A stretch of 64,000 nt of DNA from Archangium violaceum (GTDB taxonomy: Bacteria > Myxococcota > Myxococcia > Myxococcales > Myxococcaceae): NCBI RefSeq assembly GCF_016859125.1, contig NZ_CP069338.1:7627501-7691500 (forward strand), given 5' to 3'. Below the pieces are notes generated by a model. The model was not told the origin of the DNA. It was given only the letters and a program-made list of their open reading frames with translations, and ran no database searches. Made by a program: the position numbers and the translations under genes. Below, piece after piece: positions 1 to 64,000 of the stretch; the stretch's first letter is position 1, and each line of letters opens with the position of its first letter.

Positions 1-134
1 CCGGTCTGCTCAGTGAGCGGTTCGGCCTGGGGGCCGTTGCCCCCATGATCGCCGCCTGCGCGGTGCTGTTCACCGTGCTCCACGAGGCGCTCGTCGCGGT
101 GGCCGACCGGGGCACTACCGCTCCGTCACGGTAG
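1..134 (+). CDS. C-terminal end of a membrane protein (partial; MFS-like?)
   Basis: The open frame enters from the left edge in the third base and ends with TAG at 132-134. It gives 43 residues with one strongly hydrophobic stretch (GAVAPMIAACAVLFTVLHEA) followed by a short hydrophilic tail. This looks like the last transmembrane helix and tail of a transporter, possibly of the major facilitator type, but too little is present to name a family. The next gene is convergent, and a short inverted repeat lies between them. Confidence 0.4.
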   Translation, partial: GLLSERFGLGAVAPMIAACAVLFTVLHEALVAVADRGTTAPSR

Positions 135-145
135 GGGCGGGCATC

Positions 146-171
146 ACCGCTCTTCAAATCTCGTGAGCGGT
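146..171. terminator. Hairpin between convergent genes
   Basis: A perfect 7-bp inverted repeat (ACCGCTC ... GAGCGGT, 12-nt loop) overlaps the end of the minus-strand gene and lies just after the partial plus-strand gene. It could end transcription in both directions. There is no U-run, so this is tentative. Confidence 0.3.
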
Positions 172-1089
172 CTGCTCGTAGACGATGACCTTGCCCGAGC
201 GCGGGAAGAGGATGATGTGCAGGGTGCGCCAGTTGTCCCCGTTGGGTCCCGTCGAGAATTCGCGGAAGTAACGCTTCACCTGCACGTTCTCCCCGCTCTG
301 GCCATAGGTGGCCAGGATGTCCGCGTGGAGCGGCTGATAGACCGAGTACATGCTCGACTTGAACTGCTCGTAGGTGAGCACCACCGGTGCGGTATCCGAG
401 CGGTAGCCCTCGTAGAGCCCCTGGGCCAGGACTGCTTCAGCGGCCCGATCCAGGGAGGGCTCGGTTGCGTAGGGCCAGGCGAAGTCCAGCCGGCGCAAGT
501 AGGAGTAGATGTTCTCGTACGCGGAGTTGGCCGCATCCAGCCTGGCCTGGAGCTGGGGGGTGATGCGCTGCTCCTCCAATGAGAGTGCATACCCGGAGGG
601 GGTCGGATAGGCCTGCGACAAGCACGCGCCGCCCACGCAGTCCACCTGCAGCCGGTACTGCTTGCCCGCCGCGTTCCCCCAGCCCACCACGACCAGGTAC
701 TCGCCCCCCTTCGTCAGCGACACCACGTTGACCTTGCTCAGCTCGCCGTAGCCCGAGTCGTCGTCCTGGGCCTCCACGGCGGAGCCATGGCTGCCAGTGG
801 CATCCCTCGGGCCATAGAGGAACAGCCCCGTGTCCAGGTACATGGAGCTCCCCAGGTGGGTGAGCTCCAGCTTGAGCTGAGAGCCCGCGGGAACCTGGAG
901 CGTGTAGGCATCGTAGCCTGGGGTCAGGCTACAATCCGACTGCACCGAGCCCCCCACTGCCACGGGCCGGGTGTAGGGGAAGCGGGTGCCCATGTTTCCG
1001 CTGGCCGGCGTCGTCGGTGGATTCACCCAGGCGCTCAGCAGGGGCAACGGCAGCATCCACAGCAACGCCTTCATCACATTCCGACGCAT
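154..1089 (-). CDS. Secreted protein with PPC-like beta domain
   Basis: 311 residues. The N-terminus (MRRNVMKALLWMLPLPLLSA) is a signal peptide; an internal Met at residue 6 is an alternative start. Residues about 38-150 read as a bacterial pre-peptidase C-terminal (PPC)-like beta-sandwich: 'DAYTLQVPAGSQLKLELTH', 'LFLYGPRD', 'DDDSGYGELSKV' and 'GGEYLVVVGWG' match the usual strand pattern. PPC domains normally accompany secreted peptidases, but no protease motif is visible. The C-terminal half (about 160-311) is unrecognised. Likely exported; function unknown. Confidence 0.75.
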   Translation of the reverse strand: MRRNVMKALLWMLPLPLLSAWVNPPTTPASGNMGTRFPYTRPVAVGGSVQSDCSLTPGYDAYTLQVPAGSQLKLELTHLGSSMYLDTGLFLYGPRDATGSHGSAVEAQDDDSGYGELSKVNVVSLTKGGEYLVVVGWGNAAGKQYRLQVDCVGGACLSQAYPTPSGYALSLEEQRITPQLQARLDAANSAYENIYSYLRRLDFAWPYATEPSLDRAAEAVLAQGLYEGYRSDTAPVVLTYEQFKSSMYSVYQPLHADILATYGQSGENVQVKRYFREFSTGPNGDNWRTLHIILFPRSGKVIVYEQTAHEI

Positions 1090-1237
1090 CGTCTCGGCCT
1101 CAGGTCAGGAGGACGGCGGCCGGAGGCTTTCCCGCCCGGCCACCGCCCTGGGTTGTGAAGAATTCCTGTGCCATCAAGAAGCGAGGAATTCAAGCAACAG
1201 TTGAATAAATCAGGAGCCTTGTACTCCAGGCCCGTGC

Positions 1238-3100
1238 CTACGGGGCAGGGTACAGCTGGAGTTGCGGCACCACCTGTTTGGCGCTCTGGCCGGGTGGCAG
1301 CCATTCCAGGCGGGCACTGGCGTCGCCACCGTGCTCGTAATACTCGACGCGGATGGGATACTTCTGACCGGCGTTGAGTTGCACCGTCGCGCTCCAGGCC
1401 GTGGCGCTCTGGTTGAGCCACTTGTCGATGAGAGGGGTCTTCAGGTCGCCGACGAAGAGCCGCACGCCATCATCGGTGGTGGTCGTGAAGGTATAGGTGC
1501 CGGAGCTCACGGCCTGGACGTAACCACTCCAGACGACGCTGAAGTTGTCCGACGGGACACCCGTCATGGGGGCCCCGGTCCTCCAGTTGAAATCCACGGT
1601 GGGGTCCACCCGCGTGCCCACCAGGTAATTGGAGTTGTTGCCCGAGTAGTACTGCGCCGTGAGTCCGGTGCCGCTCGGCCTGGGCGTCAGCTTGATCACC
1701 GACACCCGATCCGTGAGGTTGAGGGAGAGCTGGTTGTTCGTGATCGCCACGGACGAGGAGGTCATGTTCCCCTGATCATCCAGCGTGTAGAGCGTGGCGG
1801 AGCCGATGGACGCCGGCACGGAGAGCGTGACCGCCTGGCTCGGCACGGCGATCATCGCGTTCTTCGCCACGTCCCAGGAAGACTTCTCCACCCAGGCGTT
1901 CAAGTAGAAGTCGCCGTTGCTCTTCTGGAGGAGCACGGACTGCACGTCGGCGATGTTTCCCGTCAGGGAGTAGTCGAGCGAGCCGGGAGTGAAATTCACG
2001 CCCGGTTCCTTCAACAGGTTCAACAGGTTCTTGATGGCCTTGTACCCTGGCTTCTCCGTCAGGTCATGCCGGAGCATGCCGAAGTTGTCTTCGTCGCGAT
2101 AGGGGTTGTCGGCGTCGTCCACGAAGTCATACACGAAGGCCAGATGGGTTCCGCCCAGGTAGTGCCGGAAGTACCAGCGCGGCAGGTAGCGGCCGTGAAT
2201 GACTTCTGGATAATGGAGCGCGTCGATGGAGCCGTCCTCCTTGACGTTGAGGAGCGTGGCGGTATCGCCAAACCCTTCCGTCGTGGCCATGGGTTTGCCC
2301 GGAGCGGTGACCTGGGCCATGTTGGTGAGCACGTACCCGTAGCTTCCATAATTGTACCCATTCAGCCAGTTGCCCCAGCCCTTCGTCCAGGGATGGCGTC
2401 CGGCCATGTACCAATGGGTGCAGCCGTAATCCAGATAGGCCCCCAGGTCACCCACGGCCAGGTACGCGCCCTGGTCCTTGAACGAGGGGCCAATCAGAGG
2501 CAGGTGGGCGGTGGCCGGATCCGCCTTCAACGCCTTCCACGTGTCACGCGTCGCTGCCTGGACATAGGCCGGCCAGTAGCGGGAGGAGGCGGGATTGGTG
2601 GAAAGGGCGGTCGTATCGGAGGCATACCACCGGAGGTTCGCGTAGAAGCGGTCGACCTCGTTGTTCATCTCCACCGCGCGCACGTTGTTCACCCCCAGCC
2701 GGTTCTTGAGGAAGTCCACGACCGGCATGTTGGTGTATTGGGGATCGGACGTTCCCCAGTAGCTCGCGTTGGGCTTCGTTCCCTGCTCGGGCATGAGCAG
2801 CCAGGTGATCTTGATGCCCTTGCTGGCCAACTCCTGGAGCCGGCTGACCACGGCGCTCTTGGTGCTGGCCTCGCGGATGTTGCGGATGCCGGACGCCAGG
2901 AGCTTGTCTCGCACCGCGGGGTATTGATCGTATGGAACCCCGCCCCCCAGTTTGACCACGACGCCCGTCATGTCCACGAAGCTATCGGAGGTGCGGGCCT
3001 GGGTGGGGGCCGCATGGACGGCCGAGGCGGGAAGGCCAACCGCGATCCACGCGGCCACGAGCAGCCGGTACTTCAAACCTTGTTCATTCATCCGAGACAT
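1238..3100 (-). CDS. Secreted glycosidase-like protein with C-terminal PA14 domain
   Basis: 620 residues from the ATG at 3100, chosen because GGGAG lies 7 nt upstream and a signal peptide follows (AxA site 'SAVHA', residues 26-30). The open frame runs further upstream, but that part is non-coding in character. Residues about 35-400 look like a clan GH-A-type TIM barrel: 'VEMNNEVD' puts a Glu at 148 after Asn as in the acid/base Asn-Glu pair, and 'MATTEGFGD' puts a possible nucleophile Glu at 275. Residues about 490-615 form a PA14 domain ('GLTAQYYSG', 'VVWSGYV', 'TTDDGVRLFVG', 'RVEYYEHGGDASARLEW'), a carbohydrate-binding fold. The glycoside hydrolase family was not resolved. It is divergent from the next secreted glycosidase. 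Confidence 0.8.
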   Translation of the reverse strand: MSRMNEQGLKYRLLVAAWIAVGLPASAVHAAPTQARTSDSFVDMTGVVVKLGGGVPYDQYPAVRDKLLASGIRNIREASTKSAVVSRLQELASKGIKITWLLMPEQGTKPNASYWGTSDPQYTNMPVVDFLKNRLGVNNVRAVEMNNEVDRFYANLRWYASDTTALSTNPASSRYWPAYVQAATRDTWKALKADPATAHLPLIGPSFKDQGAYLAVGDLGAYLDYGCTHWYMAGRHPWTKGWGNWLNGYNYGSYGYVLTNMAQVTAPGKPMATTEGFGDTATLLNVKEDGSIDALHYPEVIHGRYLPRWYFRHYLGGTHLAFVYDFVDDADNPYRDEDNFGMLRHDLTEKPGYKAIKNLLNLLKEPGVNFTPGSLDYSLTGNIADVQSVLLQKSNGDFYLNAWVEKSSWDVAKNAMIAVPSQAVTLSVPASIGSATLYTLDDQGNMTSSSVAITNNQLSLNLTDRVSVIKLTPRPSGTGLTAQYYSGNNSNYLVGTRVDPTVDFNWRTGAPMTGVPSDNFSVVWSGYVQAVSSGTYTFTTTTDDGVRLFVGDLKTPLIDKWLNQSATAWSATVQLNAGQKYPIRVEYYEHGGDASARLEWLPPGQSAKQVVPQLQLYPAP

Positions 3101-3330
3101 CGAGCGCTCCCAGGGGGGGATGGGATGGGGACACCAGAAAGGTACTGCACGGACATTGTCTGCCCTGCCGCTGCATTGTTTCCACCTCAACCATGTTTTT
3201 ATCGCGAATCCAGAATGTCGAGACAGGTGGGGTATCCGATTCTGAGAAAACGGTTCTTTCCTGGAGTGCGTGGACCTTTGCGGAGAGTCCTCATACGGTG
3301 CGCCGCGCTTCCTTTCGAATGAGGTCAATC

Positions 3331-4791
3331 GTGAGACATCTCCTCGCCCGGTGGTCGCTGGCCCTGTTCGCGGTACTCACCGCCTGTCATGAGTTCCCCG
3401 AGGCGGAGGAGGGGCTCGGCGAGCCGGCCGCGACCGCGCTCGTCAACGCGCAGACGCTGACGTGCTCCACGCTCCAGGTGCTGCGTGGCTCCATCGGGTC
3501 GGGGCAGGGCGTCCAGGCGCTCTCGAGCCAGACCCTCTCCGGCACGGAGGACCGCTGGGCGGAGTACGTGGAGTTCGCTCCCAATAGCTCGGCGACGTGC
3601 TCCTATGGTCTGCCACAAGGCGTGAGCGCTTCGTCCGTTCAGGATGCGGAGGTAGGCATCAACTACCGCGGCCCTCTGCGTTCGGAGATGCGCTGGCTCT
3701 TCGAGGCCTGGGATTACGAGGCCGGTCTCTGGGTGGTGGTGGGTGACAACACCTTCGCCCGTTCCTGGGCGTGGACGTCCGCGTCACTCCAGCTCCCCGC
3801 TCCGGTCGGGCGCTTCGTGAGTGGTGGCCCCTTCAAGCTGCGCTACAGGACCGAGTCCTCGGCGGATGCCTCCCTGCTCGATCTGCTGGTCGTGCGTGTT
3901 CAGCTGGCGGGTACGGACGCGGGCAGCCCCACGACCGATGGTGGAACGACCGATGGCGGAACCACCCCGGCCCCCGTGCCCTGGACGGGCGTCAGTAGCT
4001 TCACCTACCAGCTGACCGAGTATGCCAATGGCCGGCTGGATCAGATCGCCGGCTCCAGGTTCGACCTGGCCGTCATCGAGCTGTCTCGTGATGGCGCGAG
4101 CGACTACTTCCAGAGCGACGAGCTCGCGGCGGTGAAGGCCACCGGAAAGCAGGTGCTCGCCTATTTCGAGATTGGCGCCATCGAGGAGTACCGCCCCGAG
4201 TGGAGCCAGGTCCCCGCAGACCTGAAGCTTGGCGCGGTGGACGGTTGGCCGGACGAGCAGTACGTGAAGTACTGGGACGAGCGCTGGTGGCCCATCGTCC
4301 AGGGCCGCATCGACCGGGCCCTCGCCGCTGGCTTCGATGGCTGCTACCTCGACATGGTGGTGACCTATGAGGAGATTCCCGCCAACGCCGCGGGCACCAA
4401 CCGGGACGACCTGGCGCGCAAGATGGTGGCGCTCCTCACACGCATCAGCCAGTACGCGAAATCCAAGAACCCGTCCTTCCGCGTCATGCCGCAGAACTCC
4501 CCGGAGCTCGTCGACTACGCGGGTTACCTCCAGGCCATCGATGGGCTGGCCATGGAGGACATGTACTGGTCGGACGACGTGGCGTGCGGCGAGGACTGGT
4601 GTGAGGAGAACCGCCGCAACGCCTCGCGCGTGCGTGCCGCGGGCAAGCTCGTCCTCTCGGTCGATTATGCGGTGCAGTCCGCGCACATCGCCGATGCCTA
4701 CACCCGCTCCCGTGCCGCCGGCTTCGTTCCCTATGTCACCGTGCGCGCGCTCGATAGGGTGACCGTGAACGCTGGCTGGGACCCGCGGTAG
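3331..4791 (+). CDS. GH114-like lipoprotein (endo-alpha-1,4-polygalactosaminidase family)
   Basis: 486 residues from the GTG at 3331, chosen for the GAGG six nt upstream; an in-frame ATG at 3319 lacks a ribosome site. The signal peptide ends in a lipobox (AVLTAC). Residues about 40-190 form an uncharacterised beta-rich domain, then a Thr/Gly/Asp linker (TDGGTTDGGTTPAP). The rest is a GH114/TM1410-type barrel: 'DLAVIELSRDG', 'KQVLAYFEIGAIEEYRPEW', 'GFDGCYLDMVVTYE', 'MPQNSPELV' and 'DGLAMEDMYW'. The family hydrolyses polygalactosamine-type exopolysaccharides. The target here is not known; exopolysaccharide or prey-surface glycan is an inference. Confidence 0.8.
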   Translation: MRHLLARWSLALFAVLTACHEFPEAEEGLGEPAATALVNAQTLTCSTLQVLRGSIGSGQGVQALSSQTLSGTEDRWAEYVEFAPNSSATCSYGLPQGVSASSVQDAEVGINYRGPLRSEMRWLFEAWDYEAGLWVVVGDNTFARSWAWTSASLQLPAPVGRFVSGGPFKLRYRTESSADASLLDLLVVRVQLAGTDAGSPTTDGGTTDGGTTPAPVPWTGVSSFTYQLTEYANGRLDQIAGSRFDLAVIELSRDGASDYFQSDELAAVKATGKQVLAYFEIGAIEEYRPEWSQVPADLKLGAVDGWPDEQYVKYWDERWWPIVQGRIDRALAAGFDGCYLDMVVTYEEIPANAAGTNRDDLARKMVALLTRISQYAKSKNPSFRVMPQNSPELVDYAGYLQAIDGLAMEDMYWSDDVACGEDWCEENRRNASRVRAAGKLVLSVDYAVQSAHIADAYTRSRAAGFVPYVTVRALDRVTVNAGWDPR

Positions 4792-4803
4792 GCTCCGGGA
4801 ACC

Positions 4804-5295
4804 ATGGAGCTTCTGACCGGACGTCTCGTCCTGCGTGACTTCCTGCCAGGGGATTGGCCTGCCGTGTTCGCCTACCAATCCCTTCCGGCCTATCTCGAGC
4901 ACCATGGTCAGCCAGCCCCGTCGAGCGACGACGTTCGTCTCTTCGTGGAGATGCTCCATGGCTGGGCCCAGGAGGTCCCTCGGACGAAATACCAGCTCGC
5001 CATCACCCTGGGCGGAGCCGTCATTGGCACGTGCGGGGTGCGCAAGGAAACGCCGGAAGGGGAGGAGGCGGAGTGGGGCTGTGAGTTGGCCCCGGCGTAC
5101 TGGGGCCACGGATACGCCCGGGAGGCGTCCCGGGCCATCCTCACCTTCGGTTTCGAAACCCTGCGGCTCCGGCGCATCTGGGCGCGAACGTCGCCCGCGA
5201 ATGACCGGGCCATGCGGCTCGCCGAGGGCCTTGGCTTCCGTCGGCTCTCGCCAGGGCTCTACGAGGCGACCGGTCAACGCTCCCGGGGCGTGTAG
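4804..5295 (+). CDS. GNAT N-acetyltransferase (RimJ/RimL type)
   Basis: 163 residues. It starts like RimJ-type proteins ('LLTGRLVLRDFLPGDWPAVFAY'). It contains the acetyl-CoA-binding region 'CELAPAYWGHGYAREASRAIL' and the closing 'ANDRAMRLAEGLGFRR'. The family transfers acetyl from acetyl-CoA to N-terminal or small-molecule amines. It starts 12 nt after the GH114 gene, so the two may be co-transcribed. Substrate unknown. Confidence 0.85.
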   Translation: MELLTGRLVLRDFLPGDWPAVFAYQSLPAYLEHHGQPAPSSDDVRLFVEMLHGWAQEVPRTKYQLAITLGGAVIGTCGVRKETPEGEEAEWGCELAPAYWGHGYAREASRAILTFGFETLRLRRIWARTSPANDRAMRLAEGLGFRRLSPGLYEATGQRSRGV

Positions 5296-5477
5296 GGGCT
5301 GAAGAAGTCGGCGCCGGCCCACTTCGGCGTTGCATGCCGAGTGCTCGGCACCACTCCGCGATAGCTCGAGGCCTGGTTCGGATCACCCTACTGCTCAGGT
5401 CGAACCGCCCAGGCCAGACCGTCCGGTCTCCCACCGACATCGATACGGCCGGTGACTTCCCCACGGACCCTGGCTGT
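5296..5477. other. Intergenic, convergent; nothing recognised
   Basis: 182 bp between the ends of the GNAT and PadR genes. No gene or clear terminator is visible. Confidence 0.4.
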
Positions 5478-6032
5478 CTATGCGCGGAGCCGCTCGATCT
5501 TCTGCGCGGCCTCGTCGATCAGGGCCGCCACTTCGAGGACGATCTTCTTGTCGGCGTCGGCCGACAGCGTGTCGAACAGCACGCTCTTCAGGTTGTGCAT
5601 GGCGCGCCGGACCGGGGCCGCGTCGGTCCGCTCGCGCATCTCCGCGGCGGCTCCGAGCCGCTGGAGCAAGGCCTCCACGACCTTCGCGTTCTCGTCGAGA
5701 AGCGCCTGGCCTTGCGGTGTGATGGAGAAGAGCTTGCGCTGGTTGTCGGTATCCGGCTCGCCGACCAGGCCCATGTCCTGGAGCAGGGTGAGCGTCGGAT
5801 AGACCACCCCTGGGCTGGGTACATACTCGCCGCGGCTGAGCCCTTCGATCGCGCGGATCAGGTCGTACCCGTGGCGGGGCTCCTGGGCGATGAGGTGGAG
5901 CAGGACGAGGCGCAGCTCGCCGCCCTCGAACATCCGGTGGCGTCCGCCATGTCCATGCCGCCCCCTGTGATCCTCCCGCCCGCCCTGCCAGTGCTCCGAC
6001 TCGTCCCGCCTTCTTCCGTGTCTGCCCCGCAT
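5478..6032 (-). CDS. PadR family transcriptional regulator
   Basis: 184 residues from the ATG at 6032, which has GGAGAGG seven nt upstream; the frame continues upstream but is not gene-like. The first ~33 residues are rich in His, Arg and Gly, as in many PadR proteins. The winged helix follows: 'LRLVLLHLIAQEPRHGYDLIRAIE', 'YVPSPGVVYPTLTLLQDMGLV' and the wing 'RKLFSITPQGQALL'. The C-terminal helices (about 100-184) are the dimerisation part. PadR proteins bind DNA as repressors and release it on ligand binding. No partner gene is apparent next to it. Confidence 0.9.
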   Translation of the reverse strand: MRGRHGRRRDESEHWQGGREDHRGRHGHGGRHRMFEGGELRLVLLHLIAQEPRHGYDLIRAIEGLSRGEYVPSPGVVYPTLTLLQDMGLVGEPDTDNQRKLFSITPQGQALLDENAKVVEALLQRLGAAAEMRERTDAAPVRRAMHNLKSVLFDTLSADADKKIVLEVAALIDEAAQKIERLRA

Positions 6033-6340
6033 GATGTGCCCTCTCCGAGAAGTGAGCGAGGTCGGCGAACCCCGAGGCGTGTGCGGCGCTCGTCGCGAGG
6101 CGCGCCAGCGCCGCCACGGCGAAGAGGAGCCGGCGTCACAGTTGGAAGGTGCCGAACAGCGCCTGCGGGTGTGCCTCTGAGAGGCCGGTGTTCGCATAGA
6201 AGGAGCGGGATGCGGAGTCGAAGGCCCAGCGCTGCGACCTCTGCTGTGTCCTCCCACCCTCGGCCAACCCGGTGGCTTGACGGGTGTACCCGCATTTCCG
6301 TTTGATTCCGGATGTACGGCTTTGGTCACGTCTCCTCCGG
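6033..6340. other. Intergenic region with possible gene remnant and direct repeat
   Basis: About 300 bp between the divergent PadR and SitA-like genes. On the minus strand a protein-like end, 'RSFYANTGLSEAHPQALFGTFQL', stops at 6136 and may be a remnant, but has no credible start. An 11-nt direct repeat (TCCGGATGTAC) occurs twice, 30 nt apart, just before the toxin start (about 6307 and 6337). TTGACG at about 6277 followed by GGGTGTACCC could be promoter parts. Confidence 0.3.
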
Positions 6341-7870
6341 ATGTACCCTGTGTCCACCCGTCTTCCTGGCGCTCGCCCTAAGGGCGCGCATCTGAGCCCC
6401 TGCTTTGGTGCCTGGGCCCTCATCGTTCTTTTCCAGTTCGCGTGTGCCACGGGCACCCCACACGGCAGCCTCCTCGTCGGCTACCGCTGCAACTCGCTCA
6501 CGCTCCCGGCGGTCACCAAGGTGCGTGTGGCCGCCAAGGCGGGGCCCGGGCTCGAGTCCGCCACCGTGTATGTGGTGGACTTCATGGAGCCCGGCAACGT
6601 CGCTACCTGGTTGGTGCCCATCCCCAGGGCCGAGTTTCAGCAAGCTTTCCAGCGGCTCGCTCGCGGCGTGCGGCTGAAGCGGAAGTCGCCACGTGAGGCC
6701 GCCCACGAGCTGCCGAGTCTCGTGGCGACGAAGCCGGGCGACCCATGGGTCGCCATGACGGGTTACTGGGAGGTGGAGCACCACCATCGCTCGGCCCCCA
6801 CCTGGGTACCCCTGCGTCAGGACGGCCCGGTTGCGCTCATTCCCGAGGCCGAAGCAGCCCTCAAACGGAAGTACCTGAAGTGGTGTGAATACCAGGGGGG
6901 CGGCGACTGCCTCGGCCTGCTGGACGATGAGCCCTACTTGCGCGCCGATGACCGGCGGGCGTTTGCCCTGGCCCTGGCCTTCGGCAGGGTCCTTGAGGAG
7001 ACGCGCGATGCGCTGAAGGCCGAACTACTGGACGTGCGGATGATTGTGTCCATGATCGTCTGGACGGTGGCCCTCTACTGCATGATGTGGGTGGTGCCCG
7101 AGCCCACGACCAAGGCCCTTGCCGCCAGCATGACCCTTCTCCTGGTGGGCTACCTGGGTCTCAACACGGTGTACGAGCTGATGGACGGGTGGACCCGCAT
7201 GGCCGACACGGCGCACCACGCCACCACCTTCGAGGAACTGCGCACGGCGGGAGAGGAATTCGGCAAGGTGCTGGGCGAGGACGCCGCCCGGGCCATGATT
7301 CTCGCCGTGGCCTCTCTCAGCGGGCACGCGCTGGGGCAGGTGCTGCCACGGGTGAAGTCGCTTCCGCGCTTCAACCTCGCCGGGAAGCAGTTCGAGGCGC
7401 AGGGCGGCGCCGCTGTCCTGAGACGCCTGGAGGTGACGGAGGCGGCGCTCGCGACGGAGGGGGCCCTGGCCAAAGCGGTGGTGGCGGCGGAAACAGTGGC
7501 CACCTCGCCGCAGGGCCCCATGGCCGTGGTGATGCTCAAGAAGGGGACGGGCAGTGGGCCGGGTCAGGCTCCAGGGGGCCGCTCCGCCGAAACCGTCATC
7601 CGCCACCGGGGCGGCAACCGGCAGGTGGAGTTGAGCGACGGCCAGCGCTGGCACCTGCCGCGCGGCAAATCGGCTGCGGACATTCCCGCCGAGGACAAGG
7701 TGGGCGACATGCTCCAGGAGGCTGTCTCCAAGGCCGCGAACGAGTGGGGACCCCACAGGCTCACGCCGAACGAAAAAGACGCCATGGAGCAGGCCTTGAA
7801 GAAGGGCGAGTACTGGTTGGCGCGACTGTTGGAGCGTGAGGCCGGGGGCGCTTCGTCCATGCCAGGTTGA
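6341..7870 (+). CDS. SitA5-like polymorphic toxin lipoprotein, frameshifted at its 3' end
   Basis: 509 residues from the ATG at 6341; a GTG at 6284 is an alternative. The signal peptide ends in a lipobox (LFQFAC). The middle ('RRAFALALAFGRVLEETRDAL', 'VVPEPTTKALAAS', 'ATTFEELRTAGEEFGKVLGEDAAR') matches my recollection of the conserved N-terminal part of myxobacterial SitA5-type toxins. These lipoproteins pass between kin cells by TraA-dependent outer-membrane exchange and poison non-immune siblings. Two hydrophobic helices follow the 'VRMIVSMIVW' motif. The frame ends early at 7868-7870, but the family-like C-terminus continues in another frame to 8031 (next entry). The shift lies near the G5 run at 7844-7848: one extra G would restore a full-length toxin. 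This could be a sequencing error, an inactivating mutation or a slippage site. Confidence 0.75.
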   Translation: MYPVSTRLPGARPKGAHLSPCFGAWALIVLFQFACATGTPHGSLLVGYRCNSLTLPAVTKVRVAAKAGPGLESATVYVVDFMEPGNVATWLVPIPRAEFQQAFQRLARGVRLKRKSPREAAHELPSLVATKPGDPWVAMTGYWEVEHHHRSAPTWVPLRQDGPVALIPEAEAALKRKYLKWCEYQGGGDCLGLLDDEPYLRADDRRAFALALAFGRVLEETRDALKAELLDVRMIVSMIVWTVALYCMMWVVPEPTTKALAASMTLLLVGYLGLNTVYELMDGWTRMADTAHHATTFEELRTAGEEFGKVLGEDAARAMILAVASLSGHALGQVLPRVKSLPRFNLAGKQFEAQGGAAVLRRLEVTEAALATEGALAKAVVAAETVATSPQGPMAVVMLKKGTGSGPGQAPGGRSAETVIRHRGGNRQVELSDGQRWHLPRGKSAADIPAEDKVGDMLQEAVSKAANEWGPHRLTPNEKDAMEQALKKGEYWLARLLEREAGGASSMPG

Positions 7871-8031
7871 AACAACAATTCGACGGACCTCTTCAGTTCA
7901 AGCCCCAGGGCGTCGACGTGATTGACCCCAAGACGGGCCGCCAGTACGAGATTCTCGCCGGAACAGAGTCGAACATGGCCCGCCATGGCCGCCGCATGGC
8001 GGGCGAGTTCTTCCGGATGATCACCTTCTGA
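7867..8031 (+). pseudogene. Out-of-frame C-terminal tail of the SitA-like toxin
   Basis: In the -1 frame relative to the upstream gene, coding-quality sequence runs to TGA at 8029-8031. It begins 'RFVHARLKQQFDG', continues 'GVDVIDPKTGRQYEIL' and ends 'MARHGRRMAGEFFRMITF'. There is no start codon or ribosome site of its own. It reads directly on from 'LARLLEREAGG' if one base is added in the G run upstream. The D...E pattern in the DVIDP...YE segment resembles restriction-endonuclease-fold toxins, but that assignment is only a guess. Confidence 0.65.
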
Positions 8032-8042
8032 AAGGGGCGGCC

Positions 8043-8675
8043 ATGGGGTGGCTGGAGAACGTCATCTTCAAGAACCAGGAGATTGCCAACGAGCGGCTGG
8101 AACTGACGGACAAAAATTCCCTCTACTTCCTCAGCACGGGCTTGACGCTGCGCAAATGCACCGTCGTCCTGAAGGTTCCCTCCAGTCGTCTGGTCATCAA
8201 GCAGGCCACGTTCATTGACTGCACCTTCGAGGTGAAGCAGGAGTCGAAGAACTACCAGCAGTGGATAAGTGCCTCCCTCAAGGGATGTCGGTTCAAGGGT
8301 CGCTTCTCGGGGTGCGACTTCGGCCACTGGCCCGAGTACGGCAGTGACCCCTGGTTTCAATTCGGCTCCATCGAGGACTGCGACTTCACTGAGGCCCGGC
8401 TGGCAGGGTGTCGGTTTCACGGCTGCGACATCAACACCCTGCGCTTCCCCAAGTGGCCCTGCTTTACCTTCCTGGACCCCATTGGCCGAGCCCCCGAACT
8501 ACGCAGCGTCAAATGGCCGGGAAGCTTTGGCGATGTCGTCGTGGACAACCTGCATACCCACCCGACGTCCACCAGGGCCTTGACCTATTACGCTCCCTCC
8601 GCTGCCGAGCGCTTCGAGACAAGCCCCGAGGAACTCCGAGCCGTCATCGAGAAGTTCGACTGCATCGTCTACTGA
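8043..8675 (+). CDS. SitI-like immunity protein (pentapeptide-like pattern)
   Basis: 210 residues, starting 12 nt after the toxin tail with an AAGGGG ribosome site. The interior has cysteine-spaced steps such as 'TFIDCTFEV', 'LKGCRFKGRFSGCDFG', 'IEDCDFTEARLAGCRFHGCDI', resembling a pentapeptide-repeat beta helix. It has no signal peptide, so it is probably cytoplasmic. Its position right after a SitA-type toxin is where the cognate SitI protein is encoded, so it most likely neutralises that toxin. An intact immunity gene beside a disrupted toxin fits an organism that still receives or once made the toxin. Confidence 0.7.
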   Translation: MGWLENVIFKNQEIANERLELTDKNSLYFLSTGLTLRKCTVVLKVPSSRLVIKQATFIDCTFEVKQESKNYQQWISASLKGCRFKGRFSGCDFGHWPEYGSDPWFQFGSIEDCDFTEARLAGCRFHGCDINTLRFPKWPCFTFLDPIGRAPELRSVKWPGSFGDVVVDNLHTHPTSTRALTYYAPSAAERFETSPEELRAVIEKFDCIVY

Positions 8676-8688
8676 CCAGGAGCGGTCC

Positions 8689-10059
8689 TCATGAGGGAGC
8701 CGTGCGGCCCACCTCCGAGCCACCTTCCAGCTCCGCGCTGCTCTGGGGATCGCGTTCCTCCCCGCGCAACAACCAGCGGATGAGCGGGGTCGCCATGAAC
8801 GTGGAGAGGATCGCCATGATCACGAGCATCGTGAACATGCTCCTGGGGAGCACGCCGAGGTCGTAACCGACATTGAGCACGACCAACTCCATCAGGGCCC
8901 GCGTGTTCATGCAGACACCGATGACCATCGCGGAGCGGTGGTCCTCGCCGACGAGGCGCGCGCCCCCGTAGGCTCCACCGAACTTCGAGATGAACGCCAC
9001 CGCCACCACGAGGAGGCACGCGATCGCCTCGCTCGCATTGGAGAGCGTGCCGATGCTCGTGCGCAGACCGGTGTACGTGAAGAAGAGCGGGAGGAAGAAC
9101 GTGTTCACCAGCGGGGAGATACGTGTCTTCCACTCCTCCACGAAGGACCGGTTGTCGTGCAGCGACACGCCCATCACGAAGCCTCCGATGATGGCGAACA
9201 CGCCGATGTAGGACGTGACGAAGGCGGACGCGAAGATCGCGAGCAGCAGCAGGGCCGCGGTGCCCGTCTGGAGCCCGCCGTGGCGGCGGAGGTTGTTGTC
9301 CACGAAGCGCTTGAGGAGCGGCCTCGCCACGAGGAACACGAAGGCGGTGTAGGCGGCGAGGGCCACCAACCGCCAGACGAGCTTCGACGGCGCGAACTGG
9401 TTCTGCACGATGAGCGTCACCACCCCGAGGAGCAACCACCCGGCGATGTCGTCGATGGCCGCCGCGCCGATCGTCAGAGCCGCGATACGCGTGTGGGCGA
9501 GCCGGAGCTCCATGAAGATCCGCCCCAGGATGGGGATCGCCGTGATGGACATGGCGATCCCGAAGAAGAGCTGGAATCCGAGCAGGGCGGGCCGGGGCTC
9601 GGGGAGCCGGGCGTGGAACCAGGGCGCGCTCAGGTACCCCATGACGAATGGGGCGAGCATCCCCGCCAGGCTCACCACGGTGATGGACTTCTTCGAGGTG
9701 CTCAGGTTGGCCTTGAACTCGAACTCGAGGCCAATCTGGAACATGAGGAGGATGAGGCCGATCTGCGAGAGCCCGATGAAGGTCTGCGAGGTGGACCCAT
9801 CGAACAGGGTGTGCATCACCTCCGGCGCGAGAGCGCCCAGGAGGCTCGGGCCCAGCACGAGCCCCGCGAGGATCTCTCCCGCGACGTCCGTCTGACCGAG
9901 CTTCCTGGCCACGTACACGACGAGGCGCGTCGCCACGAGGATCGCGATGAACTGCGCCAGCAGGTGGAGCACGATCTCCTCCGCCTTGGCTCCGACCGCC
10001 GACTCGGCGCCATTCGAGGCGGCCTGGATGAGGGACATGAGCATTGGGCCCGGGTTCAC
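8689..10059 (-). CDS. CPA2-family cation/H+ antiporter (KefB/NapA type)
   Basis: 456 residues from GTG at 10059 with GGAGGT eight nt upstream. It has about twelve hydrophobic helices in the NhaA-fold order: 'VAGEILAGLVLGPSLLG', 'IGLILLMFQIGLEFE', and the core pair 'AAIDDIAGWLL' that carries the two Asp residues of electrogenic CPA2 exchangers. There is no C-terminal TrkA-N domain. It starts 72 nt after the P450 gene on the same strand and may end that operon, as an ion exchanger or a product/efflux antiporter. The transported ion is not predictable. Confidence 0.9.
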   Translation of the reverse strand: MNPGPMLMSLIQAASNGAESAVGAKAEEIVLHLLAQFIAILVATRLVVYVARKLGQTDVAGEILAGLVLGPSLLGALAPEVMHTLFDGSTSQTFIGLSQIGLILLMFQIGLEFEFKANLSTSKKSITVVSLAGMLAPFVMGYLSAPWFHARLPEPRPALLGFQLFFGIAMSITAIPILGRIFMELRLAHTRIAALTIGAAAIDDIAGWLLLGVVTLIVQNQFAPSKLVWRLVALAAYTAFVFLVARPLLKRFVDNNLRRHGGLQTGTAALLLLAIFASAFVTSYIGVFAIIGGFVMGVSLHDNRSFVEEWKTRISPLVNTFFLPLFFTYTGLRTSIGTLSNASEAIACLLVVAVAFISKFGGAYGGARLVGEDHRSAMVIGVCMNTRALMELVVLNVGYDLGVLPRSMFTMLVIMAILSTFMATPLIRWLLRGEERDPQSSAELEGGSEVGRTAPS

Positions 10060-10131
10060 AGGGAGACCTCCGCGGGCACGAAGCCCGGCTTCCTGAGCCT
10101 TCGACGTTTCATTGTGTACTCCGTCATTCGT

Positions 10132-11526
10132 TCATGAATGGCTGAAGGGGCAGCGCGAGGCCTTCGCCCCGGTCGTCGAGGCCTGGCGCTCGGCCTCGAA
10201 GTAGCGTTGGCAGAGCCGCAGGCGCTTCGCGTCCAGGACCATGTAGGTCCCCAGGACGAGCTGCAGGACGCTGCGTCCGACTTCTTCCCAGGGCTCGCGA
10301 GCGCTCATGGACGCGAGGAGCTCCTCCCGGGCGCGTGGATCCGGGTTCTCCTTCCGAGGCTCCAGCACGCACGGCCCCCGGTTCGGGAGCGGTCGCGTGT
10401 GGCTGGCCGACGAGAAGGCCCTGAATCGCCGGATCGTCTCCCTCGCGACGGCGCGCATCGTGACGAGGGCGATGGCCTGGGCGGGGCACGGGCGGTTCGC
10501 CGCGGCCCCGAAGGGCATGTAGTTGGATTCCTTTGTCGAATGTTTCAACCACCTGTCCGGGTCGAAGCGCAGCGGATCCTCGAAGCCCTCGTGGTGGTAG
10601 GCCTGGTAGTTGAAACAGAGGACGGAGCCCTTGGGGAGCGTGGTCTTGTCGTCGACGCGGATGTCGCTGGACGTGATGCGGTGGGCGATCCCGAAGAGGG
10701 GATACAGCCGGAGGGACTCCGTGATGATCCGGTCCAGGTAGCGGTCATCGTCCAGGTTGTCCGCGAGCCGTGTCTGGACCTCCTGGTGCTGCGCGAGGAA
10801 CATGACCAGGTGGGCCATGGCCTCCGACATCTGCACCACCGCCGTGTTGAAGTAGACCCCCTGCAGGTAGAAGGCCTTCTGCTCCAGGGACAGACAGGAC
10901 GGGAGCTCGTGCGCGACGGCACCCGCCTCGAGTCTGGCCTTCAAATAACGCGTCAGGCGCAGGCGTCTGTCCATGTGGCGCAGACTCAGCCCCTTGAGCG
11001 CCGTCACCACGTCGTCCGCGTTGTCCACGATGAGATCGCGGGCTTCCCTGGGGCACCGCTCGTTGAAGACGAGCTCGTAATAGAACTCGGCCCAGATGGG
11101 CATCATCAGGTCACGCAGGCGGACGAGCGTCGCCCGGTGCATGGCGCGTTCCTCGAGGACTCGCACCGTGCACCGCGCCGCGAGCTCCTCCGCCGTCTTC
11201 TTCGGGAGGGAGAGGATGCGCCGCGTCGCCTGGGCGACCTCCTCGTAACGCTCACCGGGTTCGAGGTGCTCCTGGTGTATCTCCGCGCCGGGGGAGAGCC
11301 AGTACCAGAAGAGGTCCGACAGGACCGCGCCCTCGCTCCTCCCGTCGGCGGCGGGGTTCGAATAGAGCTCCTTGAAGTGCGACACGCCGACGCGCTCGCC
11401 GGGGATGGGGATTCCCTCCTCGCCGTTGATGCGCGTGAAGATGCGGTTGCGAAGCCCGATGAGCGCGACGGGCAGACGCGACGCCAGGGTGTTCGCGACC
11501 GGGCGAAGGTTCAGGACGTCTGGCAT
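10132..11526 (-). CDS. Atypical cytochrome P450
   Basis: 464 residues from ATG at 11526 (GGGAG six nt upstream), overlapping the preceding oxidase gene by 16 nt. The K-helix ExxR is present (ITESLRL, E270 and R273). The haem loop reads 'FGAAANRPCPAQ' with the ligand at C347; it is one residue longer than FxxGxRxC and lacks the usual glycine. The I-helix segment 'GVYFNTAVVQMSEAMAHL' lacks the canonical acid-Thr pair used to activate oxygen. That suggests non-standard chemistry, as in P450s that rearrange or use peroxide, but this is inference. It has no membrane anchor and no fused reductase. Confidence 0.85.
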   Translation of the reverse strand: MPDVLNLRPVANTLASRLPVALIGLRNRIFTRINGEEGIPIPGERVGVSHFKELYSNPAADGRSEGAVLSDLFWYWLSPGAEIHQEHLEPGERYEEVAQATRRILSLPKKTAEELAARCTVRVLEERAMHRATLVRLRDLMMPIWAEFYYELVFNERCPREARDLIVDNADDVVTALKGLSLRHMDRRLRLTRYLKARLEAGAVAHELPSCLSLEQKAFYLQGVYFNTAVVQMSEAMAHLVMFLAQHQEVQTRLADNLDDDRYLDRIITESLRLYPLFGIAHRITSSDIRVDDKTTLPKGSVLCFNYQAYHHEGFEDPLRFDPDRWLKHSTKESNYMPFGAAANRPCPAQAIALVTMRAVARETIRRFRAFSSASHTRPLPNRGPCVLEPRKENPDPRAREELLASMSAREPWEEVGRSVLQLVLGTYMVLDAKRLRLCQRYFEAERQASTTGAKASRCPFSHS

Positions 11527-12596
11527 TGCTTCTCCCAACGTGAAACGTGCAGGAGCTCGGGGCCGACGTCGCTCGCCGAGCCACATCCGCAGAGCGCCAT
11601 GGCGCGCTCGAGCTCCGAGCGCAGGGTTTCGAGTACATGGGCGACCCCGGCCTCGCCCTCCGCCGCGAGCCCCCAGAGCACGGGGCGGCCGATGGCGACG
11701 GCGTTGGCCCCCAGGGAGAGCGCCTTGACGATGTCCGTCCCTCGCCGGATTCCGCCATCGAGCAGGAGCGGGAGGCGGCCACCGAGCGCCTCCGCGACGG
11801 GCGGGAGCAGCTCGAGGGTGGCGGGGATCGTGTCGAGCTGGCGGCCCCCATGGTTGGAGACGAGCAGCGCGTCCACTCCCCGCTCCAGGGCCATCTTCGC
11901 GTCCGCCGGGTGCACGACGCCCTTGAGCACGAGAGGCAGGGACGTGGTCTTCCTCAACCAGTCGATGTCCTCCCAGGAGAGCGCCTCGGAGAAGGCGATG
12001 GGGCGCGCCGGGCCCCGTGTCCCGCCAGGGCCGGCGGGGCGCATGTTCTCGCAGCACAGGCCGGAGGGGAGATCCGTGAAGCCGTTGCGCAGGTCGCGCT
12101 CACGACGGCCGAACACGGGCGAGTCGACGGTGACGACCAATGCCTTGCATCCCGCCGCTTCCACGCGCCGGATGAGCGCCTGCGTGAACCCGAGGTCCGG
12201 CTGGAGATAGAGCTGGAACCAGAGGGGTCCACCGGCGCTCGCCTCGGCGATCTCCTCGATGGCCGTGGTCGAGGCCATGCTCACGATCATGATGGCTCCC
12301 GCCGCCGCGGCGGCCCGCGCCGTCGCCCGCTCGCCGTCTGGATGGGCGAGCCGGTGGAAGGCCGTGGGCGCGATGACGATGGGCATGGAGGCGCGGCACC
12401 CGAGCAGGGTGGTCTCGAGCCGGGGCTTGCCCCGTCCTCGCAGGACGCGCGGGACGAGGCCGAGCCGGGCGAACGCGCTCTCGTTCGCCCTCAGTGTCAC
12501 TTCGTCGTCCGCTCCCCCCGCGAAGAGATCGTAGGCCCCAGGTTCGAGACGCCTCCGGGCCTCGGCCTCGAGCTCCCGAAGAGAGAGTGCCTTCAT
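11511..12596 (-). CDS. FMN-dependent alpha-hydroxy-acid oxidase
   Basis: 361 residues. All residues of the glycolate oxidase / lactate / mandelate dehydrogenase family are visible: Y22 (AYDLFAGGADDE), Y130 (WFQLYLQPD), D158 (VTVDSP), K225 (LVLKGV), H249 and R252 (SNHGGRQLD), and the phosphate-binding Arg in 'LDGGIRRGTDIVKAL'. The family oxidises alpha-hydroxy acids to alpha-keto acids with FMN. The gene overlaps the monooxygenase upstream by 4 nt and the P450 downstream by 16 nt, so all three are translationally coupled. A 4-hydroxymandelate-oxidase-like role in specialised metabolism is possible. Confidence 0.92.
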   Translation of the reverse strand: MKALSLRELEAEARRRLEPGAYDLFAGGADDEVTLRANESAFARLGLVPRVLRGRGKPRLETTLLGCRASMPIVIAPTAFHRLAHPDGERATARAAAAAGAIMIVSMASTTAIEEIAEASAGGPLWFQLYLQPDLGFTQALIRRVEAAGCKALVVTVDSPVFGRRERDLRNGFTDLPSGLCCENMRPAGPGGTRGPARPIAFSEALSWEDIDWLRKTTSLPLVLKGVVHPADAKMALERGVDALLVSNHGGRQLDTIPATLELLPPVAEALGGRLPLLLDGGIRRGTDIVKALSLGANAVAIGRPVLWGLAAEGEAGVAHVLETLRSELERAMALCGCGSASDVGPELLHVSRWEKQCQTS

Positions 12597-14194
12597 GGCC
12601 GGAGCTGGCTCTCGGTCGACGCGGAGCGGGTGCGCTCGCCCGTGTTGGACGTGCCGCCGAGCTCCCGCATGAAGAAGGCCTTCAGGGGCTCGCGATGGAC
12701 CACCTCGGACGTCCAGTCGTTCTCGAGGTTCTCGGTCACGTGGTGGGTCGCCACGAGCTCCCGCTTGCGGTAGTGGCGCACGACCGGGTGCAGGTACCGG
12801 CCCTCACCGGAGCGCATGGCGTCGTCCTGTGCGATGCGGCCGACCTCCACATCGAAGGGGTCGACACGATCGTGCCCGGGGCCGTACTCGAGGGTGATGG
12901 TGAAATAGCTGTCGGAATCGCCGTAGGCGCTGTCGTGGACGTAGGCGACCGGCACTTCGTCGCAATACTTCGCCGTGCCATCGTGCCCGACGACGATGAG
13001 ATCGCCCAGGAACGAGAACTGCTGCCAGAGGGCCGAGCTCCGATTGACACGGGCGAGGACCGCCTCCATCAGGGCCTTGGGCTTCGCCGGGAGCGCCTCG
13101 TGGGGCCACTCGGCGCCGTGGTACTTCCGCTCGAGGATGCGGTGCAGGGCCCGCACGCCGTAACGGAAGCCGTGGATGAAGCCGCCCGTGGACTTCTTGA
13201 AGTCACGCACCTGCCCGAGCGTGCCGGCGAAGTAGAGGCCGGGGACGTTCGTCGACTCCCACTCGGAGGTCTGGGCCGGGAAGCGGTCCTTGATGACGAG
13301 CTCGGGCCGGCAGCTGTCGTCGAAGATGGACGCGTCGAAGCGGAAGCCCGTGCAGGCGATGACCCGGTCGTAGCGCAGGTCCTTCTTGACCTCGTTGGCC
13401 CGCGAGAAGCTCACGGTGACGACGAAGGAGCCGTCCCGCTTCTCGATGCGCTCCACGTTCCCGTCGAGCAGGGCGTTCTGGGACTTGAGCTGGTAGGTGT
13501 CGAGGAAGTTGTTGTTCACCGCGCGGAGGTGACCCACGTAATGGGTCCTCCAGGCCATGCGGATGGAGGAGGGGCCCGCGACGTGGATGACGGCGGCTGT
13601 GGGAATCAGGTTGTCAGCGGTCTCGAACGCGGAGTTGCCCTTCCCGAGGATGAGGACGCGTTGGTTGATGAAGTCCTTGGGATCTACGGACACGGTCGAG
13701 TACTGCTCCGCGTGCTCGATGCCGGGGATGTTGGGGATGTAGGGCTTGGAGACGCCCGTCGCGACGATCAGGCGCTTCGCCTCGAAGACGCGCCCCTGGT
13801 GATCCTCGACGCGGAAGCCGCCGTCAGCGGTGCGCGTGACGCGGGTCACGCGTGCGTCGTACTGGATGGGGAGACGGTTCTTTTGCGCGAAGTCGCCGAG
13901 GTACTTCACGATGACGTCGGCGGAAGGGAAGTAGCGGTCCGTGTACCGGGTGAACAGGAGCTCCGGGTCGTCGGACAGGAGGGAGTTCCAGTCCATCCGG
14001 AGGTTGAGCTCGGCGTCGCTCGTGCCGTTGTAGACCTTGTTGGTAGAGATGAGCGTCCGATGGCGGGGGAACGTCTTGAAGAAGGTTCCGGCCGAGGAGC
14101 CAGCCTCGAGGATCAGGAAGTCCCGGCCCGCCTTCGCGAGCAGATAGCCCAGCTGCAGCCCAGCAGGGCCCGCGCCAATGATGAGGTAGTCCAT
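12593..14194 (-). CDS. FAD-dependent monooxygenase-like oxidoreductase
   Basis: 533 residues from ATG at 14194, chosen because the Rossmann motif starts at once (MDYLIIGAGPAGLQLGYLL). The frame extends to 14410 with other starts but weak coding character. A second dinucleotide motif (VLILGKGNSAFETA) and 'VIACTGFRFD' mark a flavin-containing monooxygenase or group B enzyme using FAD and NADPH. The C-terminal ~130 residues ('GDSDSYFTITLEYGPGHDRV') are an unassigned extension. First gene of the oxidative operon; its stop overlaps the next ATG. The upstream region is unusually long. Confidence 0.85.
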   Translation of the reverse strand: MDYLIIGAGPAGLQLGYLLAKAGRDFLILEAGSSAGTFFKTFPRHRTLISTNKVYNGTSDAELNLRMDWNSLLSDDPELLFTRYTDRYFPSADVIVKYLGDFAQKNRLPIQYDARVTRVTRTADGGFRVEDHQGRVFEAKRLIVATGVSKPYIPNIPGIEHAEQYSTVSVDPKDFINQRVLILGKGNSAFETADNLIPTAAVIHVAGPSSIRMAWRTHYVGHLRAVNNNFLDTYQLKSQNALLDGNVERIEKRDGSFVVTVSFSRANEVKKDLRYDRVIACTGFRFDASIFDDSCRPELVIKDRFPAQTSEWESTNVPGLYFAGTLGQVRDFKKSTGGFIHGFRYGVRALHRILERKYHGAEWPHEALPAKPKALMEAVLARVNRSSALWQQFSFLGDLIVVGHDGTAKYCDEVPVAYVHDSAYGDSDSYFTITLEYGPGHDRVDPFDVEVGRIAQDDAMRSGEGRYLHPVVRHYRKRELVATHHVTENLENDWTSEVVHREPLKAFFMRELGGTSNTGERTRSASTESQLRP

Positions 14195-14805
14195 ATCCAG
14201 CCACCGGGAGCAAAAACCAAGCCAGGAAACGAAAAACGCTAAACACATGAAAACCATGGCCTGTCGGATCTCGGCTTCGTTCTGGGTGTTCTCAAAGCGA
14301 TAGTGACGCTCCTCATCTTGAGATGACGGGTGCGGAATGCGCGGGGGGAGCATTATGTTGGGGACCTGGCTCCGAGGGGAGAGGGGGTTCCGCTGCTGTT
14401 TGTCTGTCATGCGCCGGTGTGCCCGGGCCTCTCAAATAGATAAACACGTATTTGTCTTGGTCTCTTGGAACGTGAGTTTGAGAAATCAAGTGTGAGAAAA
14501 TGAAAATGGGATCGGGTCTTGCGTTTGTGATTGACTTCGGCCCAGAAAGGTCCTCGCGGCGCCTGTCCATGTGACGCACCCGGACGAAGCGCGGTGTGTG
14601 GACGCATCAGCCCCCCCCCCCTCGCTGACACGTCGCCAGCCGCTTTTGACACGCCTCTGGCCACCGCTGACATGTCCCTGGTCCGGGCGGAGCACGACCC
14701 CCCGAGCGCCCAGCGAGGCGGACTCGTTCCAGGTATGCGCGTTGCTGTACCCCCTGCACGTCCCAACGAAGTCCACCGCAACGTTGCGTTCAAAGGAAGA
14801 CGGAC
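14195..14805. other. 611-bp divergent intergenic region, lower GC
   Basis: It separates the oxidative operon from the metalloprotease-like gene. The part at about 14200-14530 is clearly richer in A/T than the flanks (runs such as GAAAAACGCTAAACACATG). The right part has a run of eleven C at 14611-14621 followed by a 21-bp-phased repeat. No convincing ORF or RNA gene was found. The operon promoter must lie here, possibly with a leader of 200 nt or more. Confidence 0.5.
14626..14688. repeat. Three direct repeats at exact 21-bp spacing
   Basis: TGACACG, TGACACG and TGACATG begin at 14626, 14647 and 14668. Copies 2 and 3 also share a CTGG block at the same offset. A period of 21 bp is two helical turns, so the repeats face the same side of the DNA. 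They lie 118 nt before the metalloprotease start and ~430 nt before the FMO start, and may be a binding array for a regulator of either gene. Confidence 0.5.
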
Positions 14806-16206
14806 ATGTCCATTCCGCTCGGCTTTGCCTCTGCAAGGGCGCCTCGCTCACGCTCATCCCATCGTTCTGGTGTGTCCAGGCTCCTTTCCGGGTTGACCTG
14901 CCTTGGCCTGAGTCTCAGCGCCGTTGGCTGCAATCCAACCGAAGACGTCGTCGAAGACCCCTTCAACTACACGCACCCGTTGGCGGAAGGGACGCCCATC
15001 TGCGGCCGGCCCGACTTCAACGAGATGTTCCCCTACTCAATCCGCTCCGAGACGCTCCCGGTGGTCGTCCACTATTACAAGGAGGTCGAGCTGGAGACGG
15101 CCCGGCAGGTGCTCGCGTTTGTCGAGAAGGGCTGGGACTATCACGTCAACCGGCTCGGCATGCGCCCGGCGCTCTCGGACAATGGTGAGTGCGGACCCGA
15201 TGACGCGTTCGACGTGTTCGTGTGGAAGGGGCACCGGAGCTGTCTGGTCGACGTGCTCTCGGGCGACACCTCCACCGAGTGGGATGATCGGCGCGGCTTC
15301 ATGGTCGTTGATGCCTGGGGCCCCTACGGCGGACCCGAGCTCGAGGAGACCGTCGTCCACGAGATGGCGCATGCCTCTCAAGCCGCGGATGACTGGTACG
15401 AGGCTCCCATCACCTTCGAGATGTCCGCCGTCTTCGCGGATCAGGTGTACGCGGACCGCTACATCAAGACGTACTTCGATGACTTCCAGGCCCACCCCGA
15501 ATGGGCGCTCGATTACTACGACGACTACGAGACCTGGTACATGTATGGCTCTTCCATGTACCTGCTCTACCTGAACGATCGTTTCTTCGGGGGTGATGCA
15601 CGGTTCCTCTCGCGCATGTGGCTCGATTCCCGCAACCCGCCCGGCGCGGAGAATGAGCAGACGCTCAACGAGCCGGACTTCGCCGACGCGCTCGATACGA
15701 TGCTGAAGGACCAGGGCTCGAGCTACGTCGACACCGTCCCGGAGTTCTCGCGCTGGCGCTGGTACACCGGTGAGCACGTCGATGACCGCCACTTCCGTCA
15801 CTTCAAGGACGGGCTGGACAACCTGAAGGCGGCCAGACTCGCGCTGGCGGCTCGGCGGGAGGCCGTGCCGGGCGGGATCGACATCGGCGGAGAGAAGGCG
15901 CCGATGATGCTCGGCACGAGCTACATCGAGCTGTCGGCCGGCGCGGGCACTCCCGGGACCGTCTACGTGTCCCTGGAAGCACCGGCCGAGCCGGGGCGCC
16001 GCTTCGTCGTCCAGGCCGTGCCCGGGCTGACGCCGGACTCCGACGGGGAGTTTCTGGAGCTCTCCTCGGGCCCGAAGGAGCTGAAGTTCGCCGCGGACCA
16101 GAAGCGGACCCTCATCGTGACCGCCCTCCCGACGGGTGACTACGATCCCGACCTGAGGACCGACGACCGGTATCCCTTCTCGATCGTCGTCTCGGACCAC
16201 CCGTAG
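14806..16206 (+). CDS. Putative zinc metalloprotease lipoprotein (HExxH)
   Basis: 466 residues. AAGGAAG lies before the ATG. A long basic n-region leads to a lipobox (LSAVGC). The motif 'VVHEMAHASQA' (HExxH) is followed by 'FEMSAVFADQVY', which places a Glu where gluzincins have the third zinc ligand. 'YMYGSSMYLLYLNDRF' downstream is typical of secreted metallopeptidases that have lost clear family identity. The C-terminal ~100 residues look like a beta domain. Substrate and MEROPS family were not resolved. Its end lies 12 nt from the convergent GNAT gene. Confidence 0.7.
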   Translation: MSIPLGFASARAPRSRSSHRSGVSRLLSGLTCLGLSLSAVGCNPTEDVVEDPFNYTHPLAEGTPICGRPDFNEMFPYSIRSETLPVVVHYYKEVELETARQVLAFVEKGWDYHVNRLGMRPALSDNGECGPDDAFDVFVWKGHRSCLVDVLSGDTSTEWDDRRGFMVVDAWGPYGGPELEETVVHEMAHASQAADDWYEAPITFEMSAVFADQVYADRYIKTYFDDFQAHPEWALDYYDDYETWYMYGSSMYLLYLNDRFFGGDARFLSRMWLDSRNPPGAENEQTLNEPDFADALDTMLKDQGSSYVDTVPEFSRWRWYTGEHVDDRHFRHFKDGLDNLKAARLALAARREAVPGGIDIGGEKAPMMLGTSYIELSAGAGTPGTVYVSLEAPAEPGRRFVVQAVPGLTPDSDGEFLELSSGPKELKFAADQKRTLIVTALPTGDYDPDLRTDDRYPFSIVVSDHP

Positions 16207-16218
16207 ACGTGCCTTCCT

Positions 16219-16791
16219 TCATCGCGAGGGCGGGCGTGGCCGCCACTCCGAGCGAAGCAGCCCGTACATCACGGCATCCTGTCTCTCGCCATTGATGAAG
16301 TAGCGCTCGCGCTGGAAGCCCTCGCGCTGGAAGCCCAGGTCCTCGAGCACCTTGATGGAGCCCGCGTTGCGTGGGTCCACGTCCGCCTCCAACCGGTGCA
16401 GGGCGAGCGTGGTGAAGCCGAACTCCACCACCCGGCCCACCGCCTCGCGCCCGTAGCCGTGGCCCCAATACGCGCGGTTCAGCGCGTAGCCCAGCGACGC
16501 GCGCTCGTGCTGCCCGCTCAAATCCGACAGGGTGCAGGTGCCCACCACCCGGTCGTCCTCGCGCCGGACGAAGCCCCATTGAAAGAGCGAGCGCTCGGCG
16601 AAGCTCTTGTGGATGTCCCGCAGCAGCTTCTCCGCCTGGGCCTCCTCGGTGTACGCGGACCAACCCCAATAGCGGGTCACCTCGAGGTCGGAGAAGAGCG
16701 CGAAGAGCGCGGGCACATCCGCCTCCGTCATCCAACGCAGGCGCAGACGGGGGGTCTCCAGGGTCGGCAGGGTCGTGGCACCGATGAGCAT
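16219..16791 (-). CDS. GNAT N-acetyltransferase (RimJ/RimL type)
   Basis: 190 residues from ATG at 16791 (GGTGG upstream), which begins 'MLIGATTLPTLETPRLRLRW' as this family does; an upstream in-frame ATG at 16878 gives an unlikely extension. 'LGYALNRAYWGHGYGREAVGRVV' is the acetyl-CoA loop, and 'NAGSIKVLEDLGFQREG' follows. Divergent from a TetR regulator 90 bp away, which could control it. Confidence 0.88.
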   Translation of the reverse strand: MLIGATTLPTLETPRLRLRWMTEADVPALFALFSDLEVTRYWGWSAYTEEAQAEKLLRDIHKSFAERSLFQWGFVRREDDRVVGTCTLSDLSGQHERASLGYALNRAYWGHGYGREAVGRVVEFGFTTLALHRLEADVDPRNAGSIKVLEDLGFQREGFQRERYFINGERQDAVMYGLLRSEWRPRPPSR

Positions 16792-16881
16792 GGTATCCAC
16801 CAGCTTAGAGGGCCAGGAGGCGAGCGGAGAGGGGGATTCCTGCGCACCCGGGGCCAGGGAAAAGTATCCTGGTTCCATCCC

Positions 16882-17529
16882 ATGAGTCCGCGCTCGACAT
16901 CAGGAAGCAAACCGCAGTCCCTCCGGGCCCGGCTGAAGGAGGAGGCTCGGGCCACCATCCTCGACGCGGCGGAGCAGGTGCTGGCCGAGCAGGGGCTCCA
17001 CGCCGCGCGCATGGACGACATCGCCGCGCGCGTCGGGGTCTCCGTCGGAACGCTCTACAACTACTTCGAGGACCGGCAGCAGCTCCTGGCGGCGCTGCGA
17101 GACGTGCGCGGGCGGGAGCTGCTGGCCATGCTCGACACGGAGCTGGAGCGGAGCCGGGGACAGCCCTACCGCGCGCGGTTGCAGGGGTTGCTCCGGTGCA
17201 TCCTGGAGCATTCCCAGCTCCACTTCCGGCTGTTCTCCCTCATGCTGGAGGACGTGATGCAGCGCGGCGTGGCCAGGGGGCAGGACCTGAACGACCATCA
17301 TGCGCTCTGGCGTGAGATCTCCCGCCGCGTCGAGGACCTCGGTCGGCAGGGGGTCGAGGAGGGGGCCCTGCGGCCCGAGGATGCCCGCCACTACCCCACG
17401 GTGTTGCTGGGCATGGTGCGGGAGATGCTCTTCCGGCAGCTCACCGAGAAGCAGCCCGAGCCGGTCGACGCGTTGATCTCCCTGCTGCTGCGCTGCTTCC
17501 TGGAGGGCGCCGCGCCGCGTCCCGGCTGA
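16882..17529 (+). CDS. TetR/AcrR family regulator
   Basis: 215 residues from ATG at 16882. The N-terminal helix-turn-helix is clear: 'ATILDAAEQVLAEQGLHAARMDDIAARVGVSVGTLYNYFEDRQQLL'. The C-terminal helical domain is the ligand pocket. It is followed by a good palindrome (17549-17574) and a lipoprotein gene on the same strand, so self-regulation and control of that gene are plausible. Confidence 0.92.
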   Translation: MSPRSTSGSKPQSLRARLKEEARATILDAAEQVLAEQGLHAARMDDIAARVGVSVGTLYNYFEDRQQLLAALRDVRGRELLAMLDTELERSRGQPYRARLQGLLRCILEHSQLHFRLFSLMLEDVMQRGVARGQDLNDHHALWREISRRVEDLGRQGVEEGALRPEDARHYPTVLLGMVREMLFRQLTEKQPEPVDALISLLLRCFLEGAAPRPG

Positions 17530-17548
17530 GCACCTGGGTGCAGGAGGT

Positions 17549-17574
17549 CTCGCAATATGTCTTTTTATTGCGAG
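17549..17574. promoter_or_regulatory. Palindrome between TetR and MBL genes (candidate operator)
   Basis: CTCGCAATA, 8-nt gap, TATTGCGAG: perfect 9-bp arms starting 20 nt after the TetR stop and ending 67 nt before the next start. Size and symmetry fit a TetR-family operator. A terminator hairpin for the TetR gene is the alternative, but no U-run follows the stem. Confidence 0.5.
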
Positions 17575-17641
17575 GCGTCTTTCCGCGAGAACCGGGTAGA
17601 ACTGGAAGCGCTTCAACCCCTGCATCGGAGAGAGGACAATC

Positions 17642-18418
17642 ATGAGCAAGGCCCGGTTCTTCATTTCCGCGGTGGCAGCGATCTCGCTGTCGATGTCCGC
17701 CTGCAAGTCGCCGCCGGAGGAGGCCCCTCCTCCCGAGGAAGCGCCCCTCTCGGGAGATGTCTTCCAGACGTCCCGAGGTGATTTGATCGTTCACCCGGTC
17801 AATCACGCCACCTTCCTCATGAGCTGGGCGGGCAAGACGATCTACGTCGACCCGGTCGGTGGCACGGAACCTTTTCAAGGCCTTCCCACTCCCGATGTGA
17901 TCCTGGTGACCGACATTCATGGGGATCACCTGAACGCCGACACGCTGACGGCCATCATCCAGCCGGAGACGGTGATCGTCACGCCCCAGGCCGTGCGCGA
18001 TGCCCTGCCGCCAGCCCTCCACGAGGCCACGCAGGTGCTCGCCAACGGAGAGAAGACGAGCGTGGCGGACATCGGCCTCGAGGCGATCCCCATGTACAAC
18101 ATCACGCCCGAGCGTCTTCAGTACCATGAGAAGGGCCGTGGCAACGGCTACGTCCTGACCGTCGGCGGCAAGCGCGTCTACATCGCCGGTGACACGGAGG
18201 ACATTCCCGAGATGCGGGCGCTGCGCGACATCGACGTCGCCTTCGTTCCCATGAACCTGCCCTACACCATGACGGTGGAGCAGGCGGCGAGCGCGGTGCG
18301 CGAGTTCAAGCCGAAGGTCGTCTATCCCTATCATTCGCGCGGCAGCGACCTGGATGCGTTCACCCGGCTCGTTGGCACGGATGTGGGCGTCGAGGTGCGC
18401 GTGGCCAACTGGTACTGA
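17642..18418 (+). CDS. MBL-fold (UlaG-like) metal-dependent hydrolase lipoprotein
   Basis: 258 residues with a lipoprotein signal (SMSAC) and a short Pro/Glu-rich spacer. It has the compact metallo-beta-lactamase fold of the UlaG/YtnP-like group: 'HPVNHATFLMSWAGKTIYVDPVGG', metal-binding 'TDIHGDHLN' (first His of the HxHxDH motif replaced by Asp), 'YIAGDTEDIPEM' and 'VVYPYHSRGSDL'. It would act in the periplasm or at the outer membrane. The reaction is unknown. Probably regulated by the adjacent TetR protein. Confidence 0.85.
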   Translation: MSKARFFISAVAAISLSMSACKSPPEEAPPPEEAPLSGDVFQTSRGDLIVHPVNHATFLMSWAGKTIYVDPVGGTEPFQGLPTPDVILVTDIHGDHLNADTLTAIIQPETVIVTPQAVRDALPPALHEATQVLANGEKTSVADIGLEAIPMYNITPERLQYHEKGRGNGYVLTVGGKRVYIAGDTEDIPEMRALRDIDVAFVPMNLPYTMTVEQAASAVREFKPKVVYPYHSRGSDLDAFTRLVGTDVGVEVRVANWY

Positions 18419-18585
18419 CCCCGGCGCTCCAGCCCGGTACCTCGCGTCCGGGGTGCCGGGCAGTCGAGCGCTCCGAGAAGGGTTGTCTACTCCACGTGTC
18501 GGGTCGGGTACGCGACGTCGGACGTAATACCGACTTCCCTGGACAGGTCCTCTGAGGTAGTACGCTCCATCTGACTGGAGGAGAC

Positions 18586-19005
18586 ATGTCCACAACCGTG
18601 ACCATCACCGCGCAGGAGCGGCGGTTCTTCGAACGCATCTACCAGGTCGTCGAGCAGGTGCCCCCTGGGCAGGTGTCCACCTACGGGGACATCGCGATCA
18701 TCGTGGGCGGCGGGTGCGATGCCCGCATCGTGGGGCTCGCCATGGGAGACCTGGGGCCGCGCGCCGCCAAGGTGCCCTGGCAGCGCATCATCAACCGCTC
18801 GGGAGGCATCAGCACGCAGGGCTACAACCAGCGCGAGCTGCTGGTGGCCGAGGGCGTCGAGTTCGACGAGAAGGGCAAGGTGTACCTGGACCGCTTCCGC
18901 TGGGCCGGGCCGAGCCAGGAGTGGGCGACGAAGCACGGCTTCACCCCGCTGCCCGCGCGCGGCTCCGGCAAGGAGGAGGACACGTCCCAGATGCGCCTGT
19001 TCTGA
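18586..19005 (+). CDS. Alkyltransferase-like protein (ATL; MGMT fold without Cys)
   Basis: 139 residues, GGAGGAG before the ATG. The winged-helix DNA-binding domain of O6-methylguanine methyltransferases is present ('VEQVPPGQVSTYGDIA', 'ARIVGLAMGDLGPRAAKVPW'). The active-site PCHR is replaced by 'VPWQRIINRSGG', so the methyl-accepting Cys is absent. Such ATL proteins bind O6-alkylguanine, flip the base and hand the lesion to nucleotide excision repair rather than repair it themselves. The C-terminal ~20 residues are an unstructured tail. Confidence 0.88.
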   Translation: MSTTVTITAQERRFFERIYQVVEQVPPGQVSTYGDIAIIVGGGCDARIVGLAMGDLGPRAAKVPWQRIINRSGGISTQGYNQRELLVAEGVEFDEKGKVYLDRFRWAGPSQEWATKHGFTPLPARGSGKEEDTSQMRLF

Positions 19006-19009
19006 GTCC

Positions 19010-20410
19010 TCAGAACTGGAAGTAGATGAAGCTCTGCCCCGGTGTGCCGATGACCATGGCCACGGCCATGCAGGTGGCCACCGCGGGCCAGAGCAGGGCG
19101 GGGCGTTGCCGCAGTCCTGTGCGCTCGGCGAGCGCGGACACCCCGTGGCACACCACGAGCGCCGCGCCCACCAGCACCAGTGTCAGCACCGAGGCGTGGG
19201 TGACGTCCGACGCCACCCCTGGCGCGTGCATGCCTCGTAGCACCCGCAGCGCCGAGGCCAGGGTGTCCGCCCGGAACAGCACCCACCCGAGCACCACCAG
19301 GTAGAACGTCCCCGCCCGCTTCAGCCAGCGCGAGCCCTCGGGCGTGGCCGCTCCCGAGCGCTTGGGGAAGCGCGCCGCGAGCAGGTGCGAGGCCACCAGC
19401 AGCAGCCCGTGGTACGCGCCCCAGAGGACGAACGTCCAGTTGGCCCCGTGCCACAGCCCGCCCAGCAGCATGGTGAGCAGCAGGTTGCGGTAGCGCCCGT
19501 TCCGGTTCCCGCCCAGCGGAATGTAGAGGTAGTCCCTGAGCCACGTGGACAGCGACAGGTGCCAGCGCCTCCAGAAGTCCACCGGCGAGGTGGCCAGGTA
19601 GGGCAGGTCGAAGTTCGGTGGCAGCTCGAAGCCGAGCAGCAGCGCCACGCCGATGGCGATGTCCGTGTACCCCGAGAAGTCCGCGTAGATCTGCCCCGTG
19701 AAGGCCAGGGCGCCCGTCCAGCTCTCCAACGCCCCCACCGGCCCCACGCTCCCGAAGAGCCCATCCGCCACCGGCGCCAGCAGGTCCGCCACCGTCTTCT
19801 TGAAGAGCCCCACCGCGATGAGCAGGTAGCCGCGCTGCACCTGCTCCCACCGGGGTGGCTCCATCCGCTCGAACTGGGGCAGCAGCACCGACGCCCGGAT
19901 GATGGGCCCGGCCACCAGGTGGGGGAAGAAGGACACCGCCGCGACGAATTCCTCCGGACGCTCCCTGGCCTTCAGCTCCCCCCGGTAGACGTCCACGGTG
20001 TAGCTCATGCTCTGGAACGTGTAGAAGGAGATGCCCGCCGGCAGCACCAGCGAGAACGTGGGCTCCGGCACCGCCACCCCGAGCAGCGTCAGCAGCCCGT
20101 GCGCCGAGTCCGCGAAGAACCGCGCGTATTTGAAGAGCGCCAATACGCCCAGGTTCGCGGTCAGGCTCACTATCAGTAACAGGCGCCGCCGCCGCTCGTC
20201 CCCCGAGCGGCCGAGCTCCCGCGCCAACCAGAAGTCCAGCAGCGCGGTGCCCAGCAGCAGCGGCACGAAGCGCACGTCCCAGGCCCCGTAGAAGACGAGG
20301 CTCCCCCCCGTGACGAGCCACAGCTTCGCCCCGCGCGAGCGGGCCCCGAAGTGGAACGCCACGAAGAAGACCAGGAAAAAGATGCCGAACAGCGCGGTGT
20401 TGAAGAGCAT
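19010..20410 (-). CDS. MBOAT O-acyltransferase (AlgI-like)
   Basis: 466 residues with around ten membrane helices. The MBOAT signature is present: 'DFWRRWHLSLSTWLRDYLYIPLGGNRNG' and the catalytic His in 'LGGLWHGANWTFVLWGAYHG'. These inner-membrane enzymes move acyl groups to exported polysaccharides or lipids, as AlgI does in alginate acetylation. No AlgJ/AlgX partner lies next to it. It converges with the ATL gene (4 bp between stops). Confidence 0.92.
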   Translation of the reverse strand: MLFNTALFGIFFLVFFVAFHFGARSRGAKLWLVTGGSLVFYGAWDVRFVPLLLGTALLDFWLARELGRSGDERRRRLLLIVSLTANLGVLALFKYARFFADSAHGLLTLLGVAVPEPTFSLVLPAGISFYTFQSMSYTVDVYRGELKARERPEEFVAAVSFFPHLVAGPIIRASVLLPQFERMEPPRWEQVQRGYLLIAVGLFKKTVADLLAPVADGLFGSVGPVGALESWTGALAFTGQIYADFSGYTDIAIGVALLLGFELPPNFDLPYLATSPVDFWRRWHLSLSTWLRDYLYIPLGGNRNGRYRNLLLTMLLGGLWHGANWTFVLWGAYHGLLLVASHLLAARFPKRSGAATPEGSRWLKRAGTFYLVVLGWVLFRADTLASALRVLRGMHAPGVASDVTHASVLTLVLVGAALVVCHGVSALAERTGLRQRPALLWPAVATCMAVAMVIGTPGQSFIYFQF

Positions 20411-20502
20411 GTCAGGCCAGCAACGGCCATTCTACCGGTTGATAAGGATCTGGCACACCCCGAGATCCATCCACCCGGTCCGCGCATATACTCACGCCCC
20501 TT

Positions 20503-21864
20503 ATGGAAGGACGCCTGGTCCTCAAGAATTGCTCCATCTTCCGCGCGGACGGCCGGGGTCGTGCCGGTATGGCCATCGTCATCGAGGAGGGGCTCATCCG
20601 CCGCGTCGCTCCCAACGACGAGGTGCCCGTGCTCCCCGGAGACTGGGAGGTCTCCTGCCGCGGGCGGCTGGTGATGCCCGGCCTGGTGGACTGTCATGCC
20701 CACCTCATTGGGGATCAGCTCGTCCCCACCGTGGGCGAGCTCCTCCTGCACCCGCCCCAGTACCGGCTGGAGCACGAGCACCGCCTGTCCACGTACCTCA
20801 CCGCCTCGGATGTGGAGGTCCTCTCCCGCCATGCCATGGCCCGGGCGCTGCGCTCGGGCGTCACCCTGGTGGTGGAGCACCTGTCCTGCCCGGGTGACGT
20901 GGCCGGCGCACTCGAGGCCCAGGCGCGCGTGGCGGAGCAGCTCGGCCTGCGGTTGGTGGCGAGCCATTCCACGCACAGCCTCGGGGGTACCAACCAGGCC
21001 GAGTCCCAGGCGGAGGCCAACGCCGACTTCGTCCGGCGCCGGGGCGCCCATCCGCTGGTGCGCGGCGCGTTCGGCTTCCATGCCTCGTGGACGAGCGCGA
21101 ACCCCTTGTTGAAGCTGCTCGGCCGTCTGCGGGACGCTTCCGGCACGCCCGTCATCTTCCATCTCTCCGAGGGAGACCACGACCTGGCCACCACCTGGTC
21201 GCAGCACTTCCAGCGCGTGGTGCCCCGGCTGGAGTCCTTCGGGCTGCTCGGGCCGCTCTCCGTGGCCGCGTACGCGCGCGCCGTGGACGATGCCGAGTCC
21301 ACGCGCCTGGCGGCGTCCGGTACCTGTGTGGCGCTCGGACCCGGGGCGGCCCTGCTCCTCGAGCCCAGCAGCCGGGCCCTGGAGACGCTGCACGGGCGGC
21401 AGAACCTGATCGGACTGGGCAGTGCCGGGCACGGCAACCTCTGGGACGCGCTGTCCGCCGCCCTCGTCACGGCATTGGGGGCCGCGCGGGGCTCGCGCCT
21501 GGTGGATCCGGACGGCGTGCTGGTGCAGCTCTTCTCGGAGGGTCCGGCCGAGCTGTGCTCTCGTCTCTTCGGCGTGCCCTCTGGCGCGGTGGAGGAGGGG
21601 CGCCTCGCGGACCTGGTGGTGTTCGACTGCGTGCCCGCGCTGGACAAGGACAGCGGGCAGGCCCCGCATCTGCTCGGGCAGGTCAGCCGCTCCCGGGTGG
21701 CGTGGAACATCGTCGGGGGCCGCGTCACCGTGCGCGAGGGGCAGGTGCTCGGCGTGGACGAGGTGGAGCTGGCGAACGAGGCCGCCCGCGTCCTCACCGA
21801 CGTCTGGGCGCGTGCCCGTGTCCCGGAGGCCGAGGTCGCCCAGGGCCCGGCGCGCCGAGGATGA
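20503..21864 (+). CDS. Amidohydrolase (SsnA/chlorohydrolase-like)
   Basis: 453 residues. It has the small beta-sandwich N-terminus ('LVLKNCSIFRADG'), the metal motif 'GLVDCHAHLIGD' (HxH form), 'GFHASWT', 'FHLSEGDHD' and the closing 'GRLADLVVFDCVPA ... NIVGGRVTVREGQV'. This is the cytosine-deaminase-like amidohydrolase superfamily. The substrate is unknown; some expected metal ligands in the second half are not obvious. Its stop overlaps the next start by 4 nt. Confidence 0.82.
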   Translation: MEGRLVLKNCSIFRADGRGRAGMAIVIEEGLIRRVAPNDEVPVLPGDWEVSCRGRLVMPGLVDCHAHLIGDQLVPTVGELLLHPPQYRLEHEHRLSTYLTASDVEVLSRHAMARALRSGVTLVVEHLSCPGDVAGALEAQARVAEQLGLRLVASHSTHSLGGTNQAESQAEANADFVRRRGAHPLVRGAFGFHASWTSANPLLKLLGRLRDASGTPVIFHLSEGDHDLATTWSQHFQRVVPRLESFGLLGPLSVAAYARAVDDAESTRLAASGTCVALGPGAALLLEPSSRALETLHGRQNLIGLGSAGHGNLWDALSAALVTALGAARGSRLVDPDGVLVQLFSEGPAELCSRLFGVPSGAVEEGRLADLVVFDCVPALDKDSGQAPHLLGQVSRSRVAWNIVGGRVTVREGQVLGVDEVELANEAARVLTDVWARARVPEAEVAQGPARRG

Positions 21865-22847
21865 GCCCTCATGCCTCCGCCCTGGCGGACGTCCTCCGTC
21901 AGGCCCGCGAGCGGCGCGCCCTGCTGCGGGAGGATCCACGGACCACCGCCTTCCGGCTCGTCAACGGCGAGCCCGATGGTGTCCCCGACGTGACGGTGGA
22001 CGTCTTCGAGTACCTCCACGTGGTGAGCCTCTACCGTGACTTCTCTCCGGCCGAGGAGCAGGCGCTGCTCGACGCCATCGAGTCCGCGTGGGCGCCACGC
22101 AGCGTGTACCTCAAGCGGCGGCCGAAGGAGGCGCGCCACCTGGCCAATGTGGCGAAGGAGCAGCTCGCCCCCGAGCAGGCCGCGCGCGGTGAGTCGTTGG
22201 AGTCGCTGGTGGCGCTGGAGAACGGGCTGCGCTTCCTCATCCGTCCGGGCCAGGGCCTGTCGGTGGGCCTCTACCTGGACATGCGCGACACGCGGGCGTG
22301 GCTGGCCGGGGAGGTGCGCGGCCTCACCGTGCTCAACCTCTTCTCGTACACCTGCGGCTTCGGCGTGGCGGCCACCTCGGGCGGGGCGAAGCGGGTGCTC
22401 AACCTCGACGCCAGCCGCCGCGTGCTGGAGTGGGGGGAGGAGAACGCCCGCCTCAATGGCCAGCCGGTGGATCGCTACGACTACGTGGCGGGGGATGTCT
22501 TCGACTGGCTCGGCCGGCTGGAGCGCAAGGGGGAGACGTTCGACGTCGTGGTGACGGATCCGCCCTCCTTCGCCACGACGCGCACCAGCCGCTTCTCCGC
22601 CGCCCGGGACTACGCCTCCCTGGCCGAGGCCGCCGCCAGGGTGGTTGCCCCCGGTGGCCGGCTGGTGGCGTGCTGCAACCTCGCCACGCTGGCTTCCCGC
22701 CGCTTCGAGGCCATGGTGACGGAGGGGGTGTCCCGGGCTGGACGCCGGGGCCGGGGAGTGCTCGACCTGGGCCCCTCTCCGGTGGACTTCCCGGCCTCTC
22801 CCGCGCACCCGGCCGCCCTCAAGGTGCGGGTGCTCGAGCTGCCTTGA
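21861..22847 (+). CDS. SAM-dependent rRNA methyltransferase (RlmI-like)
   Basis: 328 residues, start overlapping the amidohydrolase stop (ATGA). It has the m5C1962-type layout: an N-terminal substrate domain ('TAFRLVNGEPDGVPDVTVDV'), then the Rossmann fold with 'LNLFSYTCGFGVAATSGGAKRVLNLDAS' (SAM motif I), 'VTDPPSFATT' (motif IV) and 'LVACCNLATLASRRFEAMV'. It probably methylates 23S rRNA, though the N-terminal PUA domain seen in E. coli RlmI is missing. Confidence 0.88.
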   Translation: MSPHASALADVLRQARERRALLREDPRTTAFRLVNGEPDGVPDVTVDVFEYLHVVSLYRDFSPAEEQALLDAIESAWAPRSVYLKRRPKEARHLANVAKEQLAPEQAARGESLESLVALENGLRFLIRPGQGLSVGLYLDMRDTRAWLAGEVRGLTVLNLFSYTCGFGVAATSGGAKRVLNLDASRRVLEWGEENARLNGQPVDRYDYVAGDVFDWLGRLERKGETFDVVVTDPPSFATTRTSRFSAARDYASLAEAAARVVAPGGRLVACCNLATLASRRFEAMVTEGVSRAGRRGRGVLDLGPSPVDFPASPAHPAALKVRVLELP

Positions 22848-22853
22848 GTCCGT

Positions 22854-25800
22854 TCAGGCGGTCGTCAGGCGCCTGAGCAGCTCGCCCAGCTCGTCGAAGT
22901 CGAGGGGCTTCACGAGGTGGGCATCGAAGCCCGCCTCGCTCGAGTGTTTCCGGTCCGACTCCTGGCCATAGCCTGTCACGGCGACGAGCCGGAGGCCCGG
23001 AGTCGGCTGTTGCTGGCGCAGCAGGCGGGCCAGCTCGTAGCCGTCCATGACGGGCAGGCCAATGTCCAGCAAGGCCACCTGGGGCTGGAACGCCGCGGCG
23101 ATCCGCAGGGCGCTCGGGCCGTCATAGGCGACTCGGGTCTCACACTCCAGGAGCTCGAGTGACTCGGCGAGGATGTCGGCGGCGTCCTTGTTGTCGTCGA
23201 CGATCAGGATTCGAGTGGGCACGGTGTCCCTCCCTGACTGTTTCGATTCGACCCCCGATGAACCGGTCACGGCCTGGACGGCGCCCGCATCCACCCGGGG
23301 CAACCGGACGGTGAACTCGCTGCCGCGACCCTCCCCGTCGCTGTGCACGCTCACGTGGCCCCCGTGGAGCGCGACCATGCTCCGGACGATGGCGAGCCCG
23401 AGCCCGAGTCCGCCCTGGGACCTGTCCAGTGCCTGGCGCTCCTGGACGAAGAGCTCGAAGACCCTGGGCAATGTCTCGGGCGAAATGCCCGTGCCGTTGT
23501 CACGAACCTTGACGACCACCTCGGCGCTCTCGAGCTCGCCGACCAGTGAGATCCGGCCTCTGGGCTCTGTGTACTTCGCGGCATTCGTCAACAGGTTGGA
23601 GAAGACCTGGGCGAGCCGGGTCGGGTCCGCATCCAGCCTCAAGCCGTGCCGCGGCACCTCCACCGTCAGCGTGTGCTCGCGCTGCTCGATCAAGGGGCTG
23701 GCCAGCTCGATGGCCTTCGCCACCACCTCGGCCAGTTCGATCCGCTCCCGCTTGAGCTCGACCTTTCCCCGGGTCACTCGCGACACGTCGAGCAGGTCAT
23801 CCACCAGCCGGATGAGGTGATGGACCTGTCGCTCGATGAGGGTGCGCTCCCGCTCCATCGCGCCACCGCCCCGCAGCCGCATCAGATGCAGTGCGGTCAG
23901 GATGGGAGCCAGGGGATTGCGCAGCTCGTGGCCGAGCATGGCGAGGAACTCGTCCTTGGCGCGGTTCGCGGACTCCGCCTCACGCCGGGCGTTCGCCAGC
24001 TCCGTCACCTCGAAGGCGACGGCCACGATGCCCTCCACCTGGCCCTCGTCATCGAGCATCGGCTGGTAGACGAAGTCGAAGAAGCACTCCTGCGGCACTC
24101 CCTGCGCGTCGCGGTTGAGCAGCATGCGCACGGACCTGCCGATGAAGGGCTCACCCGACGCGAACACCTGGTCCAACAGCTCGAAGATGCCCTGGGAGGC
24201 CAGCTCCGGGAGTGCCTCGCGGACGCCCCGGCCCAGGATCGAGCGGTTCGAGATGAGCTGGAGATAGCTCGCGTTCGCGAACTCGAACACATGGTGCGGG
24301 CCGCGTACGATCGCGATGCCCACGGGCGCGTGCTGGAACACCCGGGCGAGCCGCTGGCTGTGCTCCTCCTCGAGGCTCCGCAGTCTGGCCCGCGCGAGCT
24401 GCGCCTCGACGCGTGCCACCAGCTCTCGGGCCGAGAAGGGCTTCACGAGATAGTCGTTCGCGCCCGCCCGGAGCCCCTCCACCTGGGCCTCCTCGCCAGC
24501 CCGCGCCGAGAGGGCGATGACGGGGATGTTCCGGGTGTGTTCGTCGGCGCGCAGCTCCCGCAGGAGGCCGAAGCCATCCAGGTTCGGCATCATGATGTCG
24601 GTGAGCACGAGGTCCGGGCGCCGCTCGCGGATGGCCTGGAGCGCGGCCACGCCGTCTCCCACCGTCTCCACCGCCCAGCGAGTGGAGAGGAGCCGGCCCA
24701 CGTACTCACGCATGTCGGCATTGTCATCGGCGAGCAGGATGCGGGCACCGGCGGCGATATCCAGGACCGGGGGCTCGGCGGAGCCCAGCGTCGAGGTCTC
24801 CACGGCCGGCACCTCGTGGGTGTCTCCTGGCAGCCAGCGCAGGGCCTCGTTCACGTAGGGCGCGGTACCGAGTGCCGTGGAGACCTGGGAGCGCACGGCG
24901 GTCACCCGCTCCCTGGGGAGGTGCGCCGTCCCGGCCGGAATGCCGAGGGTGAACGTCGTCCCCTGGCCCGACGTGCTCTCGACGGCGAGGGTGCCTCCAT
25001 GCAGGCGGACCAGCTCGTGCACCAGGGCCAGGCCGATGCCCGAGCCCTCGTGTGTCCGCGCGCGGGCGCCCTGGACGCGATGGAAGCGCTCGAAGATGTG
25101 CGGCAGCTCGTGTTCGGGGATGCCGATCCCCGTGTCGGAGACCCGAAGCTCGACGCGGTCCCCCTTCCATTGCTGCCAGACGCGGATCTCCCCCTCGAAC
25201 GTGAACTTCAACGCGTTCGAGAGCAGGTTCAGGACGATCTTCTCCCACATGTCCTGGTCGACGTAGACGTGCTCCGGGAGGGGCGGGCAGTGGACCTCGA
25301 ACGACAGCCCCGCGCGTTCGATCGCGGAGCGGAAGGCGCTCGCGAGCCCGGCCGTCAGCTCCGCGAGGTCCACCGGCTCATACGAGGCCTGGATGCGGCC
25401 GGCTTCGATGCGCGCGAAGTCGAGCAATGAGTTGACGAGCTTCAGCAGCCGGAGCTCGTTGCGGTGAACGGTCTCCAGGTTCTCGCCCGTGAGCGCTCGG
25501 GCCGGGGAGGCGAGTGCGTCCTCCGTGGGTCCGAGCATCAGCGTCAGGGGCGTGCGGAACTCGTGGCTGACGTTGCTGAAGAACGCGGTCTTCGCCCGGT
25601 CGAGCTCCGCCAGTGCTTCCGCGCGTTCACGCTCCTCCTCGTAGGCCCGCGCGTTCGCGATCGCGGTCACCACCTGATCCGCGGTCAGCCGGAAGAGTCC
25701 CAGGTAGCGTTCATCGAGGACGCGACGGGGACTGGCCCCGGCGACCAGGAACCCATACGGATGGGGCTGACCGGGCCGTGACAAGGGGAGGACCACCGCC

Positions 25801-26669
25801 CGCTCCGGGTGGAGTCCCGAGCGGCCCGCTGGGAGGCGGCCGAAGCGCTCCGAGAGCTTGTCGACGATGACCTCTCGCCCCGTACGCGCCGCCTCGGCGA
25901 AGGGCCAGCCGTCGAGGGATTCGGTCGTGGGAGCGAACGGCACGCGGAAGAGATTGGCCGGGCCCTCGTAGGTTTCGAGCCCGCTCGTGCTGACGCGCAG
26001 GAGCTCGCTGGCGTCCGCGTTCAGGAGATAGAGGAGCGCGAACGGCAGGTCGGCGTCATTGGCCGAGAGGATGCCCGCCGCCGCGTGGCAGGCCTGCTCC
26101 ACGGACTTCTTGTCGGCGGACCGGGCCGCGAGATCGCGCAACATCCGCAGCTGCCGGTTGTCCTGCACCTGCTCGGTCGTCTCCTGCACCGTCACGAGGA
26201 CGCCGCCGACCCGCCCGTCCTCGGCGGGGACGGGGCTATACGAGAAGGTATGGAACGTCTCCTCGGGAAAGCCCCTCCGGTTGATGAGGAGCAGGAAGTG
26301 CTCGTTCCACGTCGCCGGGCCCCCGTCGCGCACGCCGTGGGCCATGGGGCCGATGACGTCCCAGATCTCCGACCAGACGGAGGCCGCGGGGGCGCCCAGG
26401 CAGGAGGGGTGTTTCTCTCCGTGGATGGGCCGGTAGCCGTCGTTGTAGATCTGGACGAGGTCGGGTCCCCACCAGAGCAGCATCGGGAACTGGTTGCGCA
26501 GGACGACGCCGGCCATTGTCTTGAGGCTCGTGGGCCACCCGGAGACGGGCCCCAGGGGCGTCTTCGACCAGTCCATGGCGCGGACCAGCGCGCCCATCTC
26601 TCCGCCTCCCGCCAGGTGGCTCTTGGCTGAGTCGGGTGCGCCAGCCACGTCGGGGTGGGTCTCGAGCAT
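22854..26669 (-). CDS. Hybrid sensor histidine kinase / response regulator, multidomain
   Basis: 1271 residues. Domains in order: a PAS-like domain of about 30-165 ('FPMLLWWGPDLVQIYNDGYRP'); a GAF-like domain (about 180-345); a first HisKA with the phospho-His at 369 ('FFSNVSHEFRTPLTL') and HATPase (about 480-590); a receiver (about 650-765, 'VLTDIMMPNLDGFG'); a second PAS (about 780-900); a second HisKA ('FLAMLGHELRNPLAP') and HATPase; and a C-terminal receiver ('VALLDIGLPVMDGYELA'). Two complete kinase cores in one chain allow an internal phosphorelay. No membrane segment is seen, so the signal is probably cytoplasmic. Divergent from a Ser/Thr kinase. Confidence 0.93.
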   Translation of the reverse strand: MLETHPDVAGAPDSAKSHLAGGGEMGALVRAMDWSKTPLGPVSGWPTSLKTMAGVVLRNQFPMLLWWGPDLVQIYNDGYRPIHGEKHPSCLGAPAASVWSEIWDVIGPMAHGVRDGGPATWNEHFLLLINRRGFPEETFHTFSYSPVPAEDGRVGGVLVTVQETTEQVQDNRQLRMLRDLAARSADKKSVEQACHAAAGILSANDADLPFALLYLLNADASELLRVSTSGLETYEGPANLFRVPFAPTTESLDGWPFAEAARTGREVIVDKLSERFGRLPAGRSGLHPERAVVLPLSRPGQPHPYGFLVAGASPRRVLDERYLGLFRLTADQVVTAIANARAYEEERERAEALAELDRAKTAFFSNVSHEFRTPLTLMLGPTEDALASPARALTGENLETVHRNELRLLKLVNSLLDFARIEAGRIQASYEPVDLAELTAGLASAFRSAIERAGLSFEVHCPPLPEHVYVDQDMWEKIVLNLLSNALKFTFEGEIRVWQQWKGDRVELRVSDTGIGIPEHELPHIFERFHRVQGARARTHEGSGIGLALVHELVRLHGGTLAVESTSGQGTTFTLGIPAGTAHLPRERVTAVRSQVSTALGTAPYVNEALRWLPGDTHEVPAVETSTLGSAEPPVLDIAAGARILLADDNADMREYVGRLLSTRWAVETVGDGVAALQAIRERRPDLVLTDIMMPNLDGFGLLRELRADEHTRNIPVIALSARAGEEAQVEGLRAGANDYLVKPFSARELVARVEAQLARARLRSLEEEHSQRLARVFQHAPVGIAIVRGPHHVFEFANASYLQLISNRSILGRGVREALPELASQGIFELLDQVFASGEPFIGRSVRMLLNRDAQGVPQECFFDFVYQPMLDDEGQVEGIVAVAFEVTELANARREAESANRAKDEFLAMLGHELRNPLAPILTALHLMRLRGGGAMERERTLIERQVHHLIRLVDDLLDVSRVTRGKVELKRERIELAEVVAKAIELASPLIEQREHTLTVEVPRHGLRLDADPTRLAQVFSNLLTNAAKYTEPRGRISLVGELESAEVVVKVRDNGTGISPETLPRVFELFVQERQALDRSQGGLGLGLAIVRSMVALHGGHVSVHSDGEGRGSEFTVRLPRVDAGAVQAVTGSSGVESKQSGRDTVPTRILIVDDNKDAADILAESLELLECETRVAYDGPSALRIAAAFQPQVALLDIGLPVMDGYELARLLRQQQPTPGLRLVAVTGYGQESDRKHSSEAGFDAHLVKPLDFDELGELLRRLTTA

Positions 26670-26842
26670 TCCTGTTCTCTGAGAGAAGGGGCAGTCCGGT
26701 TGTAGTTGTCCCGCGACGGGGGTGCAATCGGCGCAGGCCGTTCTCTCACCCAGGAAACAACCGGACGAAGCACCCGGTGCGTCGAGGCCCTCCCCGGAAC
26801 ATTGGCCGCCGGGGCACCGGGGGCGCTATCTTGGCTCCCCCG

Positions 26843-28036
26843 ATGTCGCCCGTTGCCCCGCGAGCCCCCGTGCCTTTTGGCCAGTACCAGCTCATTGATC
26901 GCCTCGCCGTGGGTGGTATGGCGGAGGTGTTCCTCGCCCACCATGCTGGCCCGGACGGCTTCGACAAGCCCGTGGTCATCAAGCGCATCCGGCCCCATCT
27001 GTCCCGGCAATCGGCCTTCGTGCGCATGTTCCTCAACGAGGCCCGGCTGGCCGCCCAGCTCAACCACCCCAACATCGTGCAGATCCACGATCTGGGGAAG
27101 GTGGGTGACAGCTACTACATCGGCATGGAGTACCTCTTCGGCCGGGACATGCGGCGGGTCGTCCCCAAGGCCGAGTCCCTGGGGATTCCCTTCCCCATGG
27201 TGTACGCGCTGAAGATCGCCTCGTCCGTGTGCGAGGGCCTCTACTACGCGCACCAGAAGGTGGACCTGTACGGCGCGCCGCTGAACATCGTCCACCGGGA
27301 CGTGACGCCGGAGAACATCTTCGTGTGCTTCGACGGCTCGGTGAAGGTGCTCGACTTCGGCATCGCGAAGGCGGCCAACCGGGTGGAGCACACGCGCGCC
27401 GGCGAGTTGCGCGGCAAGCTCAGCTACCTCAGCCCCGAGCAATGCCTGGGCAAGCCGCTGGACCACCGCAGCGATCTCTTCTCCCTGGGCGCCGTGCTCT
27501 ACGAGTGGCTCACCGGCTTCAAGCTCTTCACCGGTGAGTCGGACGTGGCCGTCATGCGCAGCATCGTCGAGGGCAAGGTGTACGCGCCCTCGTACTTCCG
27601 CGCGGACATCCCCGAGCCGGTGGAAGCCATCCTCATGAAGGCGCTGGAGCGGGACAGGGACAAGCGCTACCCGACGGCCTGGCACTTCCAGCAGGACCTG
27701 GACCGCTTCCTCAACGCGTACGAGTTCACCCCCACCCACCTCCACCTCTCCAACTTCCTCAAGCAGCTCTTCCTGGACGAACTGGAGGAGGAGCAGCAGC
27801 GGCTGCGCCCCCCCGCCACGCCCACGTCCCCCACGCTCGCGCCCACCACGGAGACGGAGATGGAGTCGGTGGCGCCCGTGGAGGAGCCCGCCTCCGGCTC
27901 CGGCGGCGAGCGCATCATCCCGGTGCCCGTCAGCGCCGCGCAGCTGGAGGCGCTGGAGTCACTCGCCCGCAAGCACAACGTCGCCGTGGGGAAGATGGTG
28001 GGAGACATCCTCTCGGCCTGGCTCAAGTACCGCTGA
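26843..28036 (+). CDS. Ser/Thr protein kinase (Hanks type)
   Basis: 397 residues from ATG at 26843; no clear ribosome site, so leaderless expression is possible. The kinase domain spans about 13-285: 'LAVGGMAEVFLA', catalytic Lys 47 (VVIKRIRP), HRD with D153 ('HRDVTPENIF'), DFG at 171-173 and 'SYLSPEQCLG'. A Pro/Thr/Glu-rich linker (about 315-360) follows. The last ~30 residues ('LEALESLARKHNVAVGKMVGDILSAW') are a short helical tail. No transmembrane segment. The truA gene starts 1 nt after its stop. Confidence 0.92.
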   Translation: MSPVAPRAPVPFGQYQLIDRLAVGGMAEVFLAHHAGPDGFDKPVVIKRIRPHLSRQSAFVRMFLNEARLAAQLNHPNIVQIHDLGKVGDSYYIGMEYLFGRDMRRVVPKAESLGIPFPMVYALKIASSVCEGLYYAHQKVDLYGAPLNIVHRDVTPENIFVCFDGSVKVLDFGIAKAANRVEHTRAGELRGKLSYLSPEQCLGKPLDHRSDLFSLGAVLYEWLTGFKLFTGESDVAVMRSIVEGKVYAPSYFRADIPEPVEAILMKALERDRDKRYPTAWHFQQDLDRFLNAYEFTPTHLHLSNFLKQLFLDELEEEQQRLRPPATPTSPTLAPTTETEMESVAPVEEPASGSGGERIIPVPVSAAQLEALESLARKHNVAVGKMVGDILSAWLKYR

Positions 28037-28037
28037 C

Positions 28038-28832
28038 ATGCCCCGGCTGAAGCTGACCCTCGAATACGACGGCACCCGGTACGTGGGGTGGCAGGTCCAG
28101 CCCAATGGCGTCTCCATCCAGTCCCGGTTGGGACAGGCGTTGGAGCAGCTGCTCGGCGAGCGTGTCTCCGTGGAGGCCGCCGGACGGACCGACGCGGGCG
28201 TGCATGCCACCGGGCAGGTGGTGTGCTTCGACACGGTGCGCACGCTGCCCCTCAAGGCGTACTGGATGGGGCTCAACCGCTTCCTGCCCGAGGACATCGC
28301 CGTCGTCCGCGCCGAGGAGGTGCCCCCCGACTTCGACCCGCGCCGCTGGTCCCGAGGCAAGCGCTACCGGTACCGGGTGAGCAACAAGCCCTCGCGCTCG
28401 CCCCTGCGCCGCTTCACCCACTGGGAGGTGTTCGCCCCCCTGGACGTGGAGGCCCTGCGCCGCGCCGCCGCGCACCTGGTGGGCCGGCATGACTTCTCCT
28501 CCTTCCGGGCCTCGGACTGTCAGGCCGCCCACGCGGTGCGCGAGGTGCGCCGGGTGGACGTCCAGGGCACCTCGGGGGACGAGCTCTCCGTCACCGTCGA
28601 GGGCACCGCCTTCCTCAAGCACATGGTGCGCAACCTCGTGGGCACCCTGGTGGAGGTGGGCAAGGGCCGCCGTCCCGAGCTCTGGGTGGCCGAGGTCCTC
28701 GCCGCGCGCGATCGCAAGCGCGCCGGCCCCACCGCTCCGGCCCAGGGGCTCGTCCTGGAGGAGGTCTTCTATGGAGAGGGCCCGCCTCCTCGCACCCCAG
28801 GCGGTACGGCGGACGGGGAAGACGAGGAGTGA
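28038..28832 (+). CDS. truA: tRNA pseudouridine(38-40) synthase TruA
   Basis: 264 residues, usual family length. The catalytic Asp is D52 in 'EAAGRTDAGVHATGQV'. Also present are 'YDGTRYVGWQVQPNG', 'ARRWSRGKRYRYRV'-type region 'RRWSRGKRYRYRVSN', 'GRHDFSSFRASDCQ' and 'FLKHMVRNLVGTLVEVG'. It makes pseudouridine at positions 38-40 of the tRNA anticodon arm. It starts 1 nt after the kinase stop, so its translation is probably coupled to the kinase. Confidence 0.97.
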   Translation: MPRLKLTLEYDGTRYVGWQVQPNGVSIQSRLGQALEQLLGERVSVEAAGRTDAGVHATGQVVCFDTVRTLPLKAYWMGLNRFLPEDIAVVRAEEVPPDFDPRRWSRGKRYRYRVSNKPSRSPLRRFTHWEVFAPLDVEALRRAAAHLVGRHDFSSFRASDCQAAHAVREVRRVDVQGTSGDELSVTVEGTAFLKHMVRNLVGTLVEVGKGRRPELWVAEVLAARDRKRAGPTAPAQGLVLEEVFYGEGPPPRTPGGTADGEDEE

Positions 28833-28881
28833 GGACTCCCCGTACGCCCCCGGGCCGTGCTTGCGCTAGGCTCCGGTTTCC

Positions 28882-29559
28882 GTGAGAACCCCGAAGAAGG
28901 CCGTCCTCGAACCGCTGCGCGTCCGCGTCCGCCGTCTCCAGTTCATCGTGGGGCTCGGCTTCCTCGCGTTGGTGGTGGGCTCCGTGCTGAGCTCGGCCCT
29001 CACCATGCGGCTCATCGGCCGGGTCGATGCGCTGTCCCTCACGGTCCTCCGCTTCGCCATCGCCCTGGGGCTGCAGAATCTGTGGGTGCTCGTCGTGCTA
29101 CCCCTGCTGTGCTACGGCGCCGCCCGCGTCGTCGAGCTGCGCCCGTGGTCCACCGCGCTCGGCGCCGCGTTCACCGGCCAGCTCTTCCTCCTCGCGCTCG
29201 AGTTCGTACAGGCCGGCGTCGACGGGTGGGTGGAGCGCGGGTGGTTGTTGACGGCGTTGCAGTGGGGCGTGTTCGCCGGAGGGGTGGTGCTCAGCCAGCG
29301 GGCCGTCGTCCGGGGCCGGGCCGCCGCGGGGCTGCGGGCGGAGCAGGCCCGGCAGCAGGCCGACGCGCGCAAGGACGAGTACGCCGAGTTCCTCCGGGAG
29401 GCCGAGCGCGCGGGGGAGAAGAGCGTCCAGCGGGAGACCCCGAAGAGCGAGACGCAGGCCGGGGAGCAGGCCGTGGCGCCAGCCGCGCCCGGTGCGGAGA
29501 CGCCCGAGCAGCGGCCCGAGGATCGGCCCGACGACGTGCCGAAGGCCCCCTCCGTCTGA
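28882..29559 (+). CDS. Hypothetical membrane protein with charged tail
   Basis: 225 residues from GTG at 28882. Four hydrophobic segments ('QFIVGLGFLALVVGSVLSS', 'VLRFAIALGLQNLWVLVVLP', 'ALGAAFTGQLFLLALEF', 'ALQWGVFAGGVVLS') are followed by ~90 cytoplasmic residues rich in Arg, Glu and Ala, probably coiled coil then disordered. No family recognised. It lies 49 bp after truA and converges with the SUI1-like gene. Confidence 0.7.
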   Translation: MRTPKKAVLEPLRVRVRRLQFIVGLGFLALVVGSVLSSALTMRLIGRVDALSLTVLRFAIALGLQNLWVLVVLPLLCYGAARVVELRPWSTALGAAFTGQLFLLALEFVQAGVDGWVERGWLLTALQWGVFAGGVVLSQRAVVRGRAAAGLRAEQARQQADARKDEYAEFLREAERAGEKSVQRETPKSETQAGEQAVAPAAPGAETPEQRPEDRPDDVPKAPSV

Positions 29560-29564
29560 GCGGC

Positions 29565-29936
29565 TCAGCCGTGCACCACGCGCTTGACGCCCCGGCGTAG
29601 CAGCAGGTCGGGCACCTTGAAGCGGTGGTCACCTCGCAGCACCAGCCGCTCGCCCTCCGCCGTGCCGGTGCAGGCGAGGCCCCGTTGCAGGGCCTGGAGC
29701 CACGTCTGGAGCTCGGCCGCGGGGAGACCCAGTCCCTCCACCACCGTCACCTCCGAGCCTCCGCGGCCCGTCTCCAGCCGCACCACCGCGCGCTCGGGAC
29801 CGTGGGGCGGGGGCTCGTCGGGGAAGTCCTCCCGGCTCACCTGGGGCTTCGTGGACGGCAGCGTGTCTCGCAGTCCCTCGAGTCGGGCGAACGGGTTGTT
29901 GAAGCCCTTCGTCTTCTCGTCCTTCTGCTTCGCCAT
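29565..29936 (-). CDS. SUI1/eIF1-like translation factor (YciH family)
   Basis: 123 residues from ATG at 29936 (AGGAG upstream). The N-terminal ~45 residues are Lys/Pro-rich. The rest is a SUI1 fold: 'RAVVRLETGRGGSEVTVVEGL', 'LQTWLQALQRGLACTGTAEGERLVLRGDHRFKVPDLLLRRGVKRV'. Bacterial YciH proteins bind the small ribosomal subunit and affect start-site fidelity; their physiological role is not well defined. The GNAT gene 13 nt upstream is on the same strand. Confidence 0.85.
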   Translation of the reverse strand: MAKQKDEKTKGFNNPFARLEGLRDTLPSTKPQVSREDFPDEPPPHGPERAVVRLETGRGGSEVTVVEGLGLPAAELQTWLQALQRGLACTGTAEGERLVLRGDHRFKVPDLLLRRGVKRVVHG

Positions 29937-29949
29937 GGGGTGGCTCCTG

Positions 29950-30753
29950 TCAGGTGGGCAGCTCGAGGGTCCGGGAGGAGCCCACGTGCTGGAAGCCCAG
30001 GTGCTCATAGACCCGCCGCGCCGGGTTGCCGTCGCTCACGACGAGACTCAGGGCGGGGAGCTCCGCTCGGGTCGACAGCCACAGGGCCCGGCGCAGCAGC
30101 GCGGCACCGACACCGGCATAGCGGGGAGCGGGGTTCCGGTACACCTCGATGACCCAGGGGCCCCCATGGGGTGGGCTCCCTTCTCGGAGGGTGACGAGGC
30201 AGGCGCCGATGACGGTGTCCCCCTCGAGCGCGAGCCCGCTGCACGGCAGGAGTGGGCCGAGCACCTCCCCGGCGAGGATCCGGGCGACCTCGTGCCGGGC
30301 CTCCTCGGGTGTCCAGCCGGAATGGTCCGGGTGGCCCGGCGGGTAGGCCGCGAGCAGCGGTGACGCCAGCGCCTCGGCACTCCGCTCGACGGCGCTGAGC
30401 TGGCAGCCTCCTGGCGCCTCGGGGGTGCTCCACGAGGCGGGATCGGCTCGCAGGTCGCGGGAGTAGCTGTGCGCATGCCTCACCACGCGGGCGCCCCGGG
30501 CGATGAGCGCCAGGGCGAGCGCCTCGTCATCCGTGGAGAGCGCCCAGCCGCGCAGGGCCGGGAGCAGCACGTCGGCGCAATGGGTGGCGTCCACCTGGGG
30601 GATGCGCCACGCGAGGTCCGCCCAGGGCCGCCCATCGCGCGTGGAGGGCGAATGGACGAGGACCGGGGCTCCGGCCGCATCGCGCACGGTGTGGCGCGGG
30701 AGCTCCGCGCCGGCCCACGGGTCTCCGGGAGGTATCGCGTCGCTCGTGTTCAT
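29950..30753 (-). CDS. GNAT family N-acetyltransferase with N-terminal extension
   Basis: 267 residues from ATG at 30753 (GAGGA upstream). The C-terminal half is a GNAT fold: 'GDTVIGACLVTL', 'WVIEVYRNPAPRYAGVGAALLRRAL' and 'LSLVVSDGNPARRVYEHLGFQHVGSSRTL'. The N-terminal ~110 residues are not assigned. Substrate unknown. Followed by the SUI1-like gene. Confidence 0.85.
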   Translation of the reverse strand: MNTSDAIPPGDPWAGAELPRHTVRDAAGAPVLVHSPSTRDGRPWADLAWRIPQVDATHCADVLLPALRGWALSTDDEALALALIARGARVVRHAHSYSRDLRADPASWSTPEAPGGCQLSAVERSAEALASPLLAAYPPGHPDHSGWTPEEARHEVARILAGEVLGPLLPCSGLALEGDTVIGACLVTLREGSPPHGGPWVIEVYRNPAPRYAGVGAALLRRALWLSTRAELPALSLVVSDGNPARRVYEHLGFQHVGSSRTLELPT

Positions 30754-30778
30754 GGGTCTTCCTCGTGTCGTCGCGTTC

Positions 30779-30997
30779 TCATGGCACCCGGTGCCCGACG
30801 AGGCGGGTGACGATGTCCTGGAACTCGTCGGGGCCGATGTCGAGCTGCTCGACGACGTACCCATAGAGCATGGCCGTTGGAACGGAGCGGCCCCCGCGCT
30901 CGTGCTCGAGCCGGTGCAGCGTGTGGAGGATGATGCGTTCGACGCGGGTGAGGCCGTCGCGCACATCCGGGATGTAATCGCGTGGGTCGATGGGCAC
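30779..30997 (-). CDS. Small conserved-looking acidic protein
   Basis: 72 residues from GTG at 30997 (GGAGA eight nt upstream). The sequence is helical and regular ('VERIILHTLHRLEHERGGRSVPTAMLYGYVVEQLDIGPDEFQDIV') with no low-complexity stretch. No family recognised. It may be first in the operon with the GNAT and SUI1-like genes (25-bp gap). Confidence 0.65.
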   Translation of the reverse strand: MPIDPRDYIPDVRDGLTRVERIILHTLHRLEHERGGRSVPTAMLYGYVVEQLDIGPDEFQDIVTRLVGHRVP

Positions 30998-31150
30998 TCG
31001 CGAGCTCTCCGGACCGGGCAGCCTACGTCACCTCCGACCGCCCGCCTGCCTGGTTCTCAACTATACGGGATTGACCCGTCTTCCAGTATTTCCCGGGTGG
31101 CCAAGCTCCACCCATCGAGCCAGAATGGCCCGCGCACAGGGGAGACCAGT

Positions 31151-34100
31151 ATGGCGGAGAGTCCGATCGACAGCATCTGCCCCGAGGAGAACTTCGTGCG
31201 GGAAGCCGCCCTGGGACGTCTCCCGGAGGCGGAGGTCGCGCGGCTGCTCGAGCATGCGGAGAAGTGCCCTTCGTGCAGCCGGATGCTGGTGCGCAGCGGC
31301 GTCGCTTCGTCGGAGGACGTGCCCACCAACGTGGTGACGTCGCCCGCGCCCCTGCCCGAGAGCCCTCCCGAGGAGGAGCTGCCTCGCGGCGCGACGGTGG
31401 GGCGCTTCATGGTGCTGGCGAAGCTGGGTGCCGGCGGCATGGGCGTGGTGTACGCCGCGTATGACCCCGAGCTGGACCGCAAGCTCGCCCTCAAGCTGCT
31501 CCATCCGAGGTCCGACCAGGTGGAGAAGAGCGGTGGACAGGCCCGCCTGTTGCGCGAGGCGCAGGCGATGGCGCGCCTGTCCCATCCCCATGTCATCTCC
31601 ATCTACGACGTGGGCACGTGGCGCGAGCGCGTCTTCATCGCCATGGAGCTGGTGGAGGGGCCCTCGCTGCGCGACTGGCTCAAGCAGGGGCCGCGCGCCT
31701 GGCGCGAGGTGGTGGAGGTGTTCCTCTCCGCTGGACGGGGGCTCGCGGCCGCGCACGCGGCGGGCCTGGTGCACCGCGACTTCAAGCCGGACAACGTGCT
31801 GATGGGGAAGGATGGGCGGGTGCGCGTGCTGGACTTCGGTCTCGCGCGGCAGGCCTCGGCCTCCGATGAGCCGCTCCCTCCCCCCACGGAGCTCGAGGTG
31901 CCCCTGCCCGAGCGGGGCAGCTCGCCGCTGGACACGCCCCTCACCCGCGTGGGCCAGGTCATCGGCACGCCGGCCTACATGGCGCCGGAGTCGTACGGCG
32001 GAGGCGTCTTCGACGCGCGGGCGGACCAGTTCAGCTACTGCGTGGCCCTCTACGAGGCCCTCTATGGCGAGCGGCCCCATGGCCGGACTCCGGGCCCGCC
32101 CTCCACGTGGCGCACCCCGGAGCCACCTCGCGATGGACGGGTGCCCGCCAACGTGCGGCGCATCGTGCTGCGCGGGCTCGACCCGAAGCCCGAGCAGCGC
32201 TTCCCCTCCATGGAGGCCCTGCTCGAGGCGCTCGGTCAGACACTGCCGAAACACCAGCGCCACTGGATGGTGGCCGCGAGCATCCTGTTGCTCTCCCTGG
32301 GCATCGGGCTGCCCCTCCAGCTCCGGACCCCCGCGGAGCAGCCCTGCCGGGGGGGAGTCCTCCGCCTGGAGGGGTTGTGGGACGCCACGCGCAAGGAGGT
32401 GCTCGGCCGGGCCTTCCGCGCCACCGGCAGGCCCAACGCGGCCGAGTCCTGGGAGCGCACGGCGCAGGTGCTGGACGGCTACGCCCAGGACTGGGTGTCC
32501 ATGCACGCCGAGGCCTGTGAGGCCACGCGGGTCCGGGGCGAGCAGTCCGACGAGGTGCTCTCGCTGCGCATGGCCTGCCTCGAGCGGCGGCGGCAGTCGC
32601 TCCAGGCCCTCACCGACGTCTATGCCCACGCGAACGCCGCGCTGGTGGATCAGGCGGCGAAGGCCGCCCACGCGCTGCCGCCCCTGTCGGGCTGCGCCAA
32701 CGTGGAGGCGCTGCGGGCCACCCTCCGCCCACCGGAGGACGCGGCCAGCCTCGAGAAGGTGGAGCAGCTGCGGCTCCGGTTCGCCGAGGCCCGGGCCCTC
32801 TTCGACAGCGGCCAGTTCAAGCCCGCCCTGGAGCGCATCGGCGAGCTCTCCGAGGAGGCGGAGGCCCTGCGCTACCGCCCGTTGCAGGCCGAGGTGCTCG
32901 AGCTGCGCGGGGCCCTGGAGGAGAAGGCCGGAAACTTCCAGGCCTCCGAGGCCTCGCTCCGGCAGGCGGTGTGGGCCGCGGAGGCGGGCCGCCACGACGA
33001 GGTGATCGCCTCGGCCTCGGCCCGGCTGGTGCGCTCGGCGATGCTCCAGGCGCACTACGACAAGGGCCGCGAGTGGGCCGAGCACGCGCGCGCGGTGCTG
33101 GAGCGGATGGGCGGGGATGAGCGCATCGAGGCCTTCGTCACCAACGCGCTGGGCGCCATCCACCTGCGCGAGGACAAGACGGAGGAGTCCCTGGCGCTCT
33201 TCCGTCAGGTGGTGGCGCTGCGGCAGAAGGTCTATTCCCCCGAGCATCCGGAGGTGGCGGCGGCCCTCAACAACCTGGGGGCCTCGCTCGTCAAATCCGG
33301 GCGGTTGGAGGAGGGGCGCGAGGTCCTGGCACGGGCGCAGGCCCTCTACGAGAAGGCGCTCGGCCCCAACCACCCGGAGACGGGCAATGCGCTGCACAAC
33401 CTGGGACAGCTGGCGTCGAAGGCCGGGGACGACGAGGCGGCCCTGGGCTACTTCCAACGGGCCCTGGCGGCGCGGGATGCGGGGCTGGGCGCGGAGCATC
33501 CGGAGGTGGGCGCGACGCTGGACTCCCTCGGCGCCATCCAGGGGAACCTGCGCCAGTACGCGCGGAGCCTCTCCTCCTACGAGCAGAGCCTGGCCATCCG
33601 GAAGAAGGCCTTCGGACCCGGGCACACGGATGTCGCGACCAGTCAGGTGGGCGTGGGCAATGCCCTCAGTGGGCTGGGCAGGAAGCGCGAGGCGCTGGAG
33701 CAATTCCGGCAGGCGTTGCGGATCGCCGAGGCGGCGCCGGAGCACAACGCCGTCGATCTCGTCTATCCCCTGTTCGGCAGCGCCGGGGTGCTCCGGGCCC
33801 TGGGCCGGCGCGCCGAGTCCCTGGCCGACTACCAGCGTGCGCTCGGCCTGGCGGAGAAGGAGGTGGGCAAGGACTCCATGGAGACCGCCATCGTGCTGGA
33901 GGGGCTGGCCGACTGGTACCGGGAGGGCGGACAACACCTGCGGGCGTTGGAGCACTACAAGCGTTCCCTCGCGTTGTACGAGAAGCTGCTTTCGGCCCAC
34001 CATCCGGATGTGTTCGGACTGCTCGTGGGGATCGGCGAGTGCCAGCTGGCGCTGAACGCTCCGGCCCAGGCGATCGCGCCGCTGGAGCGGGCCCTGACGT

Positions 34101-34306
34101 TGGTGGGCGCTCCACGCCTTCCGCCGGAGCGGGTGACGGACCTGCGGTTCCTCCTGGGTCGAGCCCTCTGGGAGGGAGGCGCGGAGGATGTACGTGCACG
34201 CGCTCGGACGCTCGTCTCCCAGGCGTACAAGGAGCTCCTCGCGGCGCACAAGGAACCGGAGGCCTCCCGGGTGGCGGCGTGGCTGGAGGCACACGGCGGA
34301 CAATAG
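31151..34306 (+). CDS. Ser/Thr protein kinase with zinc-finger N-terminus, TM helix and TPR array
   Basis: 1051 residues from ATG at 31151 (GGGGAGA upstream). A short anti-sigma-like zinc finger opens the protein (H35, C39, C42 in 'EHAEKCPSCSRML'). The kinase domain covers about 85-360: 'LGAGGMGVVYAAYD', K115, HRD with D210, DFG 228-230. One transmembrane helix (about 372-390, 'AASILLLSLGIGLPLQL') leads to an extracytoplasmic half with a helical region and then about eight TPR_12-type repeats ('HPEVAAALNNLGASLVKSGRLEEG', 'HPETGNALHNLGQLASKAGD'). The architecture is typical of myxobacterial kinase-TPR receptors. Partner unknown. Confidence 0.92.
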   Translation: MAESPIDSICPEENFVREAALGRLPEAEVARLLEHAEKCPSCSRMLVRSGVASSEDVPTNVVTSPAPLPESPPEEELPRGATVGRFMVLAKLGAGGMGVVYAAYDPELDRKLALKLLHPRSDQVEKSGGQARLLREAQAMARLSHPHVISIYDVGTWRERVFIAMELVEGPSLRDWLKQGPRAWREVVEVFLSAGRGLAAAHAAGLVHRDFKPDNVLMGKDGRVRVLDFGLARQASASDEPLPPPTELEVPLPERGSSPLDTPLTRVGQVIGTPAYMAPESYGGGVFDARADQFSYCVALYEALYGERPHGRTPGPPSTWRTPEPPRDGRVPANVRRIVLRGLDPKPEQRFPSMEALLEALGQTLPKHQRHWMVAASILLLSLGIGLPLQLRTPAEQPCRGGVLRLEGLWDATRKEVLGRAFRATGRPNAAESWERTAQVLDGYAQDWVSMHAEACEATRVRGEQSDEVLSLRMACLERRRQSLQALTDVYAHANAALVDQAAKAAHALPPLSGCANVEALRATLRPPEDAASLEKVEQLRLRFAEARALFDSGQFKPALERIGELSEEAEALRYRPLQAEVLELRGALEEKAGNFQASEASLRQAVWAAEAGRHDEVIASASARLVRSAMLQAHYDKGREWAEHARAVLERMGGDERIEAFVTNALGAIHLREDKTEESLALFRQVVALRQKVYSPEHPEVAAALNNLGASLVKSGRLEEGREVLARAQALYEKALGPNHPETGNALHNLGQLASKAGDDEAALGYFQRALAARDAGLGAEHPEVGATLDSLGAIQGNLRQYARSLSSYEQSLAIRKKAFGPGHTDVATSQVGVGNALSGLGRKREALEQFRQALRIAEAAPEHNAVDLVYPLFGSAGVLRALGRRAESLADYQRALGLAEKEVGKDSMETAIVLEGLADWYREGGQHLRALEHYKRSLALYEKLLSAHHPDVFGLLVGIGECQLALNAPAQAIAPLERALTLVGAPRLPPERVTDLRFLLGRALWEGGAEDVRARARTLVSQAYKELLAAHKEPEASRVAAWLEAHGGQ

Positions 34307-34353
34307 GGAAGGTGCTTGCTCTTCCCGGCTGGTCCTCGTCCTGGCGGGGCGGA

Positions 34354-34382
34354 TTGACAGTGCCTCCGCTAAAACGGATATT
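34354..34382 (+). promoter_or_regulatory. Sigma-70-like promoter of the VINLDEF/XRE operon
   Basis: TTGACA at 34354-34359, 17-nt spacer, GATATT at 34377-34382. It lies 52 nt before the first start codon. One palindrome sits in the spacer and two more lie downstream of it. Confidence 0.55.
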
Positions 34383-34421
34383 GCGTCCGTCTGCTAAGGC
34401 GGACATGGTTCCGCTATCGGA
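34365..34421. promoter_or_regulatory. Three copies of one palindrome (candidate operators)
   Basis: TCCGCTAAAACGGA (34365-34378), TCTGCTAAGGCGGA (34390-34403) and TCCGCTATCGGA (34410-34421). Each is an inverted repeat TCCGC...CGGA-like with a short A/T or A/G centre. Start-to-start spacings are 25 and 20 nt. They overlap the promoter spacer, the likely start of transcription and the leader, as repressor sites do. The XRE regulator of the same operon is the obvious candidate ligand. Confidence 0.55.
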
Positions 34422-34434
34422 GAAATCATCCGCC

Positions 34435-34572
34435 ATGAATCAGGCTGCCGAAGTGATCAATCTCGATGAGTTCCGGAAGCGGCGTGAGTCCAGACCTTCG
34501 TCGACTCGGTCGCCCGCCCCCATGAGTCTCTGGACGCCAGTGTGGGTGTGGGTCATGGTCTGGCCCACGTGA
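34435..34572 (+). CDS. 45-residue VINLDEFRKRRE / WVWV protein
   Basis: A short gene with GGAG upstream. The N-terminus 'AAEVINLDEFRKRRESR' is a recurring opening of small bacterial proteins and predicts a basic helix. The C-terminus is aromatic and hydrophobic ('LWTPVWVWVMVWPT'), perhaps a membrane-associating tail. Its TGA overlaps the GTG start of the XRE gene by 4 nt, which supports that it is translated. Function unknown. Confidence 0.6.
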   Translation: MNQAAEVINLDEFRKRRESRPSSTRSPAPMSLWTPVWVWVMVWPT

Positions 34573-35312
34573 AATCGGTTCGTGAAAATACGCCTCCCTC
34601 GGCGGAGGACACTGAGAGCACCCCTTCGCCCGTGAAGGGAAAGGGGCGGAAGAAGGAGCAGGGCGCCAAGAAGGCGGAAGCTCCCCCACCCGAAGCACCC
34701 TCCTCCGAGGAGGAGTGGGCCTACGAGGTGGCGCACTCGGATGCGTCGACCGATCTGGCGCCCATCGTGGGCCGCAACCTGCGCCGTCTGCGCACCCAGC
34801 GGGGCCTGTCCCTGGAGCGGCTGGCCAAGGCGTCCGGGGTGAGCCGGGCCATGCTGGGGCAGATCGAGCTGGGGCAGAGCGCGCCCACCATCAACGTCAT
34901 CTGGAAGATCGCCCGGGCGTTGGGCATCCCGTTCTCGGCGCTGATCAGCACCACGGCGCAGAGCGGTACCCGGTTGATGCGCGCCAATCAGTCGAAGCGG
35001 CTCGCCTCCCATGACGGGAGCTTCAGCTCGCGCGCGCTCTTCCCGTTCGACGAGCCGAGGCGCGTGGAGTTCTACGAGCTGCGGCTGGCCGCGCACGCCG
35101 AGGAGCACGCGGACGCGCACCCGCCGGGGACGATGGAGAACCTGGTGGTGACGGTGGGGACGGTGGAGATCGACCGGGGTGACGAGCACCACGTGCTGGC
35201 CGCGGGAGACGCGATCCTGTTCGAGGCGGACGTGGCGCACGTCTACCGGAACACGGGCAACGTGGACGCGGTGATGTACCTGGTGATGACGTACGCGGAG
35301 ACGGTCGGCTAG
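34569..35312 (+). CDS. XRE-family regulator with C-terminal cupin
   Basis: 247 residues from GTG at 34569, overlapping the small gene (GTGA). A charged Pro/Lys/Glu-rich lead of ~65 residues precedes the helix-turn-helix ('GRNLRRLRTQRGLSLERLAKASGVSRAMLGQIELGQSAPTINVIWKIARAL'). The C-terminal ~110 residues form a cupin barrel ('RRVEFYELRLAAHAEEHADAHPPGTMENLVVTVG', 'LAAGDAILFEADVAHVYRN'). This HTH-cupin layout (PuuR/SutR type) senses a small molecule. The triple palindrome in front of the operon suggests autoregulation. Confidence 0.93.
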   Translation: MKSVRENTPPSAEDTESTPSPVKGKGRKKEQGAKKAEAPPPEAPSSEEEWAYEVAHSDASTDLAPIVGRNLRRLRTQRGLSLERLAKASGVSRAMLGQIELGQSAPTINVIWKIARALGIPFSALISTTAQSGTRLMRANQSKRLASHDGSFSSRALFPFDEPRRVEFYELRLAAHAEEHADAHPPGTMENLVVTVGTVEIDRGDEHHVLAAGDAILFEADVAHVYRNTGNVDAVMYLVMTYAETVG

Positions 35313-35334
35313 ACGTTCGGAGCCCCCCCGGAAA

Positions 35335-35379
35335 CACGAAGAGCCGGCGGGCCCTCGGGGCTTCTCGCCGGCTCTCGTG
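35335..35379. terminator. Bidirectional terminator hairpin
   Basis: Left arm CACGAAGAGCCGGCG (35335-35349) and right arm CGCCGGCTCTCGTG (35366-35379) pair with one bulge around a 16-nt loop. It sits between the convergent XRE and Met-rich genes. No long T-run, as is common in high-GC genomes. Confidence 0.6.
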
Positions 35380-35402
35380 CTTCAGGCCCTCGGGGCCCGG
35401 TG

Positions 35403-35861
35403 CTACTTCGCGGTGCACATCATCATGGGCATGCCGTTGCACATCATCATCATCGGCATCCCCATGGCCATCATGGAGTTCATCGCGTCACAGCAGTCCT
35501 TCATCATCTCCATCTGGCCCGGGTCCATGGGCATCACCCGGCACATCATGCCGTCCTTGCCCATCTCACAGGTCATCCGGCCCATCATCGGCATCCGCAT
35601 CATCATGGGCATCATCATGGGCATGCCGCCCATCATCGGGTTCATGCCCATCATCGGCATTTGACCGCCCATCATCATCGGGTTCATGCCCATCATCGGC
35701 ATGGGCATCATGCCGCCCATCATCGGGTTCATGCCGCCCATCATCGGCATGGGCATCATGCCGCCCATCATCGGATTCATGCCCATCATCGGCATCTGAC
35801 CGCCCATCATCGGGCTCATTCCGGGCTGCATGGGCATGGGCATCTGGGAAGCTGGGGTCAT
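35403..35861 (-). CDS. Methionine-rich low-complexity protein with six Cys
   Basis: 152 residues from ATG at 35861 (GAGGA upstream). About 68 residues are Met (roughly 45%). The first ~95 residues are imperfect tandem units built from 'MNPMMGGMMPMPMMG' and 'GGQMPMMG'. The C-terminal ~55 residues contain all six Cys ('MTCEMGKDGMMCRVMP', 'MMKDCCDAMNSMM', 'MMMMCNGMPMMMC'). There is no signal peptide. MxxM and MxM motifs bind Cu(I) or Ag(I) in copper-handling proteins, so metal binding or oxidant scavenging is possible, but this is inference. Confidence 0.75.
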   Translation of the reverse strand: MTPASQMPMPMQPGMSPMMGGQMPMMGMNPMMGGMMPMPMMGGMNPMMGGMMPMPMMGMNPMMMGGQMPMMGMNPMMGGMPMMMPMMMRMPMMGRMTCEMGKDGMMCRVMPMDPGQMEMMKDCCDAMNSMMAMGMPMMMMCNGMPMMMCTAK

Positions 35862-36092
35862 GGCTCGTCCTCGTGTGACTGTGACTGTGGGTATGACTTC
35901 GGGCAGGGGACGGTAGAGAGCGGGGTACACCCGGACAATGCCCCGGTGACTTTTCCTCCAGTGAAACGGAGACGCCGCTCCCCAGGGCGGATGAAACGTG
36001 TCCGGCAGCGATCAGTGCCCGGTGCGGATGTGCACTGCCGTGCAGGCCCACCTCCCGAGAAGGCCGCCCCCGAGTTGCGATAGAACCTCCCC

Positions 36093-36815
36093 ATGAGCGC
36101 AGATCCGCGAGAGGAGGGGCCGGGCGCCTTCCCACCCACGCGCTGGACCCTCATTCGCTCGGCACGGGCCTCTCCGGAGGCACGGCGCGCGGCGCTCGAG
36201 TCGCTGCTGCGTACCTACTGGCGCCCGCTCTACGTCTTCATGCGCCGCCAGGGGCTGGACGCGGAGGCCGCGCGAGACGCCGTGCAGGAGCTGCTGCTGC
36301 GGCTGCTGGAGCACGACTTCCTCGAGCGCCTGAGCCCCGAGAAGGGCCGGTTGCGGGGCTACCTGCTGACGGCCGCGCGCAACCACCTCGTCCACCGTCA
36401 CGAGCGCTCGAACGCCGCCCGGCGGGGCGGGGGCGTGGCCGCGCTGCCCTTGGACTTCGAGCTGGCGGAGCGGATCGCCTCCGAGGATGCCCAGGCTCCG
36501 GACGAGGCCTTCGAGCGGGAGTGGGCCTCGAGCGTCATGGAGCGGGCCCTGGAGCGGCTGAAGGCCGAGTTCGACAGGGGCGAGCGCAAGGGCCCCTTCG
36601 CGCTGGTGCTCCAGTTCTTCCGTCCGGGCGAGCCGCCGAGCTACCGGGATGCGGCGGAGGCGCACGGCATGTCGCTGCCGCAGCTCAAGACGTTCCTCCA
36701 CCGGGCGCGGGTGCGCTACCGCGAGCTGGTGCGCGAGGAGGTGGTGGACACGGTGGGAGGACCCGAGGAGGCGGAGGCGGAGCTCGCCGAGCTGCTCCGG
36801 GTGCTGAAGAGATGA
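36093..36815 (+). CDS. ECF-type RNA polymerase sigma factor
   Basis: 240 residues. Region 2 is visible in 'LESLLRTYWRPLYVFMRRQGLDAEAARDAVQELLLRLLEHDFLERLSPEKGRLRGYLLTAARNHL'. Region 4 is in 'PSYRDAAEAHGMSLPQLKTFLHRARVRYRELVREEV'. It belongs to the large group of ECF-like factors that sit next to Ser/Thr kinases. Its stop overlaps the kinase start (ATGA), so the kinase probably regulates it or shares its signal. Confidence 0.9.
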   Translation: MSADPREEGPGAFPPTRWTLIRSARASPEARRAALESLLRTYWRPLYVFMRRQGLDAEAARDAVQELLLRLLEHDFLERLSPEKGRLRGYLLTAARNHLVHRHERSNAARRGGGVAALPLDFELAERIASEDAQAPDEAFEREWASSVMERALERLKAEFDRGERKGPFALVLQFFRPGEPPSYRDAAEAHGMSLPQLKTFLHRARVRYRELVREEVVDTVGGPEEAEAELAELLRVLKR

Positions 36816-38257
36816 GTGCCCGCTGCCCGCGCTGCGCGATGCCCGTGGACGACAAGCGCCTGGCGGTGTGTCCCGGCTGTCTCCTGGGCGAGGACATGGA
36901 GGATCCGGGGCGGATCGGCGCGTTGGAGCTGGAGGAGGAGATCGGCCGCGGAGGCATGGGCCGCGTCTTCCGCGCGCGCCACGTGAGGCTGGACCGTCCG
37001 GTGGCGGTGAAGTTCCTCGCGGGTGAGGCTGCTTCCAGCCCCGAGGCGCAGGCCCGGTTCGCCCGGGAGGCGAGGGCGCTGGCGCTGTTGGACCATCCGA
37101 ACATCGTCCGGGTGCACGACTTCGGAGACGAGGAATGCGAGCGCTTCCTGGTGATGGAGCTGGTGGAGGGCCGCTCCCTGGCGGAGCTGCTGCCGCTGGC
37201 TCCGGCGGAGGCCGTGCGCGTGGCGCTCCAGGTCTGCGACGCGCTGGCCTACGCGCACGCGCGCGGCGTGGTGCACCGGGACATCAAACCCGCCAACATC
37301 CTCGTGGACGGAGAGGGGCGGGTGAAGGTGACGGACTTCGGCGTCGCGCGCATCGTGCGCCAGGAGGGGCCGCGAGACACGCTCACCGCCGCGCATACCG
37401 TGGTGGGGACTCCCGAGTACATGGCGCCCGAGGCGCTCGCTGGAGCACCCCCCGCGCCGCGCATGGATGTGTACGCGTTGGGCGTGCTGCTGCACGAGAT
37501 GGTGACGGGCCGGCCACCGGTGGCGGGGGCGTCCTCCCTGCCGGGGGCGCTCGGGACGGTGGTGCGGAGGGCGGTGGCGCTCGAGCCCTCGCGGCGCTAC
37601 GCGAGTGCCCAGGCCATGGGTCTGGACCTGCGGCGGCTCGCGGACGGGGCGGCGGAGGCGGCGCTGCCTCCGGACGAGGCCATCTGGCTGCGCGCGGTGG
37701 CGGTGTTGCAGGCGGTGGCGTGCGCGCTGGTGTTGTGGGCGCTCGTCGTGTCGGTGACGCCCCGGGTGGTGCACCCCCACGAGTTGGATCCGCTCACCAT
37801 GCAGCCCGCGGCCCGGCTCGCGGATGGCCGGTGGGTGACGCGGGCGCGCTTCGAGATAGGCCCCATCCTGGGCGCGGTGGCGGGGCTCGCGGTGGCGCTC
37901 GCGGCGTACGGCCTGCTGCGCAGACACTGGCGCCACGAGGGACTGGACGTACCCGCGCCAGAGGTACCGCTGCACGAGGGCCGGACCTTCCTGGGGGTGG
38001 CGATTGCCTGCTCGGGCCTGTTCCTCCTGCGCGGCGTGCTGGAGTGGGGCGCGAGCATCTCGATGCCTCCCTTCATGCCGCTGGTGGGAGGACTGCTGGA
38101 GCTGACGGCGCTCTACCTCCTGTGCGTCTCCACCCTGGAGGCCTGGCGACGCCAGCGGCCACTCTCCCGCGAGCCGGTGATGTGGGCCGGGCTCGTCCTG
38201 ATGCTGATGCCGCCGGTGCTCGAGTTCGGTCTCTACCTGTGGCGCTGGCGGCCCTGA
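36812..38257 (+). CDS. Membrane Ser/Thr protein kinase with zinc-ribbon N-terminus
   Basis: 481 residues. The first 25 residues hold a zinc ribbon (C5, C8, C20, C23). The kinase domain is about 38-285: 'IGRGGMGRVFRARH', K67, HRD with D157, DFG 175-177, 'GTPEYMAPEALAG'. The C-terminal third has about five hydrophobic helices ('LQAVACALVLWALVVSV', 'LGAVAGLAVALAAYGLL', 'GVAIACSGLFLLRGVL', and two more). It is translationally coupled to the ECF sigma factor, as in known ECF-STK modules where the kinase phosphorylates the sigma factor. Confidence 0.92.
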   Translation: MSARCPRCAMPVDDKRLAVCPGCLLGEDMEDPGRIGALELEEEIGRGGMGRVFRARHVRLDRPVAVKFLAGEAASSPEAQARFAREARALALLDHPNIVRVHDFGDEECERFLVMELVEGRSLAELLPLAPAEAVRVALQVCDALAYAHARGVVHRDIKPANILVDGEGRVKVTDFGVARIVRQEGPRDTLTAAHTVVGTPEYMAPEALAGAPPAPRMDVYALGVLLHEMVTGRPPVAGASSLPGALGTVVRRAVALEPSRRYASAQAMGLDLRRLADGAAEAALPPDEAIWLRAVAVLQAVACALVLWALVVSVTPRVVHPHELDPLTMQPAARLADGRWVTRARFEIGPILGAVAGLAVALAAYGLLRRHWRHEGLDVPAPEVPLHEGRTFLGVAIACSGLFLLRGVLEWGASISMPPFMPLVGGLLELTALYLLCVSTLEAWRRQRPLSREPVMWAGLVLMLMPPVLEFGLYLWRWRP

Positions 38258-38377
38258 GCATCCGCCCCGCAACCGCGAGAATTCCTTCCGGTACTCCCTG
38301 ACGGAAGGGGAGGGCGGCGCCAACCTGGGAAGGGGCACTCGAGCCCCGGGCGACCGCGCTCCCCGAGGAGACGTGTC

Positions 38378-38821
38378 ATGGAGCCGAACGCGGTGTCGAG
38401 TCACTTCATGGTGGCGGCCTATCTGCTCTACCTGTTCGTGAGCATCCTGCTGACGATCTGGGTGGCGAGGACGCTGCAGCGCAACGGGGCGCACTTCCTG
38501 CACGACGCCTTCCTGGGCAAGGAGCGGCTGGCGGAGTCGGTGAACCACCTGCTGGTGGTGGGCTTCTACCTGATGAACATCGGGTACGTGGCCCTGTCGC
38601 TGAAGGAGTACCAGACCATCTGGACGGTGCAGGAGGTCATCGAGCTGGTCTGCGGCAAGGTGGGCAAGGTGATGGTGGTGCTGGGCGCGATGCACTTCTT
38701 CAACCTGTATGTCTTCAACCGCATCCGACGCTCGAGCCAGGTGCGCCAGCAGCCGCCGCCGGTGCTGCCGCGCGAGTACACCCGGGTGTCGCCGCCGCTG
38801 CCGGTGGCCGAGAGGGCCTGA
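38378..38821 (+). CDS. Hypothetical membrane protein
   Basis: 147 residues, GAGGAG before the ATG. Three hydrophobic helices: 'FMVAAYLLYLFVSILLTIWV', 'SVNHLLVVGFYLMNIGYVAL', 'VGKVMVVLGAMHFFNLYVF'. A Pro/Arg-rich cytoplasmic tail follows. No family recognised. The DUF393 gene begins 8 nt after it, so the two probably form an operon. Confidence 0.75.
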   Translation: MEPNAVSSHFMVAAYLLYLFVSILLTIWVARTLQRNGAHFLHDAFLGKERLAESVNHLLVVGFYLMNIGYVALSLKEYQTIWTVQEVIELVCGKVGKVMVVLGAMHFFNLYVFNRIRRSSQVRQQPPPVLPREYTRVSPPLPVAERA

Positions 38822-38829
38822 GGCGAGCC

Positions 38830-39399
38830 ATGCGTACCCTCTGCGTGCTGTATGACGAGACGTGTGGCTTCTGCGTGAGCTGTGCCCGGTGGCTGGGGGA
38901 GCAGTGCGTGCTGGTGGAGCTCGAATGCCTCCCGGCCGGCAGCGAGGAGGCGGCGAGACGCTTTCCCGAGCTGCGCCGCTCGGGTGGCTCGGAGGAACTG
39001 GTGGTGGTGGACGACGAGGGAGGCGTCTACCGGGACACCCATGCGTGGCTGATGGTGCTGTGGGCCCTGGAGGACTACCGGGACTGGGCGCAGCGGTTGT
39101 CCCGGCCCGCGTTGATGCCACTCGCGCGCAACGCCTTCGAATTGCTCTCCCGCAACCGGCGGAGGGTGTCCTCCTGGCTGAGCCTGGAGGACGAAACCCT
39201 CCGGACGGAGCTGGAGCGGGCCGGCGCTCCCGATGCCCCGAAGTGCGCTCCGGGAGACGAGGCCTGCCGCCTGCCGGGCGGGATGCGGTGCGAGGGATGT
39301 GGCAGGCCCCTGGCGAGGGGACGCACCGCCTGCCCGCACTGCCTGGCGGACGTGGTGCGAGGAGCTTTCCCCTCTCCCTCTGGGAGAGGGACAGGGTGA
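38830..39399 (+). CDS. DUF393 (DCC family) thiol-disulfide-type protein with zinc ribbon
   Basis: 189 residues. The N-terminus has the DCC hallmark 'LYDETCGFCVSCARWL' (C12-x2-C15). 'ELVVVDDEGGVYRDTHAWLMVLWALEDY' follows as in the family. The C-terminal ~45 residues add a zinc-ribbon pattern ('RCEGCGRPLARGRTACPHCLA'). The last residues 'FPSPSGRGTG' are encoded by a REP palindrome, so the original stop has probably been displaced. Likely redox-active; partner unknown. Confidence 0.82.
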   Translation: MRTLCVLYDETCGFCVSCARWLGEQCVLVELECLPAGSEEAARRFPELRRSGGSEELVVVDDEGGVYRDTHAWLMVLWALEDYRDWAQRLSRPALMPLARNAFELLSRNRRRVSSWLSLEDETLRTELERAGAPDAPKCAPGDEACRLPGGMRCEGCGRPLARGRTACPHCLADVVRGAFPSPSGRGTG

Positions 39400-39403
39400 G
39401 GGT
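39368..39403 (-). repeat. REP-like palindrome, copy A
   Basis: A palindrome CCCTCTCCCTCTGGGAGAGGG followed by CAGGGTGAGGGT-like sequence, shown here as an element of ~36 nt. It is inverted relative to copies B, C and D and encodes the last residues of the DUF393 protein. With copy B it forms an inverted pair ~100 bp apart, as in BIME arrangements. Confidence 0.7.
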
Positions 39404-39469
39404 ATGGGTGCATCCGGGTTGAACCCCCTGTCCACGCTGTGGGCCACGGGTTGAAGAACGGGTTCGGTT

Positions 39470-39505
39470 ACCCTCACCCCAACCCTCTCCCAGGGGGAGA
39501 GGGAG
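39470..39505 (+). repeat. REP-like palindrome, copy B
   Basis: Core ACCCTCACCCC, then CCCTCTCCC-AGGG-GGAGAGGG. It lies between the convergent DUF393 and GIY-YIG genes, immediately before the stop of the latter, and could act as a terminator. Confidence 0.7.
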
Positions 39506-39508
39506 CAT

Positions 39509-39913
39509 TCATCGGTCCTGGGCCGGAGGCTCGTTGTAGCCGGCCTCGCCATAAGGCCGGAGCCGATCCAGCCAGAGCGCCTCCAGGACCTTCAGCTCCT
39601 CCTTCGGGTCCGTGCTGCCCGGCTCCTCCGAGGGAGGCAGGACGTCGAGCACCTCGAAGGTGAAGTTGTCGGCACCGTGGCGTCGCCAGTCCTCCTGCAG
39701 GTCGGGTTGGGGGTGTTTGCCGGTGTCCAGCTCGAAGCGGATGCGGTTGAGCATGCCCGGGGCGTTGAGGGCCGCGCCCACCAGCACCTTGCCATTGACG
39801 CGGTTGCGGACCGCGTACACGCCCATCGGAGGAGGTTTTTCCTTATAGGCCCGTTTCAATTCGGCGCGCGACGTCGGGCCGCCGCGCCCGGAGCGGTCAT
39901 CAGGGGGGGTCAT
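39509..39913 (-). CDS. GIY-YIG nuclease-family protein
   Basis: 134 residues from ATG at 39913 (AAGGAA upstream). The GIY-YIG-like start reads 'MGVYAVRNRVNGKVLVGAA'. Further features are 'LNRIRFELDTGKHPQPDLQEDWRRHGADNFTFEVLDVL' and 'LEALWLDRLRPYGEAGYN'. This matches the small GIY-YIG proteins common in bacteria. The first Tyr is present in 'GVYAV', while the second motif 'VLVG' lacks the Tyr, so nuclease activity is uncertain. Confidence 0.78.
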   Translation of the reverse strand: MTPPDDRSGRGGPTSRAELKRAYKEKPPPMGVYAVRNRVNGKVLVGAALNAPGMLNRIRFELDTGKHPQPDLQEDWRRHGADNFTFEVLDVLPPSEEPGSTDPKEELKVLEALWLDRLRPYGEAGYNEPPAQDR

Positions 39914-39953
39914 GGGTTCTTCCTTGGGGTGATGAAGAGACGAAGAGGGCGCG

Positions 39954-40520
39954 TCAGCTCGCGTAGCCGAGCGCGATGAGCTTCTGTCCGAGGCGCGTAC
40001 GGGCGGCCACATCCAGTGGCTCCACCCAGTTGCGTCCCATCCGTTCCCAGTCGGGATCGGTGGTGTCCACTCCGCGAGCCGCGAGGCAGTCGGCCTCGCA
40101 GATGAAGAACTGCCTGCGGTAGGGGAAGAGGTAGCCGCCACGCTCCCGGTGCGAGGCGAGTGCCTCGGCGTAGGTGGAGAACCAGCGGTTGAGGAAGACG
40201 CCCGCGTCCCTGGCGAAGAAGGCGTCGAAGTCGACCTCGAGCGGGGAGTCCTCACCGCGCTCGTTCTTCAGCTCCGCCCAGGAGGAGAACCCCTGCTCGT
40301 GCGCGATGACGGCCAGCGCGTGCTTGTGGCGGATGGACTCCCTGCGGGCGACCAGCTCACTCGGGGAGAGGCGGGCGAAGGCGGGGAGCTTGCGCAACCG
40401 TTCCGTGGCGCGAGCGACGCGGAGGGCGTCGGAGGAGCTCAGGTCCTTGAGCAGGAGCGACGCTCGGACCTTGCATTCGCGCAAGGGGAGGGGAGTGGCG
40501 GCGCGGGAGTCGGTTCCCAT
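39954..40520 (-). CDS. Hypothetical protein
   Basis: 188 residues from ATG at 40520 (GAGGGA upstream). The N-terminal half ('ARATERLRKLPAFARLSPSELVARRESIRHKHALAVIAHEQGFSSWAELK') is a helical motif seen in many small bacterial proteins of unknown role. The C-terminal half ('FLNRWFSTYAEALASHRERGGYLFPYRRQFFICEADCLAARGVD') is distinctive but unassigned. The GIY-YIG gene follows on the same strand after 40 bp. Confidence 0.75.
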   Translation of the reverse strand: MGTDSRAATPLPLRECKVRASLLLKDLSSSDALRVARATERLRKLPAFARLSPSELVARRESIRHKHALAVIAHEQGFSSWAELKNERGEDSPLEVDFDAFFARDAGVFLNRWFSTYAEALASHRERGGYLFPYRRQFFICEADCLAARGVDTTDPDWERMGRNWVEPLDVAARTRLGQKLIALGYAS

Positions 40521-40807
40521 GAAAAGTCCCTCAGCGTCGGCCCTCACCCGATAGTGGGCCGTGAAAGGAACTCATCGAGAACATGTCGACCTGCGGGAGA
40601 TGCGAGGGTGACGTCGTCTTTTTCGGGTACAGGCGCCCCTCGGCACCTGCGACATGAATAATAGAGGGTTCGGGACTCCTGCAAGTCCGTTGTTGGCGCG
40701 GGCCCGGTGCTCCGGCGAGCAGTCCGCGCTTCGGCCTCGGCCATGCGAAGTCACAATCGTTCCACACCGGACAGACGCCAATCTTGCGCTACAACCGTCA
40801 GCGAGTG
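40521..40807. other. Divergent intergenic region
   Basis: 287 bp holding the promoters of the minus-strand hypothetical gene and the plus-strand oxidoreductase operon. No repeat or RNA was recognised. Confidence 0.35.
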
Positions 40808-40912
40808 ATGGCGATTCCACATGACTGGCTGAGCCTCGCCGATATCTTCAACGCCAACGACCCGGGCCCTCCTGAGGGGGGCCCGCTGGAAGCCATTGAG
40901 GTGTCGCAGTGA
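40808..40912 (+). CDS. Possible 34-residue leader protein of the oxidoreductase operon
   Basis: A short frame, 'MAIPHDWLSLADIFNANDPG ...', ends with TGA overlapping the GTG start of the di-haem lipoprotein gene (GTGA). Amino-acid content is protein-like rather than GC-skewed. The frame is also open upstream, so a longer gene or a remnant is possible. No clear ribosome site. Confidence 0.35.
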   Translation: MAIPHDWLSLADIFNANDPGPPEGGPLEAIEVSQ

Positions 40913-41613
40913 AACATGCGAGATGCATCTCGACGTCGTCCTCCTCTCGTTCTCGAATGACACCCTCACTCACCCTCTGGGCGTCCGTCCTCGTCCTGAT
41001 GGGCACGGCGGGTTGCAGTAAACGTCAGCCCGAGCCGACCGCGCGGCTGTCCGAGCTCCTGCCCCAGGTCGGCCCCAACGAGCTCCGTTCGCCCGAGGCG
41101 TTCGGCGTCATCGAGGATCGGGCCGATCGCTCACGTGCGCTCTTCCTGGAAGCCAGCCGGGTGCTGCTCCACCCGCGGTGCGCGAACTGCCATCCCGACG
41201 GGGACTCGCCCTATCAGCGCACCGGGCTGCAGTCGCACCATCCGCCGGTGGTGCGTGGCCCCGAGGATCGCGGCGTGGTTGGAATGGAATGCACGAGCTG
41301 TCATCAGGAGCGGAACGTCGAGCTCGCTCGTGTCCCCGGTGCTCCGAACTGGCATCTCGCTCCCCGGTCGATGGCCTGGGTGGGCAAGAGTCCTCGCGCC
41401 GTCTGTGAGCAGCTGAAGGACCCGTCTCGAAATGGCGGGAAGACGCTGGAGCAGATCGTCGAGCACAACGCGCACGATGAGCTCGTGGGCTGGGGGTGGG
41501 CACCCGGGGCGGACCGGGAGCCGGCGCCGGGCACGCAGAAGAGCTTCGGGGCGATCGTGGCGGCATGGGTGGAAACGGGCGCGGAGTGCCCGAGCGAGGA
41601 GGCAAGGCCATGA
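40909..41613 (+). CDS. Di-haem c-type cytochrome lipoprotein of an oxidoreductase operon
   Basis: 234 residues from GTG at 40909 with GAGG seven nt upstream; ATG at 40957 is an alternative. A lipobox (MGTAGC, Cys 36) anchors it to a membrane. Two haem-c sites are seen: CANCH at 91-95 and CTSCH at 128-132. It sits directly before genes for the [2Fe-2S] and molybdenum subunits, so it probably accepts their electrons. Its stop overlaps the next start by 4 nt. Confidence 0.85.
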
Positions 41614-42071
41614 GCATTCGCGTTCGCATCAACGGCGTCGACCGGGTGCTCGACGTCGATCCGGAAATGCCGCTGCTCTGGGCGCTGCGCGATGTGCTCG
41701 GCCTCACCGGCACGAAGTACGGCTGTGGCCAGGCGCTGTGTGGCGCGTGCACCGTCCACATCAATGGCCAGGTGGTCCGCGCGTGCGTGACTCCGGTCCG
41801 CCGTGCGGCGGGGGGCTCGGTGACGACCATCGAGGGGCTCTCGCCGGACGGCAACCACCCCTTGCAGCGCGCCTGGGTCGACCTGGGCGTTCCGCAGTGC
41901 GGGTTCTGCCAGGCGGGGCAGATCATGACCGCGGCGGCCCTGCTCGAGAAGAAGCCGAAGCCCACCGATGAGGAGATCGATCAGTCGCTCGCGGGCAACC
42001 TGTGCCGCTGCGGCACGTACACGCGCATTCGCGCGGCCGTGAAGAAGGCCGCCGGGCTTTCCGAGGAATAG
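41610..42071 (+). CDS. [2Fe-2S] subunit of an isoquinoline/aldehyde-type oxidoreductase
   Basis: 153 residues. The plant-ferredoxin-type cluster ligands are C39, C44, C47 and C59 ('[24 protein letters not shown]'). The second, helical cluster uses C97, C100, C132 and C134 ('[12 protein letters not shown]', 'GNLCRCGTY'). This is the small subunit of the xanthine dehydrogenase superfamily (IorA type). It passes electrons from the molybdenum centre, here probably to the di-haem lipoprotein. Confidence 0.95.
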
Positions 42072-42081
42072 GGAGGATGCG

Positions 42082-44379
42082 ATGAGCAAGCGACCCATGT
42101 TGATTGCCCGGCGCTCCTTCCTCGCGGGGCTGAACCTCGCCGTGGGAGGCCTCGCCGTTGGTTTCCTGACCAGCGACAGCCTGGCGGAAGAGCCGTCGGG
42201 GCGGCGCTCCGGACCGAAGCCGAAGACGAGCTCCCAGGCCCAGGAATCGGCCGTCCCCGGCCTGAACCCGAACGTCTTCGTGCACGTGGCCCCGGATGGG
42301 CAGGTGACGATCGTCTGCCACCGCTCCGAGATGGGGCAGGGCATCCGAAGCTCCCTTCCCGTGCTGATCGCCGACGAGCTCGGCGCGGACATGGCCCGGG
42401 TGAAGATCACCCAGGCGGATGGCGACCCGGCCTACGGAGACCAGAACACCGACGGCTCCAACAGCGTCCGCGGCATCTACGAGGACATGCGCCGCGTGGG
42501 TGCCACCGCGCGTACGATGTTGATCGCCGCCGCGGCGAAGCGGTGGAAGGTGGCGCCGGACACCTGCGAGGCGAGTGACCACGTCGTGCTCCACCGTCCG
42601 AGCGGGCGCAAGCTCGGTTTCGGCGAGCTCGCGCTCGAGGCGGGCAAGCTCCCCGTCCCCAAGCCGGCGGATGTCCGGCTGCGTCCGAAGGACGAGCTTC
42701 GTCGCGTGGGCCGGCCGTTGCCGCTCATCGACGGGCCCGCCTACGTCAACGGGAGCGCGGTCTTCGGCGCCGACGTCCGGCTCCCCGGCATGCTCACGGC
42801 GGTGATCGCCCGGCCTCCGGTGGTGGGAGGACGCGTGGCGCGGTTCGACGCCAGCCGCGCGCTCGCCATCCCCGGAGTGAAGCGCGTCATCGAGATGCCG
42901 GTGCCGAAGGCCCCGTACATGTTCCAGCCCTGGGGCGGCGTCGCCGTTCTGGCGGACAACACCTGGGCGGCGATGCGGGGCCGCGAGGCGCTGGAGATCT
43001 CCTGGGAGCATGGGGAGAACGCGACGTATGACTCGGAGAAGTTCCGCGAGGAGCTGACCGCGTCGGTACGGGCGCCCGGCAAGGTCTACCGCAACGTCGG
43101 AGATGCCGACGGCGCCCTCGCCAGGGCCGCGCGCGTGATCGAGGCCGAGTACCACGTCCCCCACCTCCCCCATGTCTCGATGGAGCCGCCGGTCGCGGTC
43201 GCCCGCGTCGAGGGGGACACCTGCGAGGTGTGGGCTCCCTCCCAGCACCCGCAGGCCGCGCGAGCGGAGGCCGCGCGTGTGCTCGGGATGCCCGTGGAGA
43301 AGGTCACGGTCCACGTGACGTTCCTGGGCGGTGGCTTCGGTCGCAAGTCGAAGGCCGACTTCGTCTCCGAGGCCGCCTGGCTCGCGAAGGAGGTGGGCGT
43401 TCCCGTGCGCGTGCAGTGGACGCGCGAGGACGACGTCCATCACGACTACTACAACACCGTGAGCATGCAGCGCCTCAGCGCGGGCCTCGACGAGCGCGGC
43501 AAGGTCATCGCCTGGAAGCACCGCACCGCGTTCCCGCCGATCGGGTCGACCTTCGCGCCCACCAACCTGCCTTCGGTGAGGGATCTCCAGCAGGGCGTGC
43601 TGGACCTCGGGCTCGGGGTTCCCAACCTCCGCGCGGAGGCGTGCCAGGCGAATGCCCACGTCCGCATCGGCTGGCTCCGGTCCGTCTACAACATCTTCCA
43701 CGCGTTCTCGGTCAACTCGTTCATCGACGAGATCGCCCATGCCCGGGGCGAGGATCCCCGTGACGTGATGTTGGAGGTGCTCGGGCCGCCCCGGACCATG
43801 GGCCTGGCGGAGCTCGGCGTCGAGCAACTCACGAACTACGGCATGTCGCTGGACGTGCACCCCGTGGACGTCGGCCGCCTGCGTCGCGTCATCGAGCGCG
43901 TGACGCAGCTCGCTCCGTGGCGCGACCGGAAGAAGGAGGACAGGGCCCTGGGCCTCGCCGCGCACCGGAGCTTCCTCTCCTACGTGGCGGTGGTCGCCTC
44001 CGTCGTGCGCAATCCGAGCGGCAAGCTCTCGGTCGATGAGGCCTGGGTCGTGGTCGATGCGGGCACGGTCATCAACCCGGATCGCACCCGGGCCCAGATG
44101 GAGGGCTCGGTCATCTTCGGGATGAGCCTGGCCTTGTACGGCGGCGTGACGATGAAGGGCGGTGCGGTCGAGCAGTCGAACTTCCGCGACCTCCGGCTGG
44201 TGCGCATCGGCGAGGCGCCTCGAAAGATCCACGTGGAGATCATCTCCAGCGACGGGCCTCCGGGAGGCATCGGCGAGCCGGGTGTCCCGCCTGTCGCTCC
44301 CGCCATCGCCAATGCCCTCTTCGCGCTCACGGGGACGCGTGTGCGCGAGCTCCCGCTCTCCCGAGCGCTCCAGGTCTGA
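42082..44379 (+). CDS. Molybdopterin subunit of an isoquinoline 1-oxidoreductase-like enzyme
   Basis: 765 residues, GGGAGG before the ATG. A twin-arginine signal (IARRSFLAGLNLAVGGLAVG) shows periplasmic export with bound cofactor. Motifs of the IorB-type large subunit include 'VTIVCHRSEMGQGIRSSLP', 'TFLGGGFGRKSKADF' and the C-terminal 'GGIGEPGVPPVAPAIANA' with the catalytic Glu. The family hydroxylates N-heterocycles or oxidises aldehydes with water as oxygen source. The substrate cannot be named. Followed by a strong hairpin. Confidence 0.93.
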   Translation: MSKRPMLIARRSFLAGLNLAVGGLAVGFLTSDSLAEEPSGRRSGPKPKTSSQAQESAVPGLNPNVFVHVAPDGQVTIVCHRSEMGQGIRSSLPVLIADELGADMARVKITQADGDPAYGDQNTDGSNSVRGIYEDMRRVGATARTMLIAAAAKRWKVAPDTCEASDHVVLHRPSGRKLGFGELALEAGKLPVPKPADVRLRPKDELRRVGRPLPLIDGPAYVNGSAVFGADVRLPGMLTAVIARPPVVGGRVARFDASRALAIPGVKRVIEMPVPKAPYMFQPWGGVAVLADNTWAAMRGREALEISWEHGENATYDSEKFREELTASVRAPGKVYRNVGDADGALARAARVIEAEYHVPHLPHVSMEPPVAVARVEGDTCEVWAPSQHPQAARAEAARVLGMPVEKVTVHVTFLGGGFGRKSKADFVSEAAWLAKEVGVPVRVQWTREDDVHHDYYNTVSMQRLSAGLDERGKVIAWKHRTAFPPIGSTFAPTNLPSVRDLQQGVLDLGLGVPNLRAEACQANAHVRIGWLRSVYNIFHAFSVNSFIDEIAHARGEDPRDVMLEVLGPPRTMGLAELGVEQLTNYGMSLDVHPVDVGRLRRVIERVTQLAPWRDRKKEDRALGLAAHRSFLSYVAVVASVVRNPSGKLSVDEAWVVVDAGTVINPDRTRAQMEGSVIFGMSLALYGGVTMKGGAVEQSNFRDLRLVRIGEAPRKIHVEIISSDGPPGGIGEPGVPPVAPAIANALFALTGTRVRELPLSRALQV

Positions 44380-44697
44380 AATCGGGGGCCCGGCCGCCCG
44401 CGAAGCGGGCGTCCGGGCTATCGCGATTCGTGTAGGCGCTCGCTCTCCGGCGTCCCGGCCGTCGCATGCCTCATGAATTTCGAGCGGGGGGACCCCGGTC
44501 GTGGCATGATGTGGTCACGAAGTGCCCCCCTCGCCCATTCCATCGGGCGCTGATTCGATACAGGAAATGTTGCTTCCGTATGGCTTTGCAGGCTCGTTGA
44601 TGTTCATCACGTTGAGCGTGAATGCGAAGCCATTGTCGGAAACGGACCCGCGAGCAGAGGGCGTGGTGGGCAGCATTCTCGAGAGGAAGACCATTTC
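44380..44697. other. Intergenic region, 318 bp
   Basis: It contains the operon terminator and, at about 44520-44690, a lower-GC stretch that should hold the promoter of the coiled-coil gene. Nothing else recognised. Confidence 0.4.
44388..44418 (+). terminator. Hairpin after the oxidoreductase operon
   Basis: GCCCGG-c-CGCCCGC, GAA loop, GCGGGCG-t-CCGGGC: 13 paired bases starting 9 nt after the stop. No T-run follows. Confidence 0.6.
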
Positions 44698-45075
44698 ATG
44701 AAGAACGCTGAAGGGGTCTCGTTGCCCTTTGAGCTGGATCGAAGGCTGAAGCAACGCATCGAGCACCTGCGGGACGTGCGGGAATCCCTGGAGAAGCTGG
44801 GCCGGAGTTCGGGCTCACTCCAGCGCATGTTCGCGGCGGAGCAGGAGAGGCGCCGGGCCGCTGCCGCGGCCGCGCCCACCGCGCCCACCGCTCCGGCTGC
44901 TCCCGCGGTGAAGGAGGCGAAGGGCCGGACGCCTCCGCCCGCCGCCAGGACGCCTCCGCCGCCTCCTCCGCCGAGCAGCGCGCCCGCGAAGCCGGCGGAA
45001 GAGGAAGAAGACATTCCGGCATGGCGCAAGTTGTTCCCGGATCTGTCCGCCGAAGTGCCGGGGCGGAAGAAGTAG
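44698..45075 (+). CDS. Hypothetical coiled-coil and Ala/Pro-rich protein
   Basis: 125 residues, GAGAGGAAG before the ATG. Residues 10-55 form a charged helix ('ELDRRLKQRIEHLRDVRESLEKLGRSSGSLQRMFAAEQERRR'). A low-complexity Ala/Pro/Thr middle follows, with eight consecutive prolines (TPPPPPPPP-like). The C-terminus is acidic then 'IPAWRKLFPDLSAEVPGRKK'. No family recognised. Confidence 0.7.
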   Translation: MKNAEGVSLPFELDRRLKQRIEHLRDVRESLEKLGRSSGSLQRMFAAEQERRRAAAAAAPTAPTAPAAPAVKEAKGRTPPPAARTPPPPPPPSSAPAKPAEEEEDIPAWRKLFPDLSAEVPGRKK

Positions 45076-45090
45076 CGAGCGCGCGTCGGT

Positions 45091-46497
45091 TCAAGGGACG
45101 TCGGCTGGCACCCCTAGGCCGCGCAGCCAGGTATCGGCGAGCGGCTTGGGGTCATAGCCCGTCTCGGCCTTCACGAGCTCCAGCATCTGCTGCATGCGGG
45201 CCGTGCCGCCCACGTGGCTCCGGTAGAAACCGGCCAGCACGCGGTCCATCGCCTCGGTGCCAATCTCCTTCTCCAGCGCGCGGTAGAAGAAGGCTCCCTT
45301 CTTGTAGGGGATGTTGGACCAGAGCGGGTGGGTGAGGATGTCGATCTGATTGCAGGTGGCATCCGGCAGGGCGACCGTGTCACCGCGTGCCACGGCCCTC
45401 TCCAGCTCTCCCTTCCAGGTGGCCCACACCTGCTCCTCGGCCTCCACGCTCTCGGTCTCGCGCACCGAGCGGGCCGTCAGGTACTCGGCGGTGCCCTCGG
45501 AGAGGACGAAATCCTCCCAGCACTGGATGCGCACGCCATTGCCGAACCAGCCATGCGCCGCCTCGTGGTGGTGGACCAGTTTGTCATTCATGGCATCGGC
45601 GGCCACGTGCCAGTAGGGGTGGTGTTCCATTCCGCCATAGGCCCCCTCGCCCCAGTTGGCCGAGACCGAGCCCACCTTGGTGCCGAAGGTATAGGCGCCG
45701 TAGCGCTGCTCGAAGAAGTCCACCGCGTCCTCGAGGTGCGGGGTGCCCTCGAGGGCCGCGGCCTCCTCTCCCGGCAGGTACCAGACGGAGACCTGCGTCC
45801 CCGCCGTGGTGGTGCCCAGTGCCTTCTCCGTGTACTCGCCCACCGCCCAGGCCAGCATATAGGGCGGGGCCTCGCCCGGGATGTGGGTGGGGTAGACCGC
45901 CGTCTTGCCCTCGGGCACGTTGCTGAGCTTGAGCGAGAACTTCGTGCTGTCGGCCAGGGCCGGGTGGCAGGGGAAGAGGTTGGCGCAGAAGGAGGGCCAG
46001 CTGAAGGTGGTGCCGGTGGGCAGGTAGCCATCGAAGTTCGATGACGGGGTGAGCGTGTAGTCGACGAGGACGAAGCTCGCCCATTCGGGAACGCCGATGT
46101 CCAGCTGCCCGTCCTTCACGGTGTAGCTCAGCTTGCCGCAGCGGCTGCGCACATCGGTGATTCGAAGGTTGCCTACCTTCAACGAGAGGGCGCGGCTCGT
46201 GGTGCCCGCCATCTGGATGAGGGCCGTGGCGTTCAGCGAGTCGAGCTTCACGTCCAGCGCCGTGGAGAGGATGTCGCGCGACAGATCCTGCGCTGACGGA
46301 GGTAGTGGCTGTGAGGCCAGCTCCAGCGAGTCGCAGAGGCTCGGACATGCGGGCAGCTCCGTGCCGTCCCCTGGCCCCGGGCACTGCAGCGATTCATCGG
46401 CCACCTCCGGCACTTCGGTTTCGGGATCCGTGGAGCGACAGGCCCAAACGCTCATCACGAGCAGGAAGAACACCCTTCTTGGATGATTCGGTTTCAT
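45091..46497 (-). CDS. M1-family metallopeptidase-like lipoprotein
   Basis: 468 residues from ATG at 46497, giving a short lipoprotein signal (VMSVWAC); starts 9 and 18 nt upstream are possible. The zinc motif is 'VHHHEAAHGWFGNGV' (HExxH) with the third ligand Glu in 'LSEGTAEYLTA'. The GxMEN-like exopeptidase motif is represented by 'YGGMEHHPYW', with His for Asn. N-terminal beta domain as in M1 enzymes. Probably a surface or periplasmic aminopeptidase. Confidence 0.88.
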   Translation of the reverse strand: MKPNHPRRVFFLLVMSVWACRSTDPETEVPEVADESLQCPGPGDGTELPACPSLCDSLELASQPLPPSAQDLSRDILSTALDVKLDSLNATALIQMAGTTSRALSLKVGNLRITDVRSRCGKLSYTVKDGQLDIGVPEWASFVLVDYTLTPSSNFDGYLPTGTTFSWPSFCANLFPCHPALADSTKFSLKLSNVPEGKTAVYPTHIPGEAPPYMLAWAVGEYTEKALGTTTAGTQVSVWYLPGEEAAALEGTPHLEDAVDFFEQRYGAYTFGTKVGSVSANWGEGAYGGMEHHPYWHVAADAMNDKLVHHHEAAHGWFGNGVRIQCWEDFVLSEGTAEYLTARSVRETESVEAEEQVWATWKGELERAVARGDTVALPDATCNQIDILTHPLWSNIPYKKGAFFYRALEKEIGTEAMDRVLAGFYRSHVGGTARMQQMLELVKAETGYDPKPLADTWLRGLGVPADVP

Positions 46498-46523
46498 GTG
46501 GGCCATCTCTACCACTGATTGGC

Positions 46524-47624
46524 ATGGACGAAGCGCGCGCCCGTCGGTTACGAGGCCTCGCGGAGGAGAGACTCATGCGTCTGGGTGTCATTCCCGAGAA
46601 TCCCTTGGAGCGGCTCGTGCTCGCGGCGGGGCTCGTCCCCAGGCCTGTCGCCGAGACACAACTCGCCTTCACGTTCGCGCGTGCCGTGATGGCGGGGGTC
46701 GAGCTGGGATTCTTCGAGGCACTCAAGGAGCAGGCCAGGACGGTCGAGGAGGTCGCCCGGGAGCGAGGCACGCACCCGCGAGCCACCGAGGCGCTCCTCA
46801 ACTGCCTGGTGGGGTGTGACTATCTGGCGTACGAGGACTCGACGCGCCGGTACTCGCTGCGGCCGGTGAGCCGCAAGTGGCTCCTGAACGACAGCCCCCA
46901 CTCACTCGCCAACAAGATGCGCTTCCAGCTGCTCGAGTGGGAGTACCTCGGGCAGCTCGAGTCGGTCGTCCGCAGTGGCAAGCCCATCGCGATGCACAGC
47001 TCGAACAGCGCGGAGGAGTGGCACGCGTACCAGGCGGGCATGGTCGACATCGGCCGGCTCGGTCTGGAGGAGGTGGTGCTCCGGACGCCCATCCCCAAGG
47101 GGGCTCGCCGGATGCTCGACATCGGCGGCTCGGGAGGCACCTACTCCGCGGCCTTCCTGCGCAAGTACCCCGGGCTGCGGGCGACGATCCTGGACCTCGA
47201 GGCGGCGGTCGCTCATGCGCGCCCGTTCGTGGAGGCGCATCAGCTCGGAGCGCGCCTCGGCCTCGTCGCGGGAGACGTGCTCGGCGACGACCTGGGAGAG
47301 GGCACCTACGACTTCGTGTTCATGTCCATGGTGGCGCACCACTTCTCGAGCGAGCAGAACCTCGCGGTGGCACGCAAGGTCTTCCGTGCGCTCGCCCCGG
47401 GCGGGGTGTTCGTGCTCCAGGACTTCGAGCGTGGGAAGCGGCCGTCTCCGAAGAACCAGGTGGGTGCGTTGACGGATCTCTATTTCGCCCTCACCAGCCA
47501 GTCCGGGACCTGGACCCTCGATGAGATGCGGGATTGGCTCCGGCAGGCGGGCTTCACCCCGCGCAGGTCCGTGAAGTTTCGCACGTCCCCGGGGATGGTG
47601 CAGGTGGTAGGGGTCAAGGCATGA
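46524..47624 (+). CDS. SAM-dependent O-methyltransferase-like protein
   Basis: 366 residues. An N-terminal helical/winged domain ('FARAVMAGVELGFFEALKEQARTVEEVARERGTHPRATEALLNCL') leads to the Rossmann fold: 'RRMLDIGGSGGTYSAAFLRKYPGLRATILDLEAAV' (SAM site) and 'YDFVFMSMVAHHFSSEQN'. This is the domain order of small-molecule O-methyltransferases of natural-product pathways. Its TGA overlaps the start of an SMR exporter gene. Confidence 0.88.
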   Translation: MDEARARRLRGLAEERLMRLGVIPENPLERLVLAAGLVPRPVAETQLAFTFARAVMAGVELGFFEALKEQARTVEEVARERGTHPRATEALLNCLVGCDYLAYEDSTRRYSLRPVSRKWLLNDSPHSLANKMRFQLLEWEYLGQLESVVRSGKPIAMHSSNSAEEWHAYQAGMVDIGRLGLEEVVLRTPIPKGARRMLDIGGSGGTYSAAFLRKYPGLRATILDLEAAVAHARPFVEAHQLGARLGLVAGDVLGDDLGEGTYDFVFMSMVAHHFSSEQNLAVARKVFRALAPGGVFVLQDFERGKRPSPKNQVGALTDLYFALTSQSGTWTLDEMRDWLRQAGFTPRRSVKFRTSPGMVQVVGVKA

Positions 47625-47950
47625 ACCCGTACCTGCTGCTCGGCATCTCCATTCTCTCGGAGGTCATGGGAACCAGCGCGCTGCGTGCCAGCCAGGGTTT
47701 CACCCGGATCCTGCCGAGTGTCATCGTGGTCGTCTGTTACGGCACGGCCTTCTACCTCATGAGCCAGGCGTTGAAGTCGCTGCCGCTTGGTTTCACGTAC
47801 GCCGTGTGGAGCGGCGTGGGCACGGCCCTCACCGCGATGATCGGGTGGCTGTACTTCCGGGACGCGTTCAACTGGGGCGCGCTCGGAGGCATCGCGCTGA
47901 TCATCGCGGGCGTCGTGGTCCTGAATCTCAGCGGAGGCGCGCGGCACTGA
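47621..47950 (+). CDS. Small multidrug resistance (SMR/EmrE-like) transporter
   Basis: 109 residues, four helices. The essential Glu is E14 in 'LGISILSEVMGTSALRASQGF'. 'YGTAFYLMSQALKSLPLGFTYAVWSGVGTAL' and 'IALIIAGVVVLNLSG' complete the family pattern. A proton-coupled exporter of lipophilic cations. Its start overlaps the methyltransferase gene, so it may export the methylated product. Confidence 0.95.
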   Translation: MNPYLLLGISILSEVMGTSALRASQGFTRILPSVIVVVCYGTAFYLMSQALKSLPLGFTYAVWSGVGTALTAMIGWLYFRDAFNWGALGGIALIIAGVVVLNLSGGARH

Positions 47951-47989
47951 GCTTCGTGTGCCGCGCGGGTCTCCGCGAAGGTTCGCCTC

Positions 47990-48081
47990 AAGAGCTATCG
48001 ATAAATCACCCGGCGGAGCCGCCAAGTGCCCGGATTTATTGGTTTGGCAGGTGGGCTCCAGCCAATTTATCGATAGCTCTT
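47990..48081. repeat. 92-nt inverted-repeat element with perfect 17-bp ends
   Basis: Ends AAGAGCTATCGATAAAT (47990-48006) and its exact complement (48065-48081). Inside, GGAGCC/GGCTCC (48015-48020 with 48054-48059) and GCCAA/TTGGC (48021-48025 with 48044-48048) extend the pairing. It fills the gap between the convergent SMR and lipoprotein genes and touches the lipoprotein stop codon. It may be a bidirectional terminator or a miniature mobile element; the AT-rich ends differ from the flanks. No clear target duplication. Confidence 0.7.
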
Positions 48082-48296
48082 CAGTGTTCAGGAGGCTTCA
48101 GGTTGCTCGGCAGCCCCGACCCTTCGGGTGGGCGCTCCGACTCCAGTTGTTGGGTGGGTGGCTTCAGCTCTGGAGGCAGTTGGCCGGCGGGCGTCTCCCC
48201 GGGAGGGGTCGTTCCCGCGTCGCCCGAAGGCGGGGTGGGGTTCGAGGGGCAGGCGCAGAACAGTGTCAGGGTGGCAATCAGGAGCAGGGGACGCAT
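48081..48296 (-). CDS. Small Pro-rich lipoprotein
   Basis: 71 residues with GAGGA before the ATG. The signal peptide ends in a lipobox-like 'TLFCAC'. The mature part is almost all Pro, Gly, Glu and Thr and likely disordered. Function unknown. Downstream of, and on the same strand as, the YcnI-like gene. Confidence 0.6.
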   Translation of the reverse strand: MRPLLLIATLTLFCACPSNPTPPSGDAGTTPPGETPAGQLPPELKPPTQQLESERPPEGSGLPSNLKPPEH

Positions 48297-48310
48297 GGCG
48301 AATTCCTCGC

Positions 48311-49033
48311 TCAGTACTTGACCCAGATCTCGGTTCCGGGATGGATGGCCTGGAGCACCCGGGTGTTCGGCTCCTTCTCGATCAAGCTCAGGATGTAGGT
48401 ACTGGGGCTGTAGGCCTCGCTTCCCGCCCAGACGATCTGCGCATCCTTGAAGACCGACATGTCATGGACATGCTGGTCCACCGTGTACTTGTTCCAGCCG
48501 GGGGTGCGCGCGGGAACGATGAAGAGAGCCGGAGCGGGATTCTCCGCGGGTTCCGTGCCCGCGTTCTGGCCGTGGTTGTGATCCGTGGTGGTGGCGATCC
48601 ATTCCACGGTCGACTCGGTGCCGTCAGCGGCCCGGCAGTGCTGGATCGTCGGGAAGAACAGCGTGGTGAAGGCCTGGTCCGGCAGCCTGGCCCTCAGGGT
48701 GAGCTTGTAGAAATGGGTGTCGGCGGGCAGCACGTCGGCGCTGCTGGGTTTGGTCCAGGTCACCGATGTGATCGTGTTCGTGGCCGCGTCCTTCGACACG
48801 ACCGCCTTGCCGAACTCGGAGTTCAGCGGGCGTACCGAGGTGACTCCTTCCGGAATGCGAACCTCGATGCGGAAGGTGTCCGCGCCATCACAGCCGTGGC
48901 CCACGTTGAACGTGAGCTCCTGGGTGCTTCCCGCGACCGCGGGGCCAGGGGCGCCCACGGAGATGTGGGCCTCGGCGGCAGTGCACAGCATCGAAACCAC
49001 GGCGGCGGACAACAGGTGCGATCGAGCCTTCAT
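48311..49033 (-). CDS. YcnI-like (DUF1775) periplasmic protein
   Basis: 240 residues from ATG at 49033 (GGGAGGA upstream). The signal peptide is cut just before a His (AEA/HISVGAPGPAVAGS), which leaves the N-terminal His characteristic of YcnI copper-binding domains. 'QELTFNVGHGCDGADTFRIEVRIPEGV' and 'ADTHFYKLTLRARLPD' fit the family. The C-terminal ~80 residues are His-containing ('TTDHNHGQNAG', 'DQHVHDM') and unassigned. Probably binds copper in the periplasm. Confidence 0.8.
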   Translation of the reverse strand: MKARSHLLSAAVVSMLCTAAEAHISVGAPGPAVAGSTQELTFNVGHGCDGADTFRIEVRIPEGVTSVRPLNSEFGKAVVSKDAATNTITSVTWTKPSSADVLPADTHFYKLTLRARLPDQAFTTLFFPTIQHCRAADGTESTVEWIATTTDHNHGQNAGTEPAENPAPALFIVPARTPGWNKYTVDQHVHDMSVFKDAQIVWAGSEAYSPSTYILSLIEKEPNTRVLQAIHPGTEIWVKY

Positions 49034-49114
49034 TCGTGCTCCTCCCATGCGGGCCTTCTAGGGGGAGGGCACGGCCCGAGGAATGTGACATGTTGCCGCA
49101 CCCTCGGTGCGGAT

Positions 49115-49843
49115 TCAGACCGCCGTCCAGCCTCCGTCGATGTCGAGCACCATCCCGGTGGCGTACTCGCACGTCGCCAGGAAGAAGGCCGCGTCGGCCA
49201 TGTCGCGGGTCGTGCCCGCGCGCTTCATCGGAACGTTGTTGGCGAGCCCGGCCAGGAACGCTTCCACCTGCTCGGGCGGGACCCCCCAATCAATCGCCGT
49301 ATTGCGTGTCAGCCCCGGCGACAGAACGTTCACCCGAATACCTTTCGGGGCCAGTTCGACCGCGAGAGAGCGCCCCATGGCATTGACCGCGCCACACAGG
49401 CCCGCGCCGCCAGCGTAGTTCACCAGGGCGGCGTGGCCGGCGATGCCCGAGCAGAGGATGATGGAGCTGCCCGGCTTCATCTTCGGAACGGCGTAATGGC
49501 AGGCGGAGAGCTGTCCGAAGAATCGGTCGTTGAACAGCTCGCGCCACGCCTTCGGGCGCACTTCCTCGACGGGGCCGAACACCGCCCCGCCCGCGCAGGT
49601 CACCAGCAGGTCCACGCGCGCGACGGAGTGGATGAGCTGCTGGAGCTGCTCCTCGTCGCCCACGTCCGTGGGCATGCTCCGCGCGCTGCGTCCAATCCTC
49701 GCCACCGCCTGGTCCAGCCGCTGCCGATTCCGCCCGGCGAGCACGACCTCCGCCCCCTCGCGCGCGAACCGCTCGGCGATCGCGAAGCCGATTCCCGAGC
49801 CTCCTCCCGTGATGATGGCGGTCCTTCCGTCCAGTGCGCCCAT
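49115..49843 (-). CDS. SDR-family oxidoreductase lacking the catalytic Lys
   Basis: 242 residues from ATG at 49843 (GGGAGG upstream). The cofactor motif is TGGGSGIG near residue 12 and 'LLVTCAGGAVFG' replaces NNAG. The Ser is in 'IILCSGIAG', the Tyr in 'NYAGGAGLCGAVNAM'. The Lys of YxxxK is replaced by Ala. C-terminal 'TGMVLDIDGGWTAV' is typical. It probably binds NAD(P), but the catalytic set is incomplete, so activity is uncertain. Confidence 0.9.
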   Translation of the reverse strand: MGALDGRTAIITGGGSGIGFAIAERFAREGAEVVLAGRNRQRLDQAVARIGRSARSMPTDVGDEEQLQQLIHSVARVDLLVTCAGGAVFGPVEEVRPKAWRELFNDRFFGQLSACHYAVPKMKPGSSIILCSGIAGHAALVNYAGGAGLCGAVNAMGRSLAVELAPKGIRVNVLSPGLTRNTAIDWGVPPEQVEAFLAGLANNVPMKRAGTTRDMADAAFFLATCEYATGMVLDIDGGWTAV

Positions 49844-50058
49844 GTGAGCCTCCCCTCGGAGTTGGATGACGGGCGGGATGGTGGCCCTGGTGGGGAGCCG
49901 GAGCCAGAAACGGGCCGGTCGCACCCACACGGGGGGTGAGGGCGGGACATGGATTCCACGAAGTCATGGCGCTTCGCGTCATCTTCCCTGTCCCAGAATC
50001 TGGGAAGCCGGTATCGTGGAGCGTCAGCCAGATGTCACTTGCCGTCGGAGGCGCAGTC

Positions 50059-51219
50059 GTGAACGTCGTCTTCATCTCGCCCCACTTTCCTCCCCAGTTC
50101 TTTCACTTCGTCACGGCCCTGCGCGAGCTCGGAGTCAGTGTCCTGGGTCTCGGCGACGCCTCCTACGACTCCCTCCGCCGCGAGCTGCGCGATTCGCTGT
50201 CCGAATACTTTTTCACTCCCAACCTCAACGACTATGGCGCCCTCCTGCGTGCCACCGGCTACTTCACCTGGCGCCACGGCCACATCGATCGCATCGACTC
50301 GCTCAACGAGACGTGGCTCGAGGTGGAGGCCCAGCTGCGCGAGGACTTCCACGTCCCCGGCCTGCAGCCCGCCGACATCGCCCGCCTGCGCTCCAAGCTC
50401 GGCATGCACGATGTCTTCAAGCAGGCGGGAATCCCGCACCCCGATGCCATCCCGCTGAAGGATGCCGCCGGGGTGAAGGCCTTCGCCCGGAGCGTCGGTT
50501 ACCCGCTCGTGCTCAAGCCCGACGTCGGCGTTGGCGCCGCCCGCACCTTCAAGGTGTCCGACGACGCGGAGGTGGACGCGGCCCTCACCGAGTCGCTGCC
50601 CGGCTACCTCGCCCAGGCCTTCGTGCGCGGCACCATCGTCACCTACGACGGGCTCGTGGACCGCGAGGGCCGCATCATCTTCCGGCTCAGCCACGAGTAC
50701 AGCGACGGCATCATGGAATCGGTGCTCGAGCAGAAGGATCTCGCCATCTGGAGCCACAAGGAGATTCCCCCCTCGCTGGATGCCATGGGCCACAAGGCGG
50801 TGGAGGCGCTCGGGCTGCGCGAGCGCTGGTTCCACCTGGAGTTCTTCCGGCTGGCCGATGGCGGCTACGTGGCCCTCGAGGCCAACCTGCGCCCGCCCGG
50901 AGCCTTCCTGACGGACATGATGAACTACGCGTGCGACATGGACGTGTACCGCCTGTGGGCACGCATGCTGACGGGCGAGGATCTGCGCGACTTCCGCTAC
51001 ACGCCCAGGTACCACGTGTGTCACGCCGGCCGGCGCACGGGCCACCAGTACCGTCACCGCCATGCGGAGGTGGTGGACCGGCTCGGTGGAGCGCTGCTGC
51101 AGCACCGTGAGCTGCCCGCCGTCTTCCGGAGCGCCCTGGGGGATGAGATGTACCTCATCCGGCACCAGGAGTTACCGGCCATGCAGGAGGCCCTGCGCTT
51201 CATCCAGGCGCGGGGCTGA
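50059..51219 (+). CDS. ATP-grasp ligase-like protein
   Basis: 386 residues from GTG at 50059 with GGAGG eight nt upstream; an ATG at 50032 lacks one. An N-terminal Rossmann-like domain ('VVFISPHFPPQFFHFVTALRELGVSVLGLGDA') is followed by the ATP-grasp: 'LRSKLGMHDVFKQAGIPHPDAIPL', 'YPLVLKPDVGVGAARTFKV', 'EFFRLADGGYVALEANLRPPGAF'. These enzymes join a carboxylate to an amine using ATP. No partner genes suggest the substrate. Confidence 0.88.
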   Translation: MNVVFISPHFPPQFFHFVTALRELGVSVLGLGDASYDSLRRELRDSLSEYFFTPNLNDYGALLRATGYFTWRHGHIDRIDSLNETWLEVEAQLREDFHVPGLQPADIARLRSKLGMHDVFKQAGIPHPDAIPLKDAAGVKAFARSVGYPLVLKPDVGVGAARTFKVSDDAEVDAALTESLPGYLAQAFVRGTIVTYDGLVDREGRIIFRLSHEYSDGIMESVLEQKDLAIWSHKEIPPSLDAMGHKAVEALGLRERWFHLEFFRLADGGYVALEANLRPPGAFLTDMMNYACDMDVYRLWARMLTGEDLRDFRYTPRYHVCHAGRRTGHQYRHRHAEVVDRLGGALLQHRELPAVFRSALGDEMYLIRHQELPAMQEALRFIQARG

Positions 51220-51237
51220 GCGCGAGCGCCGGGCGTC

Positions 51238-52011
51238 TCAGCTCAGCAGCCAGCGCATGGCGAGTGGCAGCCGGCGCTGCCAGTCCTTCTCGTGGTGGAG
51301 CCCTCCGGGATCCAACACGAGGAACAGCTCGTGGCCGGCGTAGCCCAGCCCCTGGAGGTGGTGGAAGAAGTCGCGCGTGGAGTCGCCGTAGTTCATGGCG
51401 TAGCCCACCGGATCCACGCTCTCGTGCTGGCCGGCATCCAGGTAGATGCGCGACCAGCGCCGGGTGTGGGCCGACCACTCCGCGAAGAGCCGGTTCCAGC
51501 CCCACATCACCGAGGGCGACATCCCTCCAATGCGGCCGAACAGCTCCGGGTGCTTCCACCCCATGTACAGCGACATGAGGCCGCCCAGCGATGAGCCCAT
51601 GACCGCCGTCGACTCGGCGCCCTGGCGGGTGCGGTAGGTGGAATCGATGTGGGGCTTGAGCGTCTCGACGAGGAAGCGGACGTAGGATCCACCCCGGCCC
51701 TGGATATGGCCGCGTGGCTCGTCCCAGGGCGAGTACTCGGAGAGCCTGTTGGGCGTCGAGTCCACCGCGACGATGAGCCACGGCTCCAGGCTGCCCTCGG
51801 CCACCAGCCGCTCGAGGATGCTGTTGGTACACCAAGTGTCGTAGATGGCCGACTCGGGATGGGCGAAGACGTTCTGCCCGTCGTGCATGTACAGCACGGG
51901 GAAGCGCCGGTGGGGCTCATGGTCGTACGCATCCGGGGTGTAGATGCGGACGGTTCGGTGGAACCCCTCCTGCGGAGAGGCGAAGTCTCGGATGATGTGG
52001 ACGTGTCCCAT
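51238..52011 (-). CDS. Esterase-D / Fes-like alpha/beta hydrolase
   Basis: 257 residues from ATG at 52011. The nucleophile elbow is 'VMGSSLGGLMSLYMGWKHPE'. 'RFPVLYMHDGQNVF' and 'IYLDAGQHE' are as in the Fes/esterase family that hydrolyses ester-linked siderophores or acyl esters, and 'GGLHHEKDWQRRL' carries the His. The start is preceded directly by nine C and has no ribosome site. Confidence 0.88.
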   Translation of the reverse strand: MGHVHIIRDFASPQEGFHRTVRIYTPDAYDHEPHRRFPVLYMHDGQNVFAHPESAIYDTWCTNSILERLVAEGSLEPWLIVAVDSTPNRLSEYSPWDEPRGHIQGRGGSYVRFLVETLKPHIDSTYRTRQGAESTAVMGSSLGGLMSLYMGWKHPELFGRIGGMSPSVMWGWNRLFAEWSAHTRRWSRIYLDAGQHESVDPVGYAMNYGDSTRDFFHHLQGLGYAGHELFLVLDPGGLHHEKDWQRRLPLAMRWLLS

Positions 52012-52081
52012 GGGGGGGGGCGGATACCGGGTGCGACGGCGCGTCCATCCACCATAGGTCGCTGGAAGCGCCGCGTCATCC

Positions 52082-53698
52082 TCAGCGACACAGGGGCTGT
52101 TCGGAAGCGCCGGCCCGGGTGGCGATGAGCTGTAGGAGAGCGGTTGGCTGGGGCTCCCGGCCGCTTTCCCAGAGCGTGGACTCCGCCCAGCACTGCACCC
52201 AGGGGGTGCTCCAGTCCGTCGGGAGCTCGTTGCACCAGGCCCTCCGCTGAGCGCCACGGGCCTGGGCGTCCCGATGCACCGCCGCGAGCATGTGGGGCGC
52301 GAGCTGTTCGAAGAACGCGTTCGAATAATCCCGGGCGGACGGGACCTCCAGGGCGTTCGCACGGAGTCCGGCGGGGCTGAAGCCCACGTGCTCGTCGTCC
52401 TCGAAGCGCAGCACGCCCTGATGATGCACGGGCGCGGTGGAGCCCGGGGTATTCGCCTGGAGTGTGAAGCGGAAGTCCGACGACCAGCGGTGGGTCCACA
52501 CCGAGTAGGTGAAGGTGTCGTACACGTCCTCCTTCACCGATTGGGGCGTGTTGGACAGGCTCGAGCGGGCCGCGCTGAGCTCCCGGGAAGCGGAATCGTA
52601 GGCGGCGTGGAGCGCCTTGGCCTCGTCGCAGGCCGTCTTCTTGCTGGAGGGCTCGGGACACCCGACACAGCTCGCCTCGTGCGTGTCCGTCTCGTTCGCG
52701 CACTCGTCGTCCATGTCATCCCGATGCTTCTCGGCCCTCCGGTACTCGCGCTCGGCCTGCGCGAGGCGCTTCTCGGCGGCGGCGTAATCCGGATTGGAGA
52801 CCCACCGCGTGCCGCTGACGTAGTCCACGCTGCGCACGTCCTCGCTGACGTTCTCCATGACGCGCTGGATGAGCGCGTCCACCTGGAGCTCGAGTGGCGC
52901 CGGCTGGCCGGGCACCGTCCCGGTCTCCGCGCACCGCGCCCAGAAAGGCAGTCCTGGAGTCAGGCGATGGCAGAGATCGGACAGCTCCCGGGCGATGGGG
53001 GGCGACATCGAGCCCTCGAGCCGGGTGGCCACGGGGATGGCGCTCTGGAAGCGGAATGCCTCGCGGGTCTGTTCGGTCCGTGAGCTCGTGTCCGCGCCGG
53101 GCGCGAGGCACTGCGCCGCGGACCACAGCACCGTGGCGGCACCCGCCGTGCCCTGGTTCTCCGCGGTCATGGCGAGCTCCGCGAAGCGCGAGGCGATCCG
53201 GCTCGCGCGCTCGGTGAGAAGTGTCTGGTAGCTCGGGAGGGGGAACTGGTGGCCACGGGTCTGGAGGCAGGCGAGCCCGGCCACCTGTGTTTCCAGCGAG
53301 CCCTCCGCGTTCCACTTGCCGGCACAGCGCTCCGTGTGGAGCTGGCTGGCCTTCTCGAGCATCTCGGTGACCTCGGGGTGGTTGGGGATGAGGTCCAGGG
53401 AGTCCAGCAGGGGAGGGATGCACCGATCCAGGTCCCCCGCCTCGCACGGTGGGCGCGCGGACTCGAGGGCCTGGGCCGTGGCCTTCTCCGCGAAGATGGG
53501 GACCCGGGTGCAGGCCATCTCGTCATCGGGGGCGGCGGCACAGGCCGTCCGGTAGGAGCGGGCCGCCGTCATGAAGTCGCCGCGAATCGCCGCCTCCTTG
53601 GCCTGGGACATGGCCTGCCGGTAGGCGGTGTTGCAGCCGCTCAACACCAGGAGCGCGAGAAGTGAGGAGAAGCGCGAGGCCAGGGGATGCGAGCGCAT
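52082..53698 (-). CDS. Large lipoprotein, helical, function unknown
   Basis: 538 residues from ATG at 53698. The lipobox is 'LLALLVLSGC'. TPR-like helices occur early ('EAAIRGDFMTAARSYRTACAAAPDDEMAC'). A charged coiled-coil region (about 345-410, 'AAAEKRLAQAEREYRRAEKHRDDMDDEC') follows, with a Cys-containing segment ('EASCVGCPEPSSKKTAC'). C-terminal beta-like region. No family recognised. No clear ribosome site. Confidence 0.7.
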   Translation of the reverse strand: MRSHPLASRFSSLLALLVLSGCNTAYRQAMSQAKEAAIRGDFMTAARSYRTACAAAPDDEMACTRVPIFAEKATAQALESARPPCEAGDLDRCIPPLLDSLDLIPNHPEVTEMLEKASQLHTERCAGKWNAEGSLETQVAGLACLQTRGHQFPLPSYQTLLTERASRIASRFAELAMTAENQGTAGAATVLWSAAQCLAPGADTSSRTEQTREAFRFQSAIPVATRLEGSMSPPIARELSDLCHRLTPGLPFWARCAETGTVPGQPAPLELQVDALIQRVMENVSEDVRSVDYVSGTRWVSNPDYAAAEKRLAQAEREYRRAEKHRDDMDDECANETDTHEASCVGCPEPSSKKTACDEAKALHAAYDSASRELSAARSSLSNTPQSVKEDVYDTFTYSVWTHRWSSDFRFTLQANTPGSTAPVHHQGVLRFEDDEHVGFSPAGLRANALEVPSARDYSNAFFEQLAPHMLAAVHRDAQARGAQRRAWCNELPTDWSTPWVQCWAESTLWESGREPQPTALLQLIATRAGASEQPLCR

Positions 53699-54050
53699 AC
53701 GATTGGAGAGGAAGAGAGGCGGAGCGTCAGGACCCTGGACGAGCGAGGAGGCTGTGTATTCAACGGCTTGGCGCTCCCATGGGGGACGCCGCATCGTCGC
53801 TCCCCACCATGTCCGTGCCCTCTCGCGCCACGGTAGCCGAGTGCTCGTGGGATGTGCTGCGCTCGGGCACCTCGGACGTCCTCTGCAAACGCCCGGAATC
53901 ACGACACTCCTGGCCCTGGAGGGGGCGTCCCGGCTTTCGACCGGAGCTCGGGCTGTTCGCTAGTTCCCCCTGGCCCTGGCCGGGAGTCCAGGGTGGCTTG
54001 ACGCGTTGCGGCATCGAACCCACCATCCCCGAACGACCTGGAGGTTCGTG
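53699..54050. other. Divergent intergenic region, 352 bp
   Basis: Between the large lipoprotein and the GNAT gene. TTGACG at about 53998 could be a -35 element for the GNAT gene, but no matching -10 is evident. Nothing else recognised. Confidence 0.35.
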
Positions 54051-54740
54051 ATGCAGCCCTACCGTCGTTTCCATCCTCATTACCGGGAGCGTCTGGCGCT
54101 CGCGGATGGGTCGTGGGCGGAGCTGCGGATGGTGCGGCCCGAGGACGCCGCGCTGCTGCGGGACGGCTTCGAGCGGCTCTCCGCCCGCTCGCGCTTCCAG
54201 CGCTTCTTGTTCTCCAAGCCCCGGCTGTCCGAGGAGGAGCTGCGCTACCTCACGAGCGTGGACGGGGAGCAGCACGTGGCCATCGGGGCGGTGACGTGGA
54301 GCCCGGTTGGCAAGGAGGTGGGGTTGGGCGTCGCCCGGTTCTTCCGCCTGGCGGAGTCCCCCGAGGTCGCCGAGGTGGCCATCACCGTGGTGGATGATGC
54401 CCAGGGCAAGGGGCTCGGCCGGATCCTGATGGACAGGCTGGTGGAGGCCGCGCACGAGCGGGGCGTGGAGCGCTTCGAGTTCCGCGTGCTGGCGGGCAAC
54501 CTGCCCATGTACAAGCTCGTGCAGGCGCTCGCGCCCTGCGAGCCCGTGCGGGACGATGACGCGCTCTGCTTCAGCGTGCCGCTGCCCACACCCGCTCGGG
54601 GCGGATACGACGTGTTGCGCTCGCTGCTGGCGCTCGCGGCCCAGGGGGCCCTCACGCTCATCGGGCCCACGTGCCGGTGGCGGATGATGCCTCGCGCGTC
54701 GCCTCCCGCGTCCTACGGGGCGGAGGCCCGGGCTCCCTGA
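54051..54740 (+). CDS. GNAT family N-acetyltransferase
   Basis: 229 residues from ATG at 54051 (GGAGG upstream). It resembles the GNAT domain of acyl-CoA-synthetase/acetyltransferase (Pat-like) proteins: 'ELRMVRPEDAALLRDGFERLSARSRFQRFL' and 'AEVAITVVDDAQGKGLGRILMDRLVEAAHERGVERFEFRVLAGN'. The C-terminal ~60 residues are an unassigned extension. Protein-lysine acetylation is possible. Confidence 0.85.
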   Translation: MQPYRRFHPHYRERLALADGSWAELRMVRPEDAALLRDGFERLSARSRFQRFLFSKPRLSEEELRYLTSVDGEQHVAIGAVTWSPVGKEVGLGVARFFRLAESPEVAEVAITVVDDAQGKGLGRILMDRLVEAAHERGVERFEFRVLAGNLPMYKLVQALAPCEPVRDDDALCFSVPLPTPARGGYDVLRSLLALAAQGALTLIGPTCRWRMMPRASPPASYGAEARAP

Positions 54741-54899
54741 GTGCTCCTCGGGCTCGCCGTCGCGGTGGATGGTGCCGTGAGCGTTCGCGTGTCCGTTCGA
54801 CTCCGGGCCTTGAAGGGCGGCCTCGTTCCGGGTGGAGGATATGTTGTCGGGGCGCTCCATGAACGTCCGCGGCGGGCAGCCTTTCTTCCTCCGGTGCGC

Positions 54900-55961
54900 A
54901 TGCGAGGTACGCTGAGGCACGTCCCTCTCCTCATGTCCTGGCTCGCGCTCGTCCTCCTGCCCGTGGTCCTGCTGCTGCTCCGGCAGCCGGCCATCTCCGT
55001 ACTCTTCGCGCTGGCGGAGGAGTGCAGCTTTCACTGGGGCGCCTACCGCGGCACGTTCCGCCTCACCCGCGCCATCGAGCTGCTGGGCCCCGACGAGCTG
55101 ATGAGGCGGTCGCTGCATCAGCTCCGGGTGCATGCCCATGAGGCGCTCGGGAACACCGCACGAGCCGTCGAGGGGGCAAGGCGCCTCGCGGACGAGGCCC
55201 GGGCCGCGGGGGATTGGGGGCTCGCCAACACGGCCGTCAACACCTTCATTAACGCGGGGCTCTACCAGGAGGCGCTTGGCGTCGAGCGGGGCTGGAAGAG
55301 CCCGGACTCGCGTGCCTCGGAGGAGCTGGGGCCCGACGAGCAGCGGGGCCTGGTTCAGCTCAATCTCTCCGAGGCGCTCTACAACCTCGGGGACTGGGAG
55401 GCCGCCAGCGCGCGTCTGCGGGCAGTCGAGGAGGAGGCGGCGGACGAGCCGATCCTCCGGCATGCGCTCCTCCTGCAACGGGGGTGGATCCTGGCGCATA
55501 CCGGGCACGGCGCCGAGGCGCTCGCGACGCTCGAGCCGTTGAATCGTGGGGAACTGCCCCGCGTGTACTGGAGCGAGGTGGCCTTCACCCGCGCCGCGGT
55601 GCTGCTCGTGCTCCAGCGGTACGACGAGGCGGAGAGGGAAGCGCGCGAGGGGTTGGCACTCGCGCGCCGCGCCGCGAGCACGCGCAATGGGTTGTTCATG
55701 CTCGGGCGGATCGCCCTGGCACGGGGGCGGTTGGCGGAGGCCTCGCGTCACTTCGAGGCCGGGGCGGCGCACCCGTACAAGGGGCAGGGGGGCGGCGCGC
55801 TGCTCGCGTGGGGCGATTGTCTGGAGACGCTCGGCCAGGGAGCCCGGGCCCGGGAGGTGTGGCGGCTCGTGCTCGAGCGAGATCCGCAGAGTGCCGCGGC
55901 GCGCGAGGCGGCCTCGCGGCTCGGGGCTCAGGGGGCCGCGGAGGGCGAGGCCAGCCGCTGA
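54900..55961 (+). CDS. Membrane-anchored TPR protein
   Basis: 353 residues from ATG at 54900; ATG at 54933 is an alternative and no ribosome site is clear. One N-terminal membrane helix ('LLMSWLALVLLPVVLLLLRQPAI') is followed by helical pairs typical of TPRs ('LVQLNLSEALYNLGDWEAASARLRAVEEEA', 'GLFMLGRIALARGRLAEASRHFEAGA', 'LLAWGDCLETLGQGARAREVWRLVLERDP'). Probably a scaffold. It follows the GNAT gene. Confidence 0.7.
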   Translation: MRGTLRHVPLLMSWLALVLLPVVLLLLRQPAISVLFALAEECSFHWGAYRGTFRLTRAIELLGPDELMRRSLHQLRVHAHEALGNTARAVEGARRLADEARAAGDWGLANTAVNTFINAGLYQEALGVERGWKSPDSRASEELGPDEQRGLVQLNLSEALYNLGDWEAASARLRAVEEEAADEPILRHALLLQRGWILAHTGHGAEALATLEPLNRGELPRVYWSEVAFTRAAVLLVLQRYDEAEREAREGLALARRAASTRNGLFMLGRIALARGRLAEASRHFEAGAAHPYKGQGGGALLAWGDCLETLGQGARAREVWRLVLERDPQSAAAREAASRLGAQGAAEGEASR

Positions 55962-56533
55962 TAGCGGAACGAGAGCCGCGCCGGTGTGCCCGCGCTGTCG
56001 TAGTACGAGAGCATCCGCAGCTTGTAGTACTGCCCGCTGCTACTGCGCACCACGTACAGCAGCCCGTCACGGGTGACGAGCTTGTGCTGGACGAGATCGT
56101 AGGCGTACCAGCCGCCCTCCACGTCGCTGAACACCGGCTGCGAGGCGTCCTGCTGATAGCCCTCGGCCGGCGCCGACGTGAGCGCGTCCCAACTCGTGTC
56201 CTCGAGCACCGCCACCGAGACCTCGCCCGTCGGGTTGCCGCCTCCTCCGTTCATCGTGATGACGTAGCGCTGGAAGGACAGGTCCCACTCGTTGGTGTCG
56301 AAGGCCTCGTCGGTCTTCATCTCCCGGCCCTCGTCGATGTCGAAGAAGACTGTGGCGGACTTGTTCGTCGCGTCGATGATGGCGACGTTGCTCCCATCCT
56401 CCTGCGCCGTCACCTCGACGAGCTTGTCGCCGCTGGCCTGGCCGTCGAACGGGTAGTCCTCGCGCAGGTCGGTCGCGCAGCCCGCCACCGAGAGGCCGAG
56501 GAGCAGCATCGTCCCGTGAATCCGCATCCGCAT
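55928..56533 (-). CDS. HmuY-like haem-binding lipoprotein
   Basis: 201 residues from ATG at 56533; the ribosome site GAGGGT lies inside REP copy C. A lipobox (LLLGLSVAGC) is present. The HmuY pattern is seen in 'VTAQEDGSNVAIIDATNKSATVFFDIDEG', 'NEWDLSFQRYVITMNGG' and 'GLLYVVRSSSGQYYKLRMLSYYDSAG'. HmuY proteins take haem for a cognate TonB receptor. The gene is preceded by a TonB receptor gene on the same strand; in HmuYR loci the two form one uptake system. Confidence 0.8.
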   Translation of the reverse strand: MRMRIHGTMLLLGLSVAGCATDLREDYPFDGQASGDKLVEVTAQEDGSNVAIIDATNKSATVFFDIDEGREMKTDEAFDTNEWDLSFQRYVITMNGGGGNPTGEVSVAVLEDTSWDALTSAPAEGYQQDASQPVFSDVEGGWYAYDLVQHKLVTRDGLLYVVRSSSGQYYKLRMLSYYDSAGTPARLSFRYQRLASPSAAP

Positions 56534-56537
56534 GTCG

Positions 56538-56573
56538 ACCCTCACCCCAGCCCTCTCCCAGAGGGAGAGGGAG
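56538..56573 (+). repeat. REP-like palindrome, copy C
   Basis: ACCCTCACCCC-AG-CCCTCTCCCAGAGGGAGAGGG-AGC, same orientation as copies B and D. It fills the gap between the TonB receptor and the HmuY-like gene, and read on the minus strand gives that gene its GAGGG ribosome site. Confidence 0.75.
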
Positions 56574-56579
56574 CTTTGC

Positions 56580-58607
56580 TCAGTATTCCCACTGGACTCC
56601 GCCCAGCACGCCTCGCGGAGTCCGCGGGTTGAACCGCTGGTCGCCCGCGTTGAGCAGGTTGTAGCCGTTGACGAAGACCTCGAACCCACCCTTCAGCTTG
56701 TAGGTGACCTGGGCCTCGAGATCGAAATACGACGGCGCCCACACCTCCTCCTCCTCGCCCAGGCCGATCACGTTCGCCATGCCGCCATCCGTGCCCAGGT
56801 AGTAGGGCCGGCCACCCACCCACGAGCCACGGACGGTGGCCTCGAGGTTCAGCGGGCGGACCCTCGTGGAGAGTTGCGCGTTGACCCGGTGCCGGGCTCG
56901 GCCCTCCAGTGGGCGGTCACGCGTGACATCCTTCGCGTCGAGCCGTGTATAGGACAGGTCCAGGTACGTGGCGCGCACGGGCAGGCGGAAGTGTCCGTTG
57001 AGCTCGAGTCCCTGCGTGTACGCCCTGGCCACGTTCTCGTAGTTGTAGGTCACCGGATCATCCGGGTTGGGCACCCCGCTGGCCGTGACGTTGATGAGGT
57101 TGTTGAGCCGGGTGTGGAAGCCGCTCACGGAGAAGATCCACCCGTCGATGGGCGGGCGCCAGTCCAGGCCCACGTTCACCGCCGCAGAGCGCTCGGCCGT
57201 GAGGTTGCGGTTTCCCGCGACGACGTAGCCGATGCCCTGGTTGGAGAAGCGCAGGTACAGCTCCTGGAACGACGGCGGGCGGAACCCGAGTCCCACCGAG
57301 GCTCGTGCCGTCAGGGCCGGGATGGGATCCAGCTTGAGGGCGAGCCGTGGCGAGGGCGCTCCGCCGAACTGCGAGTCCAGGTCGAAGCGGAAGCCCGGTG
57401 CCACCTTCAGCTTCGGCCCCGAGCCGTCCGATGACAACGCCACATCCCACTCGTCCTGGAGGAACGCTCCGCCCCGGATGCGGCCCACCGGGCTCTCCTC
57501 GAGCCGTGCCGAGGAGAGCCGCTCGCCGAGCACCTCGATGCCTCCGGTGATCGCGTGATGGCCCATGCGGTGGTCCGCCTGGATGACGCCTTCGTAGAGG
57601 CGATTGAAGTTCTGCGAGTAGTCGTCGAGCGCCCGCGAGCCGCGCTGGTCTTGCAGGAGTTGATCCCGGAACAGGCCGAAGTGTCCCCGGACGAGCAGGG
57701 AGGTGTCATCGGCGAGCTGCTTCCTGCCGCCGAGCGAGAGGTCGAACTGCTCCTGCCGCTGTCTCCGGTCGAGCACCGCGCCCGAGGGGTTGAGGTCGAC
57801 GGCGTTCTCGTCACGCTGGTTGTACTGGCTGCGCAGCCACAGCCGCGAGCGCTCATCCGGGGCATAGGCGAGCGCCACGTCACCGTCGAACCGGCGGATG
57901 CCCGCGCCGCTCGTCGCCGCGTCCGCGGGCGCCCAGTCGTAGGGACTGCGGGTGCGGTAGCTGCCGCCCACGCGAACCTCGAAGGGGCCCTGCTTCGTGC
58001 CCGCGTTCGCGCGGAAATCGCCCTCGAGCAGCGCTCCGAACGAGCCCCGGGCGCTCAGCTCCAGCGGGCGCTGCACGCGCCGGGAGATGAGGTTCACCAC
58101 GCCGCCGATGGCATCCGCGCCATAGAGCGCAGCGGCCGGTCCCTTGACGATCTCCACGCGCTCCACGTCGCGCAGGCTGAAGCGCCCCAGGTCGAGCGTG
58201 GTGCCCACCCGGCCGCTCACGCGCTCGCCGTCGACGAGCACGAGCACGTATTCGGGATCCAGGCCCTGCAGGCGCAGTCCCGTGCCTCGGAAGGTTTGAA
58301 CCAGTTCCACTCCCGGGTGTTGCTGGAGGAGCTGGCCCAGGTCCCGGGCGCCGACTGCTTCGATCTGCTTCCGGGTGATGACCTCGGTGGCCACCACCAC
58401 GTCCTCGAGCTTGCGCTCGGCGCGCGAGGCGGTGACGACCGTCTGCTTGCTTCGGTCGATCTCCTCGGGCTCGGGGGGGGCCGGGGAAGGGGAGGGCTCG
58501 GAGATGGCGGGACCGGCGGCGTCCGGTCTGGAGGCGCCCTCGCCGGGCTGCTGCTGGGGGTCGATCAGCTGGCCCACCACGAGGGCGGCCACCAGGGGGA
58601 GGATCAC
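56580..58607 (-). CDS. TonB-dependent receptor (HmuR-like?)
   Basis: 675 residues from GTG at 58607. A signal peptide and a Pro-rich segment precede the TonB-box-like 'KQTVVTASRAERKLEDV'. The plug domain follows ('QLLQQHPGVELVQTFRGTGLRLQGLDPEYVLVLVDGERVSGR', 'VERVEIVKGPAAALYGADAIGGVVNLIS'). The rest is the 22-strand barrel with 'FVNGYNLLNAGDQRFNPRTPRGVLGGVQWEY' at the C-terminus. The neighbouring HmuY-like gene points to haem or another porphyrin as ligand. Confidence 0.93.
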   Translation of the reverse strand: MILPLVAALVVGQLIDPQQQPGEGASRPDAAGPAISEPSPSPAPPEPEEIDRSKQTVVTASRAERKLEDVVVATEVITRKQIEAVGARDLGQLLQQHPGVELVQTFRGTGLRLQGLDPEYVLVLVDGERVSGRVGTTLDLGRFSLRDVERVEIVKGPAAALYGADAIGGVVNLISRRVQRPLELSARGSFGALLEGDFRANAGTKQGPFEVRVGGSYRTRSPYDWAPADAATSGAGIRRFDGDVALAYAPDERSRLWLRSQYNQRDENAVDLNPSGAVLDRRQRQEQFDLSLGGRKQLADDTSLLVRGHFGLFRDQLLQDQRGSRALDDYSQNFNRLYEGVIQADHRMGHHAITGGIEVLGERLSSARLEESPVGRIRGGAFLQDEWDVALSSDGSGPKLKVAPGFRFDLDSQFGGAPSPRLALKLDPIPALTARASVGLGFRPPSFQELYLRFSNQGIGYVVAGNRNLTAERSAAVNVGLDWRPPIDGWIFSVSGFHTRLNNLINVTASGVPNPDDPVTYNYENVARAYTQGLELNGHFRLPVRATYLDLSYTRLDAKDVTRDRPLEGRARHRVNAQLSTRVRPLNLEATVRGSWVGGRPYYLGTDGGMANVIGLGEEEEVWAPSYFDLEAQVTYKLKGGFEVFVNGYNLLNAGDQRFNPRTPRGVLGGVQWEY

Positions 58608-58672
58608 GGAGTGACTCTCGGCCGGATGACCTTCGCCGTCAATGGGGTGGGGCCGTGGGTTTCTCTCGAACG

Positions 58673-58703
58673 AAAAAGGCCCCAGGTTCGGAAACCCGGG
58701 GCC
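58673..58703 (-). terminator. Rho-independent terminator of clpB
   Basis: On the minus strand the stem GGCCCCGGGTT...AACCTGGGGCC (11 bp, one mismatch, 4-nt loop) is followed by TTTTT at 58677-58673. It lies 48 nt after the clpB stop. Confidence 0.75.
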
Positions 58704-58709
58704 CTCGAT

Positions 58710-58748
58710 ACCCTCACCCCGTCCCTCTCCCAGCGGGAGAGGGTGAGG
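58710..58748 (+). repeat. REP-like palindrome, copy D
   Basis: ACCCTCACCCC-GT-CCCTCTCCCAGCGGGAGAGGG-TGAGG, directly between the clpB stop and its terminator, in the clpB 3' untranslated region. Its symmetric outer arms (CCCTCACC/GGTGAGG-like) make it the most complete copy. Confidence 0.75.
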
Positions 58749-58750
58749 TG

Positions 58751-61354
58751 CTACGCGGCCTTCGCCTGGCCCTTGCCGAAGGTCAGCCCGTCCTTGTCCG
58801 CGTCCACCACGATGTGGTCCCCGGGCAGGTACTCGCCTCCCAGCACCTTCAGCGCCAGCGGATCCATCAGGTACTTCTGGATGGCCCGCTTCAGCGGCCG
58901 GGCCCCGTATGTCGGATCGTACCCGCGCTCGGCCAACAGCGCCTCCGCCTTCTCCGTCAGCTCCAGCGTCAGCCGCTTGTCCGCCAGCAGCTTCTGCATC
59001 CTCGCCACCTGGAGGTCCACGATGCGCTGGATGTCCTTCTTCCGCAGCGGCTCGAAGATGATGATCTCGTCCACCCGGTTGAGGAACTCCGGCCGGAAGT
59101 TCTGGCGCAGAATCCCCAGCACGTCGTTGCGCGTCGCCTCGTCCAGCTCCTCCTTGCCCGCCATCCCCTCCTGCAGGGCCTGCGAGCCGACGTTGCTCGT
59201 CATGATGAGCACCGTGTTCTTGAAGTCCACGGTCCTCCCCTGGCTGTCCGTCAGCCGGCCCTCGTCGAGGATCTGCAGCAGCATGTTGAAGACGTCCGGG
59301 TGGGCCTTCTCGATCTCATCGAACAGGACCACCGTGTACGGCCGGCGCCGCACCGCCTCGGTGAGTTGGCCTCCCTCCTCGTAGCCGACGTACCCCGGAG
59401 GCGCGCCCACCAGCCGGGCCACGGAGTGCTTCTCCATGTACTCGGACATGTCGATGCGCACCATCGCGCTGTCGTCGTCGAAGAGGAACTCCGCCAACGC
59501 CTTGGCCGTCTCCGTCTTGCCCACGCCCGTGGGGCCCAGGAAGATGAACGAGCCGATGGGCCGGTTCGGGTCCTGCAACCCGGAGCGCGCACGGCGCACC
59601 GCGTTGCTCACCGCCTCGATGGCGCTGCGCTGGCCGATGACCCGCTTCGTCAGCCGGTCCTCCATGTTCACCAGCTTCTGGACCTCGCCCTCCAGCAGCT
59701 TGGAGACGGGGATCCCCGTCCACTTGCCCACCACCGCCGCGATGTCCTCCGCGTCCACCTCCTCCTTGAGGAACTTGTGGGTCTTCTGTAGCTCGGCCAG
59801 CTTCGCGTTCTGCTGGACGATCTCCTTCTCCAGGCCGGGGATGACGCCGTACTTGATCTCCGCCGCCTTGTTGAAGTCACCCTGCCGCTCGGCCGCCGCC
59901 TGGTCGTTCTTCGCCTTCTCGAGCTTCTCCTTGAGCGCGCCAATCCCGCCGATGGCCTTCTTCTCCGAGTCCCAGTGGGCCTTCAGCGTGTTGAAGCGCT
60001 CGTTGAGGTTCGCCAGTTCCTTCTCGATCGTGGACAGCCGCTCCTTCGAGTGCGGATCCGTCTCCTTGCGCAGACCCTCGCGCTCGATCTCCAGCTGGGT
60101 GATCTTCCGCCGCACGTCGTCGATCTCCGTGGGCATCGAGTCGATCTCGATGCGCAGGCGGCTGCATGCCTCGTCCACCAGGTCGATGGCCTTGTCCGGC
60201 AGGAAGCGGTCGGAGATGTAGCGGTTGGACAGGTTGGCCGCCGCCACCAGCGCGGAGTCCTGGATGCGCACGTGGTGGTGCACCTCGTAGCGCTCCTTGA
60301 GGCCGCGCAGGATGCTGATGGTGTCGTGCACGCTCGGCTCGCCCACCATCACCGGCTGGAAGCGCCGCTCCAGGGCCGCGTCCTTCTCGATGTGCTTGCG
60401 GTACTCGTCCAGCGTGGTCGCGCCGATGCAGTGCAGCTCACCGCGCGCCAGGGCCGGCTTGAGCATGTTGCCCGCGTCCATCGCGCCCTCGGCCTTGCCC
60501 GCGCCCACCAGGGTGTGCAGCTCGTCGATGAAGAGGATGATCTCCCCCGCCGCGTCCGCCACCTCCTTGAGGACCGCCTTGAGGCGCTCCTCGAACTCGC
60601 CGCGGTACTTGGCTCCGGCCACCATCGCGCCCAGGTCCAGTGTCACGAGGCGCTTGTTCTTCAGCCCCTCGGGCACGTCCCCGTCGATGATCCGCCGCGC
60701 CAGGCCCTCGACGATGGCCGTCTTGCCCACGCCCGGCTCACCGATGAGCACCGGGTTGTTCTTCGTGCGCCGGCTGAGCACCTGGATGCAGCGGCGGATC
60801 TCCTCGTCACGTCCGATGACGGGATCCAGCTTCCCGGCCCGCGCCGCGTCCGTGAGATCGCGGCCGTACTTCTCCAGCGCCTGGTAGGTGGACTCGGCAT
60901 CCTGGCTCGTCACGCGGCCGGAACCCCGCACCTCCTTCAGGCTGGACAGCACGCGCTCGCGCGTCACGCCGGAGGACTTCAGCACCTCGCCCACGGCCCC
61001 CTTGTCCTGCGTGAGGGCCAGCAGCAGGTGCTCGCTGGAGATGAAGTCGTCCTTGAGGGACTTCGCCTCGTCCTCGGCCTTGTCGAAAGTCTTCAGCAGC
61101 CGCTGGCTGAGCATCGCGCCTTCGCCGCCCTGCATCCTCGGCAGCTTCTGGAGCGTCTCCCCCAACCGGCCGGCGAACAGTTTGACATCCACGCCAATCT
61201 TGCGGAGCAGCGGCTCGACGATGCCGTCCTTCTGTCCGAGCAGTGCCGTCGCGAGGTGCTCCGGCTCATAGTTCGGATTGTCGGCCCGCCGGGCCAGGGA
61301 CTGTCCCTCTTGAATGGCCTCCTGCGCCTTCACTGTGTATTTGTCGAGTCGCAT
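58751..61354 (-). CDS. clpB: ATP-dependent disaggregase ClpB
   Basis: 867 residues, the usual ClpB length. N-terminal domain '[23 protein letters not shown]' with two Clp repeats, first AAA+ with Walker A GEPGVGKT (205-212), the long coiled-coil middle domain (about 410-530) that separates ClpB from ClpA/C, second AAA+ with '[14 protein letters not shown]' and '[37 protein letters not shown]'. Works with DnaK to dissolve protein aggregates. No CIRCE element or clear heat-shock promoter was recognised upstream. Confidence 0.97.
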
Positions 61355-61583
61355 GTCACCAACGTAAGGGTCGGGGACCCCTTGGCAAGCACGCGCGGCC
61401 CCCCCTACCTTTCACGTCCCGTGCGGCCCGGATGGTTGGATCCTCCACGTTCTTCCAGGCTCTCCGGGAGTTGCCTTTCCCAGGTCAGCCCGGGTATATG
61501 CCCGCCCGCACACCGGGGGGCATCCACTGGAAGCGCATGGCGGTTATCTCATTCGAGTTGAATCCCTGGGCGGCCTGAAGCTG

Positions 61584-62093
61584 ATGGAGCTGGCCCGGCA
61601 GGCGCTTGCCGAGGATGGTGCCCCGGCGGACTCCCTGCTGACGGTGTCCGTCTACCGCCGGCGCAAGATCGTCCGGCTGGCCCTGGATGGACCCCACACG
61701 GCGGGGCGGAGGGGCTCGCACTGGTATAGCGAGCACCACACCCTGGCCCGATTGCTGTCCAGGGAGGTGGGCGTCACCGTCCACTCCTACGTGTACGACC
61801 CCCAGGAGTACGAGGAGGTCAAGGCCTTCGGAGGAGGGCAGCACGTCGGTGGGGAGCGCCTGCTGTACGACGAGGTGGAGCTTCCCGAGTGCCTGGACGG
61901 CGAGTTCGACGACGAGGCCTTCGCGCGGATGCAGGCCCAGTGGCCGATGGGCCACCTGGCGTGGGTCTTCGGGGTGGAGCGCGAGCTGCTGCTGCAACTG
62001 CACCGCATGCAGGGGACGAGGCTGGTGCTCAACGGCTCGGGGCCGGATTCACCGTCTCCCCTGGATCAGCTGCTGCGAGGCGTCCCGGCCTGA
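61584..62093 (+). CDS. Hypothetical protein
   Basis: 169 residues from ATG at 61584; an in-frame upstream extension without an ATG is open. 'SLLTVSVYRRRKIVRLALDGPHTAGRRGSHWYSEHHTLARLLSREVG' and 'VHSYVYDPQEYEEVKAFGGG' are distinctive and not low in complexity. No family recognised. It converges with a membrane-protein gene. Confidence 0.7.
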   Translation: MELARQALAEDGAPADSLLTVSVYRRRKIVRLALDGPHTAGRRGSHWYSEHHTLARLLSREVGVTVHSYVYDPQEYEEVKAFGGGQHVGGERLLYDEVELPECLDGEFDDEAFARMQAQWPMGHLAWVFGVERELLLQLHRMQGTRLVLNGSGPDSPSPLDQLLRGVPA

Positions 62094-62125
62094 GGCCCTG
62101 AGGAGGGCCCGGCGCGAGGAGGTGC

Positions 62126-62773
62126 TCAGTCCTCTTCTTCGGCGAGATCGCCGTCCAGGAGGCTGACGGCCTGGCGGACGTGTTCGCTGCGGAAGTACTG
62201 GCCGAGCAGGGCGAAGGTGCCGGCGACGAGCGCCGTCAGCCCCACCGCGCTGGCGGAGACGAGCCAGGGCATGACCTGGAGGTGATCGGCGGCCGGACCC
62301 TGGAACTCGGGGAGGGTCCTCATGGCCTCGACCATGACGGGGCCCATGCGCCGGGCCACCACGGCCCCCTGGGCTCCGTCGATGGTGCGCAGCAGGGCCG
62401 CGGTGATGGCGGCTCCCCCGAGCATCCGGCGCATCCGTTCCAGGGGGAGCCCATCGGGGCGGAGCATCCGGCCCGCGGCGACGAAGACGAGGGCACAGGC
62501 CACCGAGAGCGCCCCCAGGGTGAGCGCGCGCGACTCGCGCATGGGCTCGAGCGCGGCGAGCTGCGCGTCGGCGATGCGTGCGTCGATGGAGGGATCGCCC
62601 ACGATGGAGAAGTTCGACGAGCCGCTGGCCTCCCTGAATTCCGAGAGCCGGCTGAGCCCCATGGACTCACTCAGGGCGAAGAAGCCCGTGAAGGCGGAGA
62701 GCACGAGGCAGACGAACGCCGCGAAGCGGATGCCTCGCGGCAGGCCCTGGGAGGGGGAGACCGGTCGACTCAC
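62126..62773 (-). CDS. Hypothetical membrane protein
   Basis: 215 residues from GTG at 62773, overlapping the DUF1844 gene by 4 nt. Four hydrophobic helices ('FAAFVCLVLSAFTGFFALSE', 'LTLGALSVACALVFVAAG', 'MLGGAAITAALLRTI', 'VSASAVGLTALVAGTFALLGQYF') and an acidic C-terminus. No family recognised. Confidence 0.75.
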   Translation of the reverse strand: MSRPVSPSQGLPRGIRFAAFVCLVLSAFTGFFALSESMGLSRLSEFREASGSSNFSIVGDPSIDARIADAQLAALEPMRESRALTLGALSVACALVFVAAGRMLRPDGLPLERMRRMLGGAAITAALLRTIDGAQGAVVARRMGPVMVEAMRTLPEFQGPAADHLQVMPWLVSASAVGLTALVAGTFALLGQYFRSEHVRQAVSLLDGDLAEEED

Positions 62774-63081
62774 CGCTTGCTCGCCTCCACGAAGCGCAGG
62801 CGCAGGTCGGCGAGGAGGTTGTCGAAGAGCTGCTGCTCCTCGGACGTGAGGTTGCCGCGCGTCTTGTCGTGCAGCATTCCCAGCAGATCCAGGCTCTGCC
62901 GGGCGAGAATCAAATCCCGCTCGGACCTGCCCGTCTCCGGATTGGGCGCCTCACCCAGGTGGATGAGGGCGCTGGAGGCCAGGCCGATGAGGAAGGTGCT
63001 GAAGGTGATGGGCGCCTCGGGCGCGCTCTGCCGCGCCTCGCCCTTCATCACGAACGTCTCTCCGCGCTTCTCCTCGCTCAT
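62770..63081 (-). CDS. DUF1844 family protein
   Basis: 103 residues. The family core is clear: 'ITFSTFLIGLASSALIHLGE', 'RDLILARQSLDLLGMLHDKTRGNLTSEEQQLFDNLLADLRLRFVEAS'. Widespread in bacteria; molecular role unknown. It is first in the pair with the membrane protein and lies 4 bp from the acidic-tail gene upstream, so all three probably form one operon. Confidence 0.93.
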   Translation of the reverse strand: MSEEKRGETFVMKGEARQSAPEAPITFSTFLIGLASSALIHLGEAPNPETGRSERDLILARQSLDLLGMLHDKTRGNLTSEEQQLFDNLLADLRLRFVEASKR

Positions 63082-63085
63082 GGCG

Positions 63086-63355
63086 TCACTCGGCCGACTC
63101 GGAGTCCTTGTCGCCCTCGTCCTCCTCGTCCTCGAGATCCTCGTCGTCGTCCTCGTCGTCGAAGTCCTCGTCGTCGAAGTCCTCGTCGTTCTCGAGCTCG
63201 TCGTGCATCACCGTCTCGACGGGGACGGCCTTCTCGGCCACGTCCGGCAGGGACTCGATGTGGTGCTGGTACGCCTTCTCGTCCAGCTCGCCACTGCGCA
63301 GGTAGCGGTCGGCCGTGCGCTTGTCGAGGTACTTGGGGTCTGTCGTATCGGCCAT
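63086..63355 (-). CDS. Small protein with acidic Asp/Glu tail
   Basis: 89 residues from ATG at 63355 (GAGGAG upstream). Residues 1-45 are ordered ('YLDKRTADRYLRSGELDEKAYQHHIESLPDVAEKAVPVET'). Residues about 50-89 are nearly all Asp and Glu. No family recognised; the tail could bind cations or basic proteins. First gene of the three-gene operon. Confidence 0.78.
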   Translation of the reverse strand: MADTTDPKYLDKRTADRYLRSGELDEKAYQHHIESLPDVAEKAVPVETVMHDELENDEDFDDEDFDDEDDDEDLEDEEDEGDKDSESAE

Positions 63356-63585
63356 CGTCAACTCCTCGGAATCTCTTGGAAAAGGGCGCGCCACCTTATA
63401 GCAGGGCTGCCCTCTGTCAACGCCACTGAACCCACACCCGTCCCGGAGCCGATGAACGTTCCCCTCGTTCCATCCCTTCCCCGAGGTTCGTTCTCGCTCG
63501 CCGAGGACATTGCCGAGCGCGTCCGGCGCCTTTCCTCTGCTTTTGACAGGGGCGCCCTGGGGGCTAGCCTCGCGAGCGGAGACGT

Positions 63586-64000
63586 ATGACGCACAAACTT
63601 CATGGCCAGCCTCCGCGCCGGCCGAACATCGGTATCACCCCGGACTACAGCGCGAACCGGCCGGACTCGGCGTTCGCGTACTACGAGCTGAAGGTGCCCT
63701 ACGCGGACGCGGTACTGCGCGCGGGGGGCCTGCCCTTCGTGCTGCCGTACTCGGACGAGCTGGCGTGCGTGGACGCGTACCTGGATCGTATCTCCGGGCT
63801 GCTCGTCACGGGCGGGGCCTTCGACATTCCGCCCGAGGCCTATGGTGAGACGGCCCGTGAGGGCATGGGGCCGCTGAAGCTGTCGCGCACCGCCTTCGAG
63901 ACGGCGCTGATGCGTGGGGCGCTCAAGCGCAACATGCCGGTGCTGGGCATCTGCGGGGGCATGCAGCTGCTCAACGTGGTGCTCGGAGGCACGCTGCACC
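63586..64000 (+). CDS. Gamma-glutamyl-GABA hydrolase-like class I glutamine amidotransferase (partial)
   Basis: The first 138 residues are in the window, the rest lies beyond the right edge. ATG at 63586, with GGAG upstream. 'PNIGITPDYSANRPDSAFAYYELKVPYADAVLRAGGLPFVLPY', 'ISGLLVTGGAFDIPPEAYGE' and the nucleophile elbow 'VLGICGGMQLLNVVLGGTLH' (Cys) mark the peptidase C26 family, which cleaves gamma-glutamyl bonds, as PuuD does in putrescine breakdown. Confidence 0.9.
   Translation, partial: MTHKLHGQPPRRPNIGITPDYSANRPDSAFAYYELKVPYADAVLRAGGLPFVLPYSDELACVDAYLDRISGLLVTGGAFDIPPEAYGETAREGMGPLKLSRTAFETALMRGALKRNMPVLGICGGMQLLNVVLGGTLH

Follow-up and report, generated by a model that had tools for sequence, protein, structure and literature searches.

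The Methionine-Rich Protein and Its Parts

The window, i.e., the 64-kb stretch of DNA analyzed here, carries on its minus strand (35403..35861) a CDS for a methionine-rich protein of 152 aa, which is assigned by translation and by its relatives. The protein includes 68 Met (44.7%), 22 Pro, 22 Gly and 6 Cys; His, Trp and Tyr are absent. Altogether 74 of the 152 residues contain sulfur. The Cys are located at residues 98, 107, 123, 124, 141, and 149. The initial annotation had described a protein with about 45% Met arranged in tandem blocks and six Cys confined to the C-terminal part. The translation bears this out exactly, and the Met-rich part is made up of degenerate tandem repeats. The repeat region is free of Cys and extends from about residue 7 to 88 (35598..35843, minus strand); its boundary was set by eye and its length varies among relatives.

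Only one of the 152 residues is an I, L, V, F, W or Y, which makes a hydrophobic signal segment improbable, although Met itself is hydrophobic. An export signal is not visible and the protein is apparently cytosolic, in agreement with the initial assignment to the cytoplasm. The ribosome-binding site claimed at the same time has a candidate, recognized by eye, in GAGGA, 7-11 nt 5' of the ATG (35868..35872, minus strand). The terminator fared less well. A perfect 10-bp inverted repeat does lie between the convergent genes at 35340..35375, assigned to neither strand, but it lacks a T-run, and a consensus promoter and terminator scan of the locus returned nothing. The genome of the host (12.68 Mb searched) contains one copy of the Met gene; the second match (E 0.85) is not credible. 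Far from the locus, at 63104-63204 of the window, Tandem Repeats Finder reports a short tandem array with a TCGTCCTCG-like unit.

A divergent gene for an ECF-type sigma factor is located at 36093-36815, and the sigma factor and serine/threonine kinase genes span 36093-38257. Both were considered as partners of the Met gene and rejected; the linkage is seen only within the genus (8 loci, 6 genomes). A reading as leader peptide or RiPP precursor was likewise dropped: the gene is monocistronic and biosynthetic neighbors were not seen.

Distribution and Selection

A protein search of the host's bacterial family gives matches at E ≤ 0.001 in 29 of 96 genomes and in 8 of 26 genera; the matches listed are free of internal stops. 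The gene is present in 6 of 6 genomes of the same genus, and the closest named relative is from Archangium (locus L004), so that the host would be a myxobacterium belonging to this genus or close to it. A contig scan for Met-rich relatives yielded 16 loci, including those from Phyllobacterium, Siculibacillus, Magnetospirillum, and Massilia. For wider genome searches a 17-row profile (A1) was built from the C-terminal domain. It matches in 30 of 195 genomes of the host's phylum, in 11 of 397 from the order of Phyllobacterium, in 2 of 385 from the class of Magnetospirillum and in 1 of 300 from the order of the Massilia record; each of the last three counts includes the genome on which the search was centered. 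For comparisons we used a set of 41 loci, 15 alphaproteobacterial, one betaproteobacterial and 25 from Myxococcota and others. A tblastn search of plasmids, weak owing to the low-complexity filter, gave no match, nor was a relative found in the viral contigs searched.

The window protein matches none of the families of Pfam and NCBIfam up to E 1, and in a PDB profile search the best match has E 0.75. The mostly non-subscription literature on Met-rich proteins of myxobacteria, HOCl/MrpX, bacterial storage and sulfur starvation does not, as far as it was available, describe the family. As judged by these comparisons the Met-rich protein represents an undescribed family which is common to two bacterial phyla. 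A relative in a Massilia-labeled MAG (L009:3668-4174) has two domain copies, 29% Met and no XRE-cupin neighbor; this type may be an older, less Met-rich form.

Is the open frame a gene? It might have been an accidental frame in a repeat region without any coding feature. Low-complexity repeats often keep several frames open, and other long frames overlap here. Frame, start and domain, however, are conserved in two phyla, as is the upstream element described below. The conserved start is the ATG and not an upstream GTG. Within the C-terminal domain dN/dS ranges from 0.04 to 0.58 over all 28 pairs formed by eight close loci; synonymous sites are scarce (23-26), as ATG codons offer none. The frameshifts in relatives for which the initial annotation had suggested to look were thus not encountered: the frame is free of internal stops in the 29 genomes, its ATG is kept and dN/dS stays below 0.6. 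An accidental frame is therefore exceedingly improbable, and the comparisons indicate that the Met-rich ORF is a real, selected gene.

The relatives retain the peculiar composition. Met accounts for 38-50% of the residues in 40 of 41 although the number of repeats varies. Each of these 40 proteins has only 0-8 residues that are I, L, V, F, W or Y, and His is missing from 39 of the 41. When the domains of the 15 alphaproteobacterial sequences are compared with those of the 25 other non-beta sequences, the 17,751 cells show Met paired with Met in 78% and with an aliphatic or aromatic residue (I, L, V, F, W, Y) in 4%; Met-free cells are 46% identical. At the codon level, the eight close loci show differences in 43 of 739 Met cells and residue changes in 141 of 973 cells with other codons. 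From these measures it follows that Met itself is preserved rather than just any hydrophobic side chain. The comparisons thus indicate that selection acts on Met as such, the domain core included.

The C-Terminal Domain

The repeats are followed by a conserved domain, residues 94-148 (35418..35582, minus strand), delimited by alignments and an AlphaFold2 model. It contains five of the six Cys; C149 falls just behind it. Using A1, AlphaFold2 predicts strands at 94-101 and 104-111, a helix at 114-132 and strands at 137-141 and 144-148 (mean pLDDT 78.9, pTM 0.56). Modeling of the less Met-rich Massilia module gives an identical order of elements (pLDDT 75.4, pTM 0.56). The C-terminal third is thus a predicted beta-beta-alpha-beta-beta domain. 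Foldseek with the two domain models (pTM 0.56) found no PDB match at E ≤ 0.001. Neither VIA-align with the domain model (pTM 0.56; best Z 2.3) nor a viral model library (best E 0.51) produced a credible neighbor.

The Cys are retained to different extents. Of the 41 relatives, Cys98 is present in 35, Cys107 in 39, Cys123 in 33, Cys124 in 39, Cys141 in 37, and Cys149 in 20. A lost Cys is sometimes replaced nearby in the same strand (L012, L022). According to strand alternation in the model the four best-kept Cys should face the domain core.

The XRE-Cupin Regulator

The gene convergent to the Met gene (34542..35312, plus strand) codes for an XRE-cupin regulator. The assignment relies on Pfam (HTH_3, E 1.1e-16; Cupin_2, E 6.4e-11), on neighborhood and on matches to SutR and PDB entries. 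The two genes are arranged tail to tail, 90 bp apart. A convergent XRE-cupin homolog is found in 36 of the 41 loci, 35 times within 650 bp and once (L119) 5 kb off. By group, the pairing is present in 15 of 15 alphaproteobacterial loci, 21 of 25 from Myxococcota and others and 0 of 1 from Betaproteobacteria. The five loci without such a neighbor are L108, L114, L115, L116 (contig ends soon after), and L136. Across genera and phyla the 41 loci have no other linked neighbor.

Within the host's family the regulator is encoded, at an identity of at least 57%, in all 29 genomes which have the Met gene; the Met gene is never found in a genome without it. An XRE-cupin regulator of at least 50% identity is also encoded in 15 of the 67 genomes which lack the Met gene, where it lies beside other genes. 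Thus, the regulator can exist without the Met gene. Inspection of 20 regions around the regulator in such genomes uncovered no Met-rich ORF. In L171, L173, L175, L182, and L183, all without Met gene, an XRE-cupin gene of 61-72% identity is convergent to a rimO-like gene; the gene beside the unlinked regulator in several Myxococcaceae we take to be rimO. In a tree of 58 XRE-cupin proteins the linked copies cluster by phylum, with poorly supported deep forks, and, within Myxococcaceae, the unlinked copies branch as sisters of the linked ones.

What might the regulator sense? It resembles SutR (YdcN) from E. coli along the full length (39% identity over 169 aa, E 3e-40), whereas similarity to PuuR is limited to the HTH. 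The best PDB match is 1y9q (E 6.7e-23). SutR and 1Y9Q share the XRE plus cupin build with the window regulator, yet SutR sits in a different genomic context. An excerpt of PMC7901475 reports that the cupin pocket of 1Y9Q, from Vibrio cholerae, contains D-methionine, and SutR is cited, in part of PMC11332829, as a regulator of sulfur utilization. By analogy with the D-methionine of 1Y9Q, and in view of the sulfur neighborhood presented below, we infer that the regulator senses a sulfur metabolite.

A Conserved Upstream Element

Upstream of the Met gene is a conserved element, TCC-N8-GGAGGAAA (35952..35970, minus strand). No second match occurs in the 64-kb window, for which 0.03 are expected. 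In 24 of 41 loci an exact copy lies no more than 200 bp upstream of the gene, and the 1.27 Mb of the loci, both strands, contain no further copy. Its share is 5 of 15 in alphaproteobacterial, 19 of 25 in other and 0 of 1 in beta loci, counts which are inflated by near relatives. A looser form is present in 26 of 41 loci, with 5 sites elsewhere. Among the loci it is mostly separated from the start by 96-124 nt, in the window by about 90 bp. The element is kept in L108, L115, and L116, where the adjacent regulator gene is absent.

A candidate promoter, TTGTCC - 17 nt - TACCGT (35910..35938, minus strand), was recognized by eye; its form is kept in the eight closest loci. A sigma-70-like pair, TTGTC-17-TA(C/G)NNT, was likewise recognized by eye downstream of the element in the closest genus and in its sister. 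The element would then sit near -60, a position like that of an activator site. We infer that it is bound by the XRE-cupin protein. An Rfam scan of the locus gave chance-level matches only; therefore, no known RNA element explains the motif. As the motif is missing upstream of the XRE-cupin gene, autoregulation by this route has no support.

A motif search for a regulon in four genomes resulted in 7, 13, 7, and 4 sites without a clear further target; in three of the four the site of the Met gene was recovered. The pattern read backwards as a control gave 25, 2, 3, and 0 sites, and the genome-wide count is therefore no evidence of a wider regulon. A site in the host genome by an XRE-cupin paralog (L139) was discarded; it reads as the Shine-Dalgarno sequence of a divergent dehydrogenase-like gene.

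Sulfur Genes in the Neighborhood

A panel of 17 sulfur proteins from E. coli K-12, chosen independently of matches, was compared with 9.4-kb stretches, which cover genes within 4.7 kb. It matches at 9 of the 15 alphaproteobacterial loci and in 3 of 54 control regions from the same genomes (Fisher p 1.5e-5). The controls represent 14 of the 15 genomes and were matched for size alone. Further, the loci amount to fewer than 15 independent cases because the regulators of L097, L098 and L100 are very similar and L109 and L113 are from sister genomes. A control panel of six non-sulfur E. coli proteins matches at 0 of 15 loci and in 3 of 54 control regions. In an earlier, smaller comparison, the panel of which was taken from the test loci, 3 of 14 control regions were matched besides generic ABC ATPases. 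Outside Alphaproteobacteria the sulfur panel matches at none of the 26 loci, window included. Pfam tallies covered 105 of 132 picked ORFs, 127 of 127 controls and 106 of 116 other ORFs, the ten left out of this last set being mostly the longest, and comprise the best 25 of 62, 118 and 73 families, respectively. For the 106 ORFs outside Alphaproteobacteria no sulfur family is among the best 25 of the 73.

The following names are from NCBIfam and cover genes within about 4.5 kb; several matches are under the NCBI cut-offs and denote likeness only. L097 has parts of a cystine-type ABC transporter, TauA and Xsc (both above cut-off) and TauB/TauC-like genes; L101 has TauA and an SsuC-like gene; L103 has SsuA-like, 3-mercaptopyruvate sulfurtransferase-like and YedE-like genes. 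Cystathionine beta-synthase-like genes are found in L105 and L111, a CysE-like gene in L104, SfnB (above cut-off) in L106 and a cystine-type ATPase in L099. A gene for O-acetylhomoserine sulfhydrylase (above cut-off) occurs in L098 and L100 along with nitrogenase-like genes of the D and K types, and the nitrogenase-like genes of L098 match PDB 9fmg/9d9u with E 3e-175 and 9e-156. According to part of PMC12552129, 9FMG is the methylthio-alkane reductase MarDK2H2, an enzyme which frees methanethiol for methionine. In L098 and L100 the Met-rich/XRE-cupin pair is located between the MarDK-like operon and the O-acetylhomoserine sulfhydrylase gene, which amounts to a ready-made cluster for methionine from organosulfur. 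Taken together, the alphaproteobacterial context, the kinship of the regulator and the selection on Met point to sulfur metabolism as the probable setting of the gene.

Discussion

Proceeding from the computed family, the Met selection, the XRE-cupin pairing, the upstream element and the alphaproteobacterial sulfur neighborhood, we tentatively propose, as a possibility somewhat short of an even chance, that the protein is a cytosolic reserve of methionine and sulfur under a sulfur-sensing regulator. The single-copy gene would supply a store of reduced sulfur, mainly as methionine. The SutR-like XRE-cupin protein would sense the state of the pool of sulfur amino acids and set expression via the TCC-N8-GGAGGAAA site, some 90 bp 5' of the start codon. 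With sulfur in plentiful supply Met and Cys would be deposited in the extendable Met repeats, and the folded C-terminal domain with its Met/Cys-built core would keep the chain soluble or assembled. In sulfur shortage proteolysis would return the Met. A reserve would best fit a selection based on content together with free variation of repeat number.

We know of no bacterial storage protein of this kind. Met-rich 2S albumins, delta-zein and Met-rich hexamerins are eukaryotic storage proteins from seeds and insects. They hold a protein-bound reserve of Met, as proposed here, yet no sequence relationship emerged from the searches. Several observations sit uneasily with a store. The lack of sulfur neighbors at all 26 loci outside Alphaproteobacteria speaks against it, as does the presence of the regulator in 15 of 67 genomes that lack the Met gene. 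The four Cys kept in 35-39 of 41 relatives appear to be more than a mere store needs; conserved Cys and a folded core suggest that the protein is more than a bulk store. Sulfonate and Mar genes usually serve in sulfur shortage. A Met-rich protein should be avoided under this condition according to work on sulfur sparing (PMC8557817). With neighbors of a starvation type, regulation of the Met gene would therefore run opposite to theirs.

The metal-binding and oxidant-scavenging functions favored by the initial annotation find little echo in the context. As an oxidant sink, cytosolic Met and Cys would be oxidized by HOCl or peroxide and so spare other proteins. Methionine sulfoxide reductases, together with thioredoxin, would then reduce them again, and the adjacency of sulfur genes would be incidental. 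Nearly half of the residues are Met, and the easily oxidized residues are nearly all reversible because His, Trp and Tyr are absent from the window protein. A precedent exists in MrpX (Azospira suillum) and BcrX (Brucella melitensis), which are small, Met-rich and have a dedicated local regulator, as here. These two peptides reside in the periplasm, share a transcript with a YedY/MsrPQ-type reductase and are under ECF sigma/anti-sigma control, as stated in parts of PMC8315932. The window protein, in contrast, has no visible export signal and has a Cys-bearing domain; ECF sigma/anti-sigma control was not found, the conserved partner being the XRE-cupin gene, which is of SutR type and neither a peroxide sensor nor a redox ECF system. 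An msrA gene is near 0 and an msrB-like gene near 1 of the 41 loci (L099), i.e., 40 have no MsrA/B neighbor; msrP and msrQ were outside the panel. The conserved Cys geometry and the sulfur-gene context also argue against a sink, which we consider unlikely. A soft-metal protein would bind Cu(I) or Ag(I) at a core site formed by the four best-kept Cys and, with low affinity, in sponge-like repeats; this would explain the retention of these Cys and their reappearance in the same strand. Yet relatives of copA, cusA, cusB, cusF, and cusR are near 0 of 41 loci (CueR/CsoR sensors were outside the panel), and the regulator belongs to none of the metal sensor families, copper sensors included. Usual copper sponges are built from Met and His, the latter of which is missing from nearly all relatives, and free Met metal sites are more appropriate to the periplasm than to the cytosol. 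We hold a metal function to be quite unlikely. To our knowledge, either kind of sponge would be the most Met-dense cytosolic example.

Alternatively, the protein might be a sulfur sensor or scaffold, in which the Met-rich part forms condensates that respond to Met oxidation or sulfur status and the domain recruits a partner. A low-complexity Met region attached to a small folded domain fits, as does the genomic link to sulfur metabolism. The Met density of Pbp1, the ataxin-2 homolog of yeast, is far below that of the window protein. Pbp1, a precedent according to part of PMC8394241, similarly has a Met-rich low-complexity stretch in a modular protein, but it is a eukaryotic RNA-binding protein without a Cys domain. 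The regulator gene is the only conserved partner, and the repeats have no aromatic residues, which makes such a role improbable. Returning to the reserve, a more specific version is speculative and rather doubtful: a two-gene, horizontally patchy cassette might act as a methionine protein bank which is filled and emptied via its own operator by a sulfur-sensing XRE-cupin protein.

The link to a sulfur regulon makes this a testable question in culturable hosts such as Phyllobacterium and Archangium. A reserve, if true, would be the first case of bacteria storing methionine in a protein, an idea comparable to cyanophycin for nitrogen. Responses to sulfur starvation and sulfur sparing would then have to be read differently, and the system may become a tool for the production of Met-rich proteins.
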